Shown here: positions 1 to 64,000 of the stretch, piece by piece
How the letters are laid out: each line of letters begins with the position of its first letter
Numbering within the stretch: the first letter of the stretch is position 1
Assembly (NCBI RefSeq): GCF_002159975.1
Contig: NZ_NFJR01000002.1
Span: 186,001-250,000 of the forward strand
DNA: 64,000 nt
From: Barnesiella sp. An22
GTDB lineage: Bacteria > Bacteroidota > Bacteroidia > Bacteroidales > Barnesiellaceae
Reading direction: 5' to 3'
The notes under the pieces: model-generated
The model's database searches: none
Told to the model about the DNA's origin: nothing
Seen by the model: only the letters and a program-made list of their open reading frames with translations
Program-made: the position numbers and the translations under genes

Positions 1-395
1 AGGAACGAGAAGTCCTTCATCCAGTCGTAGTTGTTTACCAGTTCTGCGTGGTTGGGAGCATCCGACTCGAAGTCGAGGAACTTGCTCAACTGCTTTTTGA
101 TACACTCCTGGTTGTGGCGCAGGGTCTCTTCGTCGAGCAGGTTGCGCTCTTGCGATTTGCCCGAGGGGTCGCCAATCATACCGGTAGCACCCCCGACCAA
201 GGCCAGCGGTTTGTGGCCGCAGCGTTGGAAATGTCGCAGCATCATCACGCCGCACAAGTGGCCTATGTGGAGCGAATCGGCCGTGGGGTCGAAACCCAAG
301 TAGGCGGTAACCATTTCCTTTTCAAGGAGTTCTTCTGTACCCGGCATCATGGTGTGTACCATTCCGCGCCATTTTAGTTCTTCTACAAAATTCAT
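1..395 (-). CDS. tyrS: Tyrosyl-tRNA synthetase, N-terminal part (truncated by window edge)
   Basis: Charges tRNA-Tyr with tyrosine in the cytoplasm. Only about 131 codons are present, because the gene runs off the left edge. Read on the minus strand the protein starts [12 protein letters not shown] and contains [16 protein letters not shown], the class I HIGH signature, followed by [14 protein letters not shown], which is typical of TyrS. The ATG at 395 is the natural family start. A candidate -7 box (TAATTTTG on the minus strand) lies at 498-505, leaving a leader of roughly 95 nt. In relatives tyrS often follows the hemD-rnpA-yidD-tatD cluster; here a UpxY gene on the opposite strand sits between them. 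Confidence 0.95.
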
Positions 396-597
396 CGAAT
401 GAAAACTTTATTAAATGTTTGGTCGTTGTTTCTCGCAGGGTGATAGGGGGCGGCAGGTTGTGCAGACTTACCGAACTCCTTGTTTCTGCGGTAGCTGCAA
501 AATTACGACTCTTTATCGAAATAAACAATTTTAATTTCGAAATAACAAAAAATAAGAACCATCTCTGTTTTTTTTCGTTAATCTCGTGTATTTAAAT

Positions 598-605
598 TAT
601 TTTTG
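598..605 (+). promoter_or_regulatory. Candidate -7 promoter box for the UpxY-like gene
   Basis: TATTTTTG matches the Bacteroidota TAnnTTTG element and lies 28 nt before the chosen ATG at 634. No clear TTTG -33 element is found at the usual distance. If it is real, the longer frame that begins at 586 would start upstream of the transcript, which supports the ATG at 634. Confidence 0.4.
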
Positions 606-633
606 TGCAAACCTATTTTCTTCAGATACTGTT

Positions 634-1173
634 ATGGGTATAAACAAGACCGATCTCAAATGGTTTGCCATTCGGGTGACTTATAGCCGGGAGATGGCAT
701 TGAAAGGTTATCTCGACCAGTATGGGATAGAGTCGTTTATCCCCATGCACTACAAGGAGTTTATCAAGGGCGAGCGCAAGGTGCGCAAGCTGGTTCCCGT
801 CATTCACAATTTGGTTTTCGTGCGGTTGAATCGCGAGAAGATGGACGAAATCAAGAAGGAGATTTCGCTCAAGGTTCCTTTGCGCTATATCATGGATCGC
901 GAGAAGCACGAGCCTCTGGTGGTGCCCGACCGGCAGATGTCCAGCTTTATAGCCGTGGCAGGAGCCTATGACGAGCAGGTGGTTTATCTCGATTCGCAGG
1001 TTGTCTCGTTGCGCGAGGGCGATCGGGTGCGTATTACCGGCGGTGTCTTTGCCGGGGTCGAGGGGGTGTTCCTGCGGGTCAAGGGCGACCGGCGGGTAGT
1101 AGTTTCGATCGAGGGGGTTATGGCCGTGGCTACGGCATTTGTTCACCCTTCGTTGATCGAACGTATTCCATAA
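634..1173 (+). CDS. UpxY-family transcription antiterminator (NusG/RfaH paralogue)
   Basis: A 179-residue NusG-like protein. An NGN domain (about residues 5-105, beginning with [20 protein letters not shown]) is followed by a KOW domain (about 125-179, with [18 protein letters not shown]). UpxY proteins bind elongating RNA polymerase and prevent premature termination in the long leaders of capsule operons. Usually they are the first gene of a polysaccharide locus. Here the gene stands alone, with no glycosyltransferases next to it, and it separates tyrS from the yidD-tatD cluster. Its 3' end overlaps the 3' end of the convergent YidD-TatD gene by 44 bp. The family is clear; the target operon is unknown. 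Confidence 0.85.
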
Positions 1174-2053
1174 TGTTTTCGGGTTGAGACGATTGTCGGG
1201 CCGGTTGCTCCAACGGGAAGATGCGGGCAATGTTGCCGGCCAGAGCCTTGTGTAGCCGTCGGGGCGACTGGTTGCGTATGTGGGCTGCTTTCCGATACAG
1301 TTTGTCGATGGTCATGTTGCCTTCGTCGGTCTCGAGGAAGAGTCGGTCGAGGGGTACCGATTTCAGGGTTTCGTGATTGTAATACTCGCCGAACGAGAGG
1401 AATAGTCCCTCGCGGAGGAGCTGTGCCGCCGTTTCGGGCTTGCCTCTGAAGCCGTGGATAATCCACGGTTGTGCGGGGCGTTTGGCTTTGTGTATGCGGA
1501 TGATGTCGTCGTAGGACTTCACGGCGTGAATGACCAGCGGCTTGTGCCACTGCTCCGAGAGACGTATCTGTTTCTCAAAATAGATGAGCTGCTCTTCGTA
1601 GTTGACGCCTCCTTTGAGTTTGTCGAGCCCTGTTTCGCCTACGGCCACCACCTGTTCGTGTTGTACGGCGGCTTCGAGCCGGGCAATCGACTCTTTCGAG
1701 GTATCCGACAGGCTCCAGGGGTGCAGCCCTACCGAATAGTATTTGCCCGGTTGGGGACGAAACTCCTCGGGAGTGGTGCTGATGATGGCCCCGTAACGGT
1801 CGTGATGGGTGTGGATGTCGGTCGGAAACTTGGGGGGAACCGGATCGTAGCCGCTGCCTCCCCAGGGATGGCAGCTCAACAGCCGACGGGTGGCCAGCCA
1901 CAAGCCTTTGAAGGGGCCGTGTATCTGTATGGCGTCGATGGCATACTGCGAGCAGGTGGGCACATAGCGGCACGAGGGCGGCAGCATGGGCGATATGGCC
2001 GCCTTGTAGAAGCGGATGGGCCACACGAGCAGGGTCGACAGCAACTTTTTCAT
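1130..2053 (-). CDS. Fusion of YidD insertion factor and TatD-like metal hydrolase
   Basis: One uninterrupted 307-codon frame with two recognisable proteins. Residues 1-75 are YidD, the membrane-protein insertion efficiency factor ([26 protein letters not shown], then [13 protein letters not shown]). Residues 77-290 are a TatD-type hydrolase with the metal motif [26 protein letters not shown] and LETDE. In related genomes as I remember them these are two adjacent genes, so this looks like an in-frame merger. The ATG overlaps the rnpA stop (ATGA), indicating translational coupling. The C-terminal tail after about residue 285 is extra and unconserved. Sequencing error at the junction cannot be excluded, but no stop or slippery run is visible there. 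Confidence 0.85.
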
Positions 2054-2460
2054 GGCTCTACGGCGGGAGGGGTGGGTTGCTGTTCGCTTTTCTGCACCAG
2101 GCGCTGCAGAGCCTCGATCATCTTGCGTTCGATGGTGTGGAAATCGTTCAGGTCCTTGTCGAGGTAGAGAAAAGCTACGTGCATCGATTGGTGGCGTTGC
2201 AACAAAGGTTCGGTCAGAATCTCCTTGTGCAGTCGATAGGCTTCGCGGATGCGTCGGCGCAGATAGACCCGCTTGACGGCCCGTTTGAACTTGCGCTTGG
2301 GTATGTTGACAAAGAATTGCGGCGGAGCCGTGGAGTCATCGTCGATGCGGTAGACGACGCGCAACGGGTATACGATGAAGGCACTACCCTCGGCAAACAG
2401 GCGGTTGATAGCTGTTCGGCTGCATAGTTTTTCGCTTTTGGGCAGACTGTGTTCGTTCAT
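2050..2460 (-). CDS. rnpA: Ribonuclease P protein component
   Basis: A basic 136-residue protein that assists the RNase P RNA in trimming tRNA 5' ends. The family core is present ([16 protein letters not shown], then [13 protein letters not shown]), and the length is normal. The signature RNR triplet of the family appears altered to R-V-Y in the string [14 protein letters not shown]. It lies between hemD and the YidD-TatD gene, matching the usual Bacteroidales neighbourhood, and its stop overlaps the next start. A hairpin at 2477-2522 separates it from hemD, so it probably has its own transcription start. Confidence 0.9.
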
Positions 2461-2476
2461 CGTGTGTTTGAAAATA

Positions 2477-2522
2477 AAACCTCATAAGCGCCTCCTTTCG
2501 GTGAAAGACGATTATGAGGTTT
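2477..2522 (-). terminator. Hairpin terminator between hemD and rnpA
   Basis: An 11-bp perfect inverted repeat, AAACCTCATAA and TTATGAGGTTT, with a 24-nt loop. On the minus strand it is followed by a T-rich stretch (TTTTATTTTC). It probably ends the LOG-DUF4271-hemD transcript or attenuates read-through into rnpA. Confidence 0.7.
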
Positions 2523-2542
2523 GGTTCTTGTTGAAAAAGAGT

Positions 2543-3292
2543 TTATTTCTTTTTGCTTTGTTCTTTCAGGAAAAGGTCGAGAGCGGCGGTCATCGATGGT
2601 GCTCCGGGCGAGGGGGCTTCGACATCGAGCCGTAAGCCGGCATCGCGTACGGCTTGAGCCGTCGTGGGACCGAAGGTACCGATCTTGATGTCGCCCTGCT
2701 CGAATTCGGGGAAGTTCTTGAGCAGCGACTTGATGCCCGACGGGCTGAAAAAGATGAGCATATCGTAGTCAAACGGTTCGCCCTCTTCAAAATCGTTGCT
2801 CACGGTGCGGTACATGATGGCACGCGTGTAGTTGATTTTATGCTTTTCCAGCACCGAGGTTTGCTCTTTGTGTACATCCGATACCGGGAAGAGGTATTTC
2901 TCTCCCGCATGTTTCAGCAACGATGGAACCAGGTCGTCCAGTTTGCCCGAGTTGCCAAAGAATATCTTGCGCTTGCGATAGACAATGTATTTTTGCAGGT
3001 AAAGGGCTATGGCTTCGGTCGTGCAGAAGTATTTCATCGTTTCGGGTATCGTGACGCGCAACTCTTCGCACAAGCGGAAGAAGTGGTCGATGGCGGTACG
3101 GGCCGTGAAAATGACAGCGGTATATTCCGGAATGGAAATCTTCTGTTGTCTGAACTCTTTGGAGGTCAGGCCCTCTACTTTGATAAAGGGACGAAATACG
3201 ATATTGACGCCATATCGCTTGGCAATATCGTAGTAAGGCGATTTTTCGGAACTCGGCTTAGGCTGAGAAACAAGAATTTTCTTAATTTTCAA
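2543..3292 (-). CDS. hemD: Uroporphyrinogen-III synthase
   Basis: A 249-residue HemD-like protein that would cyclise hydroxymethylbilane to uroporphyrinogen III, the branch point for haem, sirohaem and B12. The two-lobed fold is suggested by KKILVSQPKPS at the start, YTAVIFTARTAIDHFF around residue 60, DMLIFFSPSGIKSLL around 180 and IGTFGPTTAQAVRDAGL near 208. The family is poorly conserved, so these landmarks and the DUF4271 neighbour carry the call. Its start overlaps the DUF4271 stop by 4 nt, so the two are coupled. No other haem or cobalamin biosynthesis gene is in the window. Confidence 0.88.
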   Translation of the reverse strand: MKIKKILVSQPKPSSEKSPYYDIAKRYGVNIVFRPFIKVEGLTSKEFRQQKISIPEYTAVIFTARTAIDHFFRLCEELRVTIPETMKYFCTTEAIALYLQKYIVYRKRKIFFGNSGKLDDLVPSLLKHAGEKYLFPVSDVHKEQTSVLEKHKINYTRAIMYRTVSNDFEEGEPFDYDMLIFFSPSGIKSLLKNFPEFEQGDIKIGTFGPTTAQAVRDAGLRLDVEAPSPGAPSMTAALDLFLKEQSKKK

Positions 3293-4188
3293 AGCTGCTG
3301 TATTTTTAGTTCGACAAAATGATATATCAATATGCTTGATTTATATACCCAAAATAGGGGTGCGATTTCGAGGGCACAAAAGTACACAATAAAATAGAAT
3401 AAATCTAATATATTGCGGTAAAAAATCTTAAACCCTTTATAAATAAATAAGATACGGGATGCCAGATAGATAACTCCTGCGACGACCAGCATCACCTTTC
3501 CCCATTGCGGAACAAATATCGACAAGAGTACCGGCACGGCGATGGGGATACTGATGATAGCATTGATCGAGATGAAACTCTCGACCCACTTGCGGGTGTG
3601 GGCCGTGTCGGAGAATACGAGTCCGAGTCCGCGATAGAGCCATTTTTGTAACGTATAGTAGACCCAGGCGATGAGGCTGCCGCAGCAGACACCCACCCCG
3701 ATCGATATCGACAGGTCGGGTCGGGTGGAGGCCAGCAGTTGAAACAGACAGAACCCCTCCGATACGCAGGTCATGCCCAGCAGTACGGCTCGTAGCTGGG
3801 TCTCCCGCACGGTGGTGTCGTCGAAAAGGTTCTGGCGGTCTTTCACATTGAGCACGCTGTTGAATATCTCGCCCAGGAACTTGGTCCCTTTTTTGAAAGT
3901 GAAGGCAAAGAGCAGAAAAACTACTACAACAATGCTCACCAGCAGCGAGTTGTTGGTGGGGGTATCGGGCATACGCTCGGCAGAAAACCCCTCGGGTATG
4001 GCAATGATGGTCTCTTGCAGGTCCTTGAGGGGGTCGCTCTCCTTGAGCGGAGTACTGCGCTCGAAGCCCCCGATGTATTGCGGCACGAACACTTCGGGCT
4101 GGCTCGCCGGCAGCCGGGTGCCGGTGGTATCGGCCGTGTGCAGGGTGTCGGCTACGATAGCGGAGTGAGGTGCAGCAGGGATAGGCAT
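3289..4188 (-). CDS. DUF4271 membrane protein
   Basis: A 299-residue protein of unknown function, characteristic of Bacteroidota. The first 75 residues are hydrophilic and rich in T, P and S. They are followed by hydrophobic segments at about 81-97, 137-150, 160-177, 205-225, 232-250 and 262-285, so it should sit in the inner membrane. It lies directly upstream of hemD with a 4-nt overlap, an arrangement I know from many Bacteroidales. That suggests a link to haem supply or the envelope, but nothing in the sequence shows a catalytic motif. It starts 13 nt after the LOG-family stop, so the three genes probably share a transcript. Confidence 0.8.
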   Translation of the reverse strand: MPIPAAPHSAIVADTLHTADTTGTRLPASQPEVFVPQYIGGFERSTPLKESDPLKDLQETIIAIPEGFSAERMPDTPTNNSLLVSIVVVVFLLFAFTFKKGTKFLGEIFNSVLNVKDRQNLFDDTTVRETQLRAVLLGMTCVSEGFCLFQLLASTRPDLSISIGVGVCCGSLIAWVYYTLQKWLYRGLGLVFSDTAHTRKWVESFISINAIISIPIAVPVLLSIFVPQWGKVMLVVAGVIYLASRILFIYKGFKIFYRNILDLFYFIVYFCALEIAPLFWVYKSSILIYHFVELKIQQL

Positions 4189-4201
4189 GGCGGTCGGGTG
4201 G

Positions 4202-4789
4202 TTAGATGGCAGCTATTTTGCGGATACTGGGGTCCCAGGCCGGAGCGTTTGAGATGTCGTCGATGGCCTCCTGAGGAGTCTGGGCCACTTGCCACAGGCG
4301 GGCGTGTTCGTGGCGCATGAAGTTCTCGTCGATAGCCTTGTTCAGCATCGCGATGAGGGGGTCGTAATATCCGTCGATATTAAGTATCACGATGGGGTTG
4401 AGGAAGAGCCCCAGTTGTTTCCATGTGATAATCTCGAAGAGCTCTTCCAACGTGCCGCAGCCGCCTGGCAGGGCAATGACGGCATCGGCCTCTTGGGCCA
4501 TGCGCTCCTTGCGTTCGTGCATGTTGGCAGTTACTACGGTCTGGGTCAGACCCGGGTGGCACCACCCCTCGTCAATCATAAACTGGGGAATCACCCCCAG
4601 CACCTCGCCACCGTGGGCCAACACGCTGTCGGCCAGGGTGCCCATGAGCCCTTGGTTCCCGGCACCGCATACACATCGCATGCCTCGTTGGGCCAGGAGT
4701 TGCCCGATTTCGCGGGCCGCCTCGAAGTAATCGGGGTTTATTTTGGAACTGGATGCGCAGTAGACGCACACCGATTTTATCTTTTTCAT
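4202..4789 (-). CDS. LOG-family (TIGR00730) nucleotide 5'-monophosphate phosphoribohydrolase
   Basis: A 195-residue Rossmann-fold protein of the LOG/YgdH-like group. Studied members hydrolyse N6-modified AMP or other nucleoside monophosphates to base plus ribose 5-phosphate. The diagnostic PGGCGTLEE motif (PGGxGTxxE) is near residue 110, and MKKIKSVCVYCASSSKINP opens the protein. A frame extends upstream to 4810, but a -7 box at 4813-4820 would place the transcript start near 4806, so the ATG at 4789 is preferred. It is the first gene of a probable operon with DUF4271 and hemD. The physiological substrate cannot be read from the sequence. Confidence 0.88.
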   Translation of the reverse strand: MKKIKSVCVYCASSSKINPDYFEAAREIGQLLAQRGMRCVCGAGNQGLMGTLADSVLAHGGEVLGVIPQFMIDEGWCHPGLTQTVVTANMHERKERMAQEADAVIALPGGCGTLEELFEIITWKQLGLFLNPIVILNIDGYYDPLIAMLNKAIDENFMRHEHARLWQVAQTPQEAIDDISNAPAWDPSIRKIAAI

Positions 4790-4812
4790 TGTCACCAGCT
4801 TGAATCGCACTG

Positions 4813-4820
4813 CAAAGGTA
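4813..4820 (-). promoter_or_regulatory. Candidate -7 box upstream of the LOG-family gene
   Basis: On the minus strand this reads TACCTTTG, matching TAnnTTTG. It lies 24 nt upstream of the ATG at 4789 and so decides the start codon. No TTTG -33 element is visible at 19-21 bp. Confidence 0.5.
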
Positions 4821-4861
4821 ACGCTTTTTTTTGAAAGACGGCGTGTCTACAGCGGGCTACC

Positions 4862-5872
4862 TTACAGCCAATGGTGCTCGCGATACCACTTCACGCACTC
4901 GTTTACCCCGCGCTCGAGGCTGTATTGTGGTTCGAACCCCAGTTCGTTGCGGGCATCGCTGATGTCGCATATCCAGTTGCGTTGCTTCATGATGCGGAAC
5001 TTGTCGCGGTTCAGCGTGCTGGTCTTGCCCAGGAGAGCGGCACCCTTTTCGGCAATGACCGAGACAATCCAGAGTCCGGCGATGGGAATCTTCACCGGTA
5101 TCACCCAACGCTTGCCCAATGCCGCGGCTACGTACCGGCGGAATTGCGACGAGGTGTAGGCCCTCCCCTCGGAGAGGAAATAGCCTCGGCGCGTCACGCC
5201 CCGGTCGATGGCCTTGAAGATGGCCTGCACCAGATCCTTCACGTAGATGAAGGTGATGAGCTGCGGCTTGTATCCTACGATGAAGTCGAATCCGCACTTG
5301 ATACTCTTCATCATCAGGTAGTAATCTTTTTCGTAGGGCCCGTATACTCCGGTGGGGCGCATCACCACGTAGGGGAAGCCCTCGAGCGATTGCAGGTGTC
5401 GCTCGGCCTTCAGCTTGCTCTGTCCGTAACGGGTATTGGGGTGGGGTGTGTCGGTGGGGCGTATGGGGGTGAAGCCTTTTTCGTCGCCCAACCCCCAGGC
5501 TCCCAGGCTGCTCATGAGGATAAACTGCCTGGGCACCATGTCGGTAGCGACGAGGGCCTCGGTGAAATTCTTGACAAACCCGTAGTTGATGCGGTCGAAG
5601 TCGTCGGGGTTCTTGCACTTGGTCACTCCCAGGTTGTGCACGATGTAGTCCCACTTGCCATATTCCCGTTTGTGCTCGCGCAACTGGTCGGCCAGTAGGT
5701 CGGGGTTACCGTAGTTGAAGTCGATGAAACGGATGGCCGGGTTCTTGAGGTGTTCGCGCGAAGTGGTCTTGCGCACCCCGGCCCAGGTTTCGTATCCCCG
5801 CGAGAGGGCCTCTTCTACGATGAATCCGCCGATGAATCCACCGGCGCCGGTAATCAGTATTCGGGTACTCAT
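4862..5872 (-). CDS. NAD(P)-dependent epimerase/dehydratase (extended SDR)
   Basis: A 336-residue extended short-chain dehydrogenase/reductase. The nucleotide-binding GAGGFIGG is at residues 8-15, the catalytic serine lies in MSSLGAWG around 126-133, and the YGQSK (YxxxK) pair is near 155. RPTGVYGPYEKDYY is typical of sugar-nucleotide epimerases and of 3-beta-HSD-like members. The substrate is not predictable: it could act on a nucleotide sugar or a polyprenyl-linked intermediate. It appears monocistronic on the minus strand, is divergent from the DUF2723 gene, and ends 72 nt before the LOG gene. No terminator is obvious. Confidence 0.85.
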   Translation of the reverse strand: MSTRILITGAGGFIGGFIVEEALSRGYETWAGVRKTTSREHLKNPAIRFIDFNYGNPDLLADQLREHKREYGKWDYIVHNLGVTKCKNPDDFDRINYGFVKNFTEALVATDMVPRQFILMSSLGAWGLGDEKGFTPIRPTDTPHPNTRYGQSKLKAERHLQSLEGFPYVVMRPTGVYGPYEKDYYLMMKSIKCGFDFIVGYKPQLITFIYVKDLVQAIFKAIDRGVTRRGYFLSEGRAYTSSQFRRYVAAALGKRWVIPVKIPIAGLWIVSVIAEKGAALLGKTSTLNRDKFRIMKQRNWICDISDARNELGFEPQYSLERGVNECVKWYREHHWL

Positions 5873-6005
5873 AATGCAATTTCGTTTGGCGGGTAAAAGT
5901 AATAAGAAACCGGCGAAGTAGGGCTGTCGAACTGCGATTTTGTGAAATATAGCCGATAAATTATTATAAAAAGTTTATAATGAGGGGAGATTAACAATCT
6001 TTCAT

Positions 6006-6013
6006 TATCTTTG
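6006..6013 (+). promoter_or_regulatory. Candidate -7 box for the DUF2723 gene
   Basis: TATCTTTG at this site is an exact TAnnTTTG match, but no TTTG is seen 19-21 bp upstream. It would give a leader of about 120 nt before the ATG at 6142. The rest of the 269-bp gap between the divergent genes shows nothing else I can name. Confidence 0.4.
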
Positions 6014-6141
6014 CCGGGTATATGAAAACAGATAGACACCTCTTGCTCCCTCGGTAAAATGGTTTCGGCCTTTCCCGGGGTTGTTTTCGTGTGTGGCGTT
6101 TGTCTGTAGAACTGCCTGAAAATAAAGACAAAAGTAGTATA

Positions 6142-9100
6142 ATGAAACGGTACAAATTACTGAACAATGTGTTGGGATGGGTGGTCTTCGTCGTTGCGGC
6201 GATTACCTATATCCTGACTTTGGAGTCGACCGCCAGTTTTTGGGACTGCGGTGAATTTATAGCTTCGGGATATAAACTGGAAGTGGGTCACCCGCCGGGA
6301 AACCCCATCTTCATGTTGACGGCCCGCTTCTTTGCCAACTTTGCCTCTTCGCCCTCGGGGGTAGCCTACATGGTCAACCTCATGTCGGGATTGTTGAGTG
6401 CCGCCACCATCTTGCTGCTGTTCTGGACCATCACCCGTCTGGCACAGAAGGTTGTGCTGCGTGAGGGCGAGACCGTCGAGACCATGTCGATGGGTCAGAT
6501 GATTGCTATCCTGGGTTGCGGCGTGGTAGGTGCTCTGGCCTATGCCTGGTCCGATACCTTCTGGTTCTCGGCCGTAGAGGGCGAGGTTTATGCCTACTCC
6601 TCTTTCTGTACGGCACTCGTATTCTGGCTGATTCTCAAATGGGAGAGCGTAGCCGACGAGCCGCACTCCAACCGCTACATCATACTCATCGCCTACATCA
6701 TCGGCGTGTCGATTGCGGTGCACCTGCTCAACTTGCTGTGTATCCCTGCCATCGTGCTGGTTTATTACTACCGCAAGTTCAAGAATACCAACCTGAAGGG
6801 CTCCATCATTGCCCTGTTGCTCTCGTTTGTGCTCATCGTGCTGCTGCTCTACGGACTGGTTCCCGGTTTCGTCGAGGTGGCCAGCTGGGTCGAACTGCTC
6901 TTTGTCAATGTCTTCCACCTGCCTTTCAACAGCGGTGTGGTATTCTACTTCTTCCTGATTGTAGGGGTTATCGCTTGGGCCATCTACGAGACTTACGCCC
7001 AGCGCAGCGAGAAGTTGATGAAGATTTCGTTCTTCATCAGTATCGTGCTGGTAGGTATCCCCTTCATCGGCGACGGTTATGTGATTGGCATCATCCTCTC
7101 GCTGGCCCTGGCCTACTACCTCTTCTTCATGCGCAAGCGTCCGTCGGTAGTGACCATGAACACGATTCTGCTCTCGTTGTTCGTCATCTTCATCGGTTAC
7201 TCGTCGTATGCCTTGATTATGATACGTTCGACGGCCAACACGCCCATGGATCAGAACTCGCCCGAAGACATCTTCAGCCTCTCGGGTTACCTCAACCGCG
7301 AGCAGTATGGCGACCGTCCGCTCTTCTACGGGCAGACCTTCCCCGCCGAGGTGTTGCGCGATGCCAACGGTACGGCCGTGTCGACCCAGGGGAAACCCAT
7401 CTGGAAGAAGAAACTGAAATCGTCGCCCGACGATCCCGACCGCTACATCATCACCGGGCACGACGAACACTACAAATACGAACCCGAGTTGTGCATGCTC
7501 TTCCCCCGCATGTACAGCGACAAGGCCGAACATATATCGGCTTATAAGGAGTGGACCAACTTCAAGGGCCGCCCCGTACAGGTGAAGACTCCCGACGGTA
7601 CCAAGACGGTGATGAAGCCCACCTTCGGCGAAAACCTCGCCTTCTTCCTCGACTACCAGCTCAACTACATGTACTGGCGTTATTTCATGTGGAACTTCGC
7701 CGGCCGTCAGAACGATATTCAGGGCCACGGCGAAGTGCAGAACGGTAACTGGATAAGCGGCTTCAACTTCATCGACAAGCACATTGCCGGCGACCAGACC
7801 AACCTGCCCGACGACCTGAAGAACAATGCCGGCCGCAACGTTTTCTACATGATGCCGTTGTTGCTCGGTCTCATCGGTCTCTTCTTCCAGGCCTTCTCGG
7901 GCAAGAAGGGTATCGAGAGCTTCTGGGTCACCTTCTTCCTCTTCTTCATGACGGGTATCGCCATTGTCATCTACCTCAACCAGACGCCTTACCAGCCGCG
8001 TGAGCGCGACTACGCCTATGCCGGTTCGTTCTACGCGTTTGCCATCTGGATCGGGTTGGGTGTCGCCGCCATCTGGCGTGGCCTCAACTACCTGGCCAAG
8101 ACGACCGACGAGCAGCCCAAGTCGACGGCGACTGCCGTGGTGGCTTTGCTCCTGTGCTTGTGTGTGCCCTTGCAGATGGTGAGCCAGACGTGGGACGACC
8201 ACGACCGTTCGGGCCGCTATGTCTGCCGCGACTTCGGTATGAACTACCTCTCGAGTGTCGACGAGAACGCCATTCTCTTCACCAACGGCGATAACGATAC
8301 CTTCCCCTTGTGGTATGTACAGGAGGTCGAGGGCTATCGCACCGATGTGCGGGTGTGCAACCTCTCGTATCTGCAGACCGACTGGTACATCGACCAGATG
8401 AAGCGTCCGGCCTACGAATCGGCAGCACTGCCCATCTCGGCCGACGAGTCGAAGTATGCCTATGACGTGCGTTCCTACAACTACGTAATCAACCGTCTGG
8501 CCGACTCGATTACGGTACGCAACGCACTCGACTATCTCTATAGCGATGAGTCGTGGACCAAGGATGTGCCGGGATACGGTGCCCTCAACCACCTGCCCAC
8601 CAACCAGCTCTATATACCGGTCGATGCTAATGCCGTGGTGGCTTCGGGTACGGTAGCTCCCGCATTGAAGGACAGCATCGTTTCGCGCATCGTGCCCGAC
8701 TTCTCCAACAAGCGGGGATTCACCATGAGCGAAATCGCCTCGCTCGACATCATCAACACCAATGCCGAGCAGGGCTGGAAACGCCCCGTCTATTTTGCCG
8801 TGACGGTGGGTAACAGCTACTACCTGGGTCTCGAGGACTACTTCTCGCGTACCGGTCTGGCCTATCAGGTGGTACCTTTGAAAGGGGTCAACAACAACAT
8901 CAATACCGACAAGATGTACGACAATATGGTCAACCGCTTCCGCTGGGGCGGTATCGACCAGGTGACGAAAGAGCATCCGCTCTATCTCGACGAGAACGTG
9001 CGCCGCATGTGCAATACCATCCGTATGATGTTTGCCGACCTGGTAGAGCAGCTTATCAAGGAGGGCAAGAACGAAAAGGCCCTGACGGCTCTGAACCTTA

Positions 9101-9399
9101 TCATGGAGAAGATTCCGGGCTGGCAGGTAACTCACGACCTTACGTCGCTGTCGTTCGGTCAGTCCTACCTCGAACTGGGCGAAACGGCCAAGGGCGAGGC
9201 TCTGCTCAACGAGATTCTTGAAAACTCGGCCGGCTACCTCAACTGGTACAAAGACCTCACTCCGGGTCAGCTCCGCTCCATCCGCAACGATTACGAGAAG
9301 CATGTCTACATCGTTCATGCCATCAACGAGCTGAGTACAGCCTACGGACTTACCGATTTGCAAAACAAGATTGCATCGCGTTTTGCCGTTCGGGAGTAA
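6142..9399 (+). CDS. DUF2723 (GT-C-like) integral membrane protein
   Basis: A large 1085-residue membrane protein. DUF2723 resembles the GT-C fold of protein O-mannosyltransferases: after the first membrane helix comes STASFWDCGEFIASGYKLEV, with acidic residues where GT-C enzymes carry catalytic ones, then GHPPGNPIFMLTARF. About 10-12 hydrophobic helices occupy residues 10-360 and 585-700. A soluble C-terminal half (about 720-1085) contains FTNGDNDTFPLWYVQEVEG and a helical tail. Such proteins are widespread in Bacteroidota and are candidates for glycan transfer to exported proteins, which is inference here. The ATG at 6142 is chosen over an in-frame ATG at 6091 because the hydrophobic N-terminus starts there. 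An 83-nt gap separates it from the deacetylase. Confidence 0.85.
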   Translation: MKRYKLLNNVLGWVVFVVAAITYILTLESTASFWDCGEFIASGYKLEVGHPPGNPIFMLTARFFANFASSPSGVAYMVNLMSGLLSAATILLLFWTITRLAQKVVLREGETVETMSMGQMIAILGCGVVGALAYAWSDTFWFSAVEGEVYAYSSFCTALVFWLILKWESVADEPHSNRYIILIAYIIGVSIAVHLLNLLCIPAIVLVYYYRKFKNTNLKGSIIALLLSFVLIVLLLYGLVPGFVEVASWVELLFVNVFHLPFNSGVVFYFFLIVGVIAWAIYETYAQRSEKLMKISFFISIVLVGIPFIGDGYVIGIILSLALAYYLFFMRKRPSVVTMNTILLSLFVIFIGYSSYALIMIRSTANTPMDQNSPEDIFSLSGYLNREQYGDRPLFYGQTFPAEVLRDANGTAVSTQGKPIWKKKLKSSPDDPDRYIITGHDEHYKYEPELCMLFPRMYSDKAEHISAYKEWTNFKGRPVQVKTPDGTKTVMKPTFGENLAFFLDYQLNYMYWRYFMWNFAGRQNDIQGHGEVQNGNWISGFNFIDKHIAGDQTNLPDDLKNNAGRNVFYMMPLLLGLIGLFFQAFSGKKGIESFWVTFFLFFMTGIAIVIYLNQTPYQPRERDYAYAGSFYAFAIWIGLGVAAIWRGLNYLAKTTDEQPKSTATAVVALLLCLCVPLQMVSQTWDDHDRSGRYVCRDFGMNYLSSVDENAILFTNGDNDTFPLWYVQEVEGYRTDVRVCNLSYLQTDWYIDQMKRPAYESAALPISADESKYAYDVRSYNYVINRLADSITVRNALDYLYSDESWTKDVPGYGALNHLPTNQLYIPVDANAVVASGTVAPALKDSIVSRIVPDFSNKRGFTMSEIASLDIINTNAEQGWKRPVYFAVTVGNSYYLGLEDYFSRTGLAYQVVPLKGVNNNINTDKMYDNMVNRFRWGGIDQVTKEHPLYLDENVRRMCNTIRMMFADLVEQLIKEGKNEKALTALNLIMEKIPGWQVTHDLTSLSFGQSYLELGETAKGEALLNEILENSAGYLNWYKDLTPGQLRSIRNDYEKHVYIVHAINELSTAYGLTDLQNKIASRFAVRE

Positions 9400-9482
9400 T
9401 CGAATATAATCCTTTACGGGAGAGTGTCGGGGAGCTTGTTTCGCCGATTCTCTCCCGATTTTTTTCGTTAGATATATCATTT

Positions 9483-10091
9483 ATGTTTATAGAGCAACCC
9501 CCGTTTTTTTATCGGATGCTGTTCCCCGAGGCCATCTGGCGCATCCCGGGCGATCGGAAGACCGTCTACCTGACATTCGACGACGGTCCTATTCCCCAGG
9601 TTACGCCGTGGGTGCTCGATGTCCTCGACTACTATTCGGTAAAGGCGACTTTCTTTTGTGTGGGCGAAAATGTGGCTCGCAATCCCAACCTCTTCCAGGA
9701 GTTGAGGCACAGGGGGCACCAGGTGGGCAACCACACGATGAATCACATACAGGGCATGTCGACCCCGCCCGAGAAATATGTGCGCAACGTGCTCAATGCC
9801 CACGACCTGATTCAGAGCCAACTCTTCCGTCCGCCCCACGGACACATGCTCCCCGGGCAGGCCAACCTGTTGAAAAAAGATTTCAGCATCATCATGTGGG
9901 ATGTGGTGACTCGCGATTATAGCAACAAGCTCACAGGCGAACAGGTGTTTGGCAACGTGAAGCGCTATGCCCGCAACGGCTCCATCATTGTGTTTCACGA
10001 CTCGATCAAGGCCGAGCGCAACCTGCACTATGCCTTGCCCCGAACCATAAACTGGCTGCGCGAAAATGGATTCATCTTCCGCACCCTTTGA
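9483..10091 (+). CDS. Polysaccharide deacetylase family protein (NodB domain)
   Basis: A 202-residue carbohydrate esterase family 4 protein with a complete NodB motif set. TFDDGP supplies the catalytic Asp and a metal Asp, HQVGNHTMNH the metal histidines, FRPPHGHM motif 3, and IIVFHDS the final catalytic His. These enzymes remove N-acetyl groups from peptidoglycan, chitin oligomers or other surface glycans using a divalent metal. There is no clear signal peptide; the first 18 residues (MFIEQPPFFYRMLFPEAI) are only moderately hydrophobic, so the location is uncertain. Its end overlaps queG by 26 bp, which suggests co-transcription without an obvious shared function. Confidence 0.92.
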   Translation: MFIEQPPFFYRMLFPEAIWRIPGDRKTVYLTFDDGPIPQVTPWVLDVLDYYSVKATFFCVGENVARNPNLFQELRHRGHQVGNHTMNHIQGMSTPPEKYVRNVLNAHDLIQSQLFRPPHGHMLPGQANLLKKDFSIIMWDVVTRDYSNKLTGEQVFGNVKRYARNGSIIVFHDSIKAERNLHYALPRTINWLRENGFIFRTL

Positions 10092-11010
10092 GTGGCGAGA
10101 GCAGATTCGTAGCGAAGCCCTTCGGTTGGGTTTCGATGCGTGTGGCTTCGCTCGGGTCGACGAGGTAGAGCCCCGGGCCCGCGAGGCTTATCGCCGTTGG
10201 CTGGACGAGGGCAGGCAGGCCCAGATGGACTATCTGGGCAACTACCTCGACTTGCGCGATCATCCGGCCCTTCTCTACCCGGGAGCCCGCACCATCGTAT
10301 GCGTGGCGCTCAACTACTATCCGGCCCGTTTCCAGCCGCAGGAGCATCCTCAGTTTGCCTACTATGCCTATGGCCGCGATTACCACGAGGTGATGCGCGA
10401 CAAGCTGCGGCAGCTCGCCGCTTTCGTGGCCCCTCTCTCGGGCGATGCCGGGCGGGTGTGTTGCGATACCGCCCCTGTGCGCGAACGCTATTGGGCCGTG
10501 CAGGCCGGTCTGGGATTTATCGGCAGGAATGCCCAGTTGATTATCCCCGGTAAGGGCTCTTACTTCTTTCTGGGCGAGTTGCTTACGACACTCGCCTTGC
10601 CCCCCGACAAACCCTTGTCCAACCGCTGCGGCGACTGCTTGCTCTGCCGGGAGCATTGCCCTGTGGGGGCGCTCGATGAGCCGGGGCAGGTCGATGCCCG
10701 CCGCTGCATTTCGTGCCAGACCATCGAGAACCGCGGCGAGATACCGCCCGCGGTGGCTGACCGGATGGGCAACCGGGTCTATGGCTGCGACACCTGCCAG
10801 CAGTGCTGTCCCTGGAATCGGGCGGCTACTCCTTCGACGCACCCCGAGTTCGCCCCCTCGGACGAACTGCTCGCTCTCGACGCCGCCCGTTTCGAGGCGT
10901 TGACTCCCGACGATTTCAACCGCATATTCCGCCATTCGGCCGTGCGCCGGGCCAAGTATGCGGGGCTCATGCGCAACTTTGCCGTGTGGAAGAAAAACCG
11001 TAAATCGTGA
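10066..11010 (+). CDS. queG: Epoxyqueuosine reductase
   Basis: Performs the last step of queuosine synthesis, reducing epoxyqueuosine to queuosine in tRNA with cobalamin and two 4Fe-4S clusters. The 314-residue length is slightly short of the usual 350-380. The first ferredoxin motif is CGDCLLCREHCPVGA, near residues 187-201. The second is CISCQTIENRGEIP followed by CDTCQQCCPWNR, near 239. DTAPVRERYWAVQAGLGFIGRN is the typical substrate-side segment. It overlaps the deacetylase gene by 26 bp. The queA gene for the preceding step is at 23131-24180 in this window, and the cobalamin requirement fits a B12-using organism. Confidence 0.95.
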   Translation: MDSSSAPFEWREQIRSEALRLGFDACGFARVDEVEPRAREAYRRWLDEGRQAQMDYLGNYLDLRDHPALLYPGARTIVCVALNYYPARFQPQEHPQFAYYAYGRDYHEVMRDKLRQLAAFVAPLSGDAGRVCCDTAPVRERYWAVQAGLGFIGRNAQLIIPGKGSYFFLGELLTTLALPPDKPLSNRCGDCLLCREHCPVGALDEPGQVDARRCISCQTIENRGEIPPAVADRMGNRVYGCDTCQQCCPWNRAATPSTHPEFAPSDELLALDAARFEALTPDDFNRIFRHSAVRRAKYAGLMRNFAVWKKNRKS

Positions 11011-11112
11011 CGAATCGGCACAAAACGATACCATCGTACCCCCTTCACACCGATAGCCGGCTCTATCCTGTTCCCTTTTGAAATACATCCCTTGAGTGAG
11101 GGTAAAAAGAAA

Positions 11113-11144
11113 CGAGGGCCCCACACCGATGTGTGGAACCCTCG
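11113..11144 (-). terminator. Terminator after nagB
   Basis: Interrupted stem CGAGGG and CACAC paired with GTGTG and CCCTCG. On the minus strand it is followed by TTTCTTTTT, so it should end nagB transcription. It lies between convergent queG and nagB and may act for both. Confidence 0.8.
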
Positions 11145-11180
11145 CTATGCGGTTCGAAAGATTTTGGCTTTCGAGTGAGA

Positions 11181-11993
11181 TTACTTCAGCAAGCTGTCGG
11201 GGTCGAGGTTGTTGTGCTCGATGTCGAGGAAGTATTTGTAGGTACCCACTTTCAGCTCGGCCGTAGCGGCATCGTCGCATACGATGATGCTCTTGGGGTG
11301 CATTTGCAGAGCCGTGATGGTCCACATTTGCGAAACGCCGCCCTCTACGCCCTGTTGCAAGGCACGGGCCTTGTTGTGGCCGTTGACAATGATGAGTACG
11401 TTGCGGGCAGCCATGACGGTGCCTACACCCACGGTGAGCGCCGTTTTGGGCACGAGGTTGGTATCGCCGCCGAAGAAGCGCGAGTTGGCGATGATGGTGT
11501 CTTGCGTCAGGGTTTTCACACGTGTGCGCGAGGTAAGCGACGAACCCGGTTCGTTGAAGGCGATGTGGCCGTCGGGGCCTACGCCGCCCAGGAAGAGTTC
11601 GATACCGCCGTAGGAGGCGATTTTAGCCTCGTAGCGGGCACACTCCTCTTCGGGGTTGGCAGCGTTGCCGTTGAGGATATTGACGTTCTCGGGACGGATG
11701 TCGATGTGCGAGAAGAAGTTGCTCCACATGAAAGTGTGGTAGCTCTGCTCGTGATCTTCGGGCAGGTTGCAATATTCGTCCATGTTGAAGGTAACGACGT
11801 TGCGGAACGACACGATACCTTTCTTGTTCAACTCGATGAGGTGTTTGTACATGCCCAGCGGCGACGAGCCGGTGGGGAGGCCCAGTACGAAAGGCTTCTC
11901 TTCGGTAGGGTTGAATTTATTGATGCACGATGCCACATAGTTAGCGGCCCAACGCGAAACTGCATCATAGGTTGGTTCGATAATCAGTCTCAT
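11181..11993 (-). CDS. nagB: Glucosamine-6-phosphate deaminase
   Basis: Converts glucosamine 6-phosphate to fructose 6-phosphate plus ammonia, feeding amino sugars into glycolysis. The 270 residues match the family length. Active-site features are intact: the phosphate loop [11 protein letters not shown] (about residues 38-48), the catalytic Asp in FNMDEY, and [14 protein letters not shown] with the Asp, His and Glu of the ring-opening machinery. A longer frame starts at 12050, but a TACTTTTG -7 box at 12028-12035 would put the transcript start near 12021, so ATG 11993 is correct. It is divergent from the NagB/PIG-L fusion and shares a 187-bp control region with it. Confidence 0.96.
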
Positions 11994-12027
11994 GATTTTA
12001 TAGATTTTTATGGATTTTAGCTTTCCC

Positions 12028-12035
12028 CAAAAGTA
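12028..12035 (-). promoter_or_regulatory. Candidate -7 box of nagB
   Basis: Minus-strand TACTTTTG matches TAnnTTTG and lies 34 nt upstream of the nagB ATG. No clean -33 element is seen. Confidence 0.45.
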
Positions 12036-12063
12036 ATCATTTTTTGGCAAGTATCGACCGGCG

Positions 12064-12119
12064 GGTGAAAATTTTGTGTATTTTTCTAAAAATCGAATAT
12101 ACTTCCATCATTTTTCACC
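12064..12119. repeat. Inverted repeat in the divergent nagB control region
   Basis: GGTGAAAA at 12064-12071 and TTTTCACC at 12112-12119 form a perfect 8-bp inverted repeat with 40 bp between the arms. It sits between the two divergent promoters (12028-12035 on minus and TAAGTTTG at 12152-12159 on plus), so it could bind a dimeric regulator of both genes. Function is inferred from position only. Confidence 0.4.
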
Positions 12120-12180
12120 TTTTTTGTGTGGAAAAAATGTAAAGGAATCATTAAGTTTGTAACTCAAAAATACTATCGCG

Positions 12181-14163
12181 ATGAAAACAAATCTTAGTTC
12201 TCAAATTAAACTGGACCGTATACCCAAACGGTATTACGATCCTGACGGTGAGTTGGAACTCGCGGCTCTGACGCGGGAAGAAAAGGTCTATACCAAAATC
12301 TTCGAAGGTTCCGACGAAGGTTCGGTATATGTGGCTCACGACATTGCCGAGTTGATTCAGAAATGCAAGGCCGAACATCGCCATTGCGTTCTCGCTTTGG
12401 GTTCGGGTGCAGCCACTCACTCGGTCTATGCCGAACTGGTGCGCATGTATCAGGCCGGAGAAATCAGCTTCTCGAATGTAATCGTGTTCAACATCGGTGA
12501 ATACTATCCCTTGGCCGAAGGTGCTCCCGGTACCATGAGCCTCTTGAAAGAGCTTTTGCTCGACAAGGTGAATATCGACCCCGAGAATATCCATACGCCC
12601 AGCAAGATGGTTTCGAAAGAAGATCTCTTCGCATACTGCAAGAAATACGAGGAAGAGATCGAAGCCTGCGGCGGTATAGACCTGGCTCTGTGCGAAATCG
12701 GTGCCGTGGGTAATCTCGCCTTCAACGAACCGGGTTCGCAGCTCAACTCGTCGTGCCGTCTCATGTTGCTCGGTAGCGATGCCCGTCACGTGGCTTCGTC
12801 GCAATTCAATTCGAACGAGAATGTTCCCCGCTGTGCCATCACGCTGGGTATCTCGAACCTCATGTCGGCCCGTCGTATCATCTGCGTGGCCTGGGGTGAA
12901 AATCGCGCCAACATCGTGAAACGCACCATCGAGGGCGAAGTGACCGACCTCATTCCCTCTTCCTTCCTGCAGACCCATCGTCGTGCCAAAGTGGTGCTCG
13001 ACCTTTCGGCTGCCGAGGCTTTGACGCGCATCAGCCGTCCGTGGCTCGTAACGTCGTGCGAATGGGACGAGAAACTCATCCGTCGGGCCATTGTTTGGCT
13101 CTGCAAGGTGACGGGTAAACCCATCTTGAAACTGACCGACAAAGACTACAACGACAACGGCTTGAGCGAACTCGTTGCCCTCTACGGTTCGGCCTACAAC
13201 GTAAACATCCGCATCTTCAACTCGCTGCAACATACCATTACCGGTTGGCCCGGTGGTAAACCCAATGCCGACGACACTTTCCGTCCCGAGCGTGCTACTC
13301 CGTATCCCAAACGGGTTATCGTATTCAGCCCGCACCCCGACGACGATGTGATCTCGATGGGTGGTACCCTCAAACGTCTTGCCGTACAGAAACACGATGT
13401 ACACGTGGCTTACGAGACTTCGGGCAACATTGCCGTAGGCGACGAAGATATGATGCGTTACATCATGCTTATCGACAACATCGCCAAGAAGTTCAAGTTC
13501 GATACCCCCGAGCTTCTGAAAGAGAGCAGCGAAATCCACAAATTCATCGAGCAGAAGAAAGACGGTGAGTCCGATACGCCCGATATTCGCTTTATCAAGA
13601 CAATGATTCGTCGGGGCGAGGCTCGTACCGCCTGCAAATACATCGGCATCAAGCCCGAGAATGTTCACTTCCTGAACCTCCCCTTCTACGAGACGGGTAC
13701 CATTAAGAAAGGCGATTTGACCGAAGCCGATATTCAGATTGTAAAAGACCTGATTGAGTCGGTTAAACCGCACCAGATTTTCGTAGCCGGCGACTTGGCC
13801 GACCCGCACGGAACTCACAAGGTTTGCCTCGATGCCGTTCTGGCCGCTATCGACGAAATCAAGGACGAAGAGTGGATGAAAGATTGCCGCATCTGGATGT
13901 ATCGTGGTGCCTGGGCCGAATGGGAAATCGACCACATCGAAATGGCTGTGCCCCTGAGCCCCGAAGAGCTGCGTCAGAAACGTAACTCGATTCTCAAACA
14001 CCAGTCGCAGATGGAGAGCGCTCCCTTCCTGGGCGACGACGAGCGTCTGTTCTGGCAACGTGCCGAGGATCGTAACAAAGCTACGGCCGACCTCTACGCC
14101 AGCCTCGGTCTGGCTTCGTACGAGGCCATCGAAGCCTTTGTAGAATATCATCCCATACGATAA
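12181..14163 (+). CDS. NagB-like (degenerate) domain fused to PIG-L/LmbE deacetylase
   Basis: A 660-residue two-domain protein. Residues about 30-300 resemble glucosamine-6-phosphate deaminase, but key positions are changed compared with the intact nagB next door. The phosphate loop reads LALGSGAATHSVY, the catalytic Asp of FNMDEY is Gly106 (FNIGEY), and [14 protein letters not shown] has become EIGAVGNLAFNEPG (residues 172-185), losing the Asp and His while keeping Glu183. Residues about 375-600 are a PIG-L/LmbE zinc deacetylase with an intact metal motif, SPHPDDD at 383-389, and DPHGTHK at 541-547. The likely role is an N-acetylglucosaminide deacetylase with a ligand-sensing pseudoenzyme module, which is inference. 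Candidate -7 box TAAGTTTG is at 12152-12159; a terminator follows. Confidence 0.88.
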   Translation: MKTNLSSQIKLDRIPKRYYDPDGELELAALTREEKVYTKIFEGSDEGSVYVAHDIAELIQKCKAEHRHCVLALGSGAATHSVYAELVRMYQAGEISFSNVIVFNIGEYYPLAEGAPGTMSLLKELLLDKVNIDPENIHTPSKMVSKEDLFAYCKKYEEEIEACGGIDLALCEIGAVGNLAFNEPGSQLNSSCRLMLLGSDARHVASSQFNSNENVPRCAITLGISNLMSARRIICVAWGENRANIVKRTIEGEVTDLIPSSFLQTHRRAKVVLDLSAAEALTRISRPWLVTSCEWDEKLIRRAIVWLCKVTGKPILKLTDKDYNDNGLSELVALYGSAYNVNIRIFNSLQHTITGWPGGKPNADDTFRPERATPYPKRVIVFSPHPDDDVISMGGTLKRLAVQKHDVHVAYETSGNIAVGDEDMMRYIMLIDNIAKKFKFDTPELLKESSEIHKFIEQKKDGESDTPDIRFIKTMIRRGEARTACKYIGIKPENVHFLNLPFYETGTIKKGDLTEADIQIVKDLIESVKPHQIFVAGDLADPHGTHKVCLDAVLAAIDEIKDEEWMKDCRIWMYRGAWAEWEIDHIEMAVPLSPEELRQKRNSILKHQSQMESAPFLGDDERLFWQRAEDRNKATADLYASLGLASYEAIEAFVEYHPIR

Positions 14164-14180
14164 TCCGTAACCTGTATAGA

Positions 14181-14214
14181 GGGGCTGTATCGGCGTGATG
14201 CAGCCCCTTTTCTT
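14181..14214 (+). terminator. Terminator after the NagB/PIG-L gene
   Basis: GGGGCTG at 14181-14187 pairs with CAGCCCC at 14201-14207, and the TAT/ATG flanks extend the stem. It is followed directly by TTTTCTTT, a standard intrinsic terminator. Confidence 0.85.
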
Positions 14215-14344
14215 TAAATAAGAAGAGACAACAAGAGGCAATACTTGTTTCGGGGACTGTTGCACAATGCCCCGGGGGGACTGTAAGAACCGGGGACCCT
14301 TCGTTTGCAAAGATCATACACACATACCTCATGTAAATATACCT

Positions 14345-15025
14345 ATGAAACCACACCGAATTATCCTGATACGTCATGGCGAATGCTATGCCAATACCGA
14401 CGAAAGCCAGTTTGCCACCGAACCCGACTACACGATAGAGCTGACTCCCCGAGGTCTCGAGCAGGCTCGTGAGGCAGGTGAAGCCCTGAAGGCGTTGGTT
14501 GGTGACGAACCGCTCTATTTCTATGTGTCGCCCTTCTGGCGCACCCGTTCTACCTTTGAGCAGGTGGCCCGGGCCTTTCCCCGTCGTCAGTTCGACTACA
14601 ACGAGGAGCCCCGCCTCAGAGAGCAGGAGTGGGGCTACCTGCGCACCTATGCCGAGCTGAAGCGGTTGAAAGAGGAGCGTCGCCGCTACGGCACGTTTTA
14701 CTACCGGTTTCCGGGCGGCGAGGCCGGCACCGATGTCTACGACCGCATCAACGACCTGCTGGGGTCGCTGCATCGCGATTTCCGCAGCCCCGACTTCCCG
14801 CCCAACTGTGTACTCATCACCCACTCGCTGGCCATACGCCTCTTTGTGATGCGGTGGTTTCACCTCACGGTCGAGGAGTTTGAAGAGATGGCTTCGCCCC
14901 GGAATGGCGACTTGGTGATACTCGAGTATGACGATGCCGCTCAGGAATACCGGCTGACGACTCCGCTCGCCCGGAATTCCGACACGGTGTTCCGTCGGCG
15001 GCCCATCCGGTTGCCCGACGAGTAA
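14345..15025 (+). CDS. Histidine phosphatase family protein
   Basis: A 226-residue phosphoglycerate-mutase-like phosphatase. The catalytic RHGE motif is near residue 9 (IILIRHGECYAN), the second conserved arginine lies in SPFWRTRST, and the distal histidine is in VLITHSLAIRLF around residue 160. Substrates in this superfamily range from phosphoglycerate to nucleotides and sugar phosphates and cannot be told from the sequence. An in-frame start exists at 14267, but the ATG at 14345 begins right at the first beta strand. The gene stands alone between a terminator and the convergent CoA-transferase. The 14215-14344 gap contains a CGGGG/CCCCG imperfect inverted repeat and nothing else clear. Confidence 0.88.
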   Translation: MKPHRIILIRHGECYANTDESQFATEPDYTIELTPRGLEQAREAGEALKALVGDEPLYFYVSPFWRTRSTFEQVARAFPRRQFDYNEEPRLREQEWGYLRTYAELKRLKEERRRYGTFYYRFPGGEAGTDVYDRINDLLGSLHRDFRSPDFPPNCVLITHSLAIRLFVMRWFHLTVEEFEEMASPRNGDLVILEYDDAAQEYRLTTPLARNSDTVFRRRPIRLPDE

Positions 15026-15078
15026 TCGGAATCGGTGCGACGAAAAAGATCGTTTCCAGCTCTCGCGTTATAAACACA

Positions 15079-15112
15079 ATACCCCCGAGGCGCGGGTGGC
15101 CTCGAGGGTATC
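15079..15112 (-). terminator. Terminator between the phosphatase and CoA-transferase genes
   Basis: ATACCC and CCGAGG pair with CCTCG and GGGTAT around a 9-nt loop. It sits between convergent genes; the downstream T tract is weak on both sides. Confidence 0.65.
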
Positions 15113-15138
15113 GGTTATAATCGCATTCGACGGTTTAA

Positions 15139-16629
15139 TTATACATATTCGGCCCAGTTGGTAAGAGCCATATCGCCCGATTTCAGGAACTCGTTGTGGA
15201 ATCCGAAGGCGGCCTTCAGGTTGTGAGGCGTGTGGCCTTTGCCCAGTTTCAGGTAGTCCCACAACAGCTCTTTGTACATGGGGTGAACGCAGTTCTCGAT
15301 GATGGTGTGAGCGCGTTGGATGGGCGATTTGCCGCGGAGGTCGGCTACGCCCTGCTCGGTGATGAGCACCTGTACCGAGTGTTCGCTGTGGTCGAGGTGC
15401 GAAACCATGGGTACGATGGCGCTGATTTTGCCACCTTTGGCAATCGAGGGGCAGGTGAATATCGAGAGGTAGGCATTGCGGGTGAAGTCGGCCGAGCCGC
15501 CGATGCCGTTCATCATCTTGGTACCGGTTACGTGGGTCGAGTTCACGTTGCCGAAGATGTCGGCCTCGAGGGCGGTGTTCATGGTGATGAGGCCCAGTCG
15601 GCGTACGATTTCGGGGTGATTCGATATTTCGCCCGGTCGCATGATGATTTTGTCGTGGAAGAAGTCGATGTTGCTGAACACCTCGTCTTGTTTGCCGTCG
15701 CTTATCGTCATGGAGCAGCAGCTGGCAAATTTGCATTTACCCTCTTTCATCAGGTCGATAACGGCATCTTGTATCACCTCGGTATACATTTCGAAGGCGG
15801 GGATGTCGGGGTTGGAGCCCAGACTGCCCAGCACGGCGTTGGCGATGTTGCCTACACCCGATTGCAGCGGCAGGAATTGGGGCGGGATGAGGCCGGCTTT
15901 CAACTGGCTTACGAGGAAGTCGCACACGTTGTTTCCGATCTTCATGGTGGTCTCGTCGGCCGGGGTGAAGGGTTTCACGCCGTCGAGCTTGTCGCTTTCG
16001 ACGATGCCCACGATTTTCTTCGGGTCTACTTTAATGATAGGAGCACCGATACGGTCGCTGGGTTTGTAGATGGGAATCTCGCGACGGTAGGGCGGGTCGA
16101 GCGGTTGGTAAATGTCGTGCATGCCCCGCAGCTCTTTGGGGTCGTGGTGGTTCAGTTCGATGATGATTTTATCGGCCAGCGCGCAGAAGGTGGGAGTAGC
16201 ACCCACACCGTTGCCCAGCAGGATTTCTCCGTTGGGGGTTACCTCGGTAGCTTCGACGATGGCCACGTTTACCTTGCCCAGAAATCCGTAACGCAGGTTT
16301 TGCGCCAGGTGCGAGAGGTGCATGTCGAAGTAGGCAATCTCGTTGGAGTTGACGGCTGCACGGGTATCTTTGTGCGACTGGTAGGGTGTACGGCTTCTGA
16401 TGGCTTTTGCACGGGTGAGGGCGCCGTCTACGTAGTCGCTGGTCGAGGCACCGGTGTAGACGCCAATCTGGAAGGGGCGTCCGGCTGCATGTTCGGCCTC
16501 GGCCCGTTGGGCGATGGCGACAGGGACTACTTTGGGGGTACCTGCTGCAGTAAAGCCACTAAATCCTACATTATCGTTGTGGTGAACGAATTGAGCCGCT
16601 TCTTCGGCGGTAATAAAATTAAATGCCAT
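15139..16629 (-). CDS. Succinate CoA-transferase / acetyl-CoA hydrolase family
   Basis: A 496-residue class I CoA-transferase of the acetyl-CoA hydrolase / propionyl-CoA:succinate CoA-transferase group. It would move CoA between succinate and acetate or propionate, recycling CoA in the fermentative succinate-propionate pathway. Seen motifs are GVYTGASTSDYVDG near residue 58, the GNGVGATPT loop near 135, FEMYTEVIQD with the expected catalytic glutamate region near 280, and the CoA-binding GIGGSADFTRNA near 390. The length is right for the family. Upstream on the same strand, 57 nt away, is the uncharacterised TM protein. Which acyl donors it uses is not determinable here. Confidence 0.9.
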   Translation of the reverse strand: MAFNFITAEEAAQFVHHNDNVGFSGFTAAGTPKVVPVAIAQRAEAEHAAGRPFQIGVYTGASTSDYVDGALTRAKAIRSRTPYQSHKDTRAAVNSNEIAYFDMHLSHLAQNLRYGFLGKVNVAIVEATEVTPNGEILLGNGVGATPTFCALADKIIIELNHHDPKELRGMHDIYQPLDPPYRREIPIYKPSDRIGAPIIKVDPKKIVGIVESDKLDGVKPFTPADETTMKIGNNVCDFLVSQLKAGLIPPQFLPLQSGVGNIANAVLGSLGSNPDIPAFEMYTEVIQDAVIDLMKEGKCKFASCCSMTISDGKQDEVFSNIDFFHDKIIMRPGEISNHPEIVRRLGLITMNTALEADIFGNVNSTHVTGTKMMNGIGGSADFTRNAYLSIFTCPSIAKGGKISAIVPMVSHLDHSEHSVQVLITEQGVADLRGKSPIQRAHTIIENCVHPMYKELLWDYLKLGKGHTPHNLKAAFGFHNEFLKSGDMALTNWAEYV

Positions 16630-16686
16630 ATCTATGATAAATTTTGTTGTTTTTGAGATATTTCAAGGTTAAGGTGTTTCTCGGTT

Positions 16687-17298
16687 TCAGTATTTTCTAT
16701 TCAGTATTTCTGCAGCGATGACCGCTTTTCGCCAATCTATATCGCTTATATCTATTGATTCAGTCTCTGCTTCGGATTCCTGTACCGGTACGGTTTGTGT
16801 CACGGGTCGGGCAGATGTTTGCGGACGGGCGAGCGCCGATTTTCCCTCCTCCTCGGGTGTCAGTATCGTTGCTGCCGGTTCGGGTTTTGGGACGGTCGCA
16901 GCCGGCTGTTCTGCAGGTCGAGGCTGTGGTCGCCATTCGGTTTGAGGTTCTCTTCGCTCCAGGGGCTGCACCTGAGGGCGGCGAGACGGTTGCGGCTGCG
17001 CTCTTCGGGGAGCTCGGGGGATATATTCATCGGCCTCGTGAGCCTTTCGCTCCTCCTCTTCGTGAGCTCGGCGCAGCTCTGCGAAAATTTCGTCCAGGGT
17101 AAGTGGTGTGGAAGCATCTCGACTCTCTTCCTGCTCTTCTCGCTGAGGGGCCTGAGTGGAGGCTTCGGGAAAGATGGTTCGACCAGGTTGTCTTCCCGGT
17201 TGATTTTTAGAGCTTTGTTGCTTTTTGGAACCAACGGAATTGATGGCAAGAATGACCAACCCGATGATTATAGCGACGATTATCTCTGAAAAATCCAT
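16687..17298 (-). CDS. Single-pass, proline/glutamate-rich protein of unknown function
   Basis: 203 residues. An N-terminal membrane helix (about residues 3-22, IIVAIIIGLVILAINSV) is followed by a long low-complexity region rich in P, R, E and Q. That region contains an acidic helical stretch, LTLDEIFAELRRAHEEEERK, at about 70-90. The end, IDWRKAVIAAEILNRKY, looks like a conserved tail that I have seen on uncharacterised Bacteroidota proteins. It is probably anchored in the inner membrane with a disordered cytoplasmic arm ending in a short interaction motif. No function is known to me. It may be co-transcribed with the downstream CoA-transferase. Confidence 0.6.
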   Translation of the reverse strand: MDFSEIIVAIIIGLVILAINSVGSKKQQSSKNQPGRQPGRTIFPEASTQAPQREEQEESRDASTPLTLDEIFAELRRAHEEEERKAHEADEYIPRAPRRAQPQPSRRPQVQPLERREPQTEWRPQPRPAEQPAATVPKPEPAATILTPEEEGKSALARPQTSARPVTQTVPVQESEAETESIDISDIDWRKAVIAAEILNRKY

Positions 17299-17373
17299 CT
17301 CTTTTTACTATTTTTGTCCTCAAATATAGAGTTTTATTGAGAATCTTCCAAATTTTGGAGCTCTATAAAATAA

Positions 17374-17401
17374 CTAAGAGCTGTTTCTCAACAACTCTTA
17401 G
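17374..17401. repeat. Hairpin in the gap between the divergent TM protein and miaB
   Basis: CTAAGAG, a mismatch and TGTT pair with AACA, a mismatch and CTCTTAG around a TCTC tetraloop, giving 11 bp in total. It stands in the AT-rich 239-bp gap between divergent genes, where a terminator is not expected, so it may be an operator or a leader hairpin. The rest of the gap shows nothing recognisable. Confidence 0.5.
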
Positions 17402-17537
17402 CCGATTTAACCTAAACCTTAACTATGAAAAAATTTCATGTAATGTGATTGCAAAGAAAATAATTATTTTTTAAAAAACAAATTTTAGAAAAGAAAATAT
17501 TACTTTTTTGTCGATTTTGTTGATAAATTAAAATTGA

Positions 17538-18929
17538 ATGAAGAATAAAACGGATAGAATGAAAAATATGGAAGCGACTGAACCCCCCGTTGGGCAGCCG
17601 GTTGCAGAGAAGAAACTCTTTATCGAAACTTATGGTTGCCAGATGAATGTGGCCGACAGCGAGGTGGTGGCTTCGATCATGCAGATGGCTGGTTACACCT
17701 TGTGCGATAATATCGAGGATGCCGATGCCATTTTCGTCAATACCTGCTCCATTCGCGACAATGCCGAGCAGAAGGTGCTCTCGCGTCTGGCCTACTTCCA
17801 GTCGTTGCGCAAGCATCACAAGCATTTGGTGGTAGGGGTGTTGGGCTGCATGGCCGAGCGGGTGCGCGAGCAACTCATTGCCGAGAACGGCGTCGATTTG
17901 GTGGCTGGTCCCGATTCGTACCTCGACTTGCCCAATCTGGTAGGGGCTGCCGAACATGGCGAGAAGGCGGTGAACGTAGAGCTCTCGACTACCGAGACCT
18001 ATCGCGAGGTGATTCCCTCGCGCATCGGGTTGAACCGCATTTCGGGTTTTATCTCCATCATGCGGGGGTGCAACAACTTTTGCTCCTATTGTATTGTACC
18101 CTATACCCGCGGGCGGGAGCGCAGCCGTGAGCCCGAGAGCATTCTGGGCGAACTGGCCGACCTCAAGGCCAAGGGCTTCAAGGAGGTGACGCTGCTGGGG
18201 CAGAATGTCAACTCGTATCGCTACGAGCGGGCCGACGGCACGGTGGTCGATTTTCCCGCCCTGCTGGCTCTGGTGGCCCAGGCTGCCGGCGAGATGCGGG
18301 TACGCTTCACCACGTCGCACCCCAAGGACATGAGCGACGAGACCCTCCACGTCATCGCCGCCTGGCCCAACCTGTGCCACCACATACACCTGCCGGTACA
18401 GTCGGGCAGTAACCGCATTCTGAAACTGATGAACCGCAAGTATACCCGCGAATGGTATCTCGACCGCATTGCCGCCATCCGTCGCATCTTGCCCGATTGC
18501 GGCATCACGACCGACATGTTCAGCGGCTTCCACTCCGAAACCGAAGAGGATTTCGAAGAGACCCTCTCGCTCATGCGCGAGGTAGGATTCGACTCGTCGT
18601 TCCTCTTCAAATACTCCGAGCGTCCCGGTACGTATGCCTCGAAGCATCTGCCCGACGATGTACCCGAGGAGGTGAAGATTGCCCGCCTGCAACGCATGAT
18701 CGACTTGCAGAACGAGCTCTCGCTCGAGAGCAACCGCCGCGACATCGGCCACGAGTTCGAAGTGCTGGTCGAGGGTTTCTCGAAGCGTTCGCGCGAACAG
18801 CTCTTCGGCCGCACCTCGCAAAACAAGGTGGTGGTCTTCGACAAGGGCAACCACCGTATCGGCCAGTTGGTGCGGGTACGGGTGACCGACGCCTCGTCGG
18901 CTACCCTGCTGGGCGAAGCGTTGGACTAA
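17538..18929 (+). CDS. miaB: tRNA-2-methylthio-N6-dimethylallyladenosine synthase
   Basis: A radical-SAM methylthiotransferase that adds a methylthio group to i6A37 of tRNAs reading UNN codons. The 463 residues hold all three modules. The N-terminal MTTase domain binds a 4Fe-4S cluster (ETYGCQMNVADSE, VNTCSIRDNAEQK, GVLGCMAERV). The radical SAM core has CNNFCSYC near residue 180 (CxxxCxxC), and a C-terminal TRAM domain covers about 395-460. The first codons include a second ATG (MKNMEA) seven residues in; the first is used because the spacing is similar and nothing decides between them. The MFS gene follows after 15 nt, so they may be co-transcribed. Confidence 0.96.
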   Translation: MKNKTDRMKNMEATEPPVGQPVAEKKLFIETYGCQMNVADSEVVASIMQMAGYTLCDNIEDADAIFVNTCSIRDNAEQKVLSRLAYFQSLRKHHKHLVVGVLGCMAERVREQLIAENGVDLVAGPDSYLDLPNLVGAAEHGEKAVNVELSTTETYREVIPSRIGLNRISGFISIMRGCNNFCSYCIVPYTRGRERSREPESILGELADLKAKGFKEVTLLGQNVNSYRYERADGTVVDFPALLALVAQAAGEMRVRFTTSHPKDMSDETLHVIAAWPNLCHHIHLPVQSGSNRILKLMNRKYTREWYLDRIAAIRRILPDCGITTDMFSGFHSETEEDFEETLSLMREVGFDSSFLFKYSERPGTYASKHLPDDVPEEVKIARLQRMIDLQNELSLESNRRDIGHEFEVLVEGFSKRSREQLFGRTSQNKVVVFDKGNHRIGQLVRVRVTDASSATLLGEALD

Positions 18930-18944
18930 ACTCCCGAGTGTCTT

Positions 18945-20135
18945 ATGGAAAAAGTGGTTAAAGATAAACTGTGGACACCCAGCTTCTGTGTGGTGGTGGC
19001 CGGGAACTTCCTGCTCTTTTTTGCCTTCTACCTGCTGTTGCCGGTATTGCCCATGTATTTGAGCGAGGCCTTTGCCGCCAGCCGTTCCACGGCCGGTTTC
19101 ATACTCTCGTCTTATACCATCACTGCCCTGATGATACGCCCCTTTGCCGGGTATATGGTCGACACCTTTCCCCGCAAGCCGCTGCTGCTCATCTGCTATT
19201 TTGTCTTTTTGCTCTTCTTCGGCGGCTATCTGCTGGCCGGCACGCTGCTCCTGTTTGCCATCATTCGGGCCGGGCACGGGGTCGCATTCGGTCTGCTCAC
19301 CGTCTCGAACAGTACGGTGGCTATCGATGTGATGCCCTCGTCGCGACGGGGCGAAGGCATAGGCTACTACGGGGTGAGCAACAATCTGGCCATGGCTGTC
19401 GGACCCACACTTTCACTTTATATACACGATGCTTATGCCAACTTCGACTATATCTTTTTGCTCTCGATGGTATCGGCTACTATCGGACTGATTGCCGTTT
19501 CGACCATCAAGATGCCCTACCGGCGCGACCCGGTACCCGAGAAGCCGCCCATCTCGCTCGACCGGTTTCTGCTGCTGAGGGGTATGCCCGAAGCGGTTAC
19601 GCTCATCTTCTATTCGTTCAGCTACGGGGTGCTGTCGACCTATCTGGCTGTCTATGGCAAGGAGGAGCTGGATATCGAGTCGGGGGCCGGGTTTTTCTTC
19701 ATTCTGCTGGCTATCGGCCTTATCCTGTCGAGGCTCGCCTCGGGGCAATGGCTCAATCGCGGTTTCGTTACCCGCAACATTTTCGTGGGCATGTTGCTGT
19801 CGCTGCTCGGTTACCTCATCTTCGTAGGGGTGCGTAACGAGTGGGGCTACTACGGTGCGGCGGTGGTGCTGGGTTTGGGTTACGGCTGCATCTGTCCGGC
19901 TTATCAGACGATGTTTATCAATCTGGCTCCCAATAATCAGCGGGGTACAGCCAACTCGACCTACCTCACAGCCTGGGACTTGGGGGTAGGGCTGGGGGTC
20001 CTTATCGGCGGACAGATTGCCGACCTCACCAATTATGCTACGGTCTATGCTACCGCTTGTGTGCTCTGCACGATAGGATACCTGCTCTTCCGGTTCAAGA
20101 CGGCAGCCCATTTCGAAAAATATAAGTTGCGATAG
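18945..20135 (+). CDS. Major facilitator superfamily transporter
   Basis: A 396-residue inner-membrane carrier with about 12 hydrophobic helices. The loop 2-3 region carries RPFAGYMVDTFPRKPLLL, close to the MFS signature motif A. GRP-type turns and a central cytoplasmic loop of about 25 residues near 190 (KMPYRRDPVPEKPP) separate the two halves. The topology resembles the drug/sugar exporter branch, but the substrate is not predictable. It starts 15 nt after miaB. No other transport component or regulator is adjacent. Downstream, the 193-bp gap before ftsX is AT-rich. Confidence 0.85.
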   Translation: MEKVVKDKLWTPSFCVVVAGNFLLFFAFYLLLPVLPMYLSEAFAASRSTAGFILSSYTITALMIRPFAGYMVDTFPRKPLLLICYFVFLLFFGGYLLAGTLLLFAIIRAGHGVAFGLLTVSNSTVAIDVMPSSRRGEGIGYYGVSNNLAMAVGPTLSLYIHDAYANFDYIFLLSMVSATIGLIAVSTIKMPYRRDPVPEKPPISLDRFLLLRGMPEAVTLIFYSFSYGVLSTYLAVYGKEELDIESGAGFFFILLAIGLILSRLASGQWLNRGFVTRNIFVGMLLSLLGYLIFVGVRNEWGYYGAAVVLGLGYGCICPAYQTMFINLAPNNQRGTANSTYLTAWDLGVGLGVLIGGQIADLTNYATVYATACVLCTIGYLLFRFKTAAHFEKYKLR

Positions 20136-20328
20136 AAAATGTTAAAATATGTGAATAAAAAGAGCAATTTCGCCCAGATAGACTTTATTTTGCATAAAAT
20201 TTGGGCTAATAATATCCTTTTGTTTTCTGGTTCGTTAAAAGAAAGGGGTAGGAACGTCGAAATAGGTGTCTAACAGAGGCGTAAAATCCTCACAGAACAA
20301 AAGGCTTGATTTGGTAAAAAAGAGAGAT

Positions 20329-21210
20329 ATGAACAACAAGGCTTCTTTCAGCAAACGGATTTCTTTTCTGAATGCTCGAATGACTTCGACATTAAGCGTG
20401 TCGCTGGTCCTTTTCATCTTGGGGATTATGGTCTTGATGGGCTTTTTGGCCAACAATCTCTCCCGTCATGTCAAGGAGAATATAGGCTTCTCGATTGTCC
20501 TCAACGAGTCGGCCGGCGAACAACAGGTGCACCAGTTGCAACGCATGCTCGAGCGGGCCGACTATGTGAAGGCTGCCCAGTACATCTCGAAAGAGGATGC
20601 CCTGAAGGAGGTGATGATCGAGTTGGGCGAAAATCCCGAAGATGTGTTGGGGGTCAATCCCTTGCAATCGTCGATCGAGGTCAAGCTCAAAGCGGACTAT
20701 GCCAATACCGACAGTCTTGCCGTTATTGAAAAAGGCCTTCGCGACCAGGTAATCGTGAGCGACATCCTCTATCAGAAAGACCTCATTCAGTCGGTCAACG
20801 ACAACATGAGCCGCATCGGCCTCATCTTGCTGGCGTTGGCCATTGTGCTGATGATTATATCGTTTGCCCTGATTAGCAATACCATCCGGTTGGGTGCCTA
20901 CTCCAAGCGATTCCTCATTCACACGATGAAGCTGGTAGGTGCTACCCCGGCCTTCATACGGAGGCCATTTATTGTCTCCAATGTCATCAACGGCATTGTG
21001 GCCTCGGTCATTGCCATGCTGCTCCTCTCGGGGTGTGTCTATTACCTCATGTCCGAGATGGAAAACTTCACGACACTTGTGTCGGTACCCATGATGCTGC
21101 TGGTATTCCTCACCGTGCTGGTGCTGGGTATTATCCTGTCGGCCGTCTCGGCCTATTGGGCCGTGAACCGTTATATCCGCATGGATAGAGACGACTTGTA
21201 TTATGTGTGA
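20329..21210 (+). CDS. ftsX: Cell division protein FtsX
   Basis: A 293-residue permease-like subunit that couples FtsE ATPase activity in the divisome to periplasmic peptidoglycan hydrolases. Helix 1 is near residues 20-40. The extracytoplasmic domain (about 45-165) contains VLNESAGEQQVHQLQRML and KEDALKEVMIELGENPEDVLG, the typical FtsX ECD signature. Three further helices are near 172-192, 222-245 and 262-285. The ATG at 20329 is preferred to an in-frame start at 20266. It opens a compact operon with DUF3098, uppP, truB and queA. No ftsE is adjacent, which is usual in Bacteroidota. Confidence 0.93.
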   Translation: MNNKASFSKRISFLNARMTSTLSVSLVLFILGIMVLMGFLANNLSRHVKENIGFSIVLNESAGEQQVHQLQRMLERADYVKAAQYISKEDALKEVMIELGENPEDVLGVNPLQSSIEVKLKADYANTDSLAVIEKGLRDQVIVSDILYQKDLIQSVNDNMSRIGLILLALAIVLMIISFALISNTIRLGAYSKRFLIHTMKLVGATPAFIRRPFIVSNVINGIVASVIAMLLLSGCVYYLMSEMENFTTLVSVPMMLLVFLTVLVLGIILSAVSAYWAVNRYIRMDRDDLYYV

Positions 21211-21230
21211 TAAAAAAACAGTATAACCAT

Positions 21231-21506
21231 ATGAAATCTCAAGAAAAGAAATCGGCACCGGTGCTTTCCGACACGGAGCAAAAGGCCTCGTTTGCTCTGG
21301 GAAAAGCCAATATTAAGCTCATTGCCATATCGTTTGCCGTGATTGTAGTCGGCTTCCTGCTGATGCTGGGGCCCGGTACTACCCCCGAGGCATATAACCC
21401 CGACATCTTCAGTTTTCGTCGCATTGTGCTGGCCCCCGGCATAGCCTTCGTGGGGTTTGTCTTCATGGTCTATGCAATCATGCACAACTCTAAAAAGAGA
21501 CAATAA
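21231..21506 (+). CDS. DUF3098 small membrane protein
   Basis: 91 residues with two predicted membrane helices (about 33-52 and 66-86) and a hydrophilic N-terminus. The stretch FALGKANIKLIAISFAVIVVGFLLM is recognisable for DUF3098. Its function is unknown; in Bacteroidota it is conserved between ftsX and uppP, which points to envelope assembly or division. The ATG at 21231 is used rather than the in-frame start at 21207, which lies inside the spacer after ftsX. Spacing to ftsX is 20 nt and to uppP 35 nt, consistent with one transcript. Confidence 0.85.
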   Translation: MKSQEKKSAPVLSDTEQKASFALGKANIKLIAISFAVIVVGFLLMLGPGTTPEAYNPDIFSFRRIVLAPGIAFVGFVFMVYAIMHNSKKRQ

Positions 21507-21541
21507 GGCAGTTTGATATTTCTGTTTAAATTTTCAAGAAA

Positions 21542-22390
21542 GTGGATTTTTTAGAAACGATTATTATCGCCATTGTAGAGGGACTGACCGAGTTTTTACC
21601 CGTTTCCTCTACGGGGCACATGATTATTACACAGAGTGTTCTGGGTGTAGAAAGTACTCCCTTTGTAAGGGCATTTACGGTCATTATACAGTTCGGTGCT
21701 ATCTTGTCGGTGGTATGTCTCTATTGGAAACGGTTTTTCCGGCTCAATCGCACTCCGCTCCCGGGCAATCCCTCGGCCTTGCGGCGTTTCCTGCACACCT
21801 ACGATTTTTACTGGAAGTTGCTGGTGGCATTCATCCCCGCTGCCATATTCGGTTTGCTCTTGGGCGACTGGATTGATACCCTGCTCGAAAACGTGGTAGT
21901 CGTTGCCGTCATGCTGGTTATTGGCGGTATCTTCATGCTCTTCTGCGACCGGATATTCAACAAGGGCAGCGACAACACCGAGCTTACCGAGAAACGAGCA
22001 TTTTACATAGGATTGTTCCAATGTATCGCCATGATACCGGGTGTATCGCGTTCGATGGCGACCATCGTGGGCGGTATGGCACAGAAACTTTCGCGCAAGG
22101 CGGCAGCCGAGTTCTCGTTCTTTCTGGCTGTTCCCACCATGTTTGCGGCAATGGCATACAAGATGCTGAAGCTGTTTTCAGAACCTGAAGGAGCCGATTT
22201 GATTATGAACAACATGGGTACTTTGTTGTTGGGCAACGTAGTTGCCTTTGTGGTAGCCTTGCTGGCCATCAAGTTTTTCATCGGTTTCGTTACCCGCTAT
22301 GGATTCAAGGCCTTCGGGTGGTATCGTATAATAGTGGGTGGTGTGATTCTCGTCATGTTGTTGACGGGACATAACTTAACGATTATGTAA
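21542..22390 (+). CDS. uppP: Undecaprenyl-diphosphatase (GTG start)
   Basis: Recycles undecaprenyl pyrophosphate to the monophosphate lipid carrier for peptidoglycan and surface glycans. The 282-residue membrane protein carries both BacA/UppP motifs: [15 protein letters not shown] near residue 13 and [14 protein letters not shown] near 170. Translation must begin with GTG at 21542, because the encoded sequence starts exactly at the family N-terminus ([18 protein letters not shown]) and no ATG lies nearby. It follows DUF3098 and is separated from truB by 6 nt. Confidence 0.96.
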
Positions 22391-22396
22391 TGTGTA

Positions 22397-23134
22397 ATGG
22401 ATTTTAACGAAGGCGAAATCATATATATCGACAAACCGCTGCATTGGACCTCGTTCGATGTCGTCAAGCGAATCCGTTTGCGAATCTTGCGCAGGCTCAA
22501 GCAGAAGAAACTGAAAGTGGGTCATGCCGGTACACTCGACCCCCTGGCTACGGGAGTGATGATTGTCTGCACCGGGCGGGCCACGAAACGCATCGAGGAG
22601 TTTCAGTATCATACCAAAGAGTATATCGCCACCTTGCAGTTGGGTGCGACTACCCCCTCGTTCGATCTGGAGACCGAAATCGATGCACACTACCCGCACG
22701 AGCACATCACCCGCGAGAGCGTAGAGCGAACATTACCGCGTTTTGTCGGTTCCATTATGCAGGTGCCTCCCTCCTATTCGGCTTGTAAAATCGAGGGTCG
22801 CCGTGCCTACGACATGGCGCGCAAGGGGCAGGAGGTAGAGCTTAAACCCAAGGAGCTGGTGATCGACGAAATCGAGCTGCTCTCCTGCGAATTGCCCATT
22901 ATCCGGATACGGGTCGTTTGCAGCAAAGGGACTTACATACGGGCTTTGGCCCGTGACATCGGGGTGGCCCTCGGCAGTGGTGCCCATCTGGTGGGGCTCG
23001 TGCGTACACGGGTAGGCGATGTGACGCTTGCCGATTGCCTGTCGGTCGACGAGGTGGCCCGGATGATTGACGAGGCCCCCTTGACAACCTCCGAAGAAGA
23101 TAAAAACGAAGAAAGTAATAACGAACAAATATGA
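22397..23134 (+). CDS. truB: tRNA pseudouridine-55 synthase
   Basis: Makes pseudouridine 55 in the T-loop of nearly all elongator tRNAs. The 245-residue protein has the catalytic motif [14 protein letters not shown], with the nucleophilic Asp, near residue 48. [18 protein letters not shown] near 135 and the RALARDIG segment near 185 are also family landmarks. The C-terminal tail ([21 protein letters not shown]) is acidic and unconserved, and lacks a full PUA domain, as in shorter TruB proteins. Its stop overlaps the queA start by 4 nt (ATGA), indicating coupling. Confidence 0.96.
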
Positions 23135-24180
23135 AACTGTCCCAATTCAAATTTAAATTGCCCGAAGCGCAAATCGCTCAATACCCGGCAAAAAACCGGG
23201 ACGAGTCCCGGTTGATGGTCATCGACCGGAAAACGGGAAAGATTGAACACCGCATCTTCAAAGAGATTATCGACTATTTCGAAGAGAAAGATGTGTTTGT
23301 ATTCAACGACACCAAAGTCTTTCCTGCACGCCTCTATGGCAATAAAGAAAAAACCGGTGCCAAAATCGAGGTATTCCTTCTGCGCGAGCTCAACGAAGAG
23401 AATCGCCTGTGGGACGTTCTGGTAGAGCCGGCCCGTAAGATACGTATCGGCAACAAACTCTATTTCGGCGACGACGACTCGATGGTGGCCGAGGTAATCG
23501 ACAATACCACCTCGCGCGGCCGTACGTTGCGATTTCTCTACGACGGCTCGCACGACGAGTTCAAAGAGGCCCTCTACAAACTGGGCGAGATGCCTTTGCC
23601 GGCCTATATCACCCGTCCGGTCGAGGAGCTCGATGCCGAGCGCTATCAAAATATCTTTGCCCGTCACGAAGGGGCCGTGGTTACTCCCGCTGCCGGGCTC
23701 CACTTCAGCCGTGAGCTGTTGAAGCGCATGGAGATCAAGGGCATCGACTACGGCTTCCTCACCCTCCATTCGGGCCTGGGTAACTTCCGTGAAATCGATG
23801 TCGAAGACCTTACCAAGCACAAAATGGACTCGGAGCAGCTGATTGTGACCCCCGAGCTCGTCGAGCTCGTCAACCACGCCAAGGATGGCGGCCACAAGGT
23901 GTGCGCCGTGGGTACCTCGGTGATGCGGGGTATCGAGAGTGCGGTCAGCACCGGCGGCCACATGAAGACCTACGACGGCTGGACCAACAAGTTCATCTTC
24001 CCGCCCTACGACTTTACGGTAGCCACCAGTCTGGTGACCAACTTCCACATGCCGCTTTCGACCATGCTGATGATGGTAGCGGCATTCGGCGGATATGAAA
24101 TTGTCCTCGAGGCCTACGATGCTGCCCTCAAGGAGGGGTATCGTTTCGGTGCCTATGGCGACGCCATGCTCATTCTGTAA
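23131..24180 (+). CDS. queA: S-adenosylmethionine:tRNA ribosyltransferase-isomerase
   Basis: Transfers and isomerises the ribosyl group of SAM onto 7-aminomethyl-7-deazaguanine in tRNA to form epoxyqueuosine. The 349 residues match the family. Typical segments are [14 protein letters not shown] near residue 55, [12 protein letters not shown] near 152, [22 protein letters not shown] near 170 and [17 protein letters not shown] near 310. It is the last gene of the ftsX-DUF3098-uppP-truB-queA operon and is followed by a strong hairpin. The product is the substrate of QueG, encoded at 10066-11010. Confidence 0.97.
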
Positions 24181-24219
24181 TTGGTAAGATATCAGGGACG
24201 CTCTTGTCCCGGAAGATAC

Positions 24220-24267
24220 AGAGAACCTTGTTGCACCTTGGGGACAAACGGTGCGGCAAGGTTCTCT
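24220..24267 (+). terminator. Terminator of the ftsX-queA operon
   Basis: AGAGAACCTTG and GCACC pair with GGTGC and CAAGGTTCTCT around a 12-nt loop, with 2-nt internal loops. A second small repeat and CCTTTTTTATT follow at 24288-24302. Confidence 0.85.
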
Positions 24268-24513
24268 CTCTTATAGAGAGATTACTATCTCGCCTTTTTT
24301 ATTATGTTGCTGGAATAGATAACAATTTGGTTGGTTCGATTGGATATCCGATTGAACAATGGAATAGATGCCTTTTTTGCTGTTTTATAGCAGTATAGTT
24401 TCCATATGGGAGTTGGTATAGGCCTCTATTCGTTGCTGGTTTCAGGAAACTTTTTTCTATTCTGGTTTTCAAAAGTTTCCCGAAAAAGGAAACTTTTGTC
24501 TCGAAATTTGTTG

Positions 24514-24542
24514 TTTGGTTATCGCGAATTTGTGTAACTTTG
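24514..24542 (+). promoter_or_regulatory. Promoter of the riboswitch-nrdDG transcript
   Basis: TAACTTTG at 24535-24542 matches TAnnTTTG. A TTTG at 24514-24517 lies 17 bp upstream, a little closer than the usual 19-21. The start of transcription would fall just before the cobalamin riboswitch. The 24303-24513 stretch upstream shows no gene or clear element. Confidence 0.55.
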
Positions 24543-24549
24543 TACCCGC

Positions 24550-24770
24550 ATTCCGGTTCGGCCCCGTTGTACGATGGTGTCGATAAAAAGGGAATCGGGT
24601 GAGAATCCCGAGCAGTCCCGCTGCTGTAATTCCTGTGAAAGTCCCGTGACACGAGCCACTGACGAGAATCTGTTTCTGTAATGTCGGGAAGGCGTCATCG
24701 GGGCAGGGAAGAGCCAGAAGACCTGCCGGAGTGAGAGAGAAGCAAAAGGACGTTCGAGGAGACGTCCGCA
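24550..24770 (+). promoter_or_regulatory. Cobalamin riboswitch upstream of nrdDG
   Basis: The leader contains the ordered landmarks of a B12 riboswitch: GGGAATCGGGTGAGAATCCC, then CAGTCCCGCTGCTGTAA, then GTGACACGAGCCACTG. Next come GGGAAGGCGTCATCGGGGC and the B12 box AGCCAGAAGACCTGCC at about 24714-24729. It ends some 27-60 nt before the nrdD ATG. By family knowledge adenosylcobalamin binding lowers expression of the downstream genes. Boundaries are approximate; the identity is strongly supported. Confidence 0.95.
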
Positions 24771-24797
24771 GTATCCAACCCTAAACAACTTATCAAC

Positions 24798-27176
24798 ATG
24801 GATTATGCAGGCATTACCATTGCCAAGCGCGATGGTGCCCAAGAGAGTTTCTCGATTGCCAAAATCGAGCGGGCTATTGCCAAGGCCTATCGGGCCGATG
24901 GTATCGACGACGAAACTGCGGTGAAACAGATTGCCGGCGAGGTGGCCGCCGCCATCGACAAGAGCGAGATTTCGGTCGAGGAGATTCAAGATCTGGTCGA
25001 GCGCCATCTGATGCGGCGCAACCCTTCGGTGGCCAAGCGCTTCATCATCTATCGCGAGTGGCGCACCAAGGAGCGCGAGAAACGCACCTCGATGAAGCAG
25101 GTGATGGACGGCATCGTGGCTGTCGAGAAGAACGACGTGAACCTGAGCAACGCCAACATGTCGTCGCATACGCCGGCCGGGCAGATGATGACCTTCGCCT
25201 CGGAGGTGACCAAGGATTACGCCTACAAGTATCTGGTGGGGGTGCGCTACGGGCGGGCGCACCGCGAGGGCGACATTCACATTCACGACCTCGACTACTA
25301 TCCCACCAAGACGACTACCTGCGTGCAGTACGACCTGGAGGATATTTTCAACCGCGGTTTCCATACCAAAAACGGAACCGTGCGCACGCCTCAGTCGATA
25401 CAGAGCTACGCCACGCTGGCCACTATCGTGTTCCAGACCAACCAGAACGAGCAGCACGGCGGGCAGGCCATCCCGGCTTTCGACCACTTCATGGCACCGG
25501 GGGTGCTGAAGAGTTTCCGCAAACATCTCGAGACGGCCATCGACTTCATCTTGCGCCTGCATGGCGAGAGCGACCATCCGTCGCTGCGAGAGGCGATAGC
25601 CGACTCGGTCGCCTCGATAGCCGATACGGAGGTGCAACAGGCTGCACTGGCCGACCGCCTGCAGACTCTGGGCCTGACTCTCTCGGCCAATGAGTTGCGC
25701 ACCGCCTGGACACAAAGCTACGAGACTACCCGCAAGGATACCCACCAAGCCATGGAGGGGTTGGTGCACAACCTCAACACCATGCACTCGCGGGGTGGCA
25801 ACCAGGTGGTTTTCAGTTCGATAAACTACGGTACCGATACCTCGCCCGAGGGGCGCATGGTCATACGCGAGCTGCTCTCGGCTACAACCGAGGGGTTGGG
25901 CCACGGCGAGGTGCCGGTCTTCCCGATACAGATTTTCAAGGTGAAGAATGGGGTATCGTACAGCGACGAGGATTATGCTGCGGCGATGGCCGACTTCGAG
26001 GGGGCGATGGCGGGACGTATCCCATTCAAGGCGCCCAACTTCGACCTGCTGCTCGAGTCGTGCCGGACCACGGCCACTTCGCTCTTTCCCAATTTCGTAT
26101 TTCTCGATACCGACTACAACCGGAACGAACTTTGGCGGGCCGACGACCCCGACCGCTTCCGCTACGAGGTGGCCACGATGGGTTGCCGTACCCGGGTATT
26201 TGAAAACCTGCACGGTGCGAAGAGTTCGTGGGGGCGGGGCAACCTCTCCTTTACCTCGATGAATATGCCGCGCCTGGCCATCGAGGCGCGTCGCGAGGCC
26301 GAAGAGCTGCACCCCGACGGCGACAAGCACGCCATCCGCCGCGAGGCCCGTATCCTCTTTCTCGAGAAGGTGCGCACCACCGCCTCGATGATTGCCGAGC
26401 AGTTGCACGAGCGGTACGAATACCAGCGCAAGGCTCTCGCCCGTCAGTTCCCTTTCATGATGGGTAACGACGTGTGGAAGGGTGGCGGACGGCTGAATCC
26501 CGACGATGAGGTGGGCGACGTAATCAATAGCGGTACGCTGGGCATCGGTTTTATCGGCGGCCACAATGCCATGTGTGCCATCTACGGCGAGGGGCATGCC
26601 CGCAACGAGGAGGCCTGGCAGACGCTCTACGATGCCGTGATGGTGATGAACAACGTGGTCGAGGAGTACAAGAGCCGCTATGGGCTCAACTACTCGGTAC
26701 TGGCCACGCCGGCCGAGGGTCTCTCGGGTCGCTTCACCCGTCTGGACCGCAAGCGCTACGGGGTTATCCCCGGCGTGACCGACCGCGACTACTACGTCAA
26801 CTCGTTCCACATCGACGTGAAGGAGCCGGTGACCATCGTCGAGAAGATTCGTAAGGAGGCCCCCTTCCACGCCATTACGCGGGGCGGACACATCACCTAT
26901 GTCGAGCTCGACGGCGAGGCGAAGAAGAATGTATCGGTCATCTTGAAAATCGTGAAGGTGATGCACGACGAGGGCATCGGTTACGGTTCGATAAACCACC
27001 CGGTCGATACCTGCCGTGCGTGCGGCTACCGGGGTGTCATCTATACGCAATGCCCGGTGTGCAAGAGCGAGAACATCTCGCGCATGCGTCGCATTACCGG
27101 CTACCTTACCGGCAGCCTCGAGTCGTGGAACTCGGCCAAGCAGGCCGAAGAGCGCGACCGGGTAAAACACAAGTAA
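24798..27176 (+). CDS. nrdD: Anaerobic (class III) ribonucleoside-triphosphate reductase
   Basis: Reduces NTPs to dNTPs under anoxia with a glycyl radical. The 792-residue protein starts with an ATP-cone (about 3-95), the allosteric activity site. The catalytic barrel contains THTTTCVQYDLED-like and MGCRTRVFENLHG cysteine sites. A four-cysteine zinc site (CRACGYRGVIYTQCPVCKS) lies near 738-756, and the glycyl-radical loop RRITGYLTG has Gly768 as the expected radical residue. nrdG follows with no spacer. A cobalamin riboswitch precedes it, so synthesis should fall when B12 is plentiful, presumably because a B12-dependent class II enzyme is then used. That partner gene is not in the window. Confidence 0.97.
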   Translation: MDYAGITIAKRDGAQESFSIAKIERAIAKAYRADGIDDETAVKQIAGEVAAAIDKSEISVEEIQDLVERHLMRRNPSVAKRFIIYREWRTKEREKRTSMKQVMDGIVAVEKNDVNLSNANMSSHTPAGQMMTFASEVTKDYAYKYLVGVRYGRAHREGDIHIHDLDYYPTKTTTCVQYDLEDIFNRGFHTKNGTVRTPQSIQSYATLATIVFQTNQNEQHGGQAIPAFDHFMAPGVLKSFRKHLETAIDFILRLHGESDHPSLREAIADSVASIADTEVQQAALADRLQTLGLTLSANELRTAWTQSYETTRKDTHQAMEGLVHNLNTMHSRGGNQVVFSSINYGTDTSPEGRMVIRELLSATTEGLGHGEVPVFPIQIFKVKNGVSYSDEDYAAAMADFEGAMAGRIPFKAPNFDLLLESCRTTATSLFPNFVFLDTDYNRNELWRADDPDRFRYEVATMGCRTRVFENLHGAKSSWGRGNLSFTSMNMPRLAIEARREAEELHPDGDKHAIRREARILFLEKVRTTASMIAEQLHERYEYQRKALARQFPFMMGNDVWKGGGRLNPDDEVGDVINSGTLGIGFIGGHNAMCAIYGEGHARNEEAWQTLYDAVMVMNNVVEEYKSRYGLNYSVLATPAEGLSGRFTRLDRKRYGVIPGVTDRDYYVNSFHIDVKEPVTIVEKIRKEAPFHAITRGGHITYVELDGEAKKNVSVILKIVKVMHDEGIGYGSINHPVDTCRACGYRGVIYTQCPVCKSENISRMRRITGYLTGSLESWNSAKQAEERDRVKHK

Positions 27177-27662
27177 ATGGAAACACTGCACCTGATCAAT
27201 GTCTACCCCGAGACCATCTCCGACGGTTTCGGGGTACGCTATTCCATCTATCTGGCCGGCTGTACGCACCATTGCCGGGGGTGCCACAATGCCGGCAGCT
27301 GGAATCCCCGGGCGGGCGAGCCGCTCACCGAGGCTTTGCTCAATCGCATCATCGCCGAAATCAGGTCCAATCCGTTGCTCGACGGCATTACCCTCTCGGG
27401 GGGCGACCCCTTTTACAATCCGCCGGCCCTGCTGGCTCTGTTGCGGCGCCTCAAGGCCGAGACGGGATTGAATATCTGGTGTTATACGGGCTATACCTAC
27501 GAGGTGCTGTTGGACGATGAGGCCCGGCGACCTTGCCTCGAGTATATCGACACGCTGGTCGACGGCCCCTTCGTGCAGTCGCTCTTCGATCCCACGCTAC
27601 CCTTCAGGGGCAGCAGCAACCAGCGCATTCTGCACCTGTCGCAGGGGCAGAAAACAGAATGA
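27177..27662 (+). CDS. nrdG: Anaerobic ribonucleotide reductase activating enzyme
   Basis: A radical-SAM activase that abstracts hydrogen from the NrdD glycine. The 161-residue protein has AGCTHHCRGCHN, the CxxxCxxC cluster motif, near residues 28-40, and LSGGDPFYNPPALLALLRRL near 76, the SAM-binding GGDP segment. It starts directly after the nrdD stop (TAAATG) and so depends on the same riboswitch. Only 13 nt separate its stop from the convergent DUF3843-like gene, with no terminator hairpin visible between them. Confidence 0.96.
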   Translation: METLHLINVYPETISDGFGVRYSIYLAGCTHHCRGCHNAGSWNPRAGEPLTEALLNRIIAEIRSNPLLDGITLSGGDPFYNPPALLALLRRLKAETGLNIWCYTGYTYEVLLDDEARRPCLEYIDTLVDGPFVQSLFDPTLPFRGSSNQRILHLSQGQKTE

Positions 27663-27675
27663 GGCAATTCAGTGT

Positions 27676-28878
27676 TTACACGGCTCGGTAGTAATCTTGC
27701 AGGAGGCAGCGGGCTATGAAATCCCAATTATCGGCCACGAGCTGCGGGTTGCCGTCGGCAAAGCAGGCATCGGGCAGCAAGCCGTGCGAGCAGAGGTAGA
27801 GCAGCAGGTCTACGGGGCAACGTCCCGGCACGGTGAGCAGCGATATGGCCCCTTTGCGAGCCTCCTCGGGGTTGTACCAGGGGTTGGCCGGGTCGGCTAT
27901 GTATTGGGCAATATCCGAGGCCACCAGCATCCCTTTATAGGGAGTTACGTAGAGGACGAAATTCTTTTTGTGAGCCAGGTGCGACAGGTGTCCGCCTTCG
28001 GTCTCGCCCCATTGCATCCCTTCGGTGAGGAAGCGGTCGAGCTCGGCATACGAGCCGATATACTTCACGGGGCTGCCGCCCGTCGATTGGGTGAACTGCT
28101 GGTAATAGGGGTGCAGCTCTTTCTGCTCTTCGAGCTCTTCGGGCAGGGTGTGTTGCCACAACAGCGACACCCATTCGTGAGCAAAGAGGGCCAGCGGTCC
28201 GGCCGGCAGGGTGTAGAGCGACTCGCGGCGCAGTTTTTCGAGTCGGTTCAGTTTCTCTTTGTCGGTGTGATTCGGTTTGCTGTGCACCTCGTGCAGCAGT
28301 TGGCGGGCCAGTGAGCGGTTCGACGGTCCCAGCAGGAACGATTCCCAAAAGAGCCATTCGGCAAAGCGGTACCGCGCCTCGGGGTCGGAGGTATCGTTCA
28401 GTTCGGGTTGGCAAAACTCTTGCAGCAACGGCGAGTCGGGTGCCGTTTCGTATTCGCTCTCAAGCAGATTGTAGATGGGGTCGGCCGTGGCGATGAGGTC
28501 GGCATCGAGAGGCGACAGCACCTCGTGTTCGTTGCCGTAGGCAGCCGACAGATACCACAGCAGCACCCGCACGTCGTCGCGGTTCACCTCGCCTTCGTAG
28601 TAGGCTTCGGGGGTAAAGAAGGGCAGTGTACGCCCGTAGAAAGCCTGGTGCTGGGCCACGAATGCCGCCCACAGCCCGGTGCCCGACAGGATGTCGGCAA
28701 AGTAGCCCACGAGGTCGCAGCAGATTGATTTTACCGCGCCGTCGCTCCAGCGCGTCTTCAGCGGCGATTGTTTTATCTCGTCGTACAGCCGGTTGGCCAG
28801 TCGCGTGTAGTAGCGGTCGCTGTCAGTGGTGGGGGTATAGGGCTGCCGCGCCAGCCATTGTTGCAGGGTGATGTTCAT
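27676..28878 (-). CDS. Uncharacterised protein, possibly DUF3843 family
   Basis: A 400-residue soluble protein with no signal peptide, membrane segment or catalytic motif that I can name. It begins MNITLQQWLARQPYTPTTDSDRYYTRLANRLYDEI, which reminds me of DUF3843 proteins of Bacteroidota. It then has several aromatic-rich helical stretches (RFAEWLFWESFLLGPSNRSLARQLL near 165; VLYVTPYKGMLVASDIAQYI near 322). The assignment is by memory of the pattern. The ATG at 28878 is preferred to one at 28938 because the conserved-looking N-terminus begins there. It lies convergent to nrdG and downstream of DUF3467 on the same strand. Confidence 0.55.
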   Translation of the reverse strand: MNITLQQWLARQPYTPTTDSDRYYTRLANRLYDEIKQSPLKTRWSDGAVKSICCDLVGYFADILSGTGLWAAFVAQHQAFYGRTLPFFTPEAYYEGEVNRDDVRVLLWYLSAAYGNEHEVLSPLDADLIATADPIYNLLESEYETAPDSPLLQEFCQPELNDTSDPEARYRFAEWLFWESFLLGPSNRSLARQLLHEVHSKPNHTDKEKLNRLEKLRRESLYTLPAGPLALFAHEWVSLLWQHTLPEELEEQKELHPYYQQFTQSTGGSPVKYIGSYAELDRFLTEGMQWGETEGGHLSHLAHKKNFVLYVTPYKGMLVASDIAQYIADPANPWYNPEEARKGAISLLTVPGRCPVDLLLYLCSHGLLPDACFADGNPQLVADNWDFIARCLLQDYYRAV

Positions 28879-28907
28879 GTGGTCGTCTTTTAGAGGGTGA
28901 TACAAAG

Positions 28908-28936
28908 GCAGGCAGACCGGGTAGCGGCCCGCCTGC
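28908..28936 (-). terminator. Weak hairpin between DUF3467 and DUF3843-like genes
   Basis: GCAGGC and GCCTGC form a 6-bp stem with a GC-rich 17-nt loop that can fold further. On the minus strand it is followed only by CTTTG, so termination may be partial. Confidence 0.45.
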
Positions 28937-28943
28937 AAGTCGA

Positions 28944-29255
28944 TTAAGCCTCGCCGCCGGGAGCCATGAAGGGAGGCATGCCTCCGCCCCGTTGTTGCGG
29001 GTCGTTCATCTGGATGGGACCGAACTGGGATTCATATTTGCGGATGTTGTCCTGCAGGGCGAAGAGCAGCCGTTTGGCATGCTCGGCCGTGAGGATGATG
29101 CGCGATTTCACCGGTGCTTTGGGAGCGCCCGGAGTTACCCGGATAAAGTCGATGACAAACTCCGACGGAGCGTGCGAAATGATGGCCAGGTTGGAGTAGG
29201 TACCTTCGGCTACGGCAGCCGATAACTCTATTTGAATCTCTTTTTTCTCTTCCAT
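28944..29255 (-). CDS. DUF3467 protein
   Basis: A 103-residue protein of the DUF3467 family, widespread in Bacteroidota and of unknown function. The core (EIQIELSAAVAEGTYSNLAIISHAPSEFVIDFIRVTPG) suggests a small beta-rich fold. This is followed by ILTAEHAKRLLFALQDNIRKYESQFG, the conserved helix, and a glycine/proline/methionine-rich tail. It lies 4 nt downstream of the NigD-like lipoprotein gene and is probably part of the tcdA-lolD-nigD-like transcript. Confidence 0.85.
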   Translation of the reverse strand: MEEKKEIQIELSAAVAEGTYSNLAIISHAPSEFVIDFIRVTPGAPKAPVKSRIILTAEHAKRLLFALQDNIRKYESQFGPIQMNDPQQRGGGMPPFMAPGGEA

Positions 29256-29259
29256 GATG

Positions 29260-29922
29260 TCAGTTTAGTTTGAAATAATAATATTTATAATTGAAATTTA
29301 CTTGGTTCACATATACTTGCAGCGTGGTGTAGGGGCGGTTGCGATACCCCTCGATGTTGAACGACGAGTAGAGGTTGCTCCAGTGTCCCTCGGGGTCGTC
29401 GTTGCGGCTGTGGCGCAGCTCCACCTTGAGGGTATCGCCCTCGAGGGTCGATTCGTCGGCTACGAGCATGATGCTGTGCGGCTGGCTGTGGTAGTCGATA
29501 CGGTAGCGCAGGTTGAGGAAATCGCCCGTTTTCCAGATGCTTTGCAGGTAGAGGGTATCGTCGGGCAACTCGGTCATCCGCTCGTGCGAGACCAGCCGCA
29601 GGGTATCGAAGTGGATGGCCGAGAGGGCCTGCACCTCTATCCGTTTGCGGGTCGTGCTCAACTCCTCGACGGGGCGGTATTGCAGCAGCACGCGCACCCC
29701 TTCGGCCGTGCGGCTCTCGTCTACCGCGCCGATGGGGCAGAGGGTATCCATCGGGGACGAGTCGGTGGCCTGGCAGGTGAAGTAGGTCCCTTCGTTGCCC
29801 CGGTGGCAAGTGACGATGTCGGCATAGAAGATGCCGTAGAGATCCTCCTCCTTCTCGCAGGCCGTCAACAGCAGCAACGGCACGGCGAGCAGCCACCAGC
29901 GACGGGCGACGTGTCGTTTCAT
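29260..29922 (-). CDS. NigD-like lipoprotein
   Basis: A 220-residue secreted lipoprotein. The signal peptide ends in LLLLTAC (lipobox, Cys near residue 21), followed by EKEED, the acidic run that directs Bacteroidota lipoproteins to the outer membrane or surface. The body is beta-rich with the NigD-like pattern ([37 protein letters not shown]). NigD-like proteins are common and poorly understood; the name comes from a bacteriocin-associated operon. The ATG at 29922 overlaps the lolD stop (ATGA). A much longer in-frame open frame upstream is a shadow of lolD and tcdA. Confidence 0.7.
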
Positions 29923-30599
29923 ACCTCGGCCTCCTCCTTCCCGGCCGGTTCCACGATAGAGCCGTCTTTCATAAAGAGGATGCGGTCGGTCATTTGGGCC
30001 AGTGTCTCGTCGTGGGTGACGATGACGAAGGTCTGCTTGAACTCGTCGCGCAGGTCGAAGAAGAGCTTGTGCAGCTCGATTTTGTTTTTCGAGTCGAGGC
30101 TGCCCGAGGGTTCGTCGGCCAGAATTACCGAGGGACGGTTGATGAGGGCCCGGGCCACGGCCACCCGCTGCTTCTCGCCGCCCGAGAGTTGGGCCGGTTT
30201 GTGTGCCAGCCGGTCGCCCAGACTCAGAAAGTCGAGTATCCGCTTGGCCTCCCGCTCCGCCTCCGAGCTGTTGCGTCCGCCGATGAGGGCGGGTATCATC
30301 ACATTTTCGAGGGCCGAGAACTCGGGCAACAGTTGGTGAAACTGGAAGACAAACCCGATGTGTCCGTTCCGGAATCGGGCCATCTCGCGGTCGGGCAGGT
30401 TGTCTACCCGCTTGCCGTCGTAGCGTATCTCGCCGCAATCGGGCTTGTCGAGGGTACCGACAATTTGCAGCAGCGTGGTCTTGCCGGCGCCGCTCGCTCC
30501 TACGATGGCAACAATTTCGCCCTGCTCGATGGTGGCGTCGATTCCCTTCAGCACCTCGAGCGAGCCGTAGCTCTTGTGTATGTTTTTAATCTCTATCAT
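29919..30599 (-). CDS. LolD-like ABC transporter ATPase
   Basis: A 226-residue ABC ATPase with Walker [10 protein letters not shown] near residue 36, the Q-loop in [18 protein letters not shown], the signature LSGGEKQR near 140 and Walker [13 protein letters not shown] near 160. The sequence is of the MacB/LolD group, which power lipoprotein release or exporter complexes. No permease partner is adjacent, so it may work with a permease coded elsewhere. It overlaps tcdA by 4 nt upstream and the NigD-like lipoprotein by 4 nt downstream. The lipoprotein neighbour fits a lipoprotein-trafficking role, but that is inference. Confidence 0.88.
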
Positions 30600-31318
30600 G
30601 ATTCCGTAAGTTTTCGTATCACGTAGCTGGCCAGATGGCAGCCAAACAGGGCCGGCAGATACGACAGGGTGCCCACGGTCGACTTCTTGTTGCGCTCGCC
30701 CTCTACGGCTATGACGGCGTGCGGGTCGGCCTGTTCGGTCGAGAATACCGTTTTCAGTCCCTTGGTGATGCCTGCCTTGCGCAGCCGCAGCCTTACGGCC
30801 CGGGCCAGTCCACAGTGATAGGTGTCGGCGATGTCGGCCAGGCGAATGGCCGACGGGTCTTTGCGGCCACCTGCACCCATCGACGAGACGATGCGCACCT
30901 TGTGACGCAGGCAATAGGTGATGAGGGCAATCTTGGGCGCCAGGGTGTCGATGGCATCGACTACGAAATCGACCGGTTCCCGCTCGAGCAGGGCCGGGAT
31001 GTCGTCGGCTTCGAGGAATCGCTGTTCGGCGGTGAGCTGCAACTCGGGGTTGATGTCGAGCAGACGCTCGGCCATCACCTCGGTTTTGGGTCGCCCCAGC
31101 GTGCTGTGCAGCGCTACGAGCTGGCGGTTCAGGTTGCTCTCGGCCACCGTGTCGCCGTCGACGATGGTCATGCGGCCTACGCCGGCCCGGGCAATCATCT
31201 CGGCTGCATAGGCACCCACGCCTCCAACACCCACCACCATCACATGGGCGCGTTGCAATCGCTCCATGGCGGCATCGCCCATCAGCAGGCGGGTTCGCGA
31301 CAGCCACTCTTCGTTCAT
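30596..31318 (-). CDS. tcdA: tRNA threonylcarbamoyladenosine dehydratase
   Basis: A ThiF/E1-like enzyme that uses ATP to cyclise t6A37 in tRNAs reading ANN codons. The 240-residue protein has the nucleotide-binding [17 protein letters not shown] near residue 30, the [13 protein letters not shown] segment, [12 protein letters not shown] near 120, and the [19 protein letters not shown] loop near 145 typical of TcdA/CsdL. There is no CsdA or CsdE neighbour. It heads an overlapping operon with the LolD-like ATPase. A near-consensus -7 (TATCTTCG on the minus strand) lies just upstream, around 31354-31361. Confidence 0.93.
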
Positions 31319-31465
31319 CGTATCTTCTCTTTTTGTATTTTATCAATTTACGAAGATACTCTTTTTTTGGAGAAAATCGGAATCCCCGTCCGTAAAATGA
31401 ATGTTCGCGGCTTCATTTTCCCGACGGAATTGCTTGAATGTGAGCGGAGATACCGTTTCGTAGAA

Positions 31466-31496
31466 TTTGTTTCGTCGTCCATTTATGCTATCTTTG
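31466..31496 (+). promoter_or_regulatory. Promoter of the DUF456 gene
   Basis: TTTG at 31466-31469, 19 bp spacer, TATCTTTG at 31489-31496: a full match to the Bacteroidota sigma-A promoter. It gives a leader of about 85 nt. Confidence 0.75.
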
Positions 31497-31587
31497 CTTG
31501 TGAAAGTCCCCGCCTCGACGGTTGGGTCGCTTACCCGATTTGCCGGACGGAGGGGACGAGCATAACCCTTAAAACCGAAAGAACGAT

Positions 31588-32064
31588 ATGGATATTGTAT
31601 GGATTGTTTTGGGAGTCTTGTGCCTGCTCGTGGGGCTGGCCGGCTGTTTTCTTCCCGCACTGCCCGGGCCGCCGCTGGCCTATGTGGGTATGTTGTTGCT
31701 GCACATTACCGAGCGGGTGCAGTTTACTGTCACGCAACTGGTTGTGTGGGCCATTCTGGTCATTGTGGTGCAGGTGCTCGACTACTTCACCCCGCTCATC
31801 GGCACCAAATACGGGGGTGGCAGCAAGTGGGGCAATCGCGGCTGCATAGCCGGCACGGTGATAGGCATGTTTTTCTTCCCGCCGTGGGGTATCATTCTGG
31901 GCCCTCTGGTGGGGGCTATCGCAGGCGAACTGTTGGGTGGCAAGCTCACGCACGAAGCCCTCAGGGCAGGGCTGGGAGCCTTTGTGGGTTTCCTGCTGGG
32001 TGTAGTGATTAAGGTATCGCTCTGCGGCTACTTCATCTATGAGTTTGTAGCGGCACTCGTGTGA
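31588..32064 (+). CDS. DUF456 membrane protein
   Basis: 158 residues with four or five hydrophobic helices and glycine-rich turns (GVLCLLVGLAGCFLPALPGPPLAYVGML at the start; GTVIGMFFFPPWGIILGPLVGAIAGELL near 90). This is characteristic of DUF456, a small inner-membrane family of unknown function. It is monocistronic, with its own full-consensus promoter and a strong terminator shared with pckA. No functional link to the neighbours is visible. Confidence 0.88.
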   Translation: MDIVWIVLGVLCLLVGLAGCFLPALPGPPLAYVGMLLLHITERVQFTVTQLVVWAILVIVVQVLDYFTPLIGTKYGGGSKWGNRGCIAGTVIGMFFFPPWGIILGPLVGAIAGELLGGKLTHEALRAGLGAFVGFLLGVVIKVSLCGYFIYEFVAALV

Positions 32065-32121
32065 GAGCCGTTACCGGGCCGGCAAGAGGAATCCGTATTG
32101 AATCAGATGTATTTAAAAAGC

Positions 32122-32160
32122 AACCGAGGCTGCTCCGTGTGGAGTAGCCTCGGTTTTTAT
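32122..32160. terminator. Bidirectional terminator between DUF456 and pckA
   Basis: AACCGAGGCT and CTCC pair with GGAG and AGCCTCGGTT. TTTTTATT follows on the plus strand, and TTGCTTTTTAAAT on the minus strand. It should stop both convergent genes. Confidence 0.92.
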
Positions 32161-32180
32161 TGGAGTTAATCGATTTTCGA

Positions 32181-33788
32181 TTAGAGTTTCGGGCCGGCAG
32201 CAACCAGAGCCTTACCAGCGGCGTTGCCTTCGAACTTAGCGAAGTTCTTGATGAAGCGGCCTGCCAGGTCTTTGGCTTTTTCATCCCACTCGGCAGCGTT
32301 GGCATAAGTGTCGCGCGGGTCGAGGATGTTCTTGTCAACACCCGGCAATTCGGTAGGAACAACGAAGTCGAAGTAGGGGATAACTTTCGTCGGAGCCTTG
32401 TCGATAGAACCGTCGAGGATGGCGTCGATGATACCACGAGTATCGCGGATCGAGATACGTTTGCCTGTACCGTTCCAACCCGTATTTACGAGGTAAGCCT
32501 TGGCACCGACCATTTCCATTTTCTTAACCAGCTCTTCGGCATATTTGGTAGGATGCAGCGAAAGGAAGGCAGCACCGAAGCAAGCCGAGAAAGTAGGAGT
32601 CGGCTCGGTGATACCACGCTCGGTACCGGCCAATTTGGCGGTGAAGCCCGAGAGGAAGTAGTATTTCGTTTGCTCGGCGTTCAGGATAGAAACGGGAGGC
32701 AATACACCGAATGCGTCGGCCGACAGGAAGATAACCTGTTTGGCGTGCGGGCCTTTCGATACCGGTTTAACGATGTTGTTGATGTGGTAGATAGGATACG
32801 ATACACGGGTATTCTCCGTTACGCTCTTGTCGGCGAAGTCGATCTTACCGTTGGCGTCAACCGTTACGTTCTCGAGGAGGGCGTCACGTTTGATGGCGTT
32901 GTAGATATCGGGCTCGCTCTCTTTGTCGAGGTTGATAACCTTGGCATAGCAACCACCTTCGTAGTTGAATACACCGTCGTTGTCCCATCCGTGTTCGTCA
33001 TCACCGATGAGCAGACGTTTCGGGTCGGTCGACAGCGTGGTTTTACCCGTACCGGAGAGACCGAAGAAGATAGCGGTGCTCTTGCCCTCTTTGTCGGTGT
33101 TGGCCGAGCAGTGCATCGAAGCCATGCCTCTCAGGGGGTTCAGGTAGTTCATGATCGAGAAGATACCTTTCTTCATCTCACCACCGTACCAGGTGTTCAA
33201 GATTACTTGCTCGTTGGTCTTCAAGTTGAATACCGTAGCGGTTTCGGAGTTCAAGCCCAGTTCTTTGTAGTTGTCAACTTTGGCTTTGGCAGCGTTGAAC
33301 GATACGAAATCGGGTTCGCCGTAGTTGGCCAGTTCCTCTTCGGTAGGACGGATGAACATGTTCTTAACGAAGTGAGCTTGCCATGCAACCTCCATGATGA
33401 AACGTACTTTCAGACGAGTAGCGGGGTTGGCACCGCAGAACGTATCCATCACGAACAGTCTCTTGCCCGAGAGTTCTTTTACGGCTTTGGCTTTCAAATC
33501 GGCCCAAGCAGCTTCGGAGCAAGGTTTGTTGTCGTTTTTATATTCGTCGCTGGTCCACCAGAGGGTGTCCTTGCTGGCTTCATTCATTACAAAGAATTTA
33601 TCTTTGGGAGAACGACCGGTATAGATACCCGTCATTACATTCACAGCACCAAGTTCAGTTACCTGACCTTTTTCGTAGCCTTCCAAGCCTGCTTTGGTCT
33701 CTTCCTCAAACAGCACTTCGTAAGAAGGATTGTGTAAAATCTCTTTTACATCTTTAATACCATACTTGCTTAAATCTAATGTTGCCAT
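32181..33788 (-). CDS. pckA: Phosphoenolpyruvate carboxykinase (ATP)
   Basis: Interconverts oxaloacetate plus ATP with PEP, CO2 and ADP. In Bacteroidales it commonly runs in the CO2-fixing direction, feeding succinate and propionate formation. The 535 residues hold [13 protein letters not shown] near 53, the Walker A-like [11 protein letters not shown] near 240, the metal/kinase segment [11 protein letters not shown] near 257 and [17 protein letters not shown] near 438. It appears monocistronic. A -7-like TAATTTTG (33852-33859, minus strand) lies about 65 nt upstream without a clear -33. Together with the CoA-transferase at 15139-16629 it marks a succinate fermentation. Confidence 0.97.
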
Positions 33789-34058
33789 TGTTCTTGAATT
33801 TAATGGTTTATAAAATGTTTATTTGTATTCTTAGTCCATGAAAACCGACTGCAAAATTAAAAACAAATTCTACAAGTAGCGATGTAATTAAAGAAAATTT
33901 TCGCTAATTGTTTGTATTTATTACAAATATACCCCGAATCGCTATGCCGGCATAGCAAAAAGGCGCTTTTTTTAGGGCAAACAGGAGAAAAAACAATTTA
34001 TAATTTTCTAAAACAAAATTTATACGTACTTTTGCTCTTCGGCAAAAAACAGAAAAGT

Positions 34059-34709
34059 ATGGAAGTTATCAATTTTGCCGAGAAAAACTCGGTAGTAAAC
34101 CGGTTCATGGCCGAATTACGGGATGTGAACATTCAGAATGACCGGATACGGTTTCGTCGGAATCTCGAGCGCATTGGCGAAATCATGGCTTACGAAATAA
34201 GCCATCGCCTCCATTACTCCGAAAAAGAGGTAACCACCCCGCTGGGAACCGCACGGGTCAATCTGCCCGACGATACGGTGGTGCTGGCTACGATCTTGAG
34301 AGCCGGTCTCCCGTTCCACCAGGGATTCCTCAGTTGTCTCGACGATGCCGAAAATGCTTTTGTATCGGCGTATCGTAAATACAAGGACAAACTCAATTTC
34401 GACATCTTCATCGAGTATATTGCCTCTCCTCGTCTCGATGGCAAGGTACTCGTCATCACCGACCCCATGCTGGCTACCGGTGGTTCCATGGAGTTGTCGT
34501 ACAAGGCATTGCTTACCAAAGGTACCCCCAAGAGCGTGCATGTGGCTTCGGTCATTGCCAGTCGGCAGGCCATCGATTATGTGAAACAACATTTCCCCGA
34601 CGACACGACCTTGTGGGTGGGAGCCATAGACGACCAGCTCGACGACCACTCCTACATAGTGCCGGGGCTGGGCGATGCGGGCGACCTTGCCTACGGAATC
34701 AAGGAGTAG
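34059..34709 (+). CDS. upp: Uracil phosphoribosyltransferase
   Basis: Salvages uracil with PRPP to give UMP. The 216-residue type I PRTase has VVLATILRAGLPFHQGFL near 70, the PRPP loop VITDPMLATGGSM near 130 and the uracil-binding YIVPGLGDAGDLAYG at the end, all standard for Upp. The frame is open far upstream, but a -7 box TACTTTTG at 34027-34034 puts the transcript start near 34041, so ATG 34059 is the start with a very short leader. It is followed after 47 nt by the GNAT-like gene. Confidence 0.96.
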   Translation: MEVINFAEKNSVVNRFMAELRDVNIQNDRIRFRRNLERIGEIMAYEISHRLHYSEKEVTTPLGTARVNLPDDTVVLATILRAGLPFHQGFLSCLDDAENAFVSAYRKYKDKLNFDIFIEYIASPRLDGKVLVITDPMLATGGSMELSYKALLTKGTPKSVHVASVIASRQAIDYVKQHFPDDTTLWVGAIDDQLDDHSYIVPGLGDAGDLAYGIKE

Positions 34710-34756
34710 AAGCGGAGGCAAGCGCATAGGAATAAATTGCTGAAATTATAAACATC

Positions 34757-35887
34757 ATGTCAATCACAATTAAGGAAATTGCCGGGAATCGTGCTCTAAA
34801 GAATTTTGTCAAGTTCTCGATCGATTTGTATGAGGGCAACGAGTATTATGTGCCCTCACTGGTCCTGGACGAGGTGGGCACGTTGAGTGCAAAAAGCAAT
34901 CCGGCATTCGACTTTTGCGAATCGGTCTATTACATGGCTTATCGCGACGGTAAGCCCGTGGGACGTATAGCCGGTATCATCAATCGCAAAGTCAACGAAA
35001 AGACCGGCGAGAAGGCAGCTCGGTTCGGTTTTGTCGATTTTATCGACGACCGCGAGGTGAGCAAGGCGCTCTTCGACGCCGTGGAGAATTGGGCCCGTTC
35101 CAAGGGAATGAACGAAATTCACGGTCCCCTCGGGTTTACCGATATGGACCCCGAAGGGCTGCTGGTCGAGGGATATGACCAGCTGGGTACCATGGCTTCG
35201 ATTTACAACTATCCCTACTATGTCGACCACATCGAGGGTATGGGATATGAGAAGGCCGTCGACTGGGTCGAGTATAAAATCAAGGTGCCCGAGAGTGTGC
35301 CCGAGAAGCACCAACGCATCAGCGACATCGTGCAGCGCAAGTACAATCTGCGTATCCTCAAGTTCAAAAAGGTGTCGGAGATTCATAAGGGAAAATATGG
35401 ACAGAAGATTTTCGACCTTATCAACGATGCCTATGCCGAACTCTACGGTTATTCGGCACTCTCGCAACGGCAGATCGATTACTACGTCAACATGTATATC
35501 CCGGTGTTGCGCCTTGAGAATGTGACGCTTATTGTCGATGAGCACGACGATCTCGTGGCCGTGGGTATTGCTATGCCGTCGTTGTCGAAAGCATTGCAGA
35601 AATCGAGAGGCCGCCTCTTCCCCTTCGGGTTTGTCCCTTTGCTCAAGGCTTTGAAAGGAAAGAACGATGTCGTAGACCTGTTGTTGGTGGCCGTGCGCCC
35701 CGACTATCAGAGCAAAGGGGTCAATGCGCTCCTCTTCTCCGACCTCATTCCCGTCTTTATCCGCAACGGCTACAAATATGCCGAGAGCAATCCCGAACTC
35801 GAAGAGAACGAGAAGGTGCAGTCGCAGTGGCAATACTTCGAACGCCATCAGCACAAACGCCGTCGGGCCTACACGAAGAAAATCTGA
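34757..35887 (+). CDS. GNAT-like acyltransferase of unknown specificity
   Basis: A 376-residue soluble protein. The sequence suggests two GNAT-type modules. The first (about 1-165) contains AYRDGKPVGRIAGIINRKVNE and GFVDFIDDREVSKALFDAVENWARSKG, the usual beta4-alpha3 region. The second (about 190-376) contains VTLIVDEHDDLVAVGIAMPSL and VDLLLVAVRPDYQSKGVNALLF, the acetyl-CoA P-loop region. It ends in a basic tail (RHQHKRRRAYTKK). Substrates are unknown; similar Bacteroidota proteins are annotated only as hypothetical or N-acetyltransferase. A 19-bp terminator hairpin follows. Confidence 0.7.
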   Translation: MSITIKEIAGNRALKNFVKFSIDLYEGNEYYVPSLVLDEVGTLSAKSNPAFDFCESVYYMAYRDGKPVGRIAGIINRKVNEKTGEKAARFGFVDFIDDREVSKALFDAVENWARSKGMNEIHGPLGFTDMDPEGLLVEGYDQLGTMASIYNYPYYVDHIEGMGYEKAVDWVEYKIKVPESVPEKHQRISDIVQRKYNLRILKFKKVSEIHKGKYGQKIFDLINDAYAELYGYSALSQRQIDYYVNMYIPVLRLENVTLIVDEHDDLVAVGIAMPSLSKALQKSRGRLFPFGFVPLLKALKGKNDVVDLLLVAVRPDYQSKGVNALLFSDLIPVFIRNGYKYAESNPELEENEKVQSQWQYFERHQHKRRRAYTKKI

Positions 35888-35906
35888 ACGATTGTTCCAT
35901 CCAATA

Positions 35907-35950
35907 ACACCGCCGGCAGAAAGAGTGTGCTCTCTTTCTGCCGGCGGTGT
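35907..35950. terminator. Long perfect hairpin between the GNAT-like gene and kup
   Basis: A 19-bp perfect stem from ACACCGCCGGCAGAAAGAG and its complement with a 6-nt loop. It lies between convergent genes and probably acts in both directions, although the T tracts are short. Confidence 0.8.
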
Positions 35951-35982
35951 GTTATGCGAGAGTGAGTAGTCGTTTATCTCGG

Positions 35983-37971
35983 TTATGAGTAGTCCTCTTC
36001 CTGGTGAGGTTCTACCCGTATGATCCGTTCGAGCTGCTTACCTCGGTTGGCTATAATCAGGGGTACGTGCTCCACGACAACTGTCGACGTGTCCAACCCC
36101 AATGAACTCGGCTCGTTGATACCGATTCGTCGAATGACCGAGAAGAGGCTCATCAGCAAATTCTGCTTACGGTCGCTTGAGTCCTCGGGATAGTAGATGT
36201 GGTGGATAATGATAAACCGGAAATCACCCGGTATGCCATTTTTGCGCAGAGAGGGGAAGGTGCTGGTCAATTCCATTTCACCCTCGGCCACCAGATCTTC
36301 CACGATTTGTCTCAGATAGAGGCTTACACGGGGCTCAATGCGGAACCCGATGCGAATCGTTATGCCGAAAAGTGTCCCTTTTATGAGTGGTGTAAAACTG
36401 TATTCGAGCGTGTCGGGCGTATCGACAAACTCCAGGTTGAGCAGCCAGTAATGGTCGGCGCGCTTAGGTTGCTTGTTGATAATCGAGTAGAGTATTTTGT
36501 CGTCGACATTGCCCTCGCTGTGTGCGTGGTTCACATAAACCAGGTTGGAGGCATACTTGGGTATGCTCTCGTCGGCCTTGATGTCTGAAATGATTTTGTA
36601 GTAGTCGCTCAACCGTTTGGTTGACAGGTTCTTGCGCCGGATTCTTTGTGCTCCTATCCACACAAACATGATGAAGCAAAGCACACCGCCGATGAGCAAG
36701 GTGAACCAACCGCCGGCGACAAACTTCGAGAGGTTGGCCAGGAGGAATATCCCCTCGATTACGCCATAAACGCCTAAAAACAGATAGACTACCCAACGGG
36801 GAGTCCCGTGCATGCTCAGGTAGAAGCCCAATAACAGAGTGGTCATGAGCATGGTGATTGTAATCGCCAGGCCGTAGGCCGCTTCCATGTACGAGGAGTC
36901 GCGGAACAGGAACACCGTGATTACTACACCTATGTACATGAACAGGTTGATGGTGGGTATATACAGTTGTCCCTTGATGTGGGTGGGATGCTTGATGCGC
37001 ATACGGGGCCAGAATTTCAGGTTCATGGCTTCGCTCAGTATCGAGAAGGAACCGCTGATAAGGGCCTGGCTGGCCACGATTGCCGCTCCCGTAGCCATGA
37101 AAATGGCAAGCAGCAGCATGCCGTTGGGCACGATGGCATAAAACGGATTGCACTCTTGCATCGCCTCGTCGAGATGGGTCAGCACCCATGCGCCTTGCCC
37201 CAGATAGTTGAGGATAAGCATCGCCTTCACGAAAATCCAGCTGACGGTAATGTTGCCCCGGCCGCAGTGTCCCAAATCGGAATAAAGAGCTTCGGCTCCC
37301 GTAGTACAGAGGAATACGGCTCCCAGAATCAAGAACCAACTGGGCGACTCGGTCAGCAACCAAATGGCGTAATAGGGATTGAAAGCCTTGAATACCTGGG
37401 GATAAGAGATGAGCCCGACGATGCCCAATCCCCCCAACAGCAAGAACCAAAGAAACATGAAGGTCCCGAATGAACGGCCTATGTATTCGGTTCCGAACTG
37501 CTGGACAAAGAAGATAATGGTGATAATGACGATTATTACGGGAATCACCGGCAAGTCGGGACTGATGCCTTCCAGACCTTCGATGGCTGTTGTCACGGTG
37601 ATGGCGGGGGTAATGATACCGTCGGCCAACAAGGTACTTGCCCCGATGATGGCAATGGCATAAATCCACTTTCGCCGATGTTTGCGCAAAAGGGCATAAA
37701 GAGCCAGAATACCGCCCTCGCCGTTGTTGTCGGCTCGGAGAGCGATGAGCACATATTTTATGGTCGTTTGTAGGGTGAGTGTCCAGATAATGCACGACAA
37801 GGCACCCAGTATGTAATTTTCGTTAAGGATTTCACCCGTGTGTATAATGGCCTTCATCACATAGAGCGGAGAGGTCCCGATGTCGCCGAATACGATACCC
37901 AATGAGATGAAGAAACCGGCAAGCCCAATCCTTCCTATGCTTGTTGAGCTTTCTTGTGATAGTTTGGTCAT
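35983..37971 (-). CDS. kup: KUP/HAK/KT potassium uptake transporter
   Basis: Proton-coupled potassium importer in the inner membrane. The 662 residues carry GIVFGDIGTSPLYVM near 25, the family signature, then about 12 hydrophobic helices to residue 440, with GEGGILALYALL and TTGAEALYSDLGHCGR in between. A cytoplasmic C-terminal domain covers about 445-662. The length is normal. A -7 like TATATTTG (38027-38034, minus strand) lies about 55 nt upstream. It stands alone, convergent with the GNAT-like gene. The 266-bp gap upstream to 38237 contains a small TGCC-TTCG-GGCA hairpin and nothing else clear. Confidence 0.94.
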   Translation of the reverse strand: MTKLSQESSTSIGRIGLAGFFISLGIVFGDIGTSPLYVMKAIIHTGEILNENYILGALSCIIWTLTLQTTIKYVLIALRADNNGEGGILALYALLRKHRRKWIYAIAIIGASTLLADGIITPAITVTTAIEGLEGISPDLPVIPVIIVIITIIFFVQQFGTEYIGRSFGTFMFLWFLLLGGLGIVGLISYPQVFKAFNPYYAIWLLTESPSWFLILGAVFLCTTGAEALYSDLGHCGRGNITVSWIFVKAMLILNYLGQGAWVLTHLDEAMQECNPFYAIVPNGMLLLAIFMATGAAIVASQALISGSFSILSEAMNLKFWPRMRIKHPTHIKGQLYIPTINLFMYIGVVITVFLFRDSSYMEAAYGLAITITMLMTTLLLGFYLSMHGTPRWVVYLFLGVYGVIEGIFLLANLSKFVAGGWFTLLIGGVLCFIMFVWIGAQRIRRKNLSTKRLSDYYKIISDIKADESIPKYASNLVYVNHAHSEGNVDDKILYSIINKQPKRADHYWLLNLEFVDTPDTLEYSFTPLIKGTLFGITIRIGFRIEPRVSLYLRQIVEDLVAEGEMELTSTFPSLRKNGIPGDFRFIIIHHIYYPEDSSDRKQNLLMSLFSVIRRIGINEPSSLGLDTSTVVVEHVPLIIANRGKQLERIIRVEPHQEEDYS

Positions 37972-38237
37972 GAAATATTGTTTTTTGTGCTCTTGTGTGT
38001 GGAGCGGATTTTCTTTTTATAGGTCGCAAATATAAATCAAATTTATGACAGCATACCGCCTTCCCTGTTTTTTTTCCCACGGGGGCTACCTGGCTATCGT
38101 TGCTTATCGGGGGAGTATCCGATAGGGGGTGAGGGGATTGGTGTGGAGGAAATTGAATTTTTTGCCTTCGGGCATAAGGGTTCGAAGGTGTTTTTGTGTC
38201 ATAAAAATAGTATTTGAAACTTTAATATAATATCCAT

Positions 38238-40613
38238 ATGAAAAACCTTTTGTACTTCAAGAAGAAAGCGGGGATTCTGCTCCTCTCTTTGTGTGCCGCT
38301 GTTGGCTTGTGCGCACAAAATCAGATTGTTGTCTTGGAGGCCGAGAATGCCGACTCGGTTCATGCTCCGGCTAAAGTCAAGTCGGTCGATGGCTTCTCGG
38401 GCGGCAAATATGTCGGAGGCAACGATCCCGGCAGCTACCTTTTCTTTCACGATGTCGAGATGGATGAGGCCGGGACCTACGAGTTCAAAACCTATTTCAA
38501 CTGCAACGGCACGCGCCGCTTCACCGTCAAGGTAAACAACTACCCCGAGGTAGAGTGTTCGGTAAAGGGTACGGCCAAATGGGATACGCCGCCGGCCGAG
38601 ACCACGAGCGTGCTCGTCTATATGGCTGCCGGCAAGAACAACATCAAGATTACACCCTATCCCACGACGTCGGGTGGTCCCAACCTCGACAAGTTCGAGA
38701 TTCTCGAAACGACCGAAACTCCGCTGCCCGTACCTCACGAGGGTTTCCCTATCGTGCTGGAGGCCGAGTATGCCCACCTGTCGGGAACCCTCAAGGTGAA
38801 GACGCTCGAAGGCATGTCGAACGACCGTTACGTGGGCGACTTCAACAAGGATACCAACTCGGCTCTGCAGTTTACCTGCATCGATATTCCCGAAGAGGGT
38901 CCCTACGAATTGAAGATATTCACCAACGACCCGATGGGTCGTCCGCTCGACATACAGACCAACAACTATGCCAAAATCTACATCAACGTGAACAAATCGC
39001 AAGGCGGCTGGGACCAGCTGCCCACAGCCGAAACTTCGGTACTTGTCTGGCTCGACAAGGGGCTCAACACCATCTCGTTTACCGAGTCGTGCCGCAACAG
39101 TGGACCCAATATCGACAAGATAGAGATTCACGAGACCGACGAACCGATGGAGCGTCCCGACATCGAGAAGCCCTATCCCGAGTCGTGCAAGGAGATTGAC
39201 GAGTATAAGATTTCGTTCATGGGCTCGTCGGTATGCTACGGTACCGGTGCTACCAACAACTATGGCTATGCCTACATGTATGCCGACCTGTTGGAACAAC
39301 GGGCACAACAGGGTATCGGTCGGGATTGGATTTCGTCCAACATTTCGATAGGCGGCAACACGACCCAGATGGTGCTCGACCGTTGGGAGCGCGATTTGCT
39401 GCGCGACTGCGGCCGCTACGTCTTCTACGGCCTCTCGCTCGGTAACGAGCGCAACGACGGTACACCTACCCAACAGGCGGCCATCAACTACGAGAAGGGT
39501 ATGAAGCAGCTCATCCATCAGGCCGATTCGGTAGGCATCGTTCCCGTCATGGCCAACAACTATGCCAATGCCGGTTTCAATGCCGACGACTACGAGATTT
39601 TGAAAAACCTCAACCTCACCATCCAGCAATGGACGGTTCCCTCGGTCAACATGCTGGGTGCTGTCGACGACGGTTCGGGCCGCTGGGTCAAAGCCATCGA
39701 GAGCGATGGCGCTCACCCCAACTCCGACGGTCACCGCGAGTTCTCCTACGCCATCGTACCTTCGCTCTTCGATGCCCTCGATGCCGGCAAGGAGGCCCCG
39801 GAGCGCCAGGAGAGCACGGCCTTTGAACTGGGTACGGCTACCTCTACACAGCATATCGAATTCATGCCCGAGAATATTGTTCACCCCTTTACTCTCTCGT
39901 TCGAGGTGAATGCCGCTTCGGCCGGTACACTGGCCTCGTTCGAGAATGAAAGCGGTATGGGTCGCCTCGTCGTCGACGAGAGCGGCAACCTGGTCTATCG
40001 CTCGCCGCTGGGTGGGGAGATTGTTTCGACCGTAGCCTTCACGGCCGGTAGCTGGCACACCGTTTCGCTCACCCACTACTATGCTTGGGGTATGACCCAG
40101 CTCTATGTCGACGGTGTCCATGCCGGACAGTTGGCCGAGAAGCTCGTGGTGAAACGCTTTGCCTTGGGTGGAAGTGCAGCCCCCGCAGAGGCTCAGTACC
40201 GTCAGCTCTTCTTCTGGCGCTCGGGTATGAATGCCGAGGAGCTGGCCGCCGTAGCCGAAGGCAAGATGTTGCGCTCGAGCCTCGAGATTTATGCTCCGTT
40301 GAGCGCCGAGGTACCTCTGCTCAACCTGGCCCAGAGCACCAACACTCTTTCGCTGGTCGACAACAGCACGTCGGGCATTGCCTCGGTCAAGGTCGACAAC
40401 CTGTTGTTTTCGCCCAATCCGGTCAGGCAGGGCAGCCGGGTCAACGCCGGTTGCACCGGTCGGTTCGACATCTATTCGGTGAACGGTATGCTGGTCGATA
40501 GCCAGTCGTTGCGGGCCGAGGGCGATACCCTCTCGACCGATACTCTTACGGCCGGTACCTATCTGGTACTCCTCGAAGGTACGGCTCAAAAGGGTCTGCT
40601 CATTATCTATTAA
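38238..40613 (+). CDS. Secreted SGNH-type hydrolase with two CBM-like domains and a T9SS sorting domain
   Basis: A 791-residue multidomain exported protein. Residues 1-26 are a signal peptide ending CAQ. Residues about 30-158 and 170-300 are two similar CBM6/CBM35-like beta-sandwich modules (each opens with V-LEAE and closes with GPN-DK-EI-ET). Residues about 325-520 are an SGNH hydrolase (GSSVCYGTGA with the Ser, GGNTTQM, SLGNERND, ESDGAHPNSDGH with Asp and His). Residues about 535-690 resemble a LamG/concanavalin fold, and about 715-791 a type A T9SS sorting domain (FSPNPVRQGS, FDIYSVNGML, LTAGTYLVLLEG). It probably removes ester groups from a complex glycan at the cell surface. Confidence 0.85.
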   Translation: MKNLLYFKKKAGILLLSLCAAVGLCAQNQIVVLEAENADSVHAPAKVKSVDGFSGGKYVGGNDPGSYLFFHDVEMDEAGTYEFKTYFNCNGTRRFTVKVNNYPEVECSVKGTAKWDTPPAETTSVLVYMAAGKNNIKITPYPTTSGGPNLDKFEILETTETPLPVPHEGFPIVLEAEYAHLSGTLKVKTLEGMSNDRYVGDFNKDTNSALQFTCIDIPEEGPYELKIFTNDPMGRPLDIQTNNYAKIYINVNKSQGGWDQLPTAETSVLVWLDKGLNTISFTESCRNSGPNIDKIEIHETDEPMERPDIEKPYPESCKEIDEYKISFMGSSVCYGTGATNNYGYAYMYADLLEQRAQQGIGRDWISSNISIGGNTTQMVLDRWERDLLRDCGRYVFYGLSLGNERNDGTPTQQAAINYEKGMKQLIHQADSVGIVPVMANNYANAGFNADDYEILKNLNLTIQQWTVPSVNMLGAVDDGSGRWVKAIESDGAHPNSDGHREFSYAIVPSLFDALDAGKEAPERQESTAFELGTATSTQHIEFMPENIVHPFTLSFEVNAASAGTLASFENESGMGRLVVDESGNLVYRSPLGGEIVSTVAFTAGSWHTVSLTHYYAWGMTQLYVDGVHAGQLAEKLVVKRFALGGSAAPAEAQYRQLFFWRSGMNAEELAAVAEGKMLRSSLEIYAPLSAEVPLLNLAQSTNTLSLVDNSTSGIASVKVDNLLFSPNPVRQGSRVNAGCTGRFDIYSVNGMLVDSQSLRAEGDTLSTDTLTAGTYLVLLEGTAQKGLLIIY

Positions 40614-40648
40614 GCATTTTATCGCGTAGTAACTATCTTTTCCCTTCA

Positions 40649-40697
40649 GGGGGCAAGGCTCGTCGGGTCGACCATCCGCGAGTTATCGCCCCCTTTT
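40649..40697 (+). terminator. Terminator after the SGNH gene
   Basis: GGGGGC and GCCCCC form the base, CTCG/CGAG the inner part, and TTTTCTATTTT follows directly. It isolates the secreted hydrolase from the SulP gene. Confidence 0.75.
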
Positions 40698-40768
40698 CTA
40701 TTTTAATTTTTTTCAACAAACATACCGTTCGAATCATAAAAAAGAGTTAATTTTGCCGCTGTTTTTCA

Positions 40769-40788
40769 AACCGGCGCGAATGCCGGTT
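40769..40788 (+). repeat. Inverted repeat in the sulP leader
   Basis: AACCGGC and GCCGGTT with a 6-nt centre, just after a -7 like TAATTTTG (40748-40755). It could be an operator or a leader hairpin of the 128-nt untranslated region. No -33 element is evident. Confidence 0.4.
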
Positions 40789-40889
40789 CGCTTGAGTCGC
40801 ACTTTTGCCGGGCTTGCCGGTGTTGCTATCGAGTGACCTCTGTTGAGAAAAAGAGGATAATAACAGGTATTATATATAGGTAAAGAAAG

Positions 40890-42575
40890 ATGAAAAGCAG
40901 ATTGGATTTTCACCCGAAGTTCGTGGCTTCGTTGGCCAGCTATTCCAAAGAGAGATTTCTGAAAGACCTCATGGCCGGTATCATCGTGGGCATCGTGGCA
41001 CTGCCATTGGCCATCGCTTTTGGTATCGCCTCGGGGGTGTCGCCCGAAAAGGGTCTTATTACAGCCATCATCGGTGGCTTCCTGGTTTCGTTTCTGGGCG
41101 GTAACAGTGTGCAGATAGGCGGACCTACCGGCGCCTTTATCGTCATTGTCTACGGCATCATACAGACCTACGGTCTCGAGGGGTTGGCCATCGCTACCTT
41201 CATGGCGGGCTTGATTCTGGTGCTCATGGGCTGCTTCCGGTTGGGAACCATCATCAAGTTCATACCTTATCCCATTGTGGTGGGATTCACCAGCGGTATC
41301 GCCCTCACCATCTTTGCCACACAGATAAAGGACCTGCTGGGGCTCACGATGGAGAGTGTGCCGGCCGACTTCATATCGAAGTGGATTGCCTACTTCCAGC
41401 ACATCGATACCACCAACTTCTGGTCGCTGGGCATCGGGGTGCTCAGTATCCTCATCATCGCCTATACGCCGCGTATCTCCAACAAGATACCGGGTTCGCT
41501 CATGGCCATTATCCTGATGACGGTACTGGTCTATATCCTCCGTAATGTCTGGGGCATTGAGGGTATCGAGACGATTGGCGACCGCTTCAACATCAGCAGC
41601 GAAGTGCCCGAGCCGCAGTCGCTCAATATCAACATGGATACCATCAACCAACTCCTTTCTCCGGCCTTCACCATCGCCGTGCTGGGGGCTATCGAGTCGT
41701 TGCTCTCGGCTACCGTGGCCGACGGTGTGACCGGCGACAAGACCAACTCGAACACCGAGCTGATAGCCCAGGGGGCTGCCAATATCGTGGTGCCCTTCTT
41801 CGGCGGTATCCCCGTGACCGGTGCCATTGCCCGCACCATGACCAACATCAACAACGGCGGCCGTACCCCGGTAGCCGGCATGATACACGCCGTGGTGTTG
41901 CTGCTGATATTCCTCTTCCTCATGCCGCTTATCCGGCTGGTGCCCATGTCGTGCCTGGCCGGTGTGCTGATTGTGGTTTCGTATAACATGAGCGGCTGGC
42001 GCACGGTGCGCTCGCTGCTGAAGAACCCCAAGTCGGACGTATCGGTGCTCATCATCACCTTCCTGCTCACCGTCATCTTCAACCTGACGATTGCCATCGA
42101 GATAGGTCTGTTGCTGGCCGTAGTGCTCTTCCTGCGCCGGATGACCGAGACGACCAAAATCTCGGTATTCCACGACGAGCTCGACATTGCCCACGGCACC
42201 GAGTCGAATCAGCACGAGGTGCTGAAGGTGGCCCCGGGGGTAGAGGTGTACGAAATCGAAGGCCCCTTCTTCTTCGGTATCGCCACCAAGTTCGACGAGC
42301 TGATGCGCAGCATGGCCGACCGTCCGCTGGTGCGCATCATCCGCATGCGCAAGGTGCCCTTCATCGACTCCACGGCCCTGCACAACCTCGAGATTCTGAT
42401 TACCTCGTCGCAGAAGGAGAAGATACATGTGATTCTCTCGGGTGTCAATCCCCAGGTACACGAGACGCTGAAAAAGGCCAATATCGACCGCCTCATCGGC
42501 GACGACCACATCTGCGACCACATCACCAAGGCGGTGGCCAAGGCCAACGAGTTCGTGGCCGAAATGCAGAAATAG
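40890..42575 (+). CDS. SulP-family inorganic anion transporter
   Basis: A 561-residue inner-membrane carrier of the SLC26/SulP family. Early helices contain DLMAGIIVGIVALPLAIAFGIASGVSPEKGL and GGPTGAFIVIVYGI, the family signatures near residues 27 and 82. About 12-14 helices run to residue 425. The C-terminal STAS domain (about 440-555) includes VRIIRMRKVPFIDSTALHNLE. SulP proteins carry sulfate, bicarbonate or other anions; the absence of a carbonic anhydrase or sulfate gene nearby leaves the substrate open. It is flanked by terminators and forms a single-gene unit. Confidence 0.92.
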   Translation: MKSRLDFHPKFVASLASYSKERFLKDLMAGIIVGIVALPLAIAFGIASGVSPEKGLITAIIGGFLVSFLGGNSVQIGGPTGAFIVIVYGIIQTYGLEGLAIATFMAGLILVLMGCFRLGTIIKFIPYPIVVGFTSGIALTIFATQIKDLLGLTMESVPADFISKWIAYFQHIDTTNFWSLGIGVLSILIIAYTPRISNKIPGSLMAIILMTVLVYILRNVWGIEGIETIGDRFNISSEVPEPQSLNINMDTINQLLSPAFTIAVLGAIESLLSATVADGVTGDKTNSNTELIAQGAANIVVPFFGGIPVTGAIARTMTNINNGGRTPVAGMIHAVVLLLIFLFLMPLIRLVPMSCLAGVLIVVSYNMSGWRTVRSLLKNPKSDVSVLIITFLLTVIFNLTIAIEIGLLLAVVLFLRRMTETTKISVFHDELDIAHGTESNQHEVLKVAPGVEVYEIEGPFFFGIATKFDELMRSMADRPLVRIIRMRKVPFIDSTALHNLEILITSSQKEKIHVILSGVNPQVHETLKKANIDRLIGDDHICDHITKAVAKANEFVAEMQK

Positions 42576-42632
42576 GCGCGTGGGGTGGAGCGGCTTCGGT
42601 GCCGCGCCTCTCTTCCACGACGATGCTATACA

Positions 42633-42671
42633 AATAACGCCCGGGGCAACGGCCCCGGGCGTTATTATTTT
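42633..42671. terminator. Bidirectional terminator between sulP and cysS
   Basis: A 14-bp perfect GC-rich stem (ATAACGCCCGGGGC and complement) with an AACG loop, followed by TATTATTTTG on the plus strand. It is placed between convergent genes. Confidence 0.9.
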
Positions 42672-42689
42672 GTTCGGTCGAGCGTGCGG

Positions 42690-44162
42690 TTATTTCAGTT
42701 TCCACTCCACGCCCTCTTTGGTATCTTTGATTTCGAAACCGATTTCGGTCAACTTGTCGCGGATGTAGTCCGAGGTGCTCCAGTCCTTGCGGGCCTTGGC
42801 CTCCTTGCGTACGTCGAGCAGCAGGTCTACGGCTTTGTGGTAGGCCTCGTTGCCTTCGTCCGAAGCCTTGGCCTCTTCGCGGATACCCATGATATCGAAG
42901 AGGAAGGTCGAGAAGGTCTCCTTCAGGTGGGCGATGTCGTCGGCCGTCAGTTTGGCCTCGCCGGCCAGCGCCGTGTTGATGATCTTCACCGCTTCGAAGA
43001 GGTGCGAGATGACGATAGGCGTGCTCAGGTCGTCGTTCATGGCCTCGTAGCAGTGCTCGCGGATAGCCTTGACATCGACCGTCGAGGTGTCGCTCGGCGT
43101 GATTTTGGCCAGGTTGTTCCAACCCTCGAGCATGCGTTGCAGAGCCTTTTCAGAGGCTTGCAGCGCCTCGTTGCTGAAGTCGACGGTGCTGCGGTAGTGG
43201 GCCTGCAGGATGAAGAAGCGTATGGTCATGGGCGAGTAGGCCTGTTGCAGTAGCTTGTGGTTGCCGGTGAAGAACTCGTCGAGGGTGATGAAGTTGCCCA
43301 GCGACTTGCCCATCTTCTGCCCGTTGATGGTAATCATGTTGTTGTGCATCCAGTAGTGCACCGTTTCGTGACCCTGTGCGGCTACCGATTGGGCAATCTC
43401 GCACTCGTGGTGGGGGAAGAGCAGGTCCATGCCGCCGCCGTGGATGTCGAACTCCTCGCCCAGATACTTGGTGCTCATGGTCGAGCACTCGAGGTGCCAG
43501 CCGGGGAAGCCGTCGCTCCAGGGCGAAGGCCAGCGCATGATGTGCTCGGGGGCTGCCTTTTTCCAGAGGGCGAAGTCGAAGCTGTTGTGCTTCTCGCTCT
43601 GCCCGTCGAGCTCGCGGGTAGTGTTGAGCAGGTCGTCGATGTTGCGGCCCGACAGTTTGCCGTAGTGGTGGTCTTTGTTGTATTTCACCACGTCGAAGTA
43701 GACCGAGCCGTTGCTCACGTAGGCGTAGCCGGCCTCGAGAATCTTCTTGATGTATTCGATTTGTTCGATGATGTGTCCCGAGGCATGCGGCTCGATGCTG
43801 GGGGGCAGCACGTTGAGGGCCTCCATGGCCTTGTGGTAGCGGTTGAGGTAATATTGTACCACCTCCATCGGCTCGAGCGACTCGAGGCGGGCCTTCTTGG
43901 CGATTTTGTCTTCGCCTTCGTCGGCATCGTTTTCGAGGTGACCCACGTCGGTGATGTTGCGCACGTAGCGCACTTTATACCCCAGATGCTTGAGGTAACG
44001 GAACAGCACATCGAAGGTAATGGCGGGACGGGCGTGTCCCAAGTGCGCGTCGCCGTAGACGGTGGGACCGCATACATACATGCCCACATAGGGCGGGTTC
44101 AGCGGTTTGAACTCCTCCTTTTTACGGTCGAGCGTATTGTAGATGAAAAAGGGTTGTGTCAT
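42690..44162 (-). CDS. cysS: Cysteinyl-tRNA synthetase
   Basis: Charges tRNA-Cys. The 490 residues contain the zinc ligand and HIGH region [18 protein letters not shown] near 30, further zinc ligands in WHLECSTMS and [11 protein letters not shown] near 215-245, and the KMSKS loop as [16 protein letters not shown] near 275. It is the last gene of an operon whose order is argS, BI-1, cysS, with gaps of 30 and 37 nt. It ends before a strong bidirectional terminator. Expression should therefore depend on the duplicated promoter upstream of argS. Confidence 0.97.
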
Positions 44163-44199
44163 ATCGTGTCTGTTTAGATAGCTTGTTCAGGTTGTTCCC

Positions 44200-44898
44200 T
44201 TAATCGTTGCTGCGGCCGAAGAAGCGGAGCAGATAGAGGAACAGGTTGATAAAGTCGAGGTAGAGCGACAGGGCTCCGATGGTGGCCAGTTTGCCCATTT
44301 GCGAGGACTCTACTTCGTAGGCGGCGTTTTTGATTTTCTGCGTATCCCAGGCGGTGAGGCCGATAAAGAGGGCTACCCCCACGAAGCTGATAATCCAGTC
44401 GAGGGTGCTGCTGGCTACGAAGATGTTCACTACCGTGGCGATGATGAGGCCGAAGAGGGCCATCACGCAGTAGCTGCCGAATCGGGTCATGTCATTTTTG
44501 GTCACCAGGCCGTACACGCTCATGGCACCGAATACACCGGCCGTGATGAAGAAGGTGTAGGCGATGGAGCCCAACTCATACACCACGAATATCGACGAGA
44601 ATACCACGCCGTTGAGTATGGCATAGAGGTAGAAGAGCAGGGTGGCCGTAGCAGTGCTGAGCTTGTGGAGCATGCCCGAGAGGACGAACACGACAGCCAG
44701 CTCGGCAATCATCAGGCCGAAGAAGATGGCCCGGCTGCCCAGAATGGTGGTCAGCAAGGCGGGCGACGAGGCTACGTAGAGTGCCGTGAAGGCAGTCACC
44801 ACGAGAGCCAGGAACATGCGCACATATACTTTGCGCATCACGGTCGACAGCACCGATGAGGTGGCTGTCGATTTATACGAATCATACGAGTTTTCCAT
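44200..44898 (-). CDS. Bax inhibitor-1 / YccA family membrane protein
   Basis: A 232-residue protein with seven predicted helices. The family landmarks are SSPALLTTILGSRAIFFGLMIAELAVVFVLSG near 45-75, the NGVVFSSIFVVYELGSI segment near 97, GLTAWDTQKIKNAAYE near 182, and LYLDFINLFLYLLRFFG at the end. Bacterial members act as stress-protective proteins or pH-dependent calcium leak channels and interact with FtsH in some species. It lies between argS and cysS in one operon, an unusual partnership without an evident functional link. Confidence 0.92.
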   Translation of the reverse strand: MENSYDSYKSTATSSVLSTVMRKVYVRMFLALVVTAFTALYVASSPALLTTILGSRAIFFGLMIAELAVVFVLSGMLHKLSTATATLLFYLYAILNGVVFSSIFVVYELGSIAYTFFITAGVFGAMSVYGLVTKNDMTRFGSYCVMALFGLIIATVVNIFVASSTLDWIISFVGVALFIGLTAWDTQKIKNAAYEVESSQMGKLATIGALSLYLDFINLFLYLLRFFGRSND

Positions 44899-44928
44899 AT
44901 CTGTCTGGTTTTAAAAGGTTGTTGTTCT

Positions 44929-46722
44929 TTACATACGGTCGGGCACCTCGATGCCGAGCAGACCCATACCGGTCTTGATGACCTTGGCCACGTTGGCCGA
45001 GAGCATCAGGCGGAAGGCCCGTACCTGGGCATCCTCCTCGCGCAGGATGGCGTAGTCGTGGTAGAACTGGTTGTACTCCTTGACCAGGTCGTACACGTAG
45101 TTGGCAATGAGCGAGGGGCTATATATGCGACCGGCCTCGGCTACGACCGAGGGGAAGTCGGCCAGGTGCTGGATGAGCGAAATCTCTTTCTCGGTAGGCT
45201 CTACGTGGCTGGTATCTACGCTGTGGTAGTCGATACCGGCTTCGGCAGCCTTGCGCATCACCGAGCAGATGCGGGCGTGGGTATACTGGATGAAGGGCCC
45301 CGTGTTGCCGTTGAAGTCGATCGACTCTTTGGGGTTGAAAGTCATGTTCTTGCGGGGGTCTACCTTCAGGATAAAGTATTTCAAGGCGCCCAGGCCTACG
45401 ATGCGCGAAATTTCTTCGGCCTCTTCGGGGGTACAGCCGTCGAGTTTGCCCAGTTCGGCCGAGGTCTCGCGGGCGGTGTCGATCATCTCGTCCATCAGGT
45501 CGTCGGCATCGACTACCGTACCTTCGCGCGACTTCATCTTGCCCTCGGGCAACTCTACCATGCCGTAGGAGAAGTGCACCAGGTCTTTGCCCCATTTGAA
45601 GCCGAGCCGGTCGAGCAGTATGGAGAGAACCTGGAAGTGGTAGTTTTGTTCGTTACCCACCACATAAATCATCTTGTCGATGGGGAAGTCCCTGAAGCGT
45701 TGTTGGGCCGTGCCGATGTCCTGGGTCATGTAGACCGAGGTGCCGTCGCTGCGCAACAGCAGTTTCTGGTCCAGGCCCTCGTTCGTCAGGTCGGCCCATA
45801 CCGAGCCGTCCTCCTTGCGGAACATGAGCCCCTTTTCGAGACCTTCGAGCACTTTGGCCTTCCCTTCGAGGTAGGTCTGCGACTCGTAATAGATCTTGTC
45901 GAAGTCTACACCCAGACGGCGATACGTCTCGTCGAATCCGGCATATACCCAGTTGTTCATCATCTCCCAAACCCGACGTACTTCGGGGTCGCCGGCCTCC
46001 CATTTGCGCAGCATCTCGCGAGCCTCCTGCATGAGGGGCGATGCGGCTTCGGCCTCTTCGGCCGTCATGCCCTTGGCCTCGAGCTCTTTGAGCTCCTCCT
46101 TATAGTGCTTGTCGAAGAGCACGTAGAAGTCGCCGATGAGGTGGTCGCCCTTCTTGCCGGCCTTTTCGGGCGTGATGCCGTTGCCCCACTTCTCCCAGGC
46201 CAGCATCGACTTGCAGATGTGGATACCCCGGTCGTTCACGATGTTGGTCTTCACCACCCGGTTGCCGTTGGCTTGCAGAATTTTCGAGAGGCTGTATCCC
46301 AGCAGGTTGTTACGTACGTGACCTAAGTGCAGCGGCTTGTTGGTGTTGGGCGAAGAGTATTCGACCATGATGAGCGGAGCATCGGGGGCAGCCTGGCGGA
46401 TACCGAATTGAGCCTCCTCGTCGATGTGGTGCAGCATCTCGCTCCAGAACGCCGGAGCGATAACCAGGTTGAGGAACCCTTTGATTACGTTGAACGAGGC
46501 AACGGCAGGTTCATGCTCCTTCAGGTATTCGCCAATCTCCTGAGCCGTAGCTTCGGGAGCTTTGTGCGAGGCCTTCAAGAAGGGGAAGACCACGAGGGTA
46601 AGGTTGCCTTCGAACTCTTTTTTCGTCTTCTGGGGATTGGTCGTCCCGGGGGCCGCGTCGACTCCATACAAGGCTTTCACGGCCTTGGCGGCGGCATCGG
46701 ATATGATTTGTTCTATTTTCAT
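44929..46722 (-). CDS. argS: Arginyl-tRNA synthetase
   Basis: Charges tRNA-Arg. The 597-residue protein has an N-terminal Arg-S domain (about 1-100), the HIGH motif as NTNKPLHLGHVRNNLLG near 130, and the degenerate KMSKS region KMKSREGT near 400. The C-terminal anticodon-binding domain holds the FYHDYAIL helix. It is the first gene of the argS-BI-1-cysS operon. The 65-bp segment that carries its promoter is present twice upstream (46752-46816 and 46837-46901). The proximal copy has a full consensus, and the distal copy has lost the last G of the -7 box. Confidence 0.97.
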   Translation of the reverse strand: MKIEQIISDAAAKAVKALYGVDAAPGTTNPQKTKKEFEGNLTLVVFPFLKASHKAPEATAQEIGEYLKEHEPAVASFNVIKGFLNLVIAPAFWSEMLHHIDEEAQFGIRQAAPDAPLIMVEYSSPNTNKPLHLGHVRNNLLGYSLSKILQANGNRVVKTNIVNDRGIHICKSMLAWEKWGNGITPEKAGKKGDHLIGDFYVLFDKHYKEELKELEAKGMTAEEAEAASPLMQEAREMLRKWEAGDPEVRRVWEMMNNWVYAGFDETYRRLGVDFDKIYYESQTYLEGKAKVLEGLEKGLMFRKEDGSVWADLTNEGLDQKLLLRSDGTSVYMTQDIGTAQQRFRDFPIDKMIYVVGNEQNYHFQVLSILLDRLGFKWGKDLVHFSYGMVELPEGKMKSREGTVVDADDLMDEMIDTARETSAELGKLDGCTPEEAEEISRIVGLGALKYFILKVDPRKNMTFNPKESIDFNGNTGPFIQYTHARICSVMRKAAEAGIDYHSVDTSHVEPTEKEISLIQHLADFPSVVAEAGRIYSPSLIANYVYDLVKEYNQFYHDYAILREEDAQVRAFRLMLSANVAKVIKTGMGLLGIEVPDRM

Positions 46723-46750
46723 CTCTCTACTTTATTAAATATATGGGGTA

Positions 46751-46782
46751 CAAAGATAGTGAAAGGCGAGCGCAGAGGCAAA
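46751..46782 (-). promoter_or_regulatory. Proximal argS promoter (full consensus)
   Basis: Minus strand: TTTG (46782-46779), 20-bp spacer, TATCTTTG (46758-46751). The transcript would start near 46744, only about 20 nt before the argS ATG. A palindrome (46785-46799) lies directly upstream of the -33 box. Confidence 0.8.
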
Positions 46783-46901
46783 TGGAAAACGAAGTTTTCG
46801 ACATTTGACAGTGCCGAGCCGCCTCCTTTCTTCTGGAAAGATAGTGAAAGACGAGCGCAGAGGCAAATGGAAAACGAAGTTTTCGACATTTGACGGTGCC
46901 G
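46752..46901. repeat. Two direct 65-bp repeats carrying the argS promoter
   Basis: Copies 46752-46816 and 46837-46901 are identical except for two G/A differences by eye and repeat with an 85-bp period. Each contains a -33/-7 pair reading toward argS and the palindrome GAAAACGAAGTTTTC (46785-46799 and 46870-46884). The distal copy ends -7 in TATCTTTC instead of TATCTTTG, because the repeat boundary falls there. The short segment between copies is unrelated. Confidence 0.95.
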
Positions 46902-46906
46902 GGAAT

Positions 46907-46941
46907 AAAAGAGCCCCACCTGTTCGCAGTGAGCAAGTGGG
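46907..46941 (-). terminator. Terminator after lysO
   Basis: CCCACTTG pairs with CAGGTGGG with one G-T pair in the stem. On the minus strand GCTCTTTTATT follows. It separates lysO from the duplicated argS promoters. Confidence 0.65.
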
Positions 46942-46978
46942 TATGGGCAGGACCAAATCGTTGTCGCGACCGGCCGTT

Positions 46979-47605
46979 TCAACAAAAGGCATTGATGAGG
47001 ATCGGTACGCTCACCTCGAGTACGATACCATGCAGAACGGCGATGGGTATGAGCTCTTCGCCTCGCGTGGTATTGCGCACAATCATGGGCAGGCACACAT
47101 CCATCGAGTTGATGCCGGCCACCGATATGGGCACCAGTCGTCCGCCCCAGCGGGCCAACGTAGGAGTGCCAAAGAGGGCAATCATTTCGCGTATGACGTT
47201 GGCAAGCAGAGCCACGGTAGCCAGTTCGGTAGCGCCCTGCACGCCGAGGGTTGCACTCTTGAGGTCGGCAATCAGCACCGACGAGAGCGAGTAGTATCCG
47301 AACCCGCTCCCCACAAGCAGGCAGTCGCTGAGGTTACGCCCGTGCAGCAGCAATACCCCTATGGCCGAGAAGAGCAGGGTGCCGGCGATGGTAAAGAGGG
47401 GCAGCAGCGACATGCGAGGATTGAGCGAGCGGACCAGCTGGCGCAAGTCGGTGGCACTGCCCAGACTGATGCCTACTTGCAGGATGAGCAGCGAGAGGAT
47501 AATCATAGGCAGGTCGTGCCCGTGCAGCCAGTCGGGTGCCTGGTTTGAAAGTCCCAGCGCAATACCGGCCACGAAACATCCCAGAATGAGCAGATTCTCT
47601 TTCAT
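46979..47605 (-). CDS. LysO-type exporter, large C-terminal part
   Basis: A 208-residue membrane protein that corresponds to the larger C-terminal portion of the lysine exporter LysO (YbjE). It has five or six helices, including PMIILSLLILQVGISLGSATDLRQLVRSLNP near 33-63, GSGFGYYSLSSVLIADLKSATLGVQGATELATVALLANVIRE near 98-140 and GRLVPISVAGINSMDVCLPMIVR near 153. Its start overlaps the stop of the small N-terminal partner by 4 nt (ATGA). The protein is therefore made as two chains that probably assemble. Export of lysine or a lysine analogue is inferred from family knowledge. Confidence 0.85.
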   Translation of the reverse strand: MKENLLILGCFVAGIALGLSNQAPDWLHGHDLPMIILSLLILQVGISLGSATDLRQLVRSLNPRMSLLPLFTIAGTLLFSAIGVLLLHGRNLSDCLLVGSGFGYYSLSSVLIADLKSATLGVQGATELATVALLANVIREMIALFGTPTLARWGGRLVPISVAGINSMDVCLPMIVRNTTRGEELIPIAVLHGIVLEVSVPILINAFC

Positions 47606-47880
47606 AGTTTACCTCCTTTCTTGAAGAAGATCCGTTGGGCAGCCCGGGCAGCCACGATGCTGCCGACTACGCCCAGGCAGGCAATGACCAGAGCTTGCCA
47701 GCCAAATCGGTACAGGTTGTCGATGAGGTCGCGGTTAGACCCTATCGAAATACCGAAAACAAACAACAGCAGGCATACGGTGGCCTGAATGCCCCATTTC
47801 GTAGCCTTTACGCAGGAGCGTCCCCGCAGGAGCATCCCTACGCCTATGCCTATGGCGAGTAAGATGAGAATGCGAAACAT
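47602..47880 (-). CDS. LysO-type exporter, small N-terminal part
   Basis: A 92-residue protein with three hydrophobic helices (MFRILILLAIGIGVGMLL; ATKWGIQATVCLLLFVFGISIGSN; ALVIACLGVVGSIVAARAAQRIF). It equals the N-terminal portion of single-chain LysO of enterobacteria. It overlaps its larger partner by 4 nt in a different frame, so the split is genuine unless both reading frames were joined by a recent frameshift. The frame is open up to 48054, but ATG 47880 starts at the hydrophobic N-terminus. It is preceded by a leader of about 300 nt rich in hairpins. Confidence 0.8.
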   Translation of the reverse strand: MFRILILLAIGIGVGMLLRGRSCVKATKWGIQATVCLLLFVFGISIGSNRDLIDNLYRFGWQALVIACLGVVGSIVAARAAQRIFFKKGGKL

Positions 47881-48186
47881 AGTTGTACACGCTTTTGTGC
47901 AGCACTTCTCCGTCGGCCGTATATGCCGAGGGTTACCTGGCTGCAATGATGGTAATATAGAGTTTGATTGAGTCTGGGGCGAGGTGCTTGCCCCGGTCGG
48001 GAGTTGTGCCGATAGCGGTGCCACTACTCCCTTTATAGAAGGGGAATGGCTCAAATGAACCCGCTGAACCAGTGGACATACACCGTGGGCGAGGTAGGCG
48101 ATGCGTTACCTCGAACGATGGAAAATCGAACTTTGTTCAGTACTAATATCATACAAATAAGCGTATAAAAATTCGATGCAAAGGTA
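47881..48186 (-). promoter_or_regulatory. Long structured leader of the lysO operon
   Basis: A -7 box TACCTTTG (48179-48186, minus strand) would start a leader of about 290 nt. On the minus strand it can fold into consecutive hairpins. AGGTA/TACCT lies near 48097-48113 and GGTTCA with TGAGCC near 48050-48071. GGGAGT with ACTCCC encloses a GTG-rich stem at about 47999-48030, and GGGGC/GCCCC lies near 47976-47994. I do not recognise a known family; a lysine riboswitch was considered but its conserved core is not evident. Confidence 0.4.
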
Positions 48187-48400
48187 GCTATCTTTTGTGG
48201 AGTCCCAATAGGAAGGGTCTCTTCTTAATATAATTTAATAGATGTGCCGGCCTCTTTGCATTCGTTGGCTTATGGGTGTCAGGAGCCCGATGGTGGAGCG
48301 GGTGGGTTGACCGGGGAACAGACGGTTGTGCCGCGATTGGTAAGGGATGCTCTTTTCCTGCGGAGGGCAATTGCTTGCGTGTGGATTGTCCTCGTGGAGA

Positions 48401-48441
48401 CAAAAAGGGCTGTACCGCGATTGGAAAACGGCACAGCCCTC
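48401..48441 (-). terminator. Terminator of the cysteine-rich gene
   Basis: AGGGCTGTGCCG and CGGTACAGCCCT (minus strand, one mismatch) with an 11-nt loop, followed by TTTTTGTC. The 48187-48400 stretch beyond it holds a second copy of TGTGCCGCGATTGG (48327-48340; compare 48411-48424) and nothing else recognisable. Confidence 0.85.
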
Positions 48442-48466
48442 GGTTCTTGTTATTCGATGAGCCGAA

Positions 48467-48862
48467 TTATTTCTTGGCGTTCTCCTGTTTGCAGCAGGGC
48501 GTGTTGGCTTTTTTGCAGTTGGTTTTGCAGGGAGCTTGCTTGCCACAGTTCGCATTCTGTTTGCAACAGGGCGTTTTGCAGTTTGTGTTGCAGGGAGCCT
48601 GTTTGCCGCAGTTGGCATTCGACTGGCATTTTTTCTGGCAGTTGGCTTTGCACTCTTTGCCGGTGCAGTTGGTGCACTTGCACGCTTGGCAATTCCCTTT
48701 ACACTCTTTGCATTTGCAATCGGTGCATTTGCACTCTTTCTTATTGCATTCCTTTTTGCAGCACTCGGTTTTCGCTTTGTTGTCGGTTGTGTTTTGAGCA
48801 ACAGCCGGTAAAGCGATGATCGAAGCGGCGGCAATGCAGGCCATAATAAGTAATTTCTTCAT
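48467..48862 (-). CDS. Exported cysteine/lysine-rich, metallothionein-like protein
   Basis: 131 residues. Signal peptide 1-22 (MKKLLIMACIAAASIIALPAVA) with an AVA cleavage site. The mature 109 residues contain 25 cysteines (23%), many lysines and asparagines, and no aromatic residues or histidine. Residues 34-79 hold dense C-K-C, C-C and C-x2-C clusters (KCTDCKCKEC). Residues 82-102 and 103-126 are a tandem repeat (NANCGKQAPCxTNCK then PCCKQ). This composition suggests thiol-based metal binding in the periplasm or outside the cell, or a disulfide-rich secreted protein. I know no named family for it. It has a full-consensus promoter and its own terminator, so it is an independent, probably well expressed gene. 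Confidence 0.85.
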   Translation of the reverse strand: MKKLLIMACIAAASIIALPAVAQNTTDNKAKTECCKKECNKKECKCTDCKCKECKGNCQACKCTNCTGKECKANCQKKCQSNANCGKQAPCNTNCKTPCCKQNANCGKQAPCKTNCKKANTPCCKQENAKK

Positions 48863-48893
48863 AGGTCTTGTGTATTTTAGTGAGATTACGTTG

Positions 48894-48924
48894 CAAATAT
48901 AATACGAAGTCGTTGTGCCTCAAA
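48894..48924 (-). promoter_or_regulatory. Promoter of the cysteine-rich gene
   Basis: Minus strand TTTG (48924-48921), 19-bp spacer, TATATTTG (48901-48894): a perfect match to the Bacteroidota consensus, giving a leader of about 25 nt. Confidence 0.8.
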
Positions 48925-49043
48925 TACAACGACTCTTATTTTTTCAAAAAAGCAGGCACAAGGTTTGTAAAAGGTGTAAAATCGTACTGATTCTTATCTG
49001 TACCGTACGCTCTTTACGGACTCTTTCTTCTGGTGGTCTGCGC

Positions 49044-49225
49044 CTCGGTTTGCACCTCTTTAGCCCCGTTGGGACCCGAAGATAGGCTGCGACTCGGCAA
49101 AGCACAAATAAATTTGCTTTTGCTCTCGGCTTGCACCTCTTTGGCTCCGTTGGGACCCGAAGACAGGCTGCGCCTCGGCAAAGCACAAATAAATTTGTTT
49201 TTGCTCTCGGCTTGCACTATCTTTG
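49044..49225 (+). repeat. 81-bp tandem repeats upstream of the GHL10 gene
   Basis: Two near-identical 81-bp units (49044-49124 and 49125-49205) are followed by the start of a third that runs into the promoter. Each unit starts CTCGG, contains TTGCAC, CCGTTGGGACCCGAAGA, CTCGGCAAAGCACAAATAAA and TTTG, and carries the -33 element. Where the real promoter has CACTATCTTTG, the earlier units have CACCTCTTT(G/A), so their -7 is degenerate. Because 81 is divisible by three, open frames run through the repeats on both strands; I do not regard these as genes. The 48925-49043 stretch before the repeats shows nothing clear. Confidence 0.95.
49194..49225 (+). promoter_or_regulatory. Promoter of the GHL10 gene
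   Basis: TTTG (49194-49197), 20-bp spacer, TATCTTTG (49218-49225). It lies about 23 nt before the ATG at 49249 and so rules out the in-frame start at 49033. Confidence 0.8.
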
Positions 49226-49248
49226 ACACAAAAACAAAATTCAAGACA

Positions 49249-50745
49249 ATGAAACTTAAAATTTATTTATCGCTACTGTTGCTCGTTTGCCTCGGTGGCA
49301 GCCTGGTACGGGCCGACGAGCACCCGAAACGGGAGTTCCGTGGAGCGTGGATTCATACGGTGGGGCAGAGCCGTTACCGCGATATGGACCGGGATTCCAT
49401 GCAGCGCTATTTCAATGGAATGTTGGACAGTCTCCAGCACATCGGCATCAATGCGGTGATTTTCCAGGTGCGCCCTACGGCCGACGCCTTCTATCCCTCG
49501 CAGTTGGAGCCGTGGAGCAAATATCTCACGGGGCAGCAAGGGGTGGCTCCCAACCCTATGTGGGACCCGCTGCAATATCTGATTGACCAGTGCCATGCCC
49601 GCAATATGGAGTTGCACGCCTGGCTCAATCCCTACCGGGTGGGGACGGTCGGAGCCGAGCCGCTGGCACCGTCGCACATCTATTACAAGCATCCCGAGTG
49701 GTTCGTCCAATATGGTAAACAGCTCTATTTCGACCCGGGATTGCCCGAGTGCCGCGAGTTTATCGGCCGGGTGGTCGACGATATTGTGACTCGCTACGAT
49801 GTCGATGCCATCCACATGGACGACTATTTCTATCCCTATCCTATTGCCGGCAGCGAGTTCCCCGACGATAACAGCTACGCCCGCTATGGTAACGGTATGG
49901 AGCGGGGTGACTGGCGTCGCGAGAATGTGAACCTGCTCATCAAGGAGTTGAGCGGGATTATCAAGACGCGCAAACCCTGGGTGCGCTTCGGTATCAGCCC
50001 CTTCGGTATCTACCGTAACCAGAAGAGCGACCCCGACGGCAGTGCGACCAACGGCTTGCAGAACTACGACCAGCTTTATGCCGATGTGCTGCTGTGGACC
50101 CGTAACGGTTGGGTGGACTACATGTTGCCGCAACTCTATTGGGAGATTGGTCACAAGGCGGCTTGTGTCGAGACGCTTATCTATTGGTGGAACAACCATG
50201 CCAACGGCCGGCACCTCTATATCGGGCAGGATGTGGTGCGCACCATGAATGCTACCGACGTGAATCCCATCTACACACAGTTGAACCACAAGATGCAGTT
50301 GAGCCGCTACCTCGACCACGTGGGGGGCAACTGTTTCTGGCCGGGCTACTCGTTGCTCGAGAATTACAAGGGTATAGCCGACGACTTGCGCAACTACTAC
50401 CACGCCGTACCTGCCCTTATCCCGGCTTATACCTTTATCGACAGCAAGGCTCCGGCCGAGGTGAAGGGGCTCAAGGCCAAGTGGACTCCCGACGGTTACG
50501 AGCTGCAATGGAAACGCAAGGAGACCAAAGACGAGATGCAGAAACAGATTTACTTCTGTGTCTATCGCTTTACCCCGAGCGAGAAGATTAACCTCTACGA
50601 TACCTCTCATCTGGTGACGGTGACCCGAGATACCCGCTGCCTGCTCCCCTATAAACGGGGTACTCGCGAGTATGTCTATGTGGTGACGGCTGTAGACCGC
50701 ATGCACAACGAGAGCGACGGCAAGAGCAAGAAAGTGAAATTGTAA
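49249..50745 (+). CDS. Exported GHL10 (DUF187) glycoside hydrolase-like protein
   Basis: A 498-residue secreted protein with signal peptide 1-22 (MKLKIYLSLLLLVCLGGSLVRA). Residues about 30-370 are the glycosyl-hydrolase-like 10 TIM barrel (REFRGAWIHTVGQSRY; NAVIFQVRPTADAFYPSQLEPWS; HAWLNPYRV; DAIHMDDYFYPYP; RFGISPFGIYRN; DYMLPQLYWEIG). The acidic pair in HMDDYF is the likely catalytic region. A fibronectin-III-like domain follows at about 405-498. Related proteins act on peptidoglycan-like or plant/host glycans; the substrate is not settled. Transcription starts within a set of 81-bp tandem repeats. A hairpin follows. Confidence 0.88.
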   Translation: MKLKIYLSLLLLVCLGGSLVRADEHPKREFRGAWIHTVGQSRYRDMDRDSMQRYFNGMLDSLQHIGINAVIFQVRPTADAFYPSQLEPWSKYLTGQQGVAPNPMWDPLQYLIDQCHARNMELHAWLNPYRVGTVGAEPLAPSHIYYKHPEWFVQYGKQLYFDPGLPECREFIGRVVDDIVTRYDVDAIHMDDYFYPYPIAGSEFPDDNSYARYGNGMERGDWRRENVNLLIKELSGIIKTRKPWVRFGISPFGIYRNQKSDPDGSATNGLQNYDQLYADVLLWTRNGWVDYMLPQLYWEIGHKAACVETLIYWWNNHANGRHLYIGQDVVRTMNATDVNPIYTQLNHKMQLSRYLDHVGGNCFWPGYSLLENYKGIADDLRNYYHAVPALIPAYTFIDSKAPAEVKGLKAKWTPDGYELQWKRKETKDEMQKQIYFCVYRFTPSEKINLYDTSHLVTVTRDTRCLLPYKRGTREYVYVVTAVDRMHNESDGKSKKVKL

Positions 50746-50790
50746 CCGGTCTTGTCGAGACCGAACGAATTTGGTGGCGTTGGCTGCCAA

Positions 50791-50832
50791 GGAGGCCACC
50801 CCCGGTTGAGAGGCGGCCTCCTCTTGTTTTTT
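50791..50832. terminator. Terminator between the GHL10 and AAA genes
   Basis: GGAGGCC (50791-50797) and GGCCTCC (50815-50821), followed by TCTTGTTTTTT on the plus strand. It lies between convergent genes. Confidence 0.85.
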
Positions 50833-50853
50833 AATGTTGGGTTTTCGGGACGG

Positions 50854-52734
50854 TCAGGCTCTGAATCCGACACGTACCGGCTGAGGAACTCTCAAGTCGG
50901 GGCGAAGGGCCAGTCGCGCTTCGGCTTCGTCGATGTCGGTCGCCTCTACGGTGCTGAGCAGCACCCGGTCGGTACGGTCGTGGCCGGGAATGGACATGAT
51001 GCGGCGAGCCATGCTTTTGACAATGCCCTGTTCTATCAGGTTGTGCACCCAGCGGCCGTTCCCGAAGTGGGCGTCGCGGTGAGCGGTAGCTCGGGCAATC
51101 GCCGCCCGTAGCCGCTGTTCGGCAGCAGGGGTCAGTACAAATCCCCGGTCTTGCAGCGTCTGGCAGGCAATGGCGTAGAGTTCGTCGTTGGTATAGTCTT
51201 CGAAATAGAATTTCAGGGGGAAGCGATCCTTCAATCCCGGGTTCGACTGGAGCAGAGTCTGCATCTTCTCTTCATAGCCGGCCAGAATCACAATCAGGTC
51301 GGGGTCGGGTTCCGACAGGATGGGGAGCAGGGCGTGAATCACCTCCTTGCCGAAGTCGTTCGACTCCTTGCTGCGGCCCACCAGCGTGTAGGCCTCGTCG
51401 ATAAAGAGCACCCCGCCTCGGGCCTGCTCCAGCACCTCCTTCATGCGGTTCTCGGTGTGACCTATGTATTCGCCCACCAGGTCGGTGCGGCAGGTCTCTA
51501 CCGTGTGCCCCTTCGAGAGCACTCCCATTTGATGATACAGTTCGCCTACCAGACGGGCCACCGTAGTCTTCCCGGTCCCCGGGTTGCCATAGAACAGCAT
51601 GTGGTGACGATTCTCTTCGTGGGGGTCGAGGCCAAGTTCGCGGCGCTCCCGGGCAAACCGGGCCGCCAGGCAGGCATCCTGCATGTCGGCCTTCAGTTGA
51701 GAGAGGCCAATGAGTCTTTCCAGTTTCTGAGTGGCATTGCACGAGGTGTCGGTCGTTTCGGGGCAGGGCTGTCTGAGGTCGCAGACGCCGGCCTCCTCGG
51801 GCAGCGGCAATTCTGTCTCCTCGTCGTCGTTCCATATCGAGTTGTCCGGCATCTCCGACAGAGCAAAGGTCGTATGCTCGTCGAAGAGGTCGGCCAGAGC
51901 CGGGATATACTGCAACAGCAAGTCGATGTTCTTTTCCGAGCCGTGGAACACGAAGGGCAGGGCATCGGCACTCTTGAGCCAGTCGCTCAGCAAGTCGAGC
52001 ATGTTTTCGTTACAGGTGCTGGTCCCCATGCGATCGACCTGCACCACGACCGTCTTTTTGTCGTCGAGGTTGTCTCGCAACAACGACCAGCTCAAGCGGC
52101 CCGATAGCAGGTCGTTGAGGGCAAACCGGCAACAGGCCTTCGGATGGCTGTCGGTGAGGCTGGCCGCCAGAATGCTGGTGGCAAAAGCAGCCGCCTGCGC
52201 CTCGTCGCCCGATACCACCCAGTGCCGCTTCGGGGAGGGAGCGGAGGTGTACCAGAGCAGACTGTCGATGAGTTTGCGAATGGCCGTGGGCGAAATCGAC
52301 CCCTGAGCCAATCGGCTCCACCACGGTTGGTGGCACAGGTGGCCGACGAAGAAGAGCGCTTCGGGGTGGTCGGCAGCCTCTTCGAGGGCGATGTTTTCCC
52401 ACTTGTCATAGTCGCTGAACAGCGCAAACGAGGCGTAGCCCCGCAGGAGTCCGTTGCAATAGAGAAACAGGTGGCAGCAATCTTCGAGCCAATAGGAGCT
52501 GGAGGCCAGTTGGAAACGTATCTTGCGGGGTGCCTTTCGGCCGTTGGGTTTTTGCCACACGTCGGCACCCAGCAGTTGATAACGGGTAGAGTAGATGCGA
52601 ATCGACACCTCTTGCACCGGGTCGGGCAGAGTGTCGGTCGAGAGTTCGGCAATCAGCAGATTGATAGCATATTCGGGTCCCTCGAGCGAATCGTCGAGCG
52701 AACGCATGATTCGTAAAGTCAGAGGATTATTCAT
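50854..52734 (-). CDS. Tandem AAA+ protein (CbxX/CfqX type) with degenerate first module
   Basis: 626 residues. The C-terminal module (about 335-600) is a complete CbxX/CfqX-type AAA+ ATPase: Walker A FYGNPGTGKTTVAR at 381-394, Walker B VLFIDEAYTLVG at 442-453, and sensor-1 segment VILAGYEEKMQTLLQSNPGL. Residues about 100-300 look like a second, decayed AAA module: there is no Walker A, VVVQVDRMG replaces Walker B, and FVFHGSEKNIDLLLQYIPAL mirrors the sensor-1 segment. CbxX relatives remodel protein complexes, for example Rubisco activase and EccA. The partner here is unknown. The ATG at 52734 is preferred to the longer frame to 52800. A 300-nt structured leader precedes it. Confidence 0.82.
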   Translation of the reverse strand: MNNPLTLRIMRSLDDSLEGPEYAINLLIAELSTDTLPDPVQEVSIRIYSTRYQLLGADVWQKPNGRKAPRKIRFQLASSSYWLEDCCHLFLYCNGLLRGYASFALFSDYDKWENIALEEAADHPEALFFVGHLCHQPWWSRLAQGSISPTAIRKLIDSLLWYTSAPSPKRHWVVSGDEAQAAAFATSILAASLTDSHPKACCRFALNDLLSGRLSWSLLRDNLDDKKTVVVQVDRMGTSTCNENMLDLLSDWLKSADALPFVFHGSEKNIDLLLQYIPALADLFDEHTTFALSEMPDNSIWNDDEETELPLPEEAGVCDLRQPCPETTDTSCNATQKLERLIGLSQLKADMQDACLAARFARERRELGLDPHEENRHHMLFYGNPGTGKTTVARLVGELYHQMGVLSKGHTVETCRTDLVGEYIGHTENRMKEVLEQARGGVLFIDEAYTLVGRSKESNDFGKEVIHALLPILSEPDPDLIVILAGYEEKMQTLLQSNPGLKDRFPLKFYFEDYTNDELYAIACQTLQDRGFVLTPAAEQRLRAAIARATAHRDAHFGNGRWVHNLIEQGIVKSMARRIMSIPGHDRTDRVLLSTVEATDIDEAEARLALRPDLRVPQPVRVGFRA

Positions 52735-53050
52735 AACAACAAATGATTTTAAGGTGAAAAAATGAGAAAAAAGAATTGTGCGCTGCCCTCTTCGCCTCAC
52801 GCGAAAACGACAACTGAACCACGCTCGTTTCCCAGGACGAAACGAACGTAACTTTTCCGATTACGTCAAAGAACGCAACAAATCCGCTCCCTGCGAGTGC
52901 GGGTACAATCTTGTCGGGTTCATGCCCTACGGCGCGAACCAGACTCGAAAGCTTGTTGCGTGATACATCTCTTTGACAATCATTTGTTGTATATGATCAA
53001 AATTTACAGTCTGCCGCCTGCAGTGGCGAGACTGTGCAGAGGCAAAGGTA
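52735..53050 (-). promoter_or_regulatory. Structured leader or noncoding RNA upstream of the AAA gene
   Basis: No credible gene lies in 52735-53328. A -7 like TACCTTTG (53043-53050, minus strand), within CACTACCTTTG, would start a leader of about 300 nt. It holds strong inverted repeats. CGCAACAA (52874-52881) pairs with TTGTTGCG (52953-52960) and encloses GGTTC/GAACC and CCC/GGG stems. ACGTAA/TTACGT spans 52846-52866, and CGCTCGTTTC/GAAACGAACG spans 52822-52848. Upstream, CTATCTTT/AAAGATAG (53106-53124) is another hairpin. The family is not recognised. Confidence 0.4.
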
Positions 53051-53328
53051 GTGAATGGAGTGAGAGCCTGCAAGCAAAATCGGAAAATTTTTTTGGTACA
53101 ACCCTCTATCTTTTATAAAGATAGCTGTGCACGGGTAGGTGTATAAGGTGTCAGTAGGTGGGGCAATGTTCTGTTGTTTATGGAGGTGTCATGGTCGATA
53201 CATCGGACAACGTCCCGACAGTTGTCGCTCTCTCGGATATGTTCAAAATCATCAAAAATTTAAACCAAAGATTTTTGCAAAAAAGCCCCTTTTTGCTATC
53301 TTAGTAGCGCAAAAAAGAGATAAACATC

Positions 53329-53805
53329 ATGGCGAAGCGAGTATATTTGGGCTTAGGCTCGAACCTGGGGAATAAGGAGCAAATCATCAGGAAAGCCATC
53401 GACCGGATTGGCAAGCGGGTAGGCACGGTTGTAGCCGTGTCGTCGTTCTACAAGACAGAGCCGTGGGGGTACCAGTCGGTACATACCTTTTGCAATGCGG
53501 CCATGGCTGTCGATACCGATTTGCTGCCCGAGGAGGTGCTCTCGACCGTACAGGCCATCGAGCGAGAGTTGGGGAGCAAGGACCATCGGCGGAGCGACGG
53601 CAGTTATGCCGACCGGCTTATCGACATCGACCTGCTCGACTACGACGGCCAGGTGCTCGACACCTATGCGCTGGTGCTTCCTCACCCCTACATGCACAAG
53701 CGCACCTTTGTGATGGAGCCTCTCGCCGAGATTGCCCCGCAGTGGATGCACCCCGTTCTGGGCAAGACGGCTGCCGAGATACTGGCCGGCCTGGAGGGGC
53801 GGTAA
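53329..53805 (+). CDS. folK: 2-amino-4-hydroxy-6-hydroxymethyldihydropteridine pyrophosphokinase
   Basis: Pyrophosphorylates the pterin precursor of folate. The 158 residues match the family: VYLGLGSNLGNKEQ at the start, SSFYKTEPWGYQSVHTFCNAA near 38, and DGSYADRLIDIDLLDYDG near 92 with the metal-binding Asp pair. LPHPYMHKRTFVMEPLAEIAP near 118 completes the set. It is alone here, without folB, folP or folE. A likely promoter ends in TATCTTAG about 40 nt upstream, an imperfect -7. The 293-bp gap after it contains the metK promoter and riboswitch. Confidence 0.96.
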   Translation: MAKRVYLGLGSNLGNKEQIIRKAIDRIGKRVGTVVAVSSFYKTEPWGYQSVHTFCNAAMAVDTDLLPEEVLSTVQAIERELGSKDHRRSDGSYADRLIDIDLLDYDGQVLDTYALVLPHPYMHKRTFVMEPLAEIAPQWMHPVLGKTAAEILAGLEGR

Positions 53806-53885
53806 CATCCAGGGAGAGAATGCCGTATTTGCTGCGGTAGCTGTCGTGGCAAATTGAAAATTCGTTGCGAAAAGAGCGATAAAAT

Positions 53886-53917
53886 TTGGTATTGCTCGCG
53901 GCATATATTATCTTTGC
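53886..53917 (+). promoter_or_regulatory. Promoter of the metK transcript
   Basis: TTTG (53886-53889), 20-bp spacer, TATCTTTG (53910-53917): full consensus. Transcription would begin near 53924, just before the SAM-II-like element. Confidence 0.8.
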
Positions 53918-53934
53918 CGCGCAATTACAAAAAA

Positions 53935-53992
53935 CTGTGGAAGGATTTGGCTGCTTGCAACCACGAAAAAAAATGCTAAAACTGCGTTACGG
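53935..53992 (+). promoter_or_regulatory. SAM-II-like riboswitch upstream of metK
   Basis: The order of conserved blocks fits the SAM-II (metA motif) aptamer: a P1 strand GTGG, then GATTTGG, then CTTGCAACCAC (complement of P1), an A-rich linker and TGCTAAAA. An extra AAG follows the first P1 strand. The compact pseudoknot is expected to bind SAM and lower translation of metK. An ACGGG/CCCGT hairpin follows at about 53990-54011 and may be part of the control region. I could not confirm all pseudoknot pairs by eye. Confidence 0.7.
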
Positions 53993-54098
53993 GGTCTCGC
54001 CGAGGCCCGTCCGGCTTTATCAAAATCAGTTTACTTTCGTGGGCTTTGCAGTCGTTCTTCCTTGAAAAAGAAGTATTTACTATTTATTCAAGAGAGAA

Positions 54099-55421
54099 AT
54101 GAACTATTTGTTTACCTCGGAATCGGTGTCGGAAGGACACCCCGATAAAGTGGCCGATCAGATTTCGGACGCTTTGCTTGACGAGTTCCTGGCCTATGAC
54201 CCGAACTCGAAAGTTGCTTGCGAAACCCTTGTGACGACCGGGCAGGTCGTTTTGGCGGGCGAGGTTAAATCGAATGCTTATGTCGATTTGATGGAGGTGA
54301 CCCGTCGGGTAATTCACCGGATTGGATATAATAAGAGCTCGTACAAATTCGATGCCGACTCGTGTGGCATCTTTTCGGCCATTCACGAACAGTCGGCCGA
54401 CATCAACCGGGGCGTGGAGCGTGCCGATGCCATGGAGCAGGGTGCCGGCGACCAGGGCATGATGTTTGGTTATGCCTGCAACGAGACAGACAACTACATG
54501 CCTCTCTCGCTCGACCTGTCGCACCTGTTGCTCATCGAGCTGGCCGCCATTCGCCGCGAGGCTTCGGCCATGACCTATCTGCGCAAGGGGCGGGTGACAT
54601 CGTATCTGCGTCCCGACTCGAAGTCGCAGGTGACTATCGAATACAACGAGAAGAATGAGCCGGTGCGCGTGCACACCATTGTCATCTCGACCCAGCACGA
54701 CGAGTTCGTGACGCCGGTCGATGGCTCGAAAGAGGCACAGGATGCTGCCGACCGCGAGATGTTGCAGACCATTTATAACGATGTGAAGACGGTGCTTTTG
54801 CCCCGCGTGATAGCCCAGTTGCCCGAGCGGGTACGGGCACTCTTCGACGACCAGCTGGTGCTGCTGGTGAACCCCACGGGCAAGTTTGTCATCGGCGGTC
54901 CTCACGGCGATACCGGTCTCACGGGTCGTAAAATCATTGTCGACACCTATGGCGGCAAGGGTGGTCACGGCGGCGGCGCCTTCTCGGGCAAAGACCCTTC
55001 GAAGGTAGACCGTTCGGCAGCCTATGCCGCCCGGCATATAGCCAAGAACCTGGTGGCTGCCGGTGTATCTGACGAGATTCTGGTGCAGGTATCCTACGCC
55101 ATCGGGGTGGCCGAGCCGGTAAGTATCTATGTGAATACCTACGGCAAATCGCATGTGCCGATGAGTGATGCCGAGATTGCCCGTCGCGTGGGCGAGATAT
55201 TCGACATGCGTCCCCGGGCTATCGAGGAGCGGTTGAAACTGCGTAACCCCATCTATGAAGAGACGGCAGCCTATGGCCACATGGGCCGTAAACCGCAGAC
55301 GGTGGTCAAGACCTTCACGTCGCACTACAACACCGAGCCGGTGGTGCGCGAGGTAGAGCTCTTCACCTGGGAGAAACTCGACTATGTGGATGTAGTGAAG
55401 AAAGCCTTCAATCTCGACTGA
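54099..55421 (+). CDS. metK: S-adenosylmethionine synthase
   Basis: Makes SAM from methionine and ATP. The 440 residues are longer than the usual 380-430 but fully typical: TSESVSEGHPDKVADQISDALLD at the start and the hexapeptide-like GAGDQGMMFGYACNET near 122. FVIGGPHGDTGLTGRKIIVDTYGG near 265, followed by GGGAFSGKDPSKVDRSAAYAAR, contains the phosphate-binding loop. It has its own promoter and a SAM-II-like riboswitch, which gives a direct product-feedback circuit. A terminator follows. Confidence 0.97.
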   Translation: MNYLFTSESVSEGHPDKVADQISDALLDEFLAYDPNSKVACETLVTTGQVVLAGEVKSNAYVDLMEVTRRVIHRIGYNKSSYKFDADSCGIFSAIHEQSADINRGVERADAMEQGAGDQGMMFGYACNETDNYMPLSLDLSHLLLIELAAIRREASAMTYLRKGRVTSYLRPDSKSQVTIEYNEKNEPVRVHTIVISTQHDEFVTPVDGSKEAQDAADREMLQTIYNDVKTVLLPRVIAQLPERVRALFDDQLVLLVNPTGKFVIGGPHGDTGLTGRKIIVDTYGGKGGHGGGAFSGKDPSKVDRSAAYAARHIAKNLVAAGVSDEILVQVSYAIGVAEPVSIYVNTYGKSHVPMSDAEIARRVGEIFDMRPRAIEERLKLRNPIYEETAAYGHMGRKPQTVVKTFTSHYNTEPVVREVELFTWEKLDYVDVVKKAFNLD

Positions 55422-55449
55422 CCGATAGACCGGTCGAAACGGAACCATA

Positions 55450-55490
55450 CGAAGGGTGTGCCTGCGATTTTCGAACGGGTGCACCCTTCG
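55450..55490 (+). terminator. Terminator after metK
   Basis: CGAAGGGTG (55450-55458) and CACCCTTCG (55482-55490) form a 9-bp stem with a 23-nt loop. CTCGTTTTCG follows, a modest T tract. Confidence 0.65.
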
Positions 55491-55561
55491 CTCGTTTTCG
55501 ACAGGGGTAATTCGGCGAGGCTGTTGGGGGATGCCTTTAGTATTTTATCGGGAAAGAGAGA

Positions 55562-56392
55562 TTAGAAGTTGCTGAAATTCTGGGGTTTGATGACGAACCC
55601 GATACGCAGCCGGGAGTGGAACTTGTTGTAGTCGAGCAGTCCCTCGCCGTAGCCGTTGTAATATTGCAGGAAGAGATACTGGTTCTCGTTGGGGAAGAGG
55701 CGGGCACTCAACTCGACGACGGTGTTGAAGTTGAAGTTCCAGCCGCTGCGTTTGGTGAGGATGATGGAGGCTCCGAATCGGCGGTTGTCGCTCAGGTAGC
55801 TGCCGGCCAGTTGGAAGATGCCGCAATACTTGAGTATGTCGCGGTTGTTGCCGCTGTCGATAATGGGTATCCAGGTTTTGAATTGCAGCTCTACGTTGTG
55901 ATCGACGGCAAGTGCACCCATAAGCGAAATTTTGTTCCAGCTGCGAGACCAGATGCTGTCTTTTCCGTTCGACTCATGCTCGACGAGGAGCGTGACCTGT
56001 CCGATGAAGCGGTCGTGGTAGATGACCGGGTGCGTGAGGCCTATGCCCGGATTGAAGTTGAGGTCATACATAGGGAGCGACTCTTGGAATACGTTCCAAA
56101 AAGCCTTTTGCGTGTAGGTGATAAAGAGGTAGGTATCGAAGGGTAGCTTGCTCTTGGTGAGTCGCTGGCTGATACTCAACTGAAATTTTACATCCGAATT
56201 TTGTCCGGTGGGTCTCCCGCCCAGAGTAGAACCCACGATGAAATAGTTGTCTTTGAAAAGCGAGAAGTAGGGGCGCTTGTCCAGCTCTTCGCGTACGCTG
56301 TCGGGATTGTACTTGGGTACATTGTTGCGTATCTGGGCATTGGCGACGACTGCCAGAAGGAGCAAGGGGAGGAGAATGGCAAAACGTTTCAT
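55562..56392 (-). CDS. pldA: Outer-membrane phospholipase A
   Basis: A 276-residue outer-membrane beta-barrel lipase with a signal peptide ending VVANA (residues 1-20). The catalytic motif HESNGKDSIWSRSWN near residue 140 fits the OMPLA pattern HxSNG...SRSWN, with the His and Ser and an Asn nearby. Amphipathic strands such as FDTYLFITYTQKAFWNV and YLFLQYYNGYGEGLLDY follow the OMPLA pattern, and it ends in Phe. It cleaves phospholipids that stray into the outer leaflet and needs calcium and dimerisation. ATG 56392 is used; the frame continues upstream only with TTG. A -7 like TATATTTG (56415-56422, minus strand) is close upstream. Confidence 0.92.
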   Translation of the reverse strand: MKRFAILLPLLLLAVVANAQIRNNVPKYNPDSVREELDKRPYFSLFKDNYFIVGSTLGGRPTGQNSDVKFQLSISQRLTKSKLPFDTYLFITYTQKAFWNVFQESLPMYDLNFNPGIGLTHPVIYHDRFIGQVTLLVEHESNGKDSIWSRSWNKISLMGALAVDHNVELQFKTWIPIIDSGNNRDILKYCGIFQLAGSYLSDNRRFGASIILTKRSGWNFNFNTVVELSARLFPNENQYLFLQYYNGYGEGLLDYNKFHSRLRIGFVIKPQNFSNF

Positions 56393-56726
56393 AGACAAGG
56401 TATAAGATATTTTGCAAATATATAGAAAGTCGGGAGTATAAAAATAAGCTCGCTTGATTTTTATACCAAAAGGTGTATCCTGTATTCTACCAAAAGGGAA
56501 AAGGATTAACCGCTACAAGTGAAAACGCGGTTTTCACATGGTGTTGCGTCGTACCTCCTTTTGGAGGTGCAAATATAGGCTAACTTCTCGGAGATATATA
56601 GTCAAAAAGGTCGTTCTTTTTTGTCGTTTTTTCCAGAAAGTTCGGGCTCGGTCGAGGGTTTTGACCGATAAAGTTTGGCTTCTCCCGCAAATCGAGTACA
56701 TTTGCAAGAAAAGAAAAAGGTTTTAC
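56393..56726. other. Divergent control region with several palindromes
   Basis: A 334-bp gap between pldA and the DUF4369-type lipoprotein gene. It contains GTGAAAAC-GCG-GTTTTCAC (56519-56537), a perfect 8-bp inverted repeat, and ACCTCC-TTTT-GGAGGT (56553-56568). It also holds minus-strand -7 like TATATTTG at 56415-56422 and 56570-56577, and the plus-strand promoter listed separately. No gene is credible in it. Confidence 0.6.
56674..56704 (+). promoter_or_regulatory. Promoter of the lipoprotein-comM operon
   Basis: TTTG (56674-56677), 19-bp spacer, TACATTTG (56697-56704). The transcript would start about 16 nt before ATG 56727, which excludes the longer frame beginning at 56538. Confidence 0.78.
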
Positions 56727-57797
56727 ATGAGCAAAATAGGCGCAATATTGTGTGTGGGTGTGCTGCTGTTGAGCGGTTGTGGAGGCAAAAGTCACGAGTT
56801 TTCGGTCGAGGGGACCCTCAACAACCTGGGCGGTCGGCCTGTCTATGCGGTTTACAGCACCGAGAGCGGTATCGTGGTCGATACCCTGCGTCCGCAAAAC
56901 GGATATATCGCCTTTAAAAATTCGTCGGCCGAGCTTATTCCCATTCAGTTTTATTATTTCGACAAGACTCCGTTTACCCAGATTTATGTGCAGAACGGCG
57001 ACCGCATCGAGCTTTCGGGCGACGGGCAAGACCCCTTCGGCCTGAAGGTAAAGGGCAGTTCGCTGAACAAGGAGCTGTTCAAGTTCAACCAGGAGAACAA
57101 GGAGCTGTTGCAAACCTGGCTGGCTGAGCGTAACGCCTCGGCTTCGGGTTCGCGCACCCCTCGGTACGAACAGTTGTGCCGGGAGCTGCAGGGGGTGGTG
57201 GCCGACTATGTGGGCAAGCATCGCGACTCGCCCGTGAGTGCCATCCTGTTGAGCAACTATCTGCTGGGCGAGGCCGATCAGGCCCGTTGCGATTCGCTCA
57301 TTGCCCTGCTCGACCCCGGGGTGCTGGCCGGTGGGGCCGGAGTTCCGTTGGTGCGCTATCGGGAGTTTGAGAATACGTTGAAAGCCGATTCGGTATTGCC
57401 CTACCTCTCGCTGGTCACGGTGGCCGATACCTCGTGGATAATCGATGCCCAGGAGGCCCGGGCCACGCTGCTCTGTTTCTGGGCAGCCGAGACGGCCGGG
57501 ACCCGCGGCTACGAAACTTTCCTGGGCGATATGGCCGCCCGCTACGATACCGCCGTGCAGGTGATAGATGTGTCGCTCGACCGCGACAGTGCCGTATGGC
57601 GCCGGACGGTATCCCCCGACACCGTGCAGTGGACCCGGTTGTGGGCCAAGGGGGGCTACCTCTATGCCGGGGTGAAGTGGCTCGACATACACCGCCTGCC
57701 CTATCTGTTGGTAGCCGATTCGACGGGCCGGGTGGTGGCACGAGGTCTGTCGCCCGACTCGACCCGGGCCTGCATCGACCGGATGATTAAACCCTAA
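56727..57797 (+). CDS. Lipoprotein with DUF4369-like and thioredoxin-like domains lacking CxxC
   Basis: 356 residues. The signal peptide ends LLLSGC (lipobox Cys at about residue 18). Residues about 22-120 resemble the DUF4369 beta-sandwich that often precedes thiol-disulfide oxidoreductases in Bacteroidota (VDTLRPQNGYIAFKN; IPIQFYYFDKTPFTQIYVQNGDRIELSG). Residues about 225-350 follow a thioredoxin-like pattern (ATLLCFWAAETAGTRGYETF, then LPYLLVADSTGRVVARG with the cis-Pro), but the CxxC pair is replaced by ETAG. Redox activity is therefore unlikely; a binding or chaperone role is inferred. comM follows after 33 nt, probably on one transcript. Confidence 0.75.
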   Translation: MSKIGAILCVGVLLLSGCGGKSHEFSVEGTLNNLGGRPVYAVYSTESGIVVDTLRPQNGYIAFKNSSAELIPIQFYYFDKTPFTQIYVQNGDRIELSGDGQDPFGLKVKGSSLNKELFKFNQENKELLQTWLAERNASASGSRTPRYEQLCRELQGVVADYVGKHRDSPVSAILLSNYLLGEADQARCDSLIALLDPGVLAGGAGVPLVRYREFENTLKADSVLPYLSLVTVADTSWIIDAQEARATLLCFWAAETAGTRGYETFLGDMAARYDTAVQVIDVSLDRDSAVWRRTVSPDTVQWTRLWAKGGYLYAGVKWLDIHRLPYLLVADSTGRVVARGLSPDSTRACIDRMIKP

Positions 57798-57830
57798 TCG
57801 GGTGTATATAACCTGCTTAAATCTATTACT

Positions 57831-59372
57831 ATGTTGGTGAAAGTTTTCGGAGCAGCCGTGCAGGGCATCGACGCCCTGGTCGTCACCATCGAGGTGAACT
57901 GCTCGCAGGGGATTCGATTTCTCATGGTGGGGCTGCCCGATGCGGCAGTCAAGGAGAGCCACGAACGCATTGTCTCGGCCGTAGAGCACAACGGCTATAA
58001 ATTTCCACGTCGACAAGTCATTGTGAACATGTCGCCTGCCGACATCCGCAAGGAGGGGGCCTCTTACGACCTGCCTCTGGCCATCGGCATCCTGGCCAGC
58101 GACGGCAAGGTGAAGAGCAACCGCCTGGGCGACTACATGCTCATGGGCGAACTCTCGCTCGACGGTTCCATTCTCCCCATCAAGGGGGCATTGCCTATCG
58201 CCATCAAGGCCCGCGAGGAGGGATTCAAGGGGTTGATTATCCCCAAGGCCAATGTGCGCGAAGCGGCCGTGGTGAACAACCTCGAGGTCTACGGGGTGGA
58301 GAACCTCACCGAGGTGATCCGTTTCTTCGATGGAGAGGTGGAGTTGGAACCGACCGTCATCGACACCCGGGCCGAATTTTTCAAGGAGTGTACCCGTTTC
58401 GACCTCGACTTCAGCGACGTGAAGGGGCAGGAGAGCGTGAAGCGTGCCTTCGAGGTCGCTGCTGCGGGCGGGCACAACATCATACTCATAGGTCCGCCGG
58501 GGGCAGGCAAGTCGATGATGGCCAAGCGGTTGCCGTCGATACTCCCGCCGCTCACCCTGCAAGAGGCCCTCGAGACCACCAAGATACACTCGGTAGCCGG
58601 CCGTATGGAGCGGGGTAGTTCACTGCTGTCGCAACGCCCCTTCCGGGCTCCGCACCACACCATCTCGTCGGTAGCGCTGGTCGGTGGCGGTGCCTATCCC
58701 CAGCCGGGCGAGATCTCGCTGGCTCACAACGGGGTGCTCTTTCTCGACGAGCTGCCCGAGTTTTCGCGTCAGGTACTCGAGGTGATGCGCCAACCGCTCG
58801 AAGACCGCAAAATCACCATCGCCCGGGCCAAATATTCGATTGAATATCCGGCCAGTGTGATGCTGGTAGCCTCGATGAACCCCTGCCCTTGCGGCTATTA
58901 CAACCACCCCGACAAGGAGTGCATCTGCAACCCGGGGGCCATACAGCGTTATTTGGGAAAAATATCGGGTCCGCTGCTCGACCGCATCGACATACAGGTA
59001 GAGATTGTGCCCGTACCCTTCGAAAAAATATCGGATACCCGTCCGGCCGAGTCGAGCGAAGCGATACGTCGGCGTGTTGTGGCCGCCCGGGAGGTTCAGG
59101 CCGCCCGCTTTGCCGAGTATCCCGGCATCTACTGCAACGCCCAGATGACTCCCCGACTGCTGAACCGCTATGCCGCACCCGATGCCGCCGGGCTCAAACG
59201 GCTGAAGGATGCCATGGAGCGATTCCACCTCTCGGCCCGAGCCTACGATCGTATCTTGAAGGTAGCTCGCACCATTGCCGACCTCGACGGATGCGAGACG
59301 GTGCAGGTGCAGCACATCAACGAGGCGGTGAACTACCGCAACCTCGACCGCGAGAACTGGGGCGACCGTTGA
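57831..59372 (+). CDS. comM: YifB/ComM-type Mg-chelatase-like AAA+ ATPase
   Basis: A 513-residue ComM homologue. In naturally competent bacteria ComM is a helicase that extends branch migration during integration of incoming DNA; YifB is the name in non-competent species. The N-terminal Lon-like ChlI domain (about 1-175) starts LVKVFGAAVQGIDALVVTIEVN. The AAA+ domain has Walker A LIGPPGAGKSMMAKR near 222, Walker B GVLFLDELPEFSRQVLE near 303, and the zinc-like cluster MNPCPCGYYNHPDKECICNP near 350. The lipoprotein gene lies 33 nt upstream. Confidence 0.94.
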   Translation: MLVKVFGAAVQGIDALVVTIEVNCSQGIRFLMVGLPDAAVKESHERIVSAVEHNGYKFPRRQVIVNMSPADIRKEGASYDLPLAIGILASDGKVKSNRLGDYMLMGELSLDGSILPIKGALPIAIKAREEGFKGLIIPKANVREAAVVNNLEVYGVENLTEVIRFFDGEVELEPTVIDTRAEFFKECTRFDLDFSDVKGQESVKRAFEVAAAGGHNIILIGPPGAGKSMMAKRLPSILPPLTLQEALETTKIHSVAGRMERGSSLLSQRPFRAPHHTISSVALVGGGAYPQPGEISLAHNGVLFLDELPEFSRQVLEVMRQPLEDRKITIARAKYSIEYPASVMLVASMNPCPCGYYNHPDKECICNPGAIQRYLGKISGPLLDRIDIQVEIVPVPFEKISDTRPAESSEAIRRRVVAAREVQAARFAEYPGIYCNAQMTPRLLNRYAAPDAAGLKRLKDAMERFHLSARAYDRILKVARTIADLDGCETVQVQHINEAVNYRNLDRENWGDR

Positions 59373-59548
59373 GTAAAGGGCGTTTTTTTCGCCGGCGAAG
59401 CAGATAACCGGGATAGGGATAAAGACAATTTAAGAAAAATATCTATTTTTGCCGCGAAAAGGAGACCTTGATGTCCTTCGCGGGAAGATGATGCAATTGA
59501 GAATCCTTAAACTGATAACTGAAAAATATAACCATCATAACATTAGCA

Positions 59549-60019
59549 ATGAAGAAAATAGGCTTGTTGGGCATATTCTTATGCCTGAATTTTATGCTGT
59601 ACTCCGACACCCTGAAAAAGGTAATCGATGTGGAGTACAAGGACAACACGGTGGTGAGCGTGGTGCTCTCTCCCGATTTGACGATGCGGTTTGCCGACGA
59701 TGCCCTCGTTTTTGAGAGTGCAGAGACCGACAACAGTTTTGCCTTGGCCGATATTTCGGGTTTTCGCTATACCAAGCGGGCCATTTCGGGTATTCAGGAG
59801 GTCACGGCCGAGACCTTTGTCGTGACAGCCGAGTCGTTGCAGATAAACGGATTGCCCGCCGGAACGACAGTGCGGGTATACGACCTGAACGGCCGCGTGG
59901 TGGCCGACGCACAGGTCGACGGCGAGTTCCGTCTGGCGTTCGACCGGTTGCCCGGTGGGGTCTATGTGGTCAACTATGGCCAGGTGTCGCGCAAGATTAT
60001 CGTCGCTCCACGAGGGTAA
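59549..60019 (+). CDS. Small exported protein ending in a T9SS sorting domain
   Basis: 156 residues. A signal peptide (about 1-18, MKKIGLLGIFLCLNFMLYS) is followed by a short beta-rich region with the pattern LTMRFADDALVFESAETDNSFALADISGFRYTK. This recurs in small Bacteroidota secreted proteins. Residues about 90-156 form a compact type A T9SS sorting domain (LPAGTTVRVYDLNGRVVADAQ; LPGGVYVVNYGQVSRKIIV). The mature part before the tag is only about 70 residues, so it may be an anchor or partner rather than an enzyme. It is 63 nt upstream of the CotH-like gene and likely co-transcribed. A -7 like TATTTTTG (59444-59451) precedes it. Confidence 0.75.
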   Translation: MKKIGLLGIFLCLNFMLYSDTLKKVIDVEYKDNTVVSVVLSPDLTMRFADDALVFESAETDNSFALADISGFRYTKRAISGIQEVTAETFVVTAESLQINGLPAGTTVRVYDLNGRVVADAQVDGEFRLAFDRLPGGVYVVNYGQVSRKIIVAPRG

Positions 60020-60082
60020 TCCTTCCGATAGAGAGTTGTAATAAATAAAAGAATATCATACCAGTAGTTCAAATAGAAAAAC

Positions 60083-61486
60083 ATGAAAAAACTATTCCTC
60101 CTTCTCCTGTTGCTGCCGCTTTGGGTATACGGCCAACAGGCTCACCCCTGGCTTCACATATACCACAACGATGTCGATTTCAATTCGGTAAAGGCTACGG
60201 AGATTACCGAGATGACACATCGCCTCTCCGATAGCGACGATTCGCTCGACAGTCTCATTGTCAACACGAAAGAGAACCGCTTGTCGGTAGCTCTCTCCGA
60301 TATAGACCGCTGTGCCGTGGGCACGAATGTCCCCACCGTATACATCACGATACCCGACTATCCCAACTTGAGCGAACTCTATGACAAGGAGCTCTACCTC
60401 GATGCCATGATCAGTATCGACGGCAACGGTGTAGTCGACGATTTGGAACCTACGGCCGTCTCGATCAAGGGGCGGGGCAACAGTACCTGGAACTATGTGA
60501 AGAAACCCTATCGGTTGAAATTCGACAAGAAGATTGCCATTTGCGGTCTGGCCAAAGCCAAGAGCTATGCCTTGATTGCCAACTACATCGACTGTACGCT
60601 CATGCGGAATGCCATCGCCTTGAAGATAGGCCAGTTGCTCGAGATGCCCTATACCAACCATTGCCAGCCGATACGGGTCTATTTCAACGGTATCTTCAAG
60701 GGGGCATACTTCATCACCGAGAAGATTGGCATCACGGGGGCGAGTGTCGATATCGACGAAGAGACTGGCATCTTGTTTGAGATGGATACCAACTTTGACG
60801 AGGACTACAAGTTCTGGTCGCGCTACTACAACCTGCCCATGATGGTGAAAGATCCCGACCTGAGCGAAATTGCCGAGTTGAAGGGGGTGACCCCCGAGTC
60901 GCTGTTGACCACCTGGGGCGATGATTTTACCGAGTTTGAGCGCAAGGTTTTTATGGGCGAGGATCTCTCTACCAGTCTCGATATGGAGTCGCTTGTCAAC
61001 TACCTGATAGTCTATAACGTGTGCGGCAATCGCGAGCCCGTGTGGCCGAAGAGCCTTTATTTGTATAAGGCGAGTCTCGACGATGTTTATCATTTCGGCC
61101 CCATTTGGGACTTTGACTGGGCCTTTACCTACAACGACGGGGTGGAAAATCAGGAGCCTACCTTGCCGTTGCTGGAGCCTTTTCAACAAGGGCAACATGC
61201 CGATTTCTTGAAAAAAATCTGTTCTACTCCCGAGTTTCGTGCTCTCTATAAGGAGAAATTCGACCATTTCAAGACCTCGCTTTATCCTCTGCTGTTGGAG
61301 TATATCGATGAATATGCCGACACGATAGAGCCGTCGGCCATAGAGAATGGGTTGATATGGCCGGCCGAACCGGGCCGAACCGAGGGGTCGTTTCATTTTA
61401 GAGAAAACCTCGACAAATTGAAAGAGTGGATACAAAACCGCATGGAGTTTATCTCGGGTCACGAGAACTTCGGATTGTATAACTGA
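60083..61486 (+). CDS. CotH-like protein kinase, exported
   Basis: A 467-residue protein with a signal peptide (about 1-18). CotH proteins are atypical kinases; Bacillus CotH phosphorylates spore-coat proteins. Family landmarks are VSIKGRGNSTWNYVKKPYRLKFDKK near 126, SYALIANYIDCTLMRNAIALKIG near 160, the GxYxxxE-like GIFKGAYFITEKIG near 210 and the metal-binding HFGPIWDFDWAFTY near 335. In Bacteroidota its targets are unknown; the small T9SS-sorted protein just upstream is a candidate substrate or partner by position only. A terminator follows. Confidence 0.88.
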   Translation: MKKLFLLLLLLPLWVYGQQAHPWLHIYHNDVDFNSVKATEITEMTHRLSDSDDSLDSLIVNTKENRLSVALSDIDRCAVGTNVPTVYITIPDYPNLSELYDKELYLDAMISIDGNGVVDDLEPTAVSIKGRGNSTWNYVKKPYRLKFDKKIAICGLAKAKSYALIANYIDCTLMRNAIALKIGQLLEMPYTNHCQPIRVYFNGIFKGAYFITEKIGITGASVDIDEETGILFEMDTNFDEDYKFWSRYYNLPMMVKDPDLSEIAELKGVTPESLLTTWGDDFTEFERKVFMGEDLSTSLDMESLVNYLIVYNVCGNREPVWPKSLYLYKASLDDVYHFGPIWDFDWAFTYNDGVENQEPTLPLLEPFQQGQHADFLKKICSTPEFRALYKEKFDHFKTSLYPLLLEYIDEYADTIEPSAIENGLIWPAEPGRTEGSFHFRENLDKLKEWIQNRMEFISGHENFGLYN

Positions 61487-61512
61487 TAGCGGATAAACCG
61501 TGATGACATAAG

Positions 61513-61558
61513 GCGGAGGGGCCGGCCCATGCGAGGGTAGCCCCTCCGCTTCATTTTT
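61513..61558 (+). terminator. Terminator after cotH-like gene
   Basis: GCGGAGGGG (61513-61521) and CCCCTCCGC (61541-61549) with a 19-nt loop, followed by TTCATTTTTC. Confidence 0.85.
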
Positions 61559-61620
61559 CTCCTGTTTGGTTGGACAAATCGGAAGTGTTGCCTGTATACC
61601 ATATAAAAAAGAGTAGGAAT

Positions 61621-62742
61621 ATGGACACGAAGAGAGAAGAACGATTGTTGTCGTTGGATACCTTGCGGGGATTCGACATGCTGTTTATCATGGGGTTTGC
61701 TCCGCTGGTTGTAGCCCTGAACCGGTGTTACCCGACAGCCGTGGGCGACTGGCTTGCCGGGCAGATGTCGCATACGGCTTGGCATGGGTTTACACAACAC
61801 GACCTGATTTTTCCTCTATTCCTCTTCATCGCCGGTATCTCTTTCCCGTTCTCTCTGGCCAAGCAGCGCAGCCGAGGGGTGCCCGACCGCCGCATCGGCC
61901 TGCGAGTATTGCGACGGGGGGTGACCCTCGTGGTGTTGGGCATGGTCTATAACGGCCTGTTGCAGTTCGATTTTGCCGATTTGCGGGTGGCCAGTGTACT
62001 GGGTCGCATAGGGGTGGCCTGGATGGTCGGGGCCTGGATTTACATGCGCTTGCCGAAGCGGTTGCAGTATGGACTCATCGTGTTTATTCTTGTGGTGTAC
62101 TGGCTGTTGCTGGCGTTTGTCCCGGCTCCCGATGCTCCGGGAGCCTCGCCTTTCTCGCCCGAAGGCAATCTGGCGGGATACATAGACCGCATTCTGTTGC
62201 CGGGCCGGTTGAACGATGGCTGTTTCGACCCCGAGGGATTGTTGAGTACCCTGCCTGCCATAGTAACGGCCCTGTTGGGTATGTATGCCGGCGAGATGGT
62301 ACGGTCGGCCCGTTTGGGGAGCGGGGCTCGGAAGAGCCTGTGGCTGGCTGCAACAGGTGTGGGACTGGTTGCCCTGGGCGTGATGTGGAACGAGGTATTC
62401 CCTATTAATAAAATTCTGTGGAGCAGCTCGTTTACCTGTTTTGCCGGCGGACTCTCGTTCTTGTTGTTTGCCCTCTTTTATTATGTGGTCGACGTGCGAG
62501 GTTGGCGGTCGTGGACTCTCTTCTTTCGGGTGATAGGGCTCAACTCCATCACCATCTATCTGGCCCAGCCGATGATAGGTTTCTCGCATCTGAACCGTTT
62601 CTTGTTCGGCGGGCTGGCCCATTGGGCGGGCGAATATGCTGGAGAGCCGGTGGGCGAGGTGTTCCTTCGTACGGGGTATGTGGTCTGTTGCTGGGTCTTC
62701 CTCTATTTTCTGTATCGCAAACAGATATTTTTGAAGGTATAG
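61621..62742 (+). CDS. HGSNAT-like / DUF5009 membrane acyltransferase
   Basis: A 373-residue membrane protein with about 10-11 helices that resembles heparan-alpha-glucosaminide N-acetyltransferase. It opens RLLSLDTLRGFDMLFIMGFAPLV. The loop HTAWHGFTQHDLIFPLFLFIAGISFPFS near 50-78 holds the conserved His and Asp region, followed by RRGVTLVVLGMVYNGLL. The family moves acetyl groups from cytoplasmic acetyl-CoA to terminal glucosamine on the other side of the membrane; the bacterial acceptor is unknown. ATG 61621 is used over an in-frame 61570. It stands alone between cotH and mutS. Confidence 0.85.
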   Translation: MDTKREERLLSLDTLRGFDMLFIMGFAPLVVALNRCYPTAVGDWLAGQMSHTAWHGFTQHDLIFPLFLFIAGISFPFSLAKQRSRGVPDRRIGLRVLRRGVTLVVLGMVYNGLLQFDFADLRVASVLGRIGVAWMVGAWIYMRLPKRLQYGLIVFILVVYWLLLAFVPAPDAPGASPFSPEGNLAGYIDRILLPGRLNDGCFDPEGLLSTLPAIVTALLGMYAGEMVRSARLGSGARKSLWLAATGVGLVALGVMWNEVFPINKILWSSSFTCFAGGLSFLLFALFYYVVDVRGWRSWTLFFRVIGLNSITIYLAQPMIGFSHLNRFLFGGLAHWAGEYAGEPVGEVFLRTGYVVCCWVFLYFLYRKQIFLKV

Positions 62743-62842
62743 CGGTGCGCCGGGAGCTCCCGGCTGCACCGTTGTCGGGTTTCCGGGAGGGAATAAAACG
62801 GCGTTTACATTTTTTTAATTTCACAAATTCGGCCGAAACCGT

Positions 62843-62850
62843 TATCTTTG
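62843..62850 (+). promoter_or_regulatory. Candidate -7 box of mutS
   Basis: TATCTTTG matches TAnnTTTG, about 45 nt before the GTG start. A -33 TTTG is not seen at the expected distance. Confidence 0.5.
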
Positions 62851-62894
62851 TTTCTCTTAAACAGGATAGAAACAAGAAGATAAAAGAATAAATC

Positions 62895-64000
62895 GTGGCC
62901 AAGGAAATTGTTGAAACTCCGCTCATGAAGCAGTATATCGAGATGAAAGCCCAGCACCCCGATGCTATATTGCTTTTCAGAGTAGGGGATTTCTATGAGA
63001 CCTTTTCGGACGATGCCATCGTGGCATCTGAGATTCTGGGAATTACGCTTACCCGTCGGGCAAACGGTGCCGCGCAATATGTCGAGCTGGCGGGCTTCCC
63101 GCATCATGCCCTCGACACCTATCTGCCCAAACTGGTGCGGGCCGGCAAGCGGGTGGCTATCTGCGAACAGCTGGAAGACCCCAAGCTGGCCAAGAAGCTG
63201 GTGAAGCGGGGTATCACCGAGCTGGTGACCCCGGGTGTGTCGATCAACGACAATATACTGGACCATAAAGAGAATAACTTCCTGGCCGGCGTTCACTTCG
63301 GGAAAAACAACAAGGTGGGCGTGGCTTTCCTCGACATCTCGACCGGCGAGTTTCTGGCTGCCGAGGGCGATTACGACTATGTAGACAAACTGCTGGGCAA
63401 CTTCGCCCCCAAGGAGGTGCTGTTCGAGCGCACCAAGCGTAAACTCTTCGAAGAGCATTTCGGCAGCCGCTTCTTCACCTTCGAACTCGACGACTGGGTC
63501 TATACCGAAGATGCTGCCAAAGACCGCCTGCTGCGCCACTTCGAGACCAAGAACCTCAAGGGATTCGGCGTGCACAACATGCCTTGTGCCATCATTGCGG
63601 CCGGGTCGCTGCTTCACTACCTCGACATTACCCAACATACCCATATTTCGCACATCACCTCGCTCTCCCGCATCGAGGAGGAGCGCTATGTGCGCCTCGA
63701 CAAGTTTACGGTGCGCAGCCTCGAACTGCTCGCCCCCATGAACGAGGGGGGCAAGAGTCTGCTCGACGTCATCGACCGCACCGTCACCCCCATGGGTGCC
63801 CGCATGCTCAGGCGATGGATTATCTTTCCTCTGAAGGATGTGAAGCCTATCGAAGACCGGTTGAACGGCGTGGAGTTCTTCTTCCGTCACCCCGAAGCTC
63901 GCGAGGTTATCGACCCGCAGCTCGACACCATCGGCGACATGGAGCGGCTCATCTCGAAGGTGGCCGTGGGGCGTATCTCGCCCCGTGAGGTGGTGCAGCT
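62895..64000 (+). CDS. mutS: DNA mismatch repair protein MutS, N-terminal part (truncated by window edge)
   Basis: The first 368 codons of MutS, which recognises mismatches and starts methyl-independent repair. Domain I is clear: [31 protein letters not shown], with the mismatch-reading Phe-x-Glu (FYE). Then come [33 protein letters not shown], and [23 protein letters not shown] opening domain II. Translation is read from GTG at 62895; an in-frame ATG at 62924 would remove nine residues, and the family usually has a few residues before MKQY. The rest lies beyond the window. Confidence 0.95.

What the first reader, a model, noticed from the sequence alone, without database searches (positions are those of the whole stretch)
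48467..48924. Secreted 25-cysteine, aromatic-free repeat protein resembling an exported metallothionein
The mature chain has 25 Cys in 109 residues, in C-C, C-x-C and C-x2-C clusters, with abundant Lys and Asn, no His and no aromatic residue. It ends with a tandem repeat (residues 82-102 and 103-126). Known metallothioneins are cytoplasmic; this one has a clear signal peptide, a perfect promoter and its own terminator. Metal or thiol buffering outside the cytoplasm is a reasonable inference but not shown, and disulfide-linked structural roles are possible.
Basis: partly seen in the sequence, partly recalled or inferred. Interest (0 to 1): 0.75.

Follow-up and report, generated by a model that had tools for sequence, protein, structure and literature searches.

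The report
Exported cysteine-rich metallothionein-like small protein
This gut-type bacterium and all eight related species tested make a small exported protein that is about one quarter cysteine, has no water-repelling core, and comes from a genus with no detectable machinery for locking cysteines into disulfide bonds, so it probably acts outside the inner membrane as a flexible sponge for metals or oxidants, which is untested.

Summary
The gene is on the minus strand, 48862-48467 (131 aa): signal peptide, invariant Gln at +1 (Bacteroidetes Q-rule), then 109 residues with 25 Cys and only 11 residue types (no V, I, L, M, F, W, Y, H or R). It is a real, selected gene: present in 9 of 9 genomes of its genus, same neighbours in most, pN/pS 0.05-0.58, conserved promoter and terminator. 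Cys is the best-conserved residue, yet its number varies (16-27 in the eight uninterrupted orthologues, odd and even), which does not fit a fixed disulfide fold. DsbA, DsbB and VKOR are all undetected in the nine genomes. AlphaFold gives no fold (pLDDT 36).

"Known metallothioneins are cytoplasmic" is too strong (PmtA is reported on the cell surface; Csp1 is exported).

Similar but shorter exported K/C-rich proteins occur patchily across the order, several beside tcdA/lolD-type genes; homology there is weak to moderate. No Pfam or NCBIfam model matches above its cut-off. Best reading: an exported disordered thiol sponge for soft metals or redox buffering. Metal binding is not shown.

The parts
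48467..48862 (-). Protein-coding gene, 131 aa, exported Cys/Lys-rich protein
   Evidence: ORF; orthologues in 9/9 genus genomes; pN/pS 0.05-0.58
48797..48862 (-). Signal peptide, residues 1-22 (MKKLLIMACIAAASIIALPAVA), followed by invariant Gln23 (Q-rule)
   Evidence: Alignments A1 and A2; Q-rule PMC5837995
48470..48796 (-). Mature chain, 109 aa, 25 Cys, 11 residue types, calculated 11.9 kDa, pI 9.1, no predicted fold
48701..48727 (-). Conserved core CTDCKCKxC (residues 46-54; C46, C49, C54 invariant in the genus)
48557..48619 (-). Repeat copy 1, residues 82-102 NANCGKQAPCNTNCKTPCCKQ
48485..48556 (-). Repeat copy 2, residues 103-126 NANCGKQAPCKTNCKKANTPCCKQ
48894..48924 (-). Bacteroides-type promoter: TTTG, 19 nt, TATATTTG
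   Evidence: Sequence; conserved -7 box in 9/9
48934..48951 (-). Conserved upstream block TTTTTTGAAAAAATAAGA, UP-element-like in position and sequence
   Evidence: AAAAATAAGA in 9/9 orthologues; usually once per genome in this arrangement; single hit in the window
48402..48440 (-). Intrinsic terminator hairpin followed by U run
   Evidence: Fold -30 kcal/mol, z -5.7; a hairpin of different sequence in the other orthologues, read by eye

Best explanation
The gene makes an exported, intrinsically disordered, thiol-rich polypeptide. It is carried through Sec, cut by signal peptidase I at A|Q and probably capped as pyroglutamate, and stays in the periplasm or goes beyond it. Because the genus has no detectable DsbA, DsbB or VKOR and the group is probably anaerobic, most of its 16-27 cysteines are probably kept as free thiols. 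It then works like a metallothionein or sponge: closely spaced thiols (C-x2-C, C-x3-C) flanked by lysines wrap soft metal ions (Zn, Cu(I), Cd and the like), buffering them, and secondarily oxidants, before they reach the cytoplasm. Capacity is adjusted by gain and loss of short Cys-containing repeats. Shown by sequence: gene, export signal, conservation, Cys selection, missing canonical Dsb enzymes, lack of a hydrophobic core. Inferred: high expression, reduced state, metal binding, function.
For: 9/9 genus genomes carry it; recognisable shared neighbours in all nine loci, on both sides in most. pN/pS 0.05-0.58 over pairs. Cys aligned identity 86% versus 62% for Lys and 57% or less for the others, while Cys share stays at 20-27% as mature length runs from 74 to 109. 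Cys number 16, 17, 18, 19, 20, 21, 25, 27 in the eight uninterrupted orthologues, so parity is not kept. CxxC, CxxxC and CK enriched over shuffles. No DsbA, DsbB or VKOR in 9/9 genomes, with positive control genomes ringing; obligate anaerobes tend to exclude Cys from exported proteins (PMC12453122), so this one is an exception kept by selection. No predicted fold. An exported protein with a Pfam Metal_resist domain in another genome of the order carries a similar KGKSECC segment after its signal peptide (L085).
Against: No metal-binding, expression or localisation data. The gene sits alone, with no metal transporter or metal regulator beside it. The upstream block looks like a strong-promoter element and gives no sign of a metal operator. 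CC and CxC, the metallothionein hallmark, are depleted. The L085 link is weak (E = 7e-4; its 20-residue N-terminus is matched by 30 of 500 shuffles), and the Spy-like part of L014 is below all cut-offs. Other thiol oxidants not covered by the three Pfam families may exist.
Confidence: 0.5

Rival explanations
1. A disulfide-crosslinked structural or adhesive envelope protein: the Cys-rich chain is oxidised (on air exposure or by an unlisted oxidase) into a cross-linked network or surface layer, as for other Cys-rich coat proteins such as C. difficile CdeC.
For: Exported location; Cys-rich repeats; a Cys-rich disulfide-linked spore protein is known in an anaerobe (PMC12453122); thiols would oxidise on air exposure.
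Against: No DsbA, DsbB or VKOR in the genus; Cys number varies and is odd as often as even; no aromatic or hydrophobic residues for packing or adhesion; small size.
Confidence: 0.18
2. A periplasmic thiol/redox buffer: a sacrificial thiol pool that scavenges oxygen-derived oxidants, hypochlorous acid or electrophiles during oxygen exposure in the gut, with metal binding incidental.
For: Very high thiol density in an exported protein of a probable anaerobe; the metallothionein PmtA protects against oxidants (PMC11237414); neighbouring Lys lowers thiol pKa (own knowledge).
Against: No redox-related neighbour; conserved C-x2-C and C-x3-C spacing is more than a plain thiol pool would need.
Confidence: 0.2
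3. A secreted bioactive peptide (bacteriocin or host-directed) or a loosely constrained low-complexity protein whose composition is a by-product of repeat slippage.
For: Repeats, length variation from 74 to 109, and an in-frame TAA after 63 codons in G001.
Against: Strong purifying selection; conserved in every species of the genus with no immunity gene or peptidase beside it; no phage, plasmid or viral-contig copies.
Confidence: 0.1

Closest known systems
Metallothioneins (bacterial SmtA/BmtA/PmtA/MymT and eukaryotic MTs)
   Same: Small, 20-27% Cys, Lys-rich, almost no aromatic or His, apo form without a fold, conserved Cys against variable background.
   Different: Sec signal peptide with Q-rule; C-x2-C and C-x3-C rather than C-x-C and C-C; no hydrophobic residues at all in the window protein's mature chain; no Pfam or PDB match.
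Csp1-type exported copper storage proteins
   Same: Exported (there by Tat) and Cys-rich; C-x3-C spacing (own knowledge for Csp).
   Different: Csp folds as a rigid four-helix bundle before binding copper (PMC7558416); here there is no hydrophobic core or predicted fold and the route is Sec.
SilE/PcoE periplasmic metal sponges
   Same: Small exported metal-sponge logic (PMC7558416).
   Different: SilE/PcoE bind through Met/His (own knowledge); this protein has none in the mature chain.
Other small exported K/C-rich proteins of the order (e.g. L027, L028, L073, L076, L081)
   Same: Signal peptide, Q at +1, K-x-K-x-E-C-C-like start, Cys-rich tail; several beside tcdA- or lolD-type genes.
   Different: 65-90 aa with 4-11 Cys; sequence homology beyond composition is supported for some only.

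Membership tests
Metallothionein (superfamily by composition) | Small, Cys 15-35%, few or no aromatic residues or His | tested here: met
   Mature 8.0-11.9 kDa, 20-27% Cys, 0-2 aromatics; 0-1 His except 4 in G003
Metallothionein (superfamily by composition) | C-x-C / C-C clustering | tested here: not met
   Summed over eight orthologues CC 16 vs 34 expected, CxC 15 vs 27; CxxC and CxxxC are enriched instead
Metallothionein (superfamily by composition) | Metal-thiolate clusters | not testable with these tools
   Needs purified protein
Bacterial metallothionein family (Pfam) or metallothioneins of known structure | Profile or sequence match | tested here: not met
   No Pfam family up to E = 10; PDB search gives only a weak hit to a Tat protein, E 0.045
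Csp copper storage protein | Folded four-helix bundle with Cys-lined core | tested here: not met
   No hydrophobic V, I, L, M, F, W or Y in the mature chain; AlphaFold mean pLDDT 36, one helix at 69-81 without confidence; no Pfam hit
Exported Bacteroidetes SPI substrate | Sec signal peptide, Gln at +1 | tested here: met
   A22-Q23 invariant in the genus and in wider relatives
Disulfide-bonded exported protein | Dsb/VKOR pathway present; conserved even Cys number | tested here: not met
   No DsbA, DsbB or VKOR in 9/9 genomes; Cys number odd or even

The most novel reading that the evidence does not exclude
An uncatalogued family of exported, disordered, metallothionein-like thiol sponges is spread through the order, kept in anaerobes that lack the known disulfide-forming enzymes, and gives them a reduced metal and oxidant buffer outside the inner membrane; this genus carries an expanded form with up to 27 cysteines.
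Probability: 0.35. Interest if true: 0.75.

Novelty: new variant of a known kind. Interest (0 to 1): 0.52.

Why it matters
Obligate anaerobes tend to keep cysteine out of exported proteins. A small exported protein that is a quarter cysteine, conserved in a whole genus with no detectable Dsb pathway, is an exception with a testable cause. If it binds metals it would extend metallothionein-like buffering to the cell envelope of gut-type bacteria, where zinc, copper and calprotectin shape competition. No Pfam or NCBIfam model covers it.

Tried and rejected
Mobile-element origin: no match in plasmids, phages or viral contigs. Regulon by shared upstream block: patterns in the nine genomes gave this gene plus a few other sites; one, in G000, G008 and G001, lies (in G000, where it was read) before a 65-aa small lipoprotein, others before unrelated genes or none, so no metal regulon was found. 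Operon partner: none; neighbours are argS, lysO, GHL10, an AAA ATPase and folK. Rfam: none. A 98% identical copy on a contig filed as Candidatus Gastranaerophilales (L013) carries the same neighbours and is taken as a misbinned contig. Phylum-wide hits outside the order (L053-L059) were judged signal-peptide or low-complexity matches; L058 and L054 are possible exceptions. Several order-wide hits (L074, L075, L078) do not exceed shuffles of their own mature sequence and are counted as look-alikes. Exported versus other Cys content within the window was compared, but with four other crudely predicted exported proteins it says nothing. PubMed Central searches found no description of this protein.

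Full report
What is there. The frame is on the minus strand, 48862-48467, 131 aa. Residues 1-22 form a Sec signal peptide ending AVA; Gln23 follows, in line with the Bacteroidetes Q-rule, under which signal peptidase I exposes a Gln that is cyclised (PMC5837995). The mature chain has 109 residues: 25 Cys, 25 Lys, 15 Asn, 10 Thr, 9 Ala, 8 Gln, 6 Glu, 4 Gly, 4 Pro, 2 Asp, 1 Ser, and nothing else.

Is it real. Nine of nine genomes of the genus carry it. The neighbours argS, lysO and GHL10 flank it in most; in G006 only argS and lysO were found near it, and G002 is cut by its contig end. Pairwise pN/pS runs from 0.05 to 0.58. The TATATTTG box and an AAAAATAAGA block upstream of it are found in all nine; in the window the box is preceded by TTTG at 19 nt. 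The block sits where an UP element would sit and has TTTT-spacer-AAAA form; that is an inference from E. coli knowledge. A strong terminator hairpin follows the gene (z = -5.7), and the orthologues have hairpins of other sequences in the same place (by eye). In G001 the frame has a TAA after codon 63, with the Cys-rich frame continuing behind it; the 63-codon part still holds 12 Cys.

What selection keeps. At aligned positions of the mature part Cys is identical in 86% of comparisons, Lys 62%, Asn 31%, Ser 5% (the aligner favours Cys matches, so this is somewhat inflated). Mature length runs from 74 to 109 and Cys from 16 to 27 in the eight uninterrupted orthologues, with odd and even totals, yet Cys share stays at 20-27%. 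Against shuffles of the same composition, CxxC (33 vs 21) and CxxxC (31 vs 17) are enriched, CC (16 vs 34) and CxC (15 vs 27) are depleted, and Cys is followed by Lys far more often than expected (59 vs 33, 0 of 2000 shuffles) (orthologues are not independent). So thiol density and a C-x2/3-C rhythm are kept, but no fixed Cys framework and not the classical metallothionein rhythm.

Redox setting. Pfam DsbA, DsbB and VKOR give no match in any of the nine genomes, while control genomes ring. Published work links even Cys numbers to DsbA with DsbB or VKOR and says obligate anaerobes tend to exclude Cys from exported proteins (PMC12453122). Free thiols are therefore the likelier state. AlphaFold with the eight orthologues finds no fold (mean pLDDT 36), as expected for a chain without a hydrophobic core; with such a shallow alignment this is weak evidence on its own.

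Wider relatives. A profile of the genus set finds short exported K/C-rich proteins in other families of the order; with an enlarged profile 36 of 393 genomes match at E <= 0.01, of which roughly half are small exported K/C-rich proteins by inspection. Many begin, after the Q, with K-x-K-x-E-C-C or similar. In L065/L070, L066/L068/L076 and L073 the neighbour is a TcdA-like ThiF-family gene with, where visible, a LolD-like ATPase; in L069 the LolD-like gene is next door (NCBIfam scores below the equivalog cut-offs). Shuffling the mature parts shows that similarity exceeds composition for L014, L027 and L073 (0-1 of 500), moderately for L026, L029, L031 and L036 (6-13 of 500), and not for L074, L075 and L078. 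I treat order-wide homology as plausible for part of the set only. Two longer proteins join a similar Cys start to a stress-protein-like body: L085 passes the Pfam Metal_resist cut-off (36.6 vs 29.2 bits); L014 resembles Spy/CpxP only below cut-offs. These are leads toward envelope metal stress, not proof.

What it most likely does. An exported disordered thiol sponge for soft metals (0.5), with oxidant scavenging as a close second (0.2). Whether it stays in the periplasm or leaves the cell cannot be told. It works like a metallothionein by composition, but one defining feature (C-x-C/C-C clustering) was tested and not met and another (metal-thiolate clusters) could not be tested, so I do not file it as a member.

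Literature. PmtA of P. aeruginosa has been reported on the cell surface and protects against oxidants (PMC11237414), and Csp1-type proteins are exported Cys-rich copper stores (PMC7558416); so the idea of an extracytoplasmic Cys-rich metal protein is not new, but a Sec-exported, core-less one of this kind was not found in the papers searched.

Limits. E-values from whole-genome searches are per genome. Absence of the Dsb families rests on Pfam models.

Noticed in passing
window 49044-49205: Tandem pair of an 81-nt intergenic unit (93% identical) between this gene and the GHL10 gene, containing CACAAATAAATTTG; no other copy in the window.
   Followed up: partly
window 46752-46901: Two 65-nt direct repeats (97% identical, spacing 85) in the argS-lysO intergenic region.
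   Followed up: no
window 46979-47880: LysO lysine exporter split into two adjacent ORFs that both match Pfam Lys_export; both parts were also found in several of the related genomes.
   Followed up: no
L040 1597-1794 (G000 contig C3): 65-aa Ala/Val/Glu-rich small lipoprotein preceded by the same AAAAATAAGATT block and a TANNTTTG box; the same site is found in G008 and G001. May share a strong-promoter element with the finding.
   Followed up: partly
L014 (2433 onward) and L085 (1501-2004): Exported proteins with a Cys-containing ECC-type N-terminus joined to a Spy/CpxP-like (L014, below cut-off) or Metal_resist (L085) body.
   Followed up: partly
L013 (CALVEV010000052.1), 2338-2730: Contig filed as Candidatus Gastranaerophilales carries a 98% identical gene with the same neighbours; probably misbinned.
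   Followed up: partly
L005 (G001), after codon 63: In-frame TAA inside the orthologue, with the Cys-rich frame continuing behind it; a truncated protein or a sequence error.
   Followed up: no
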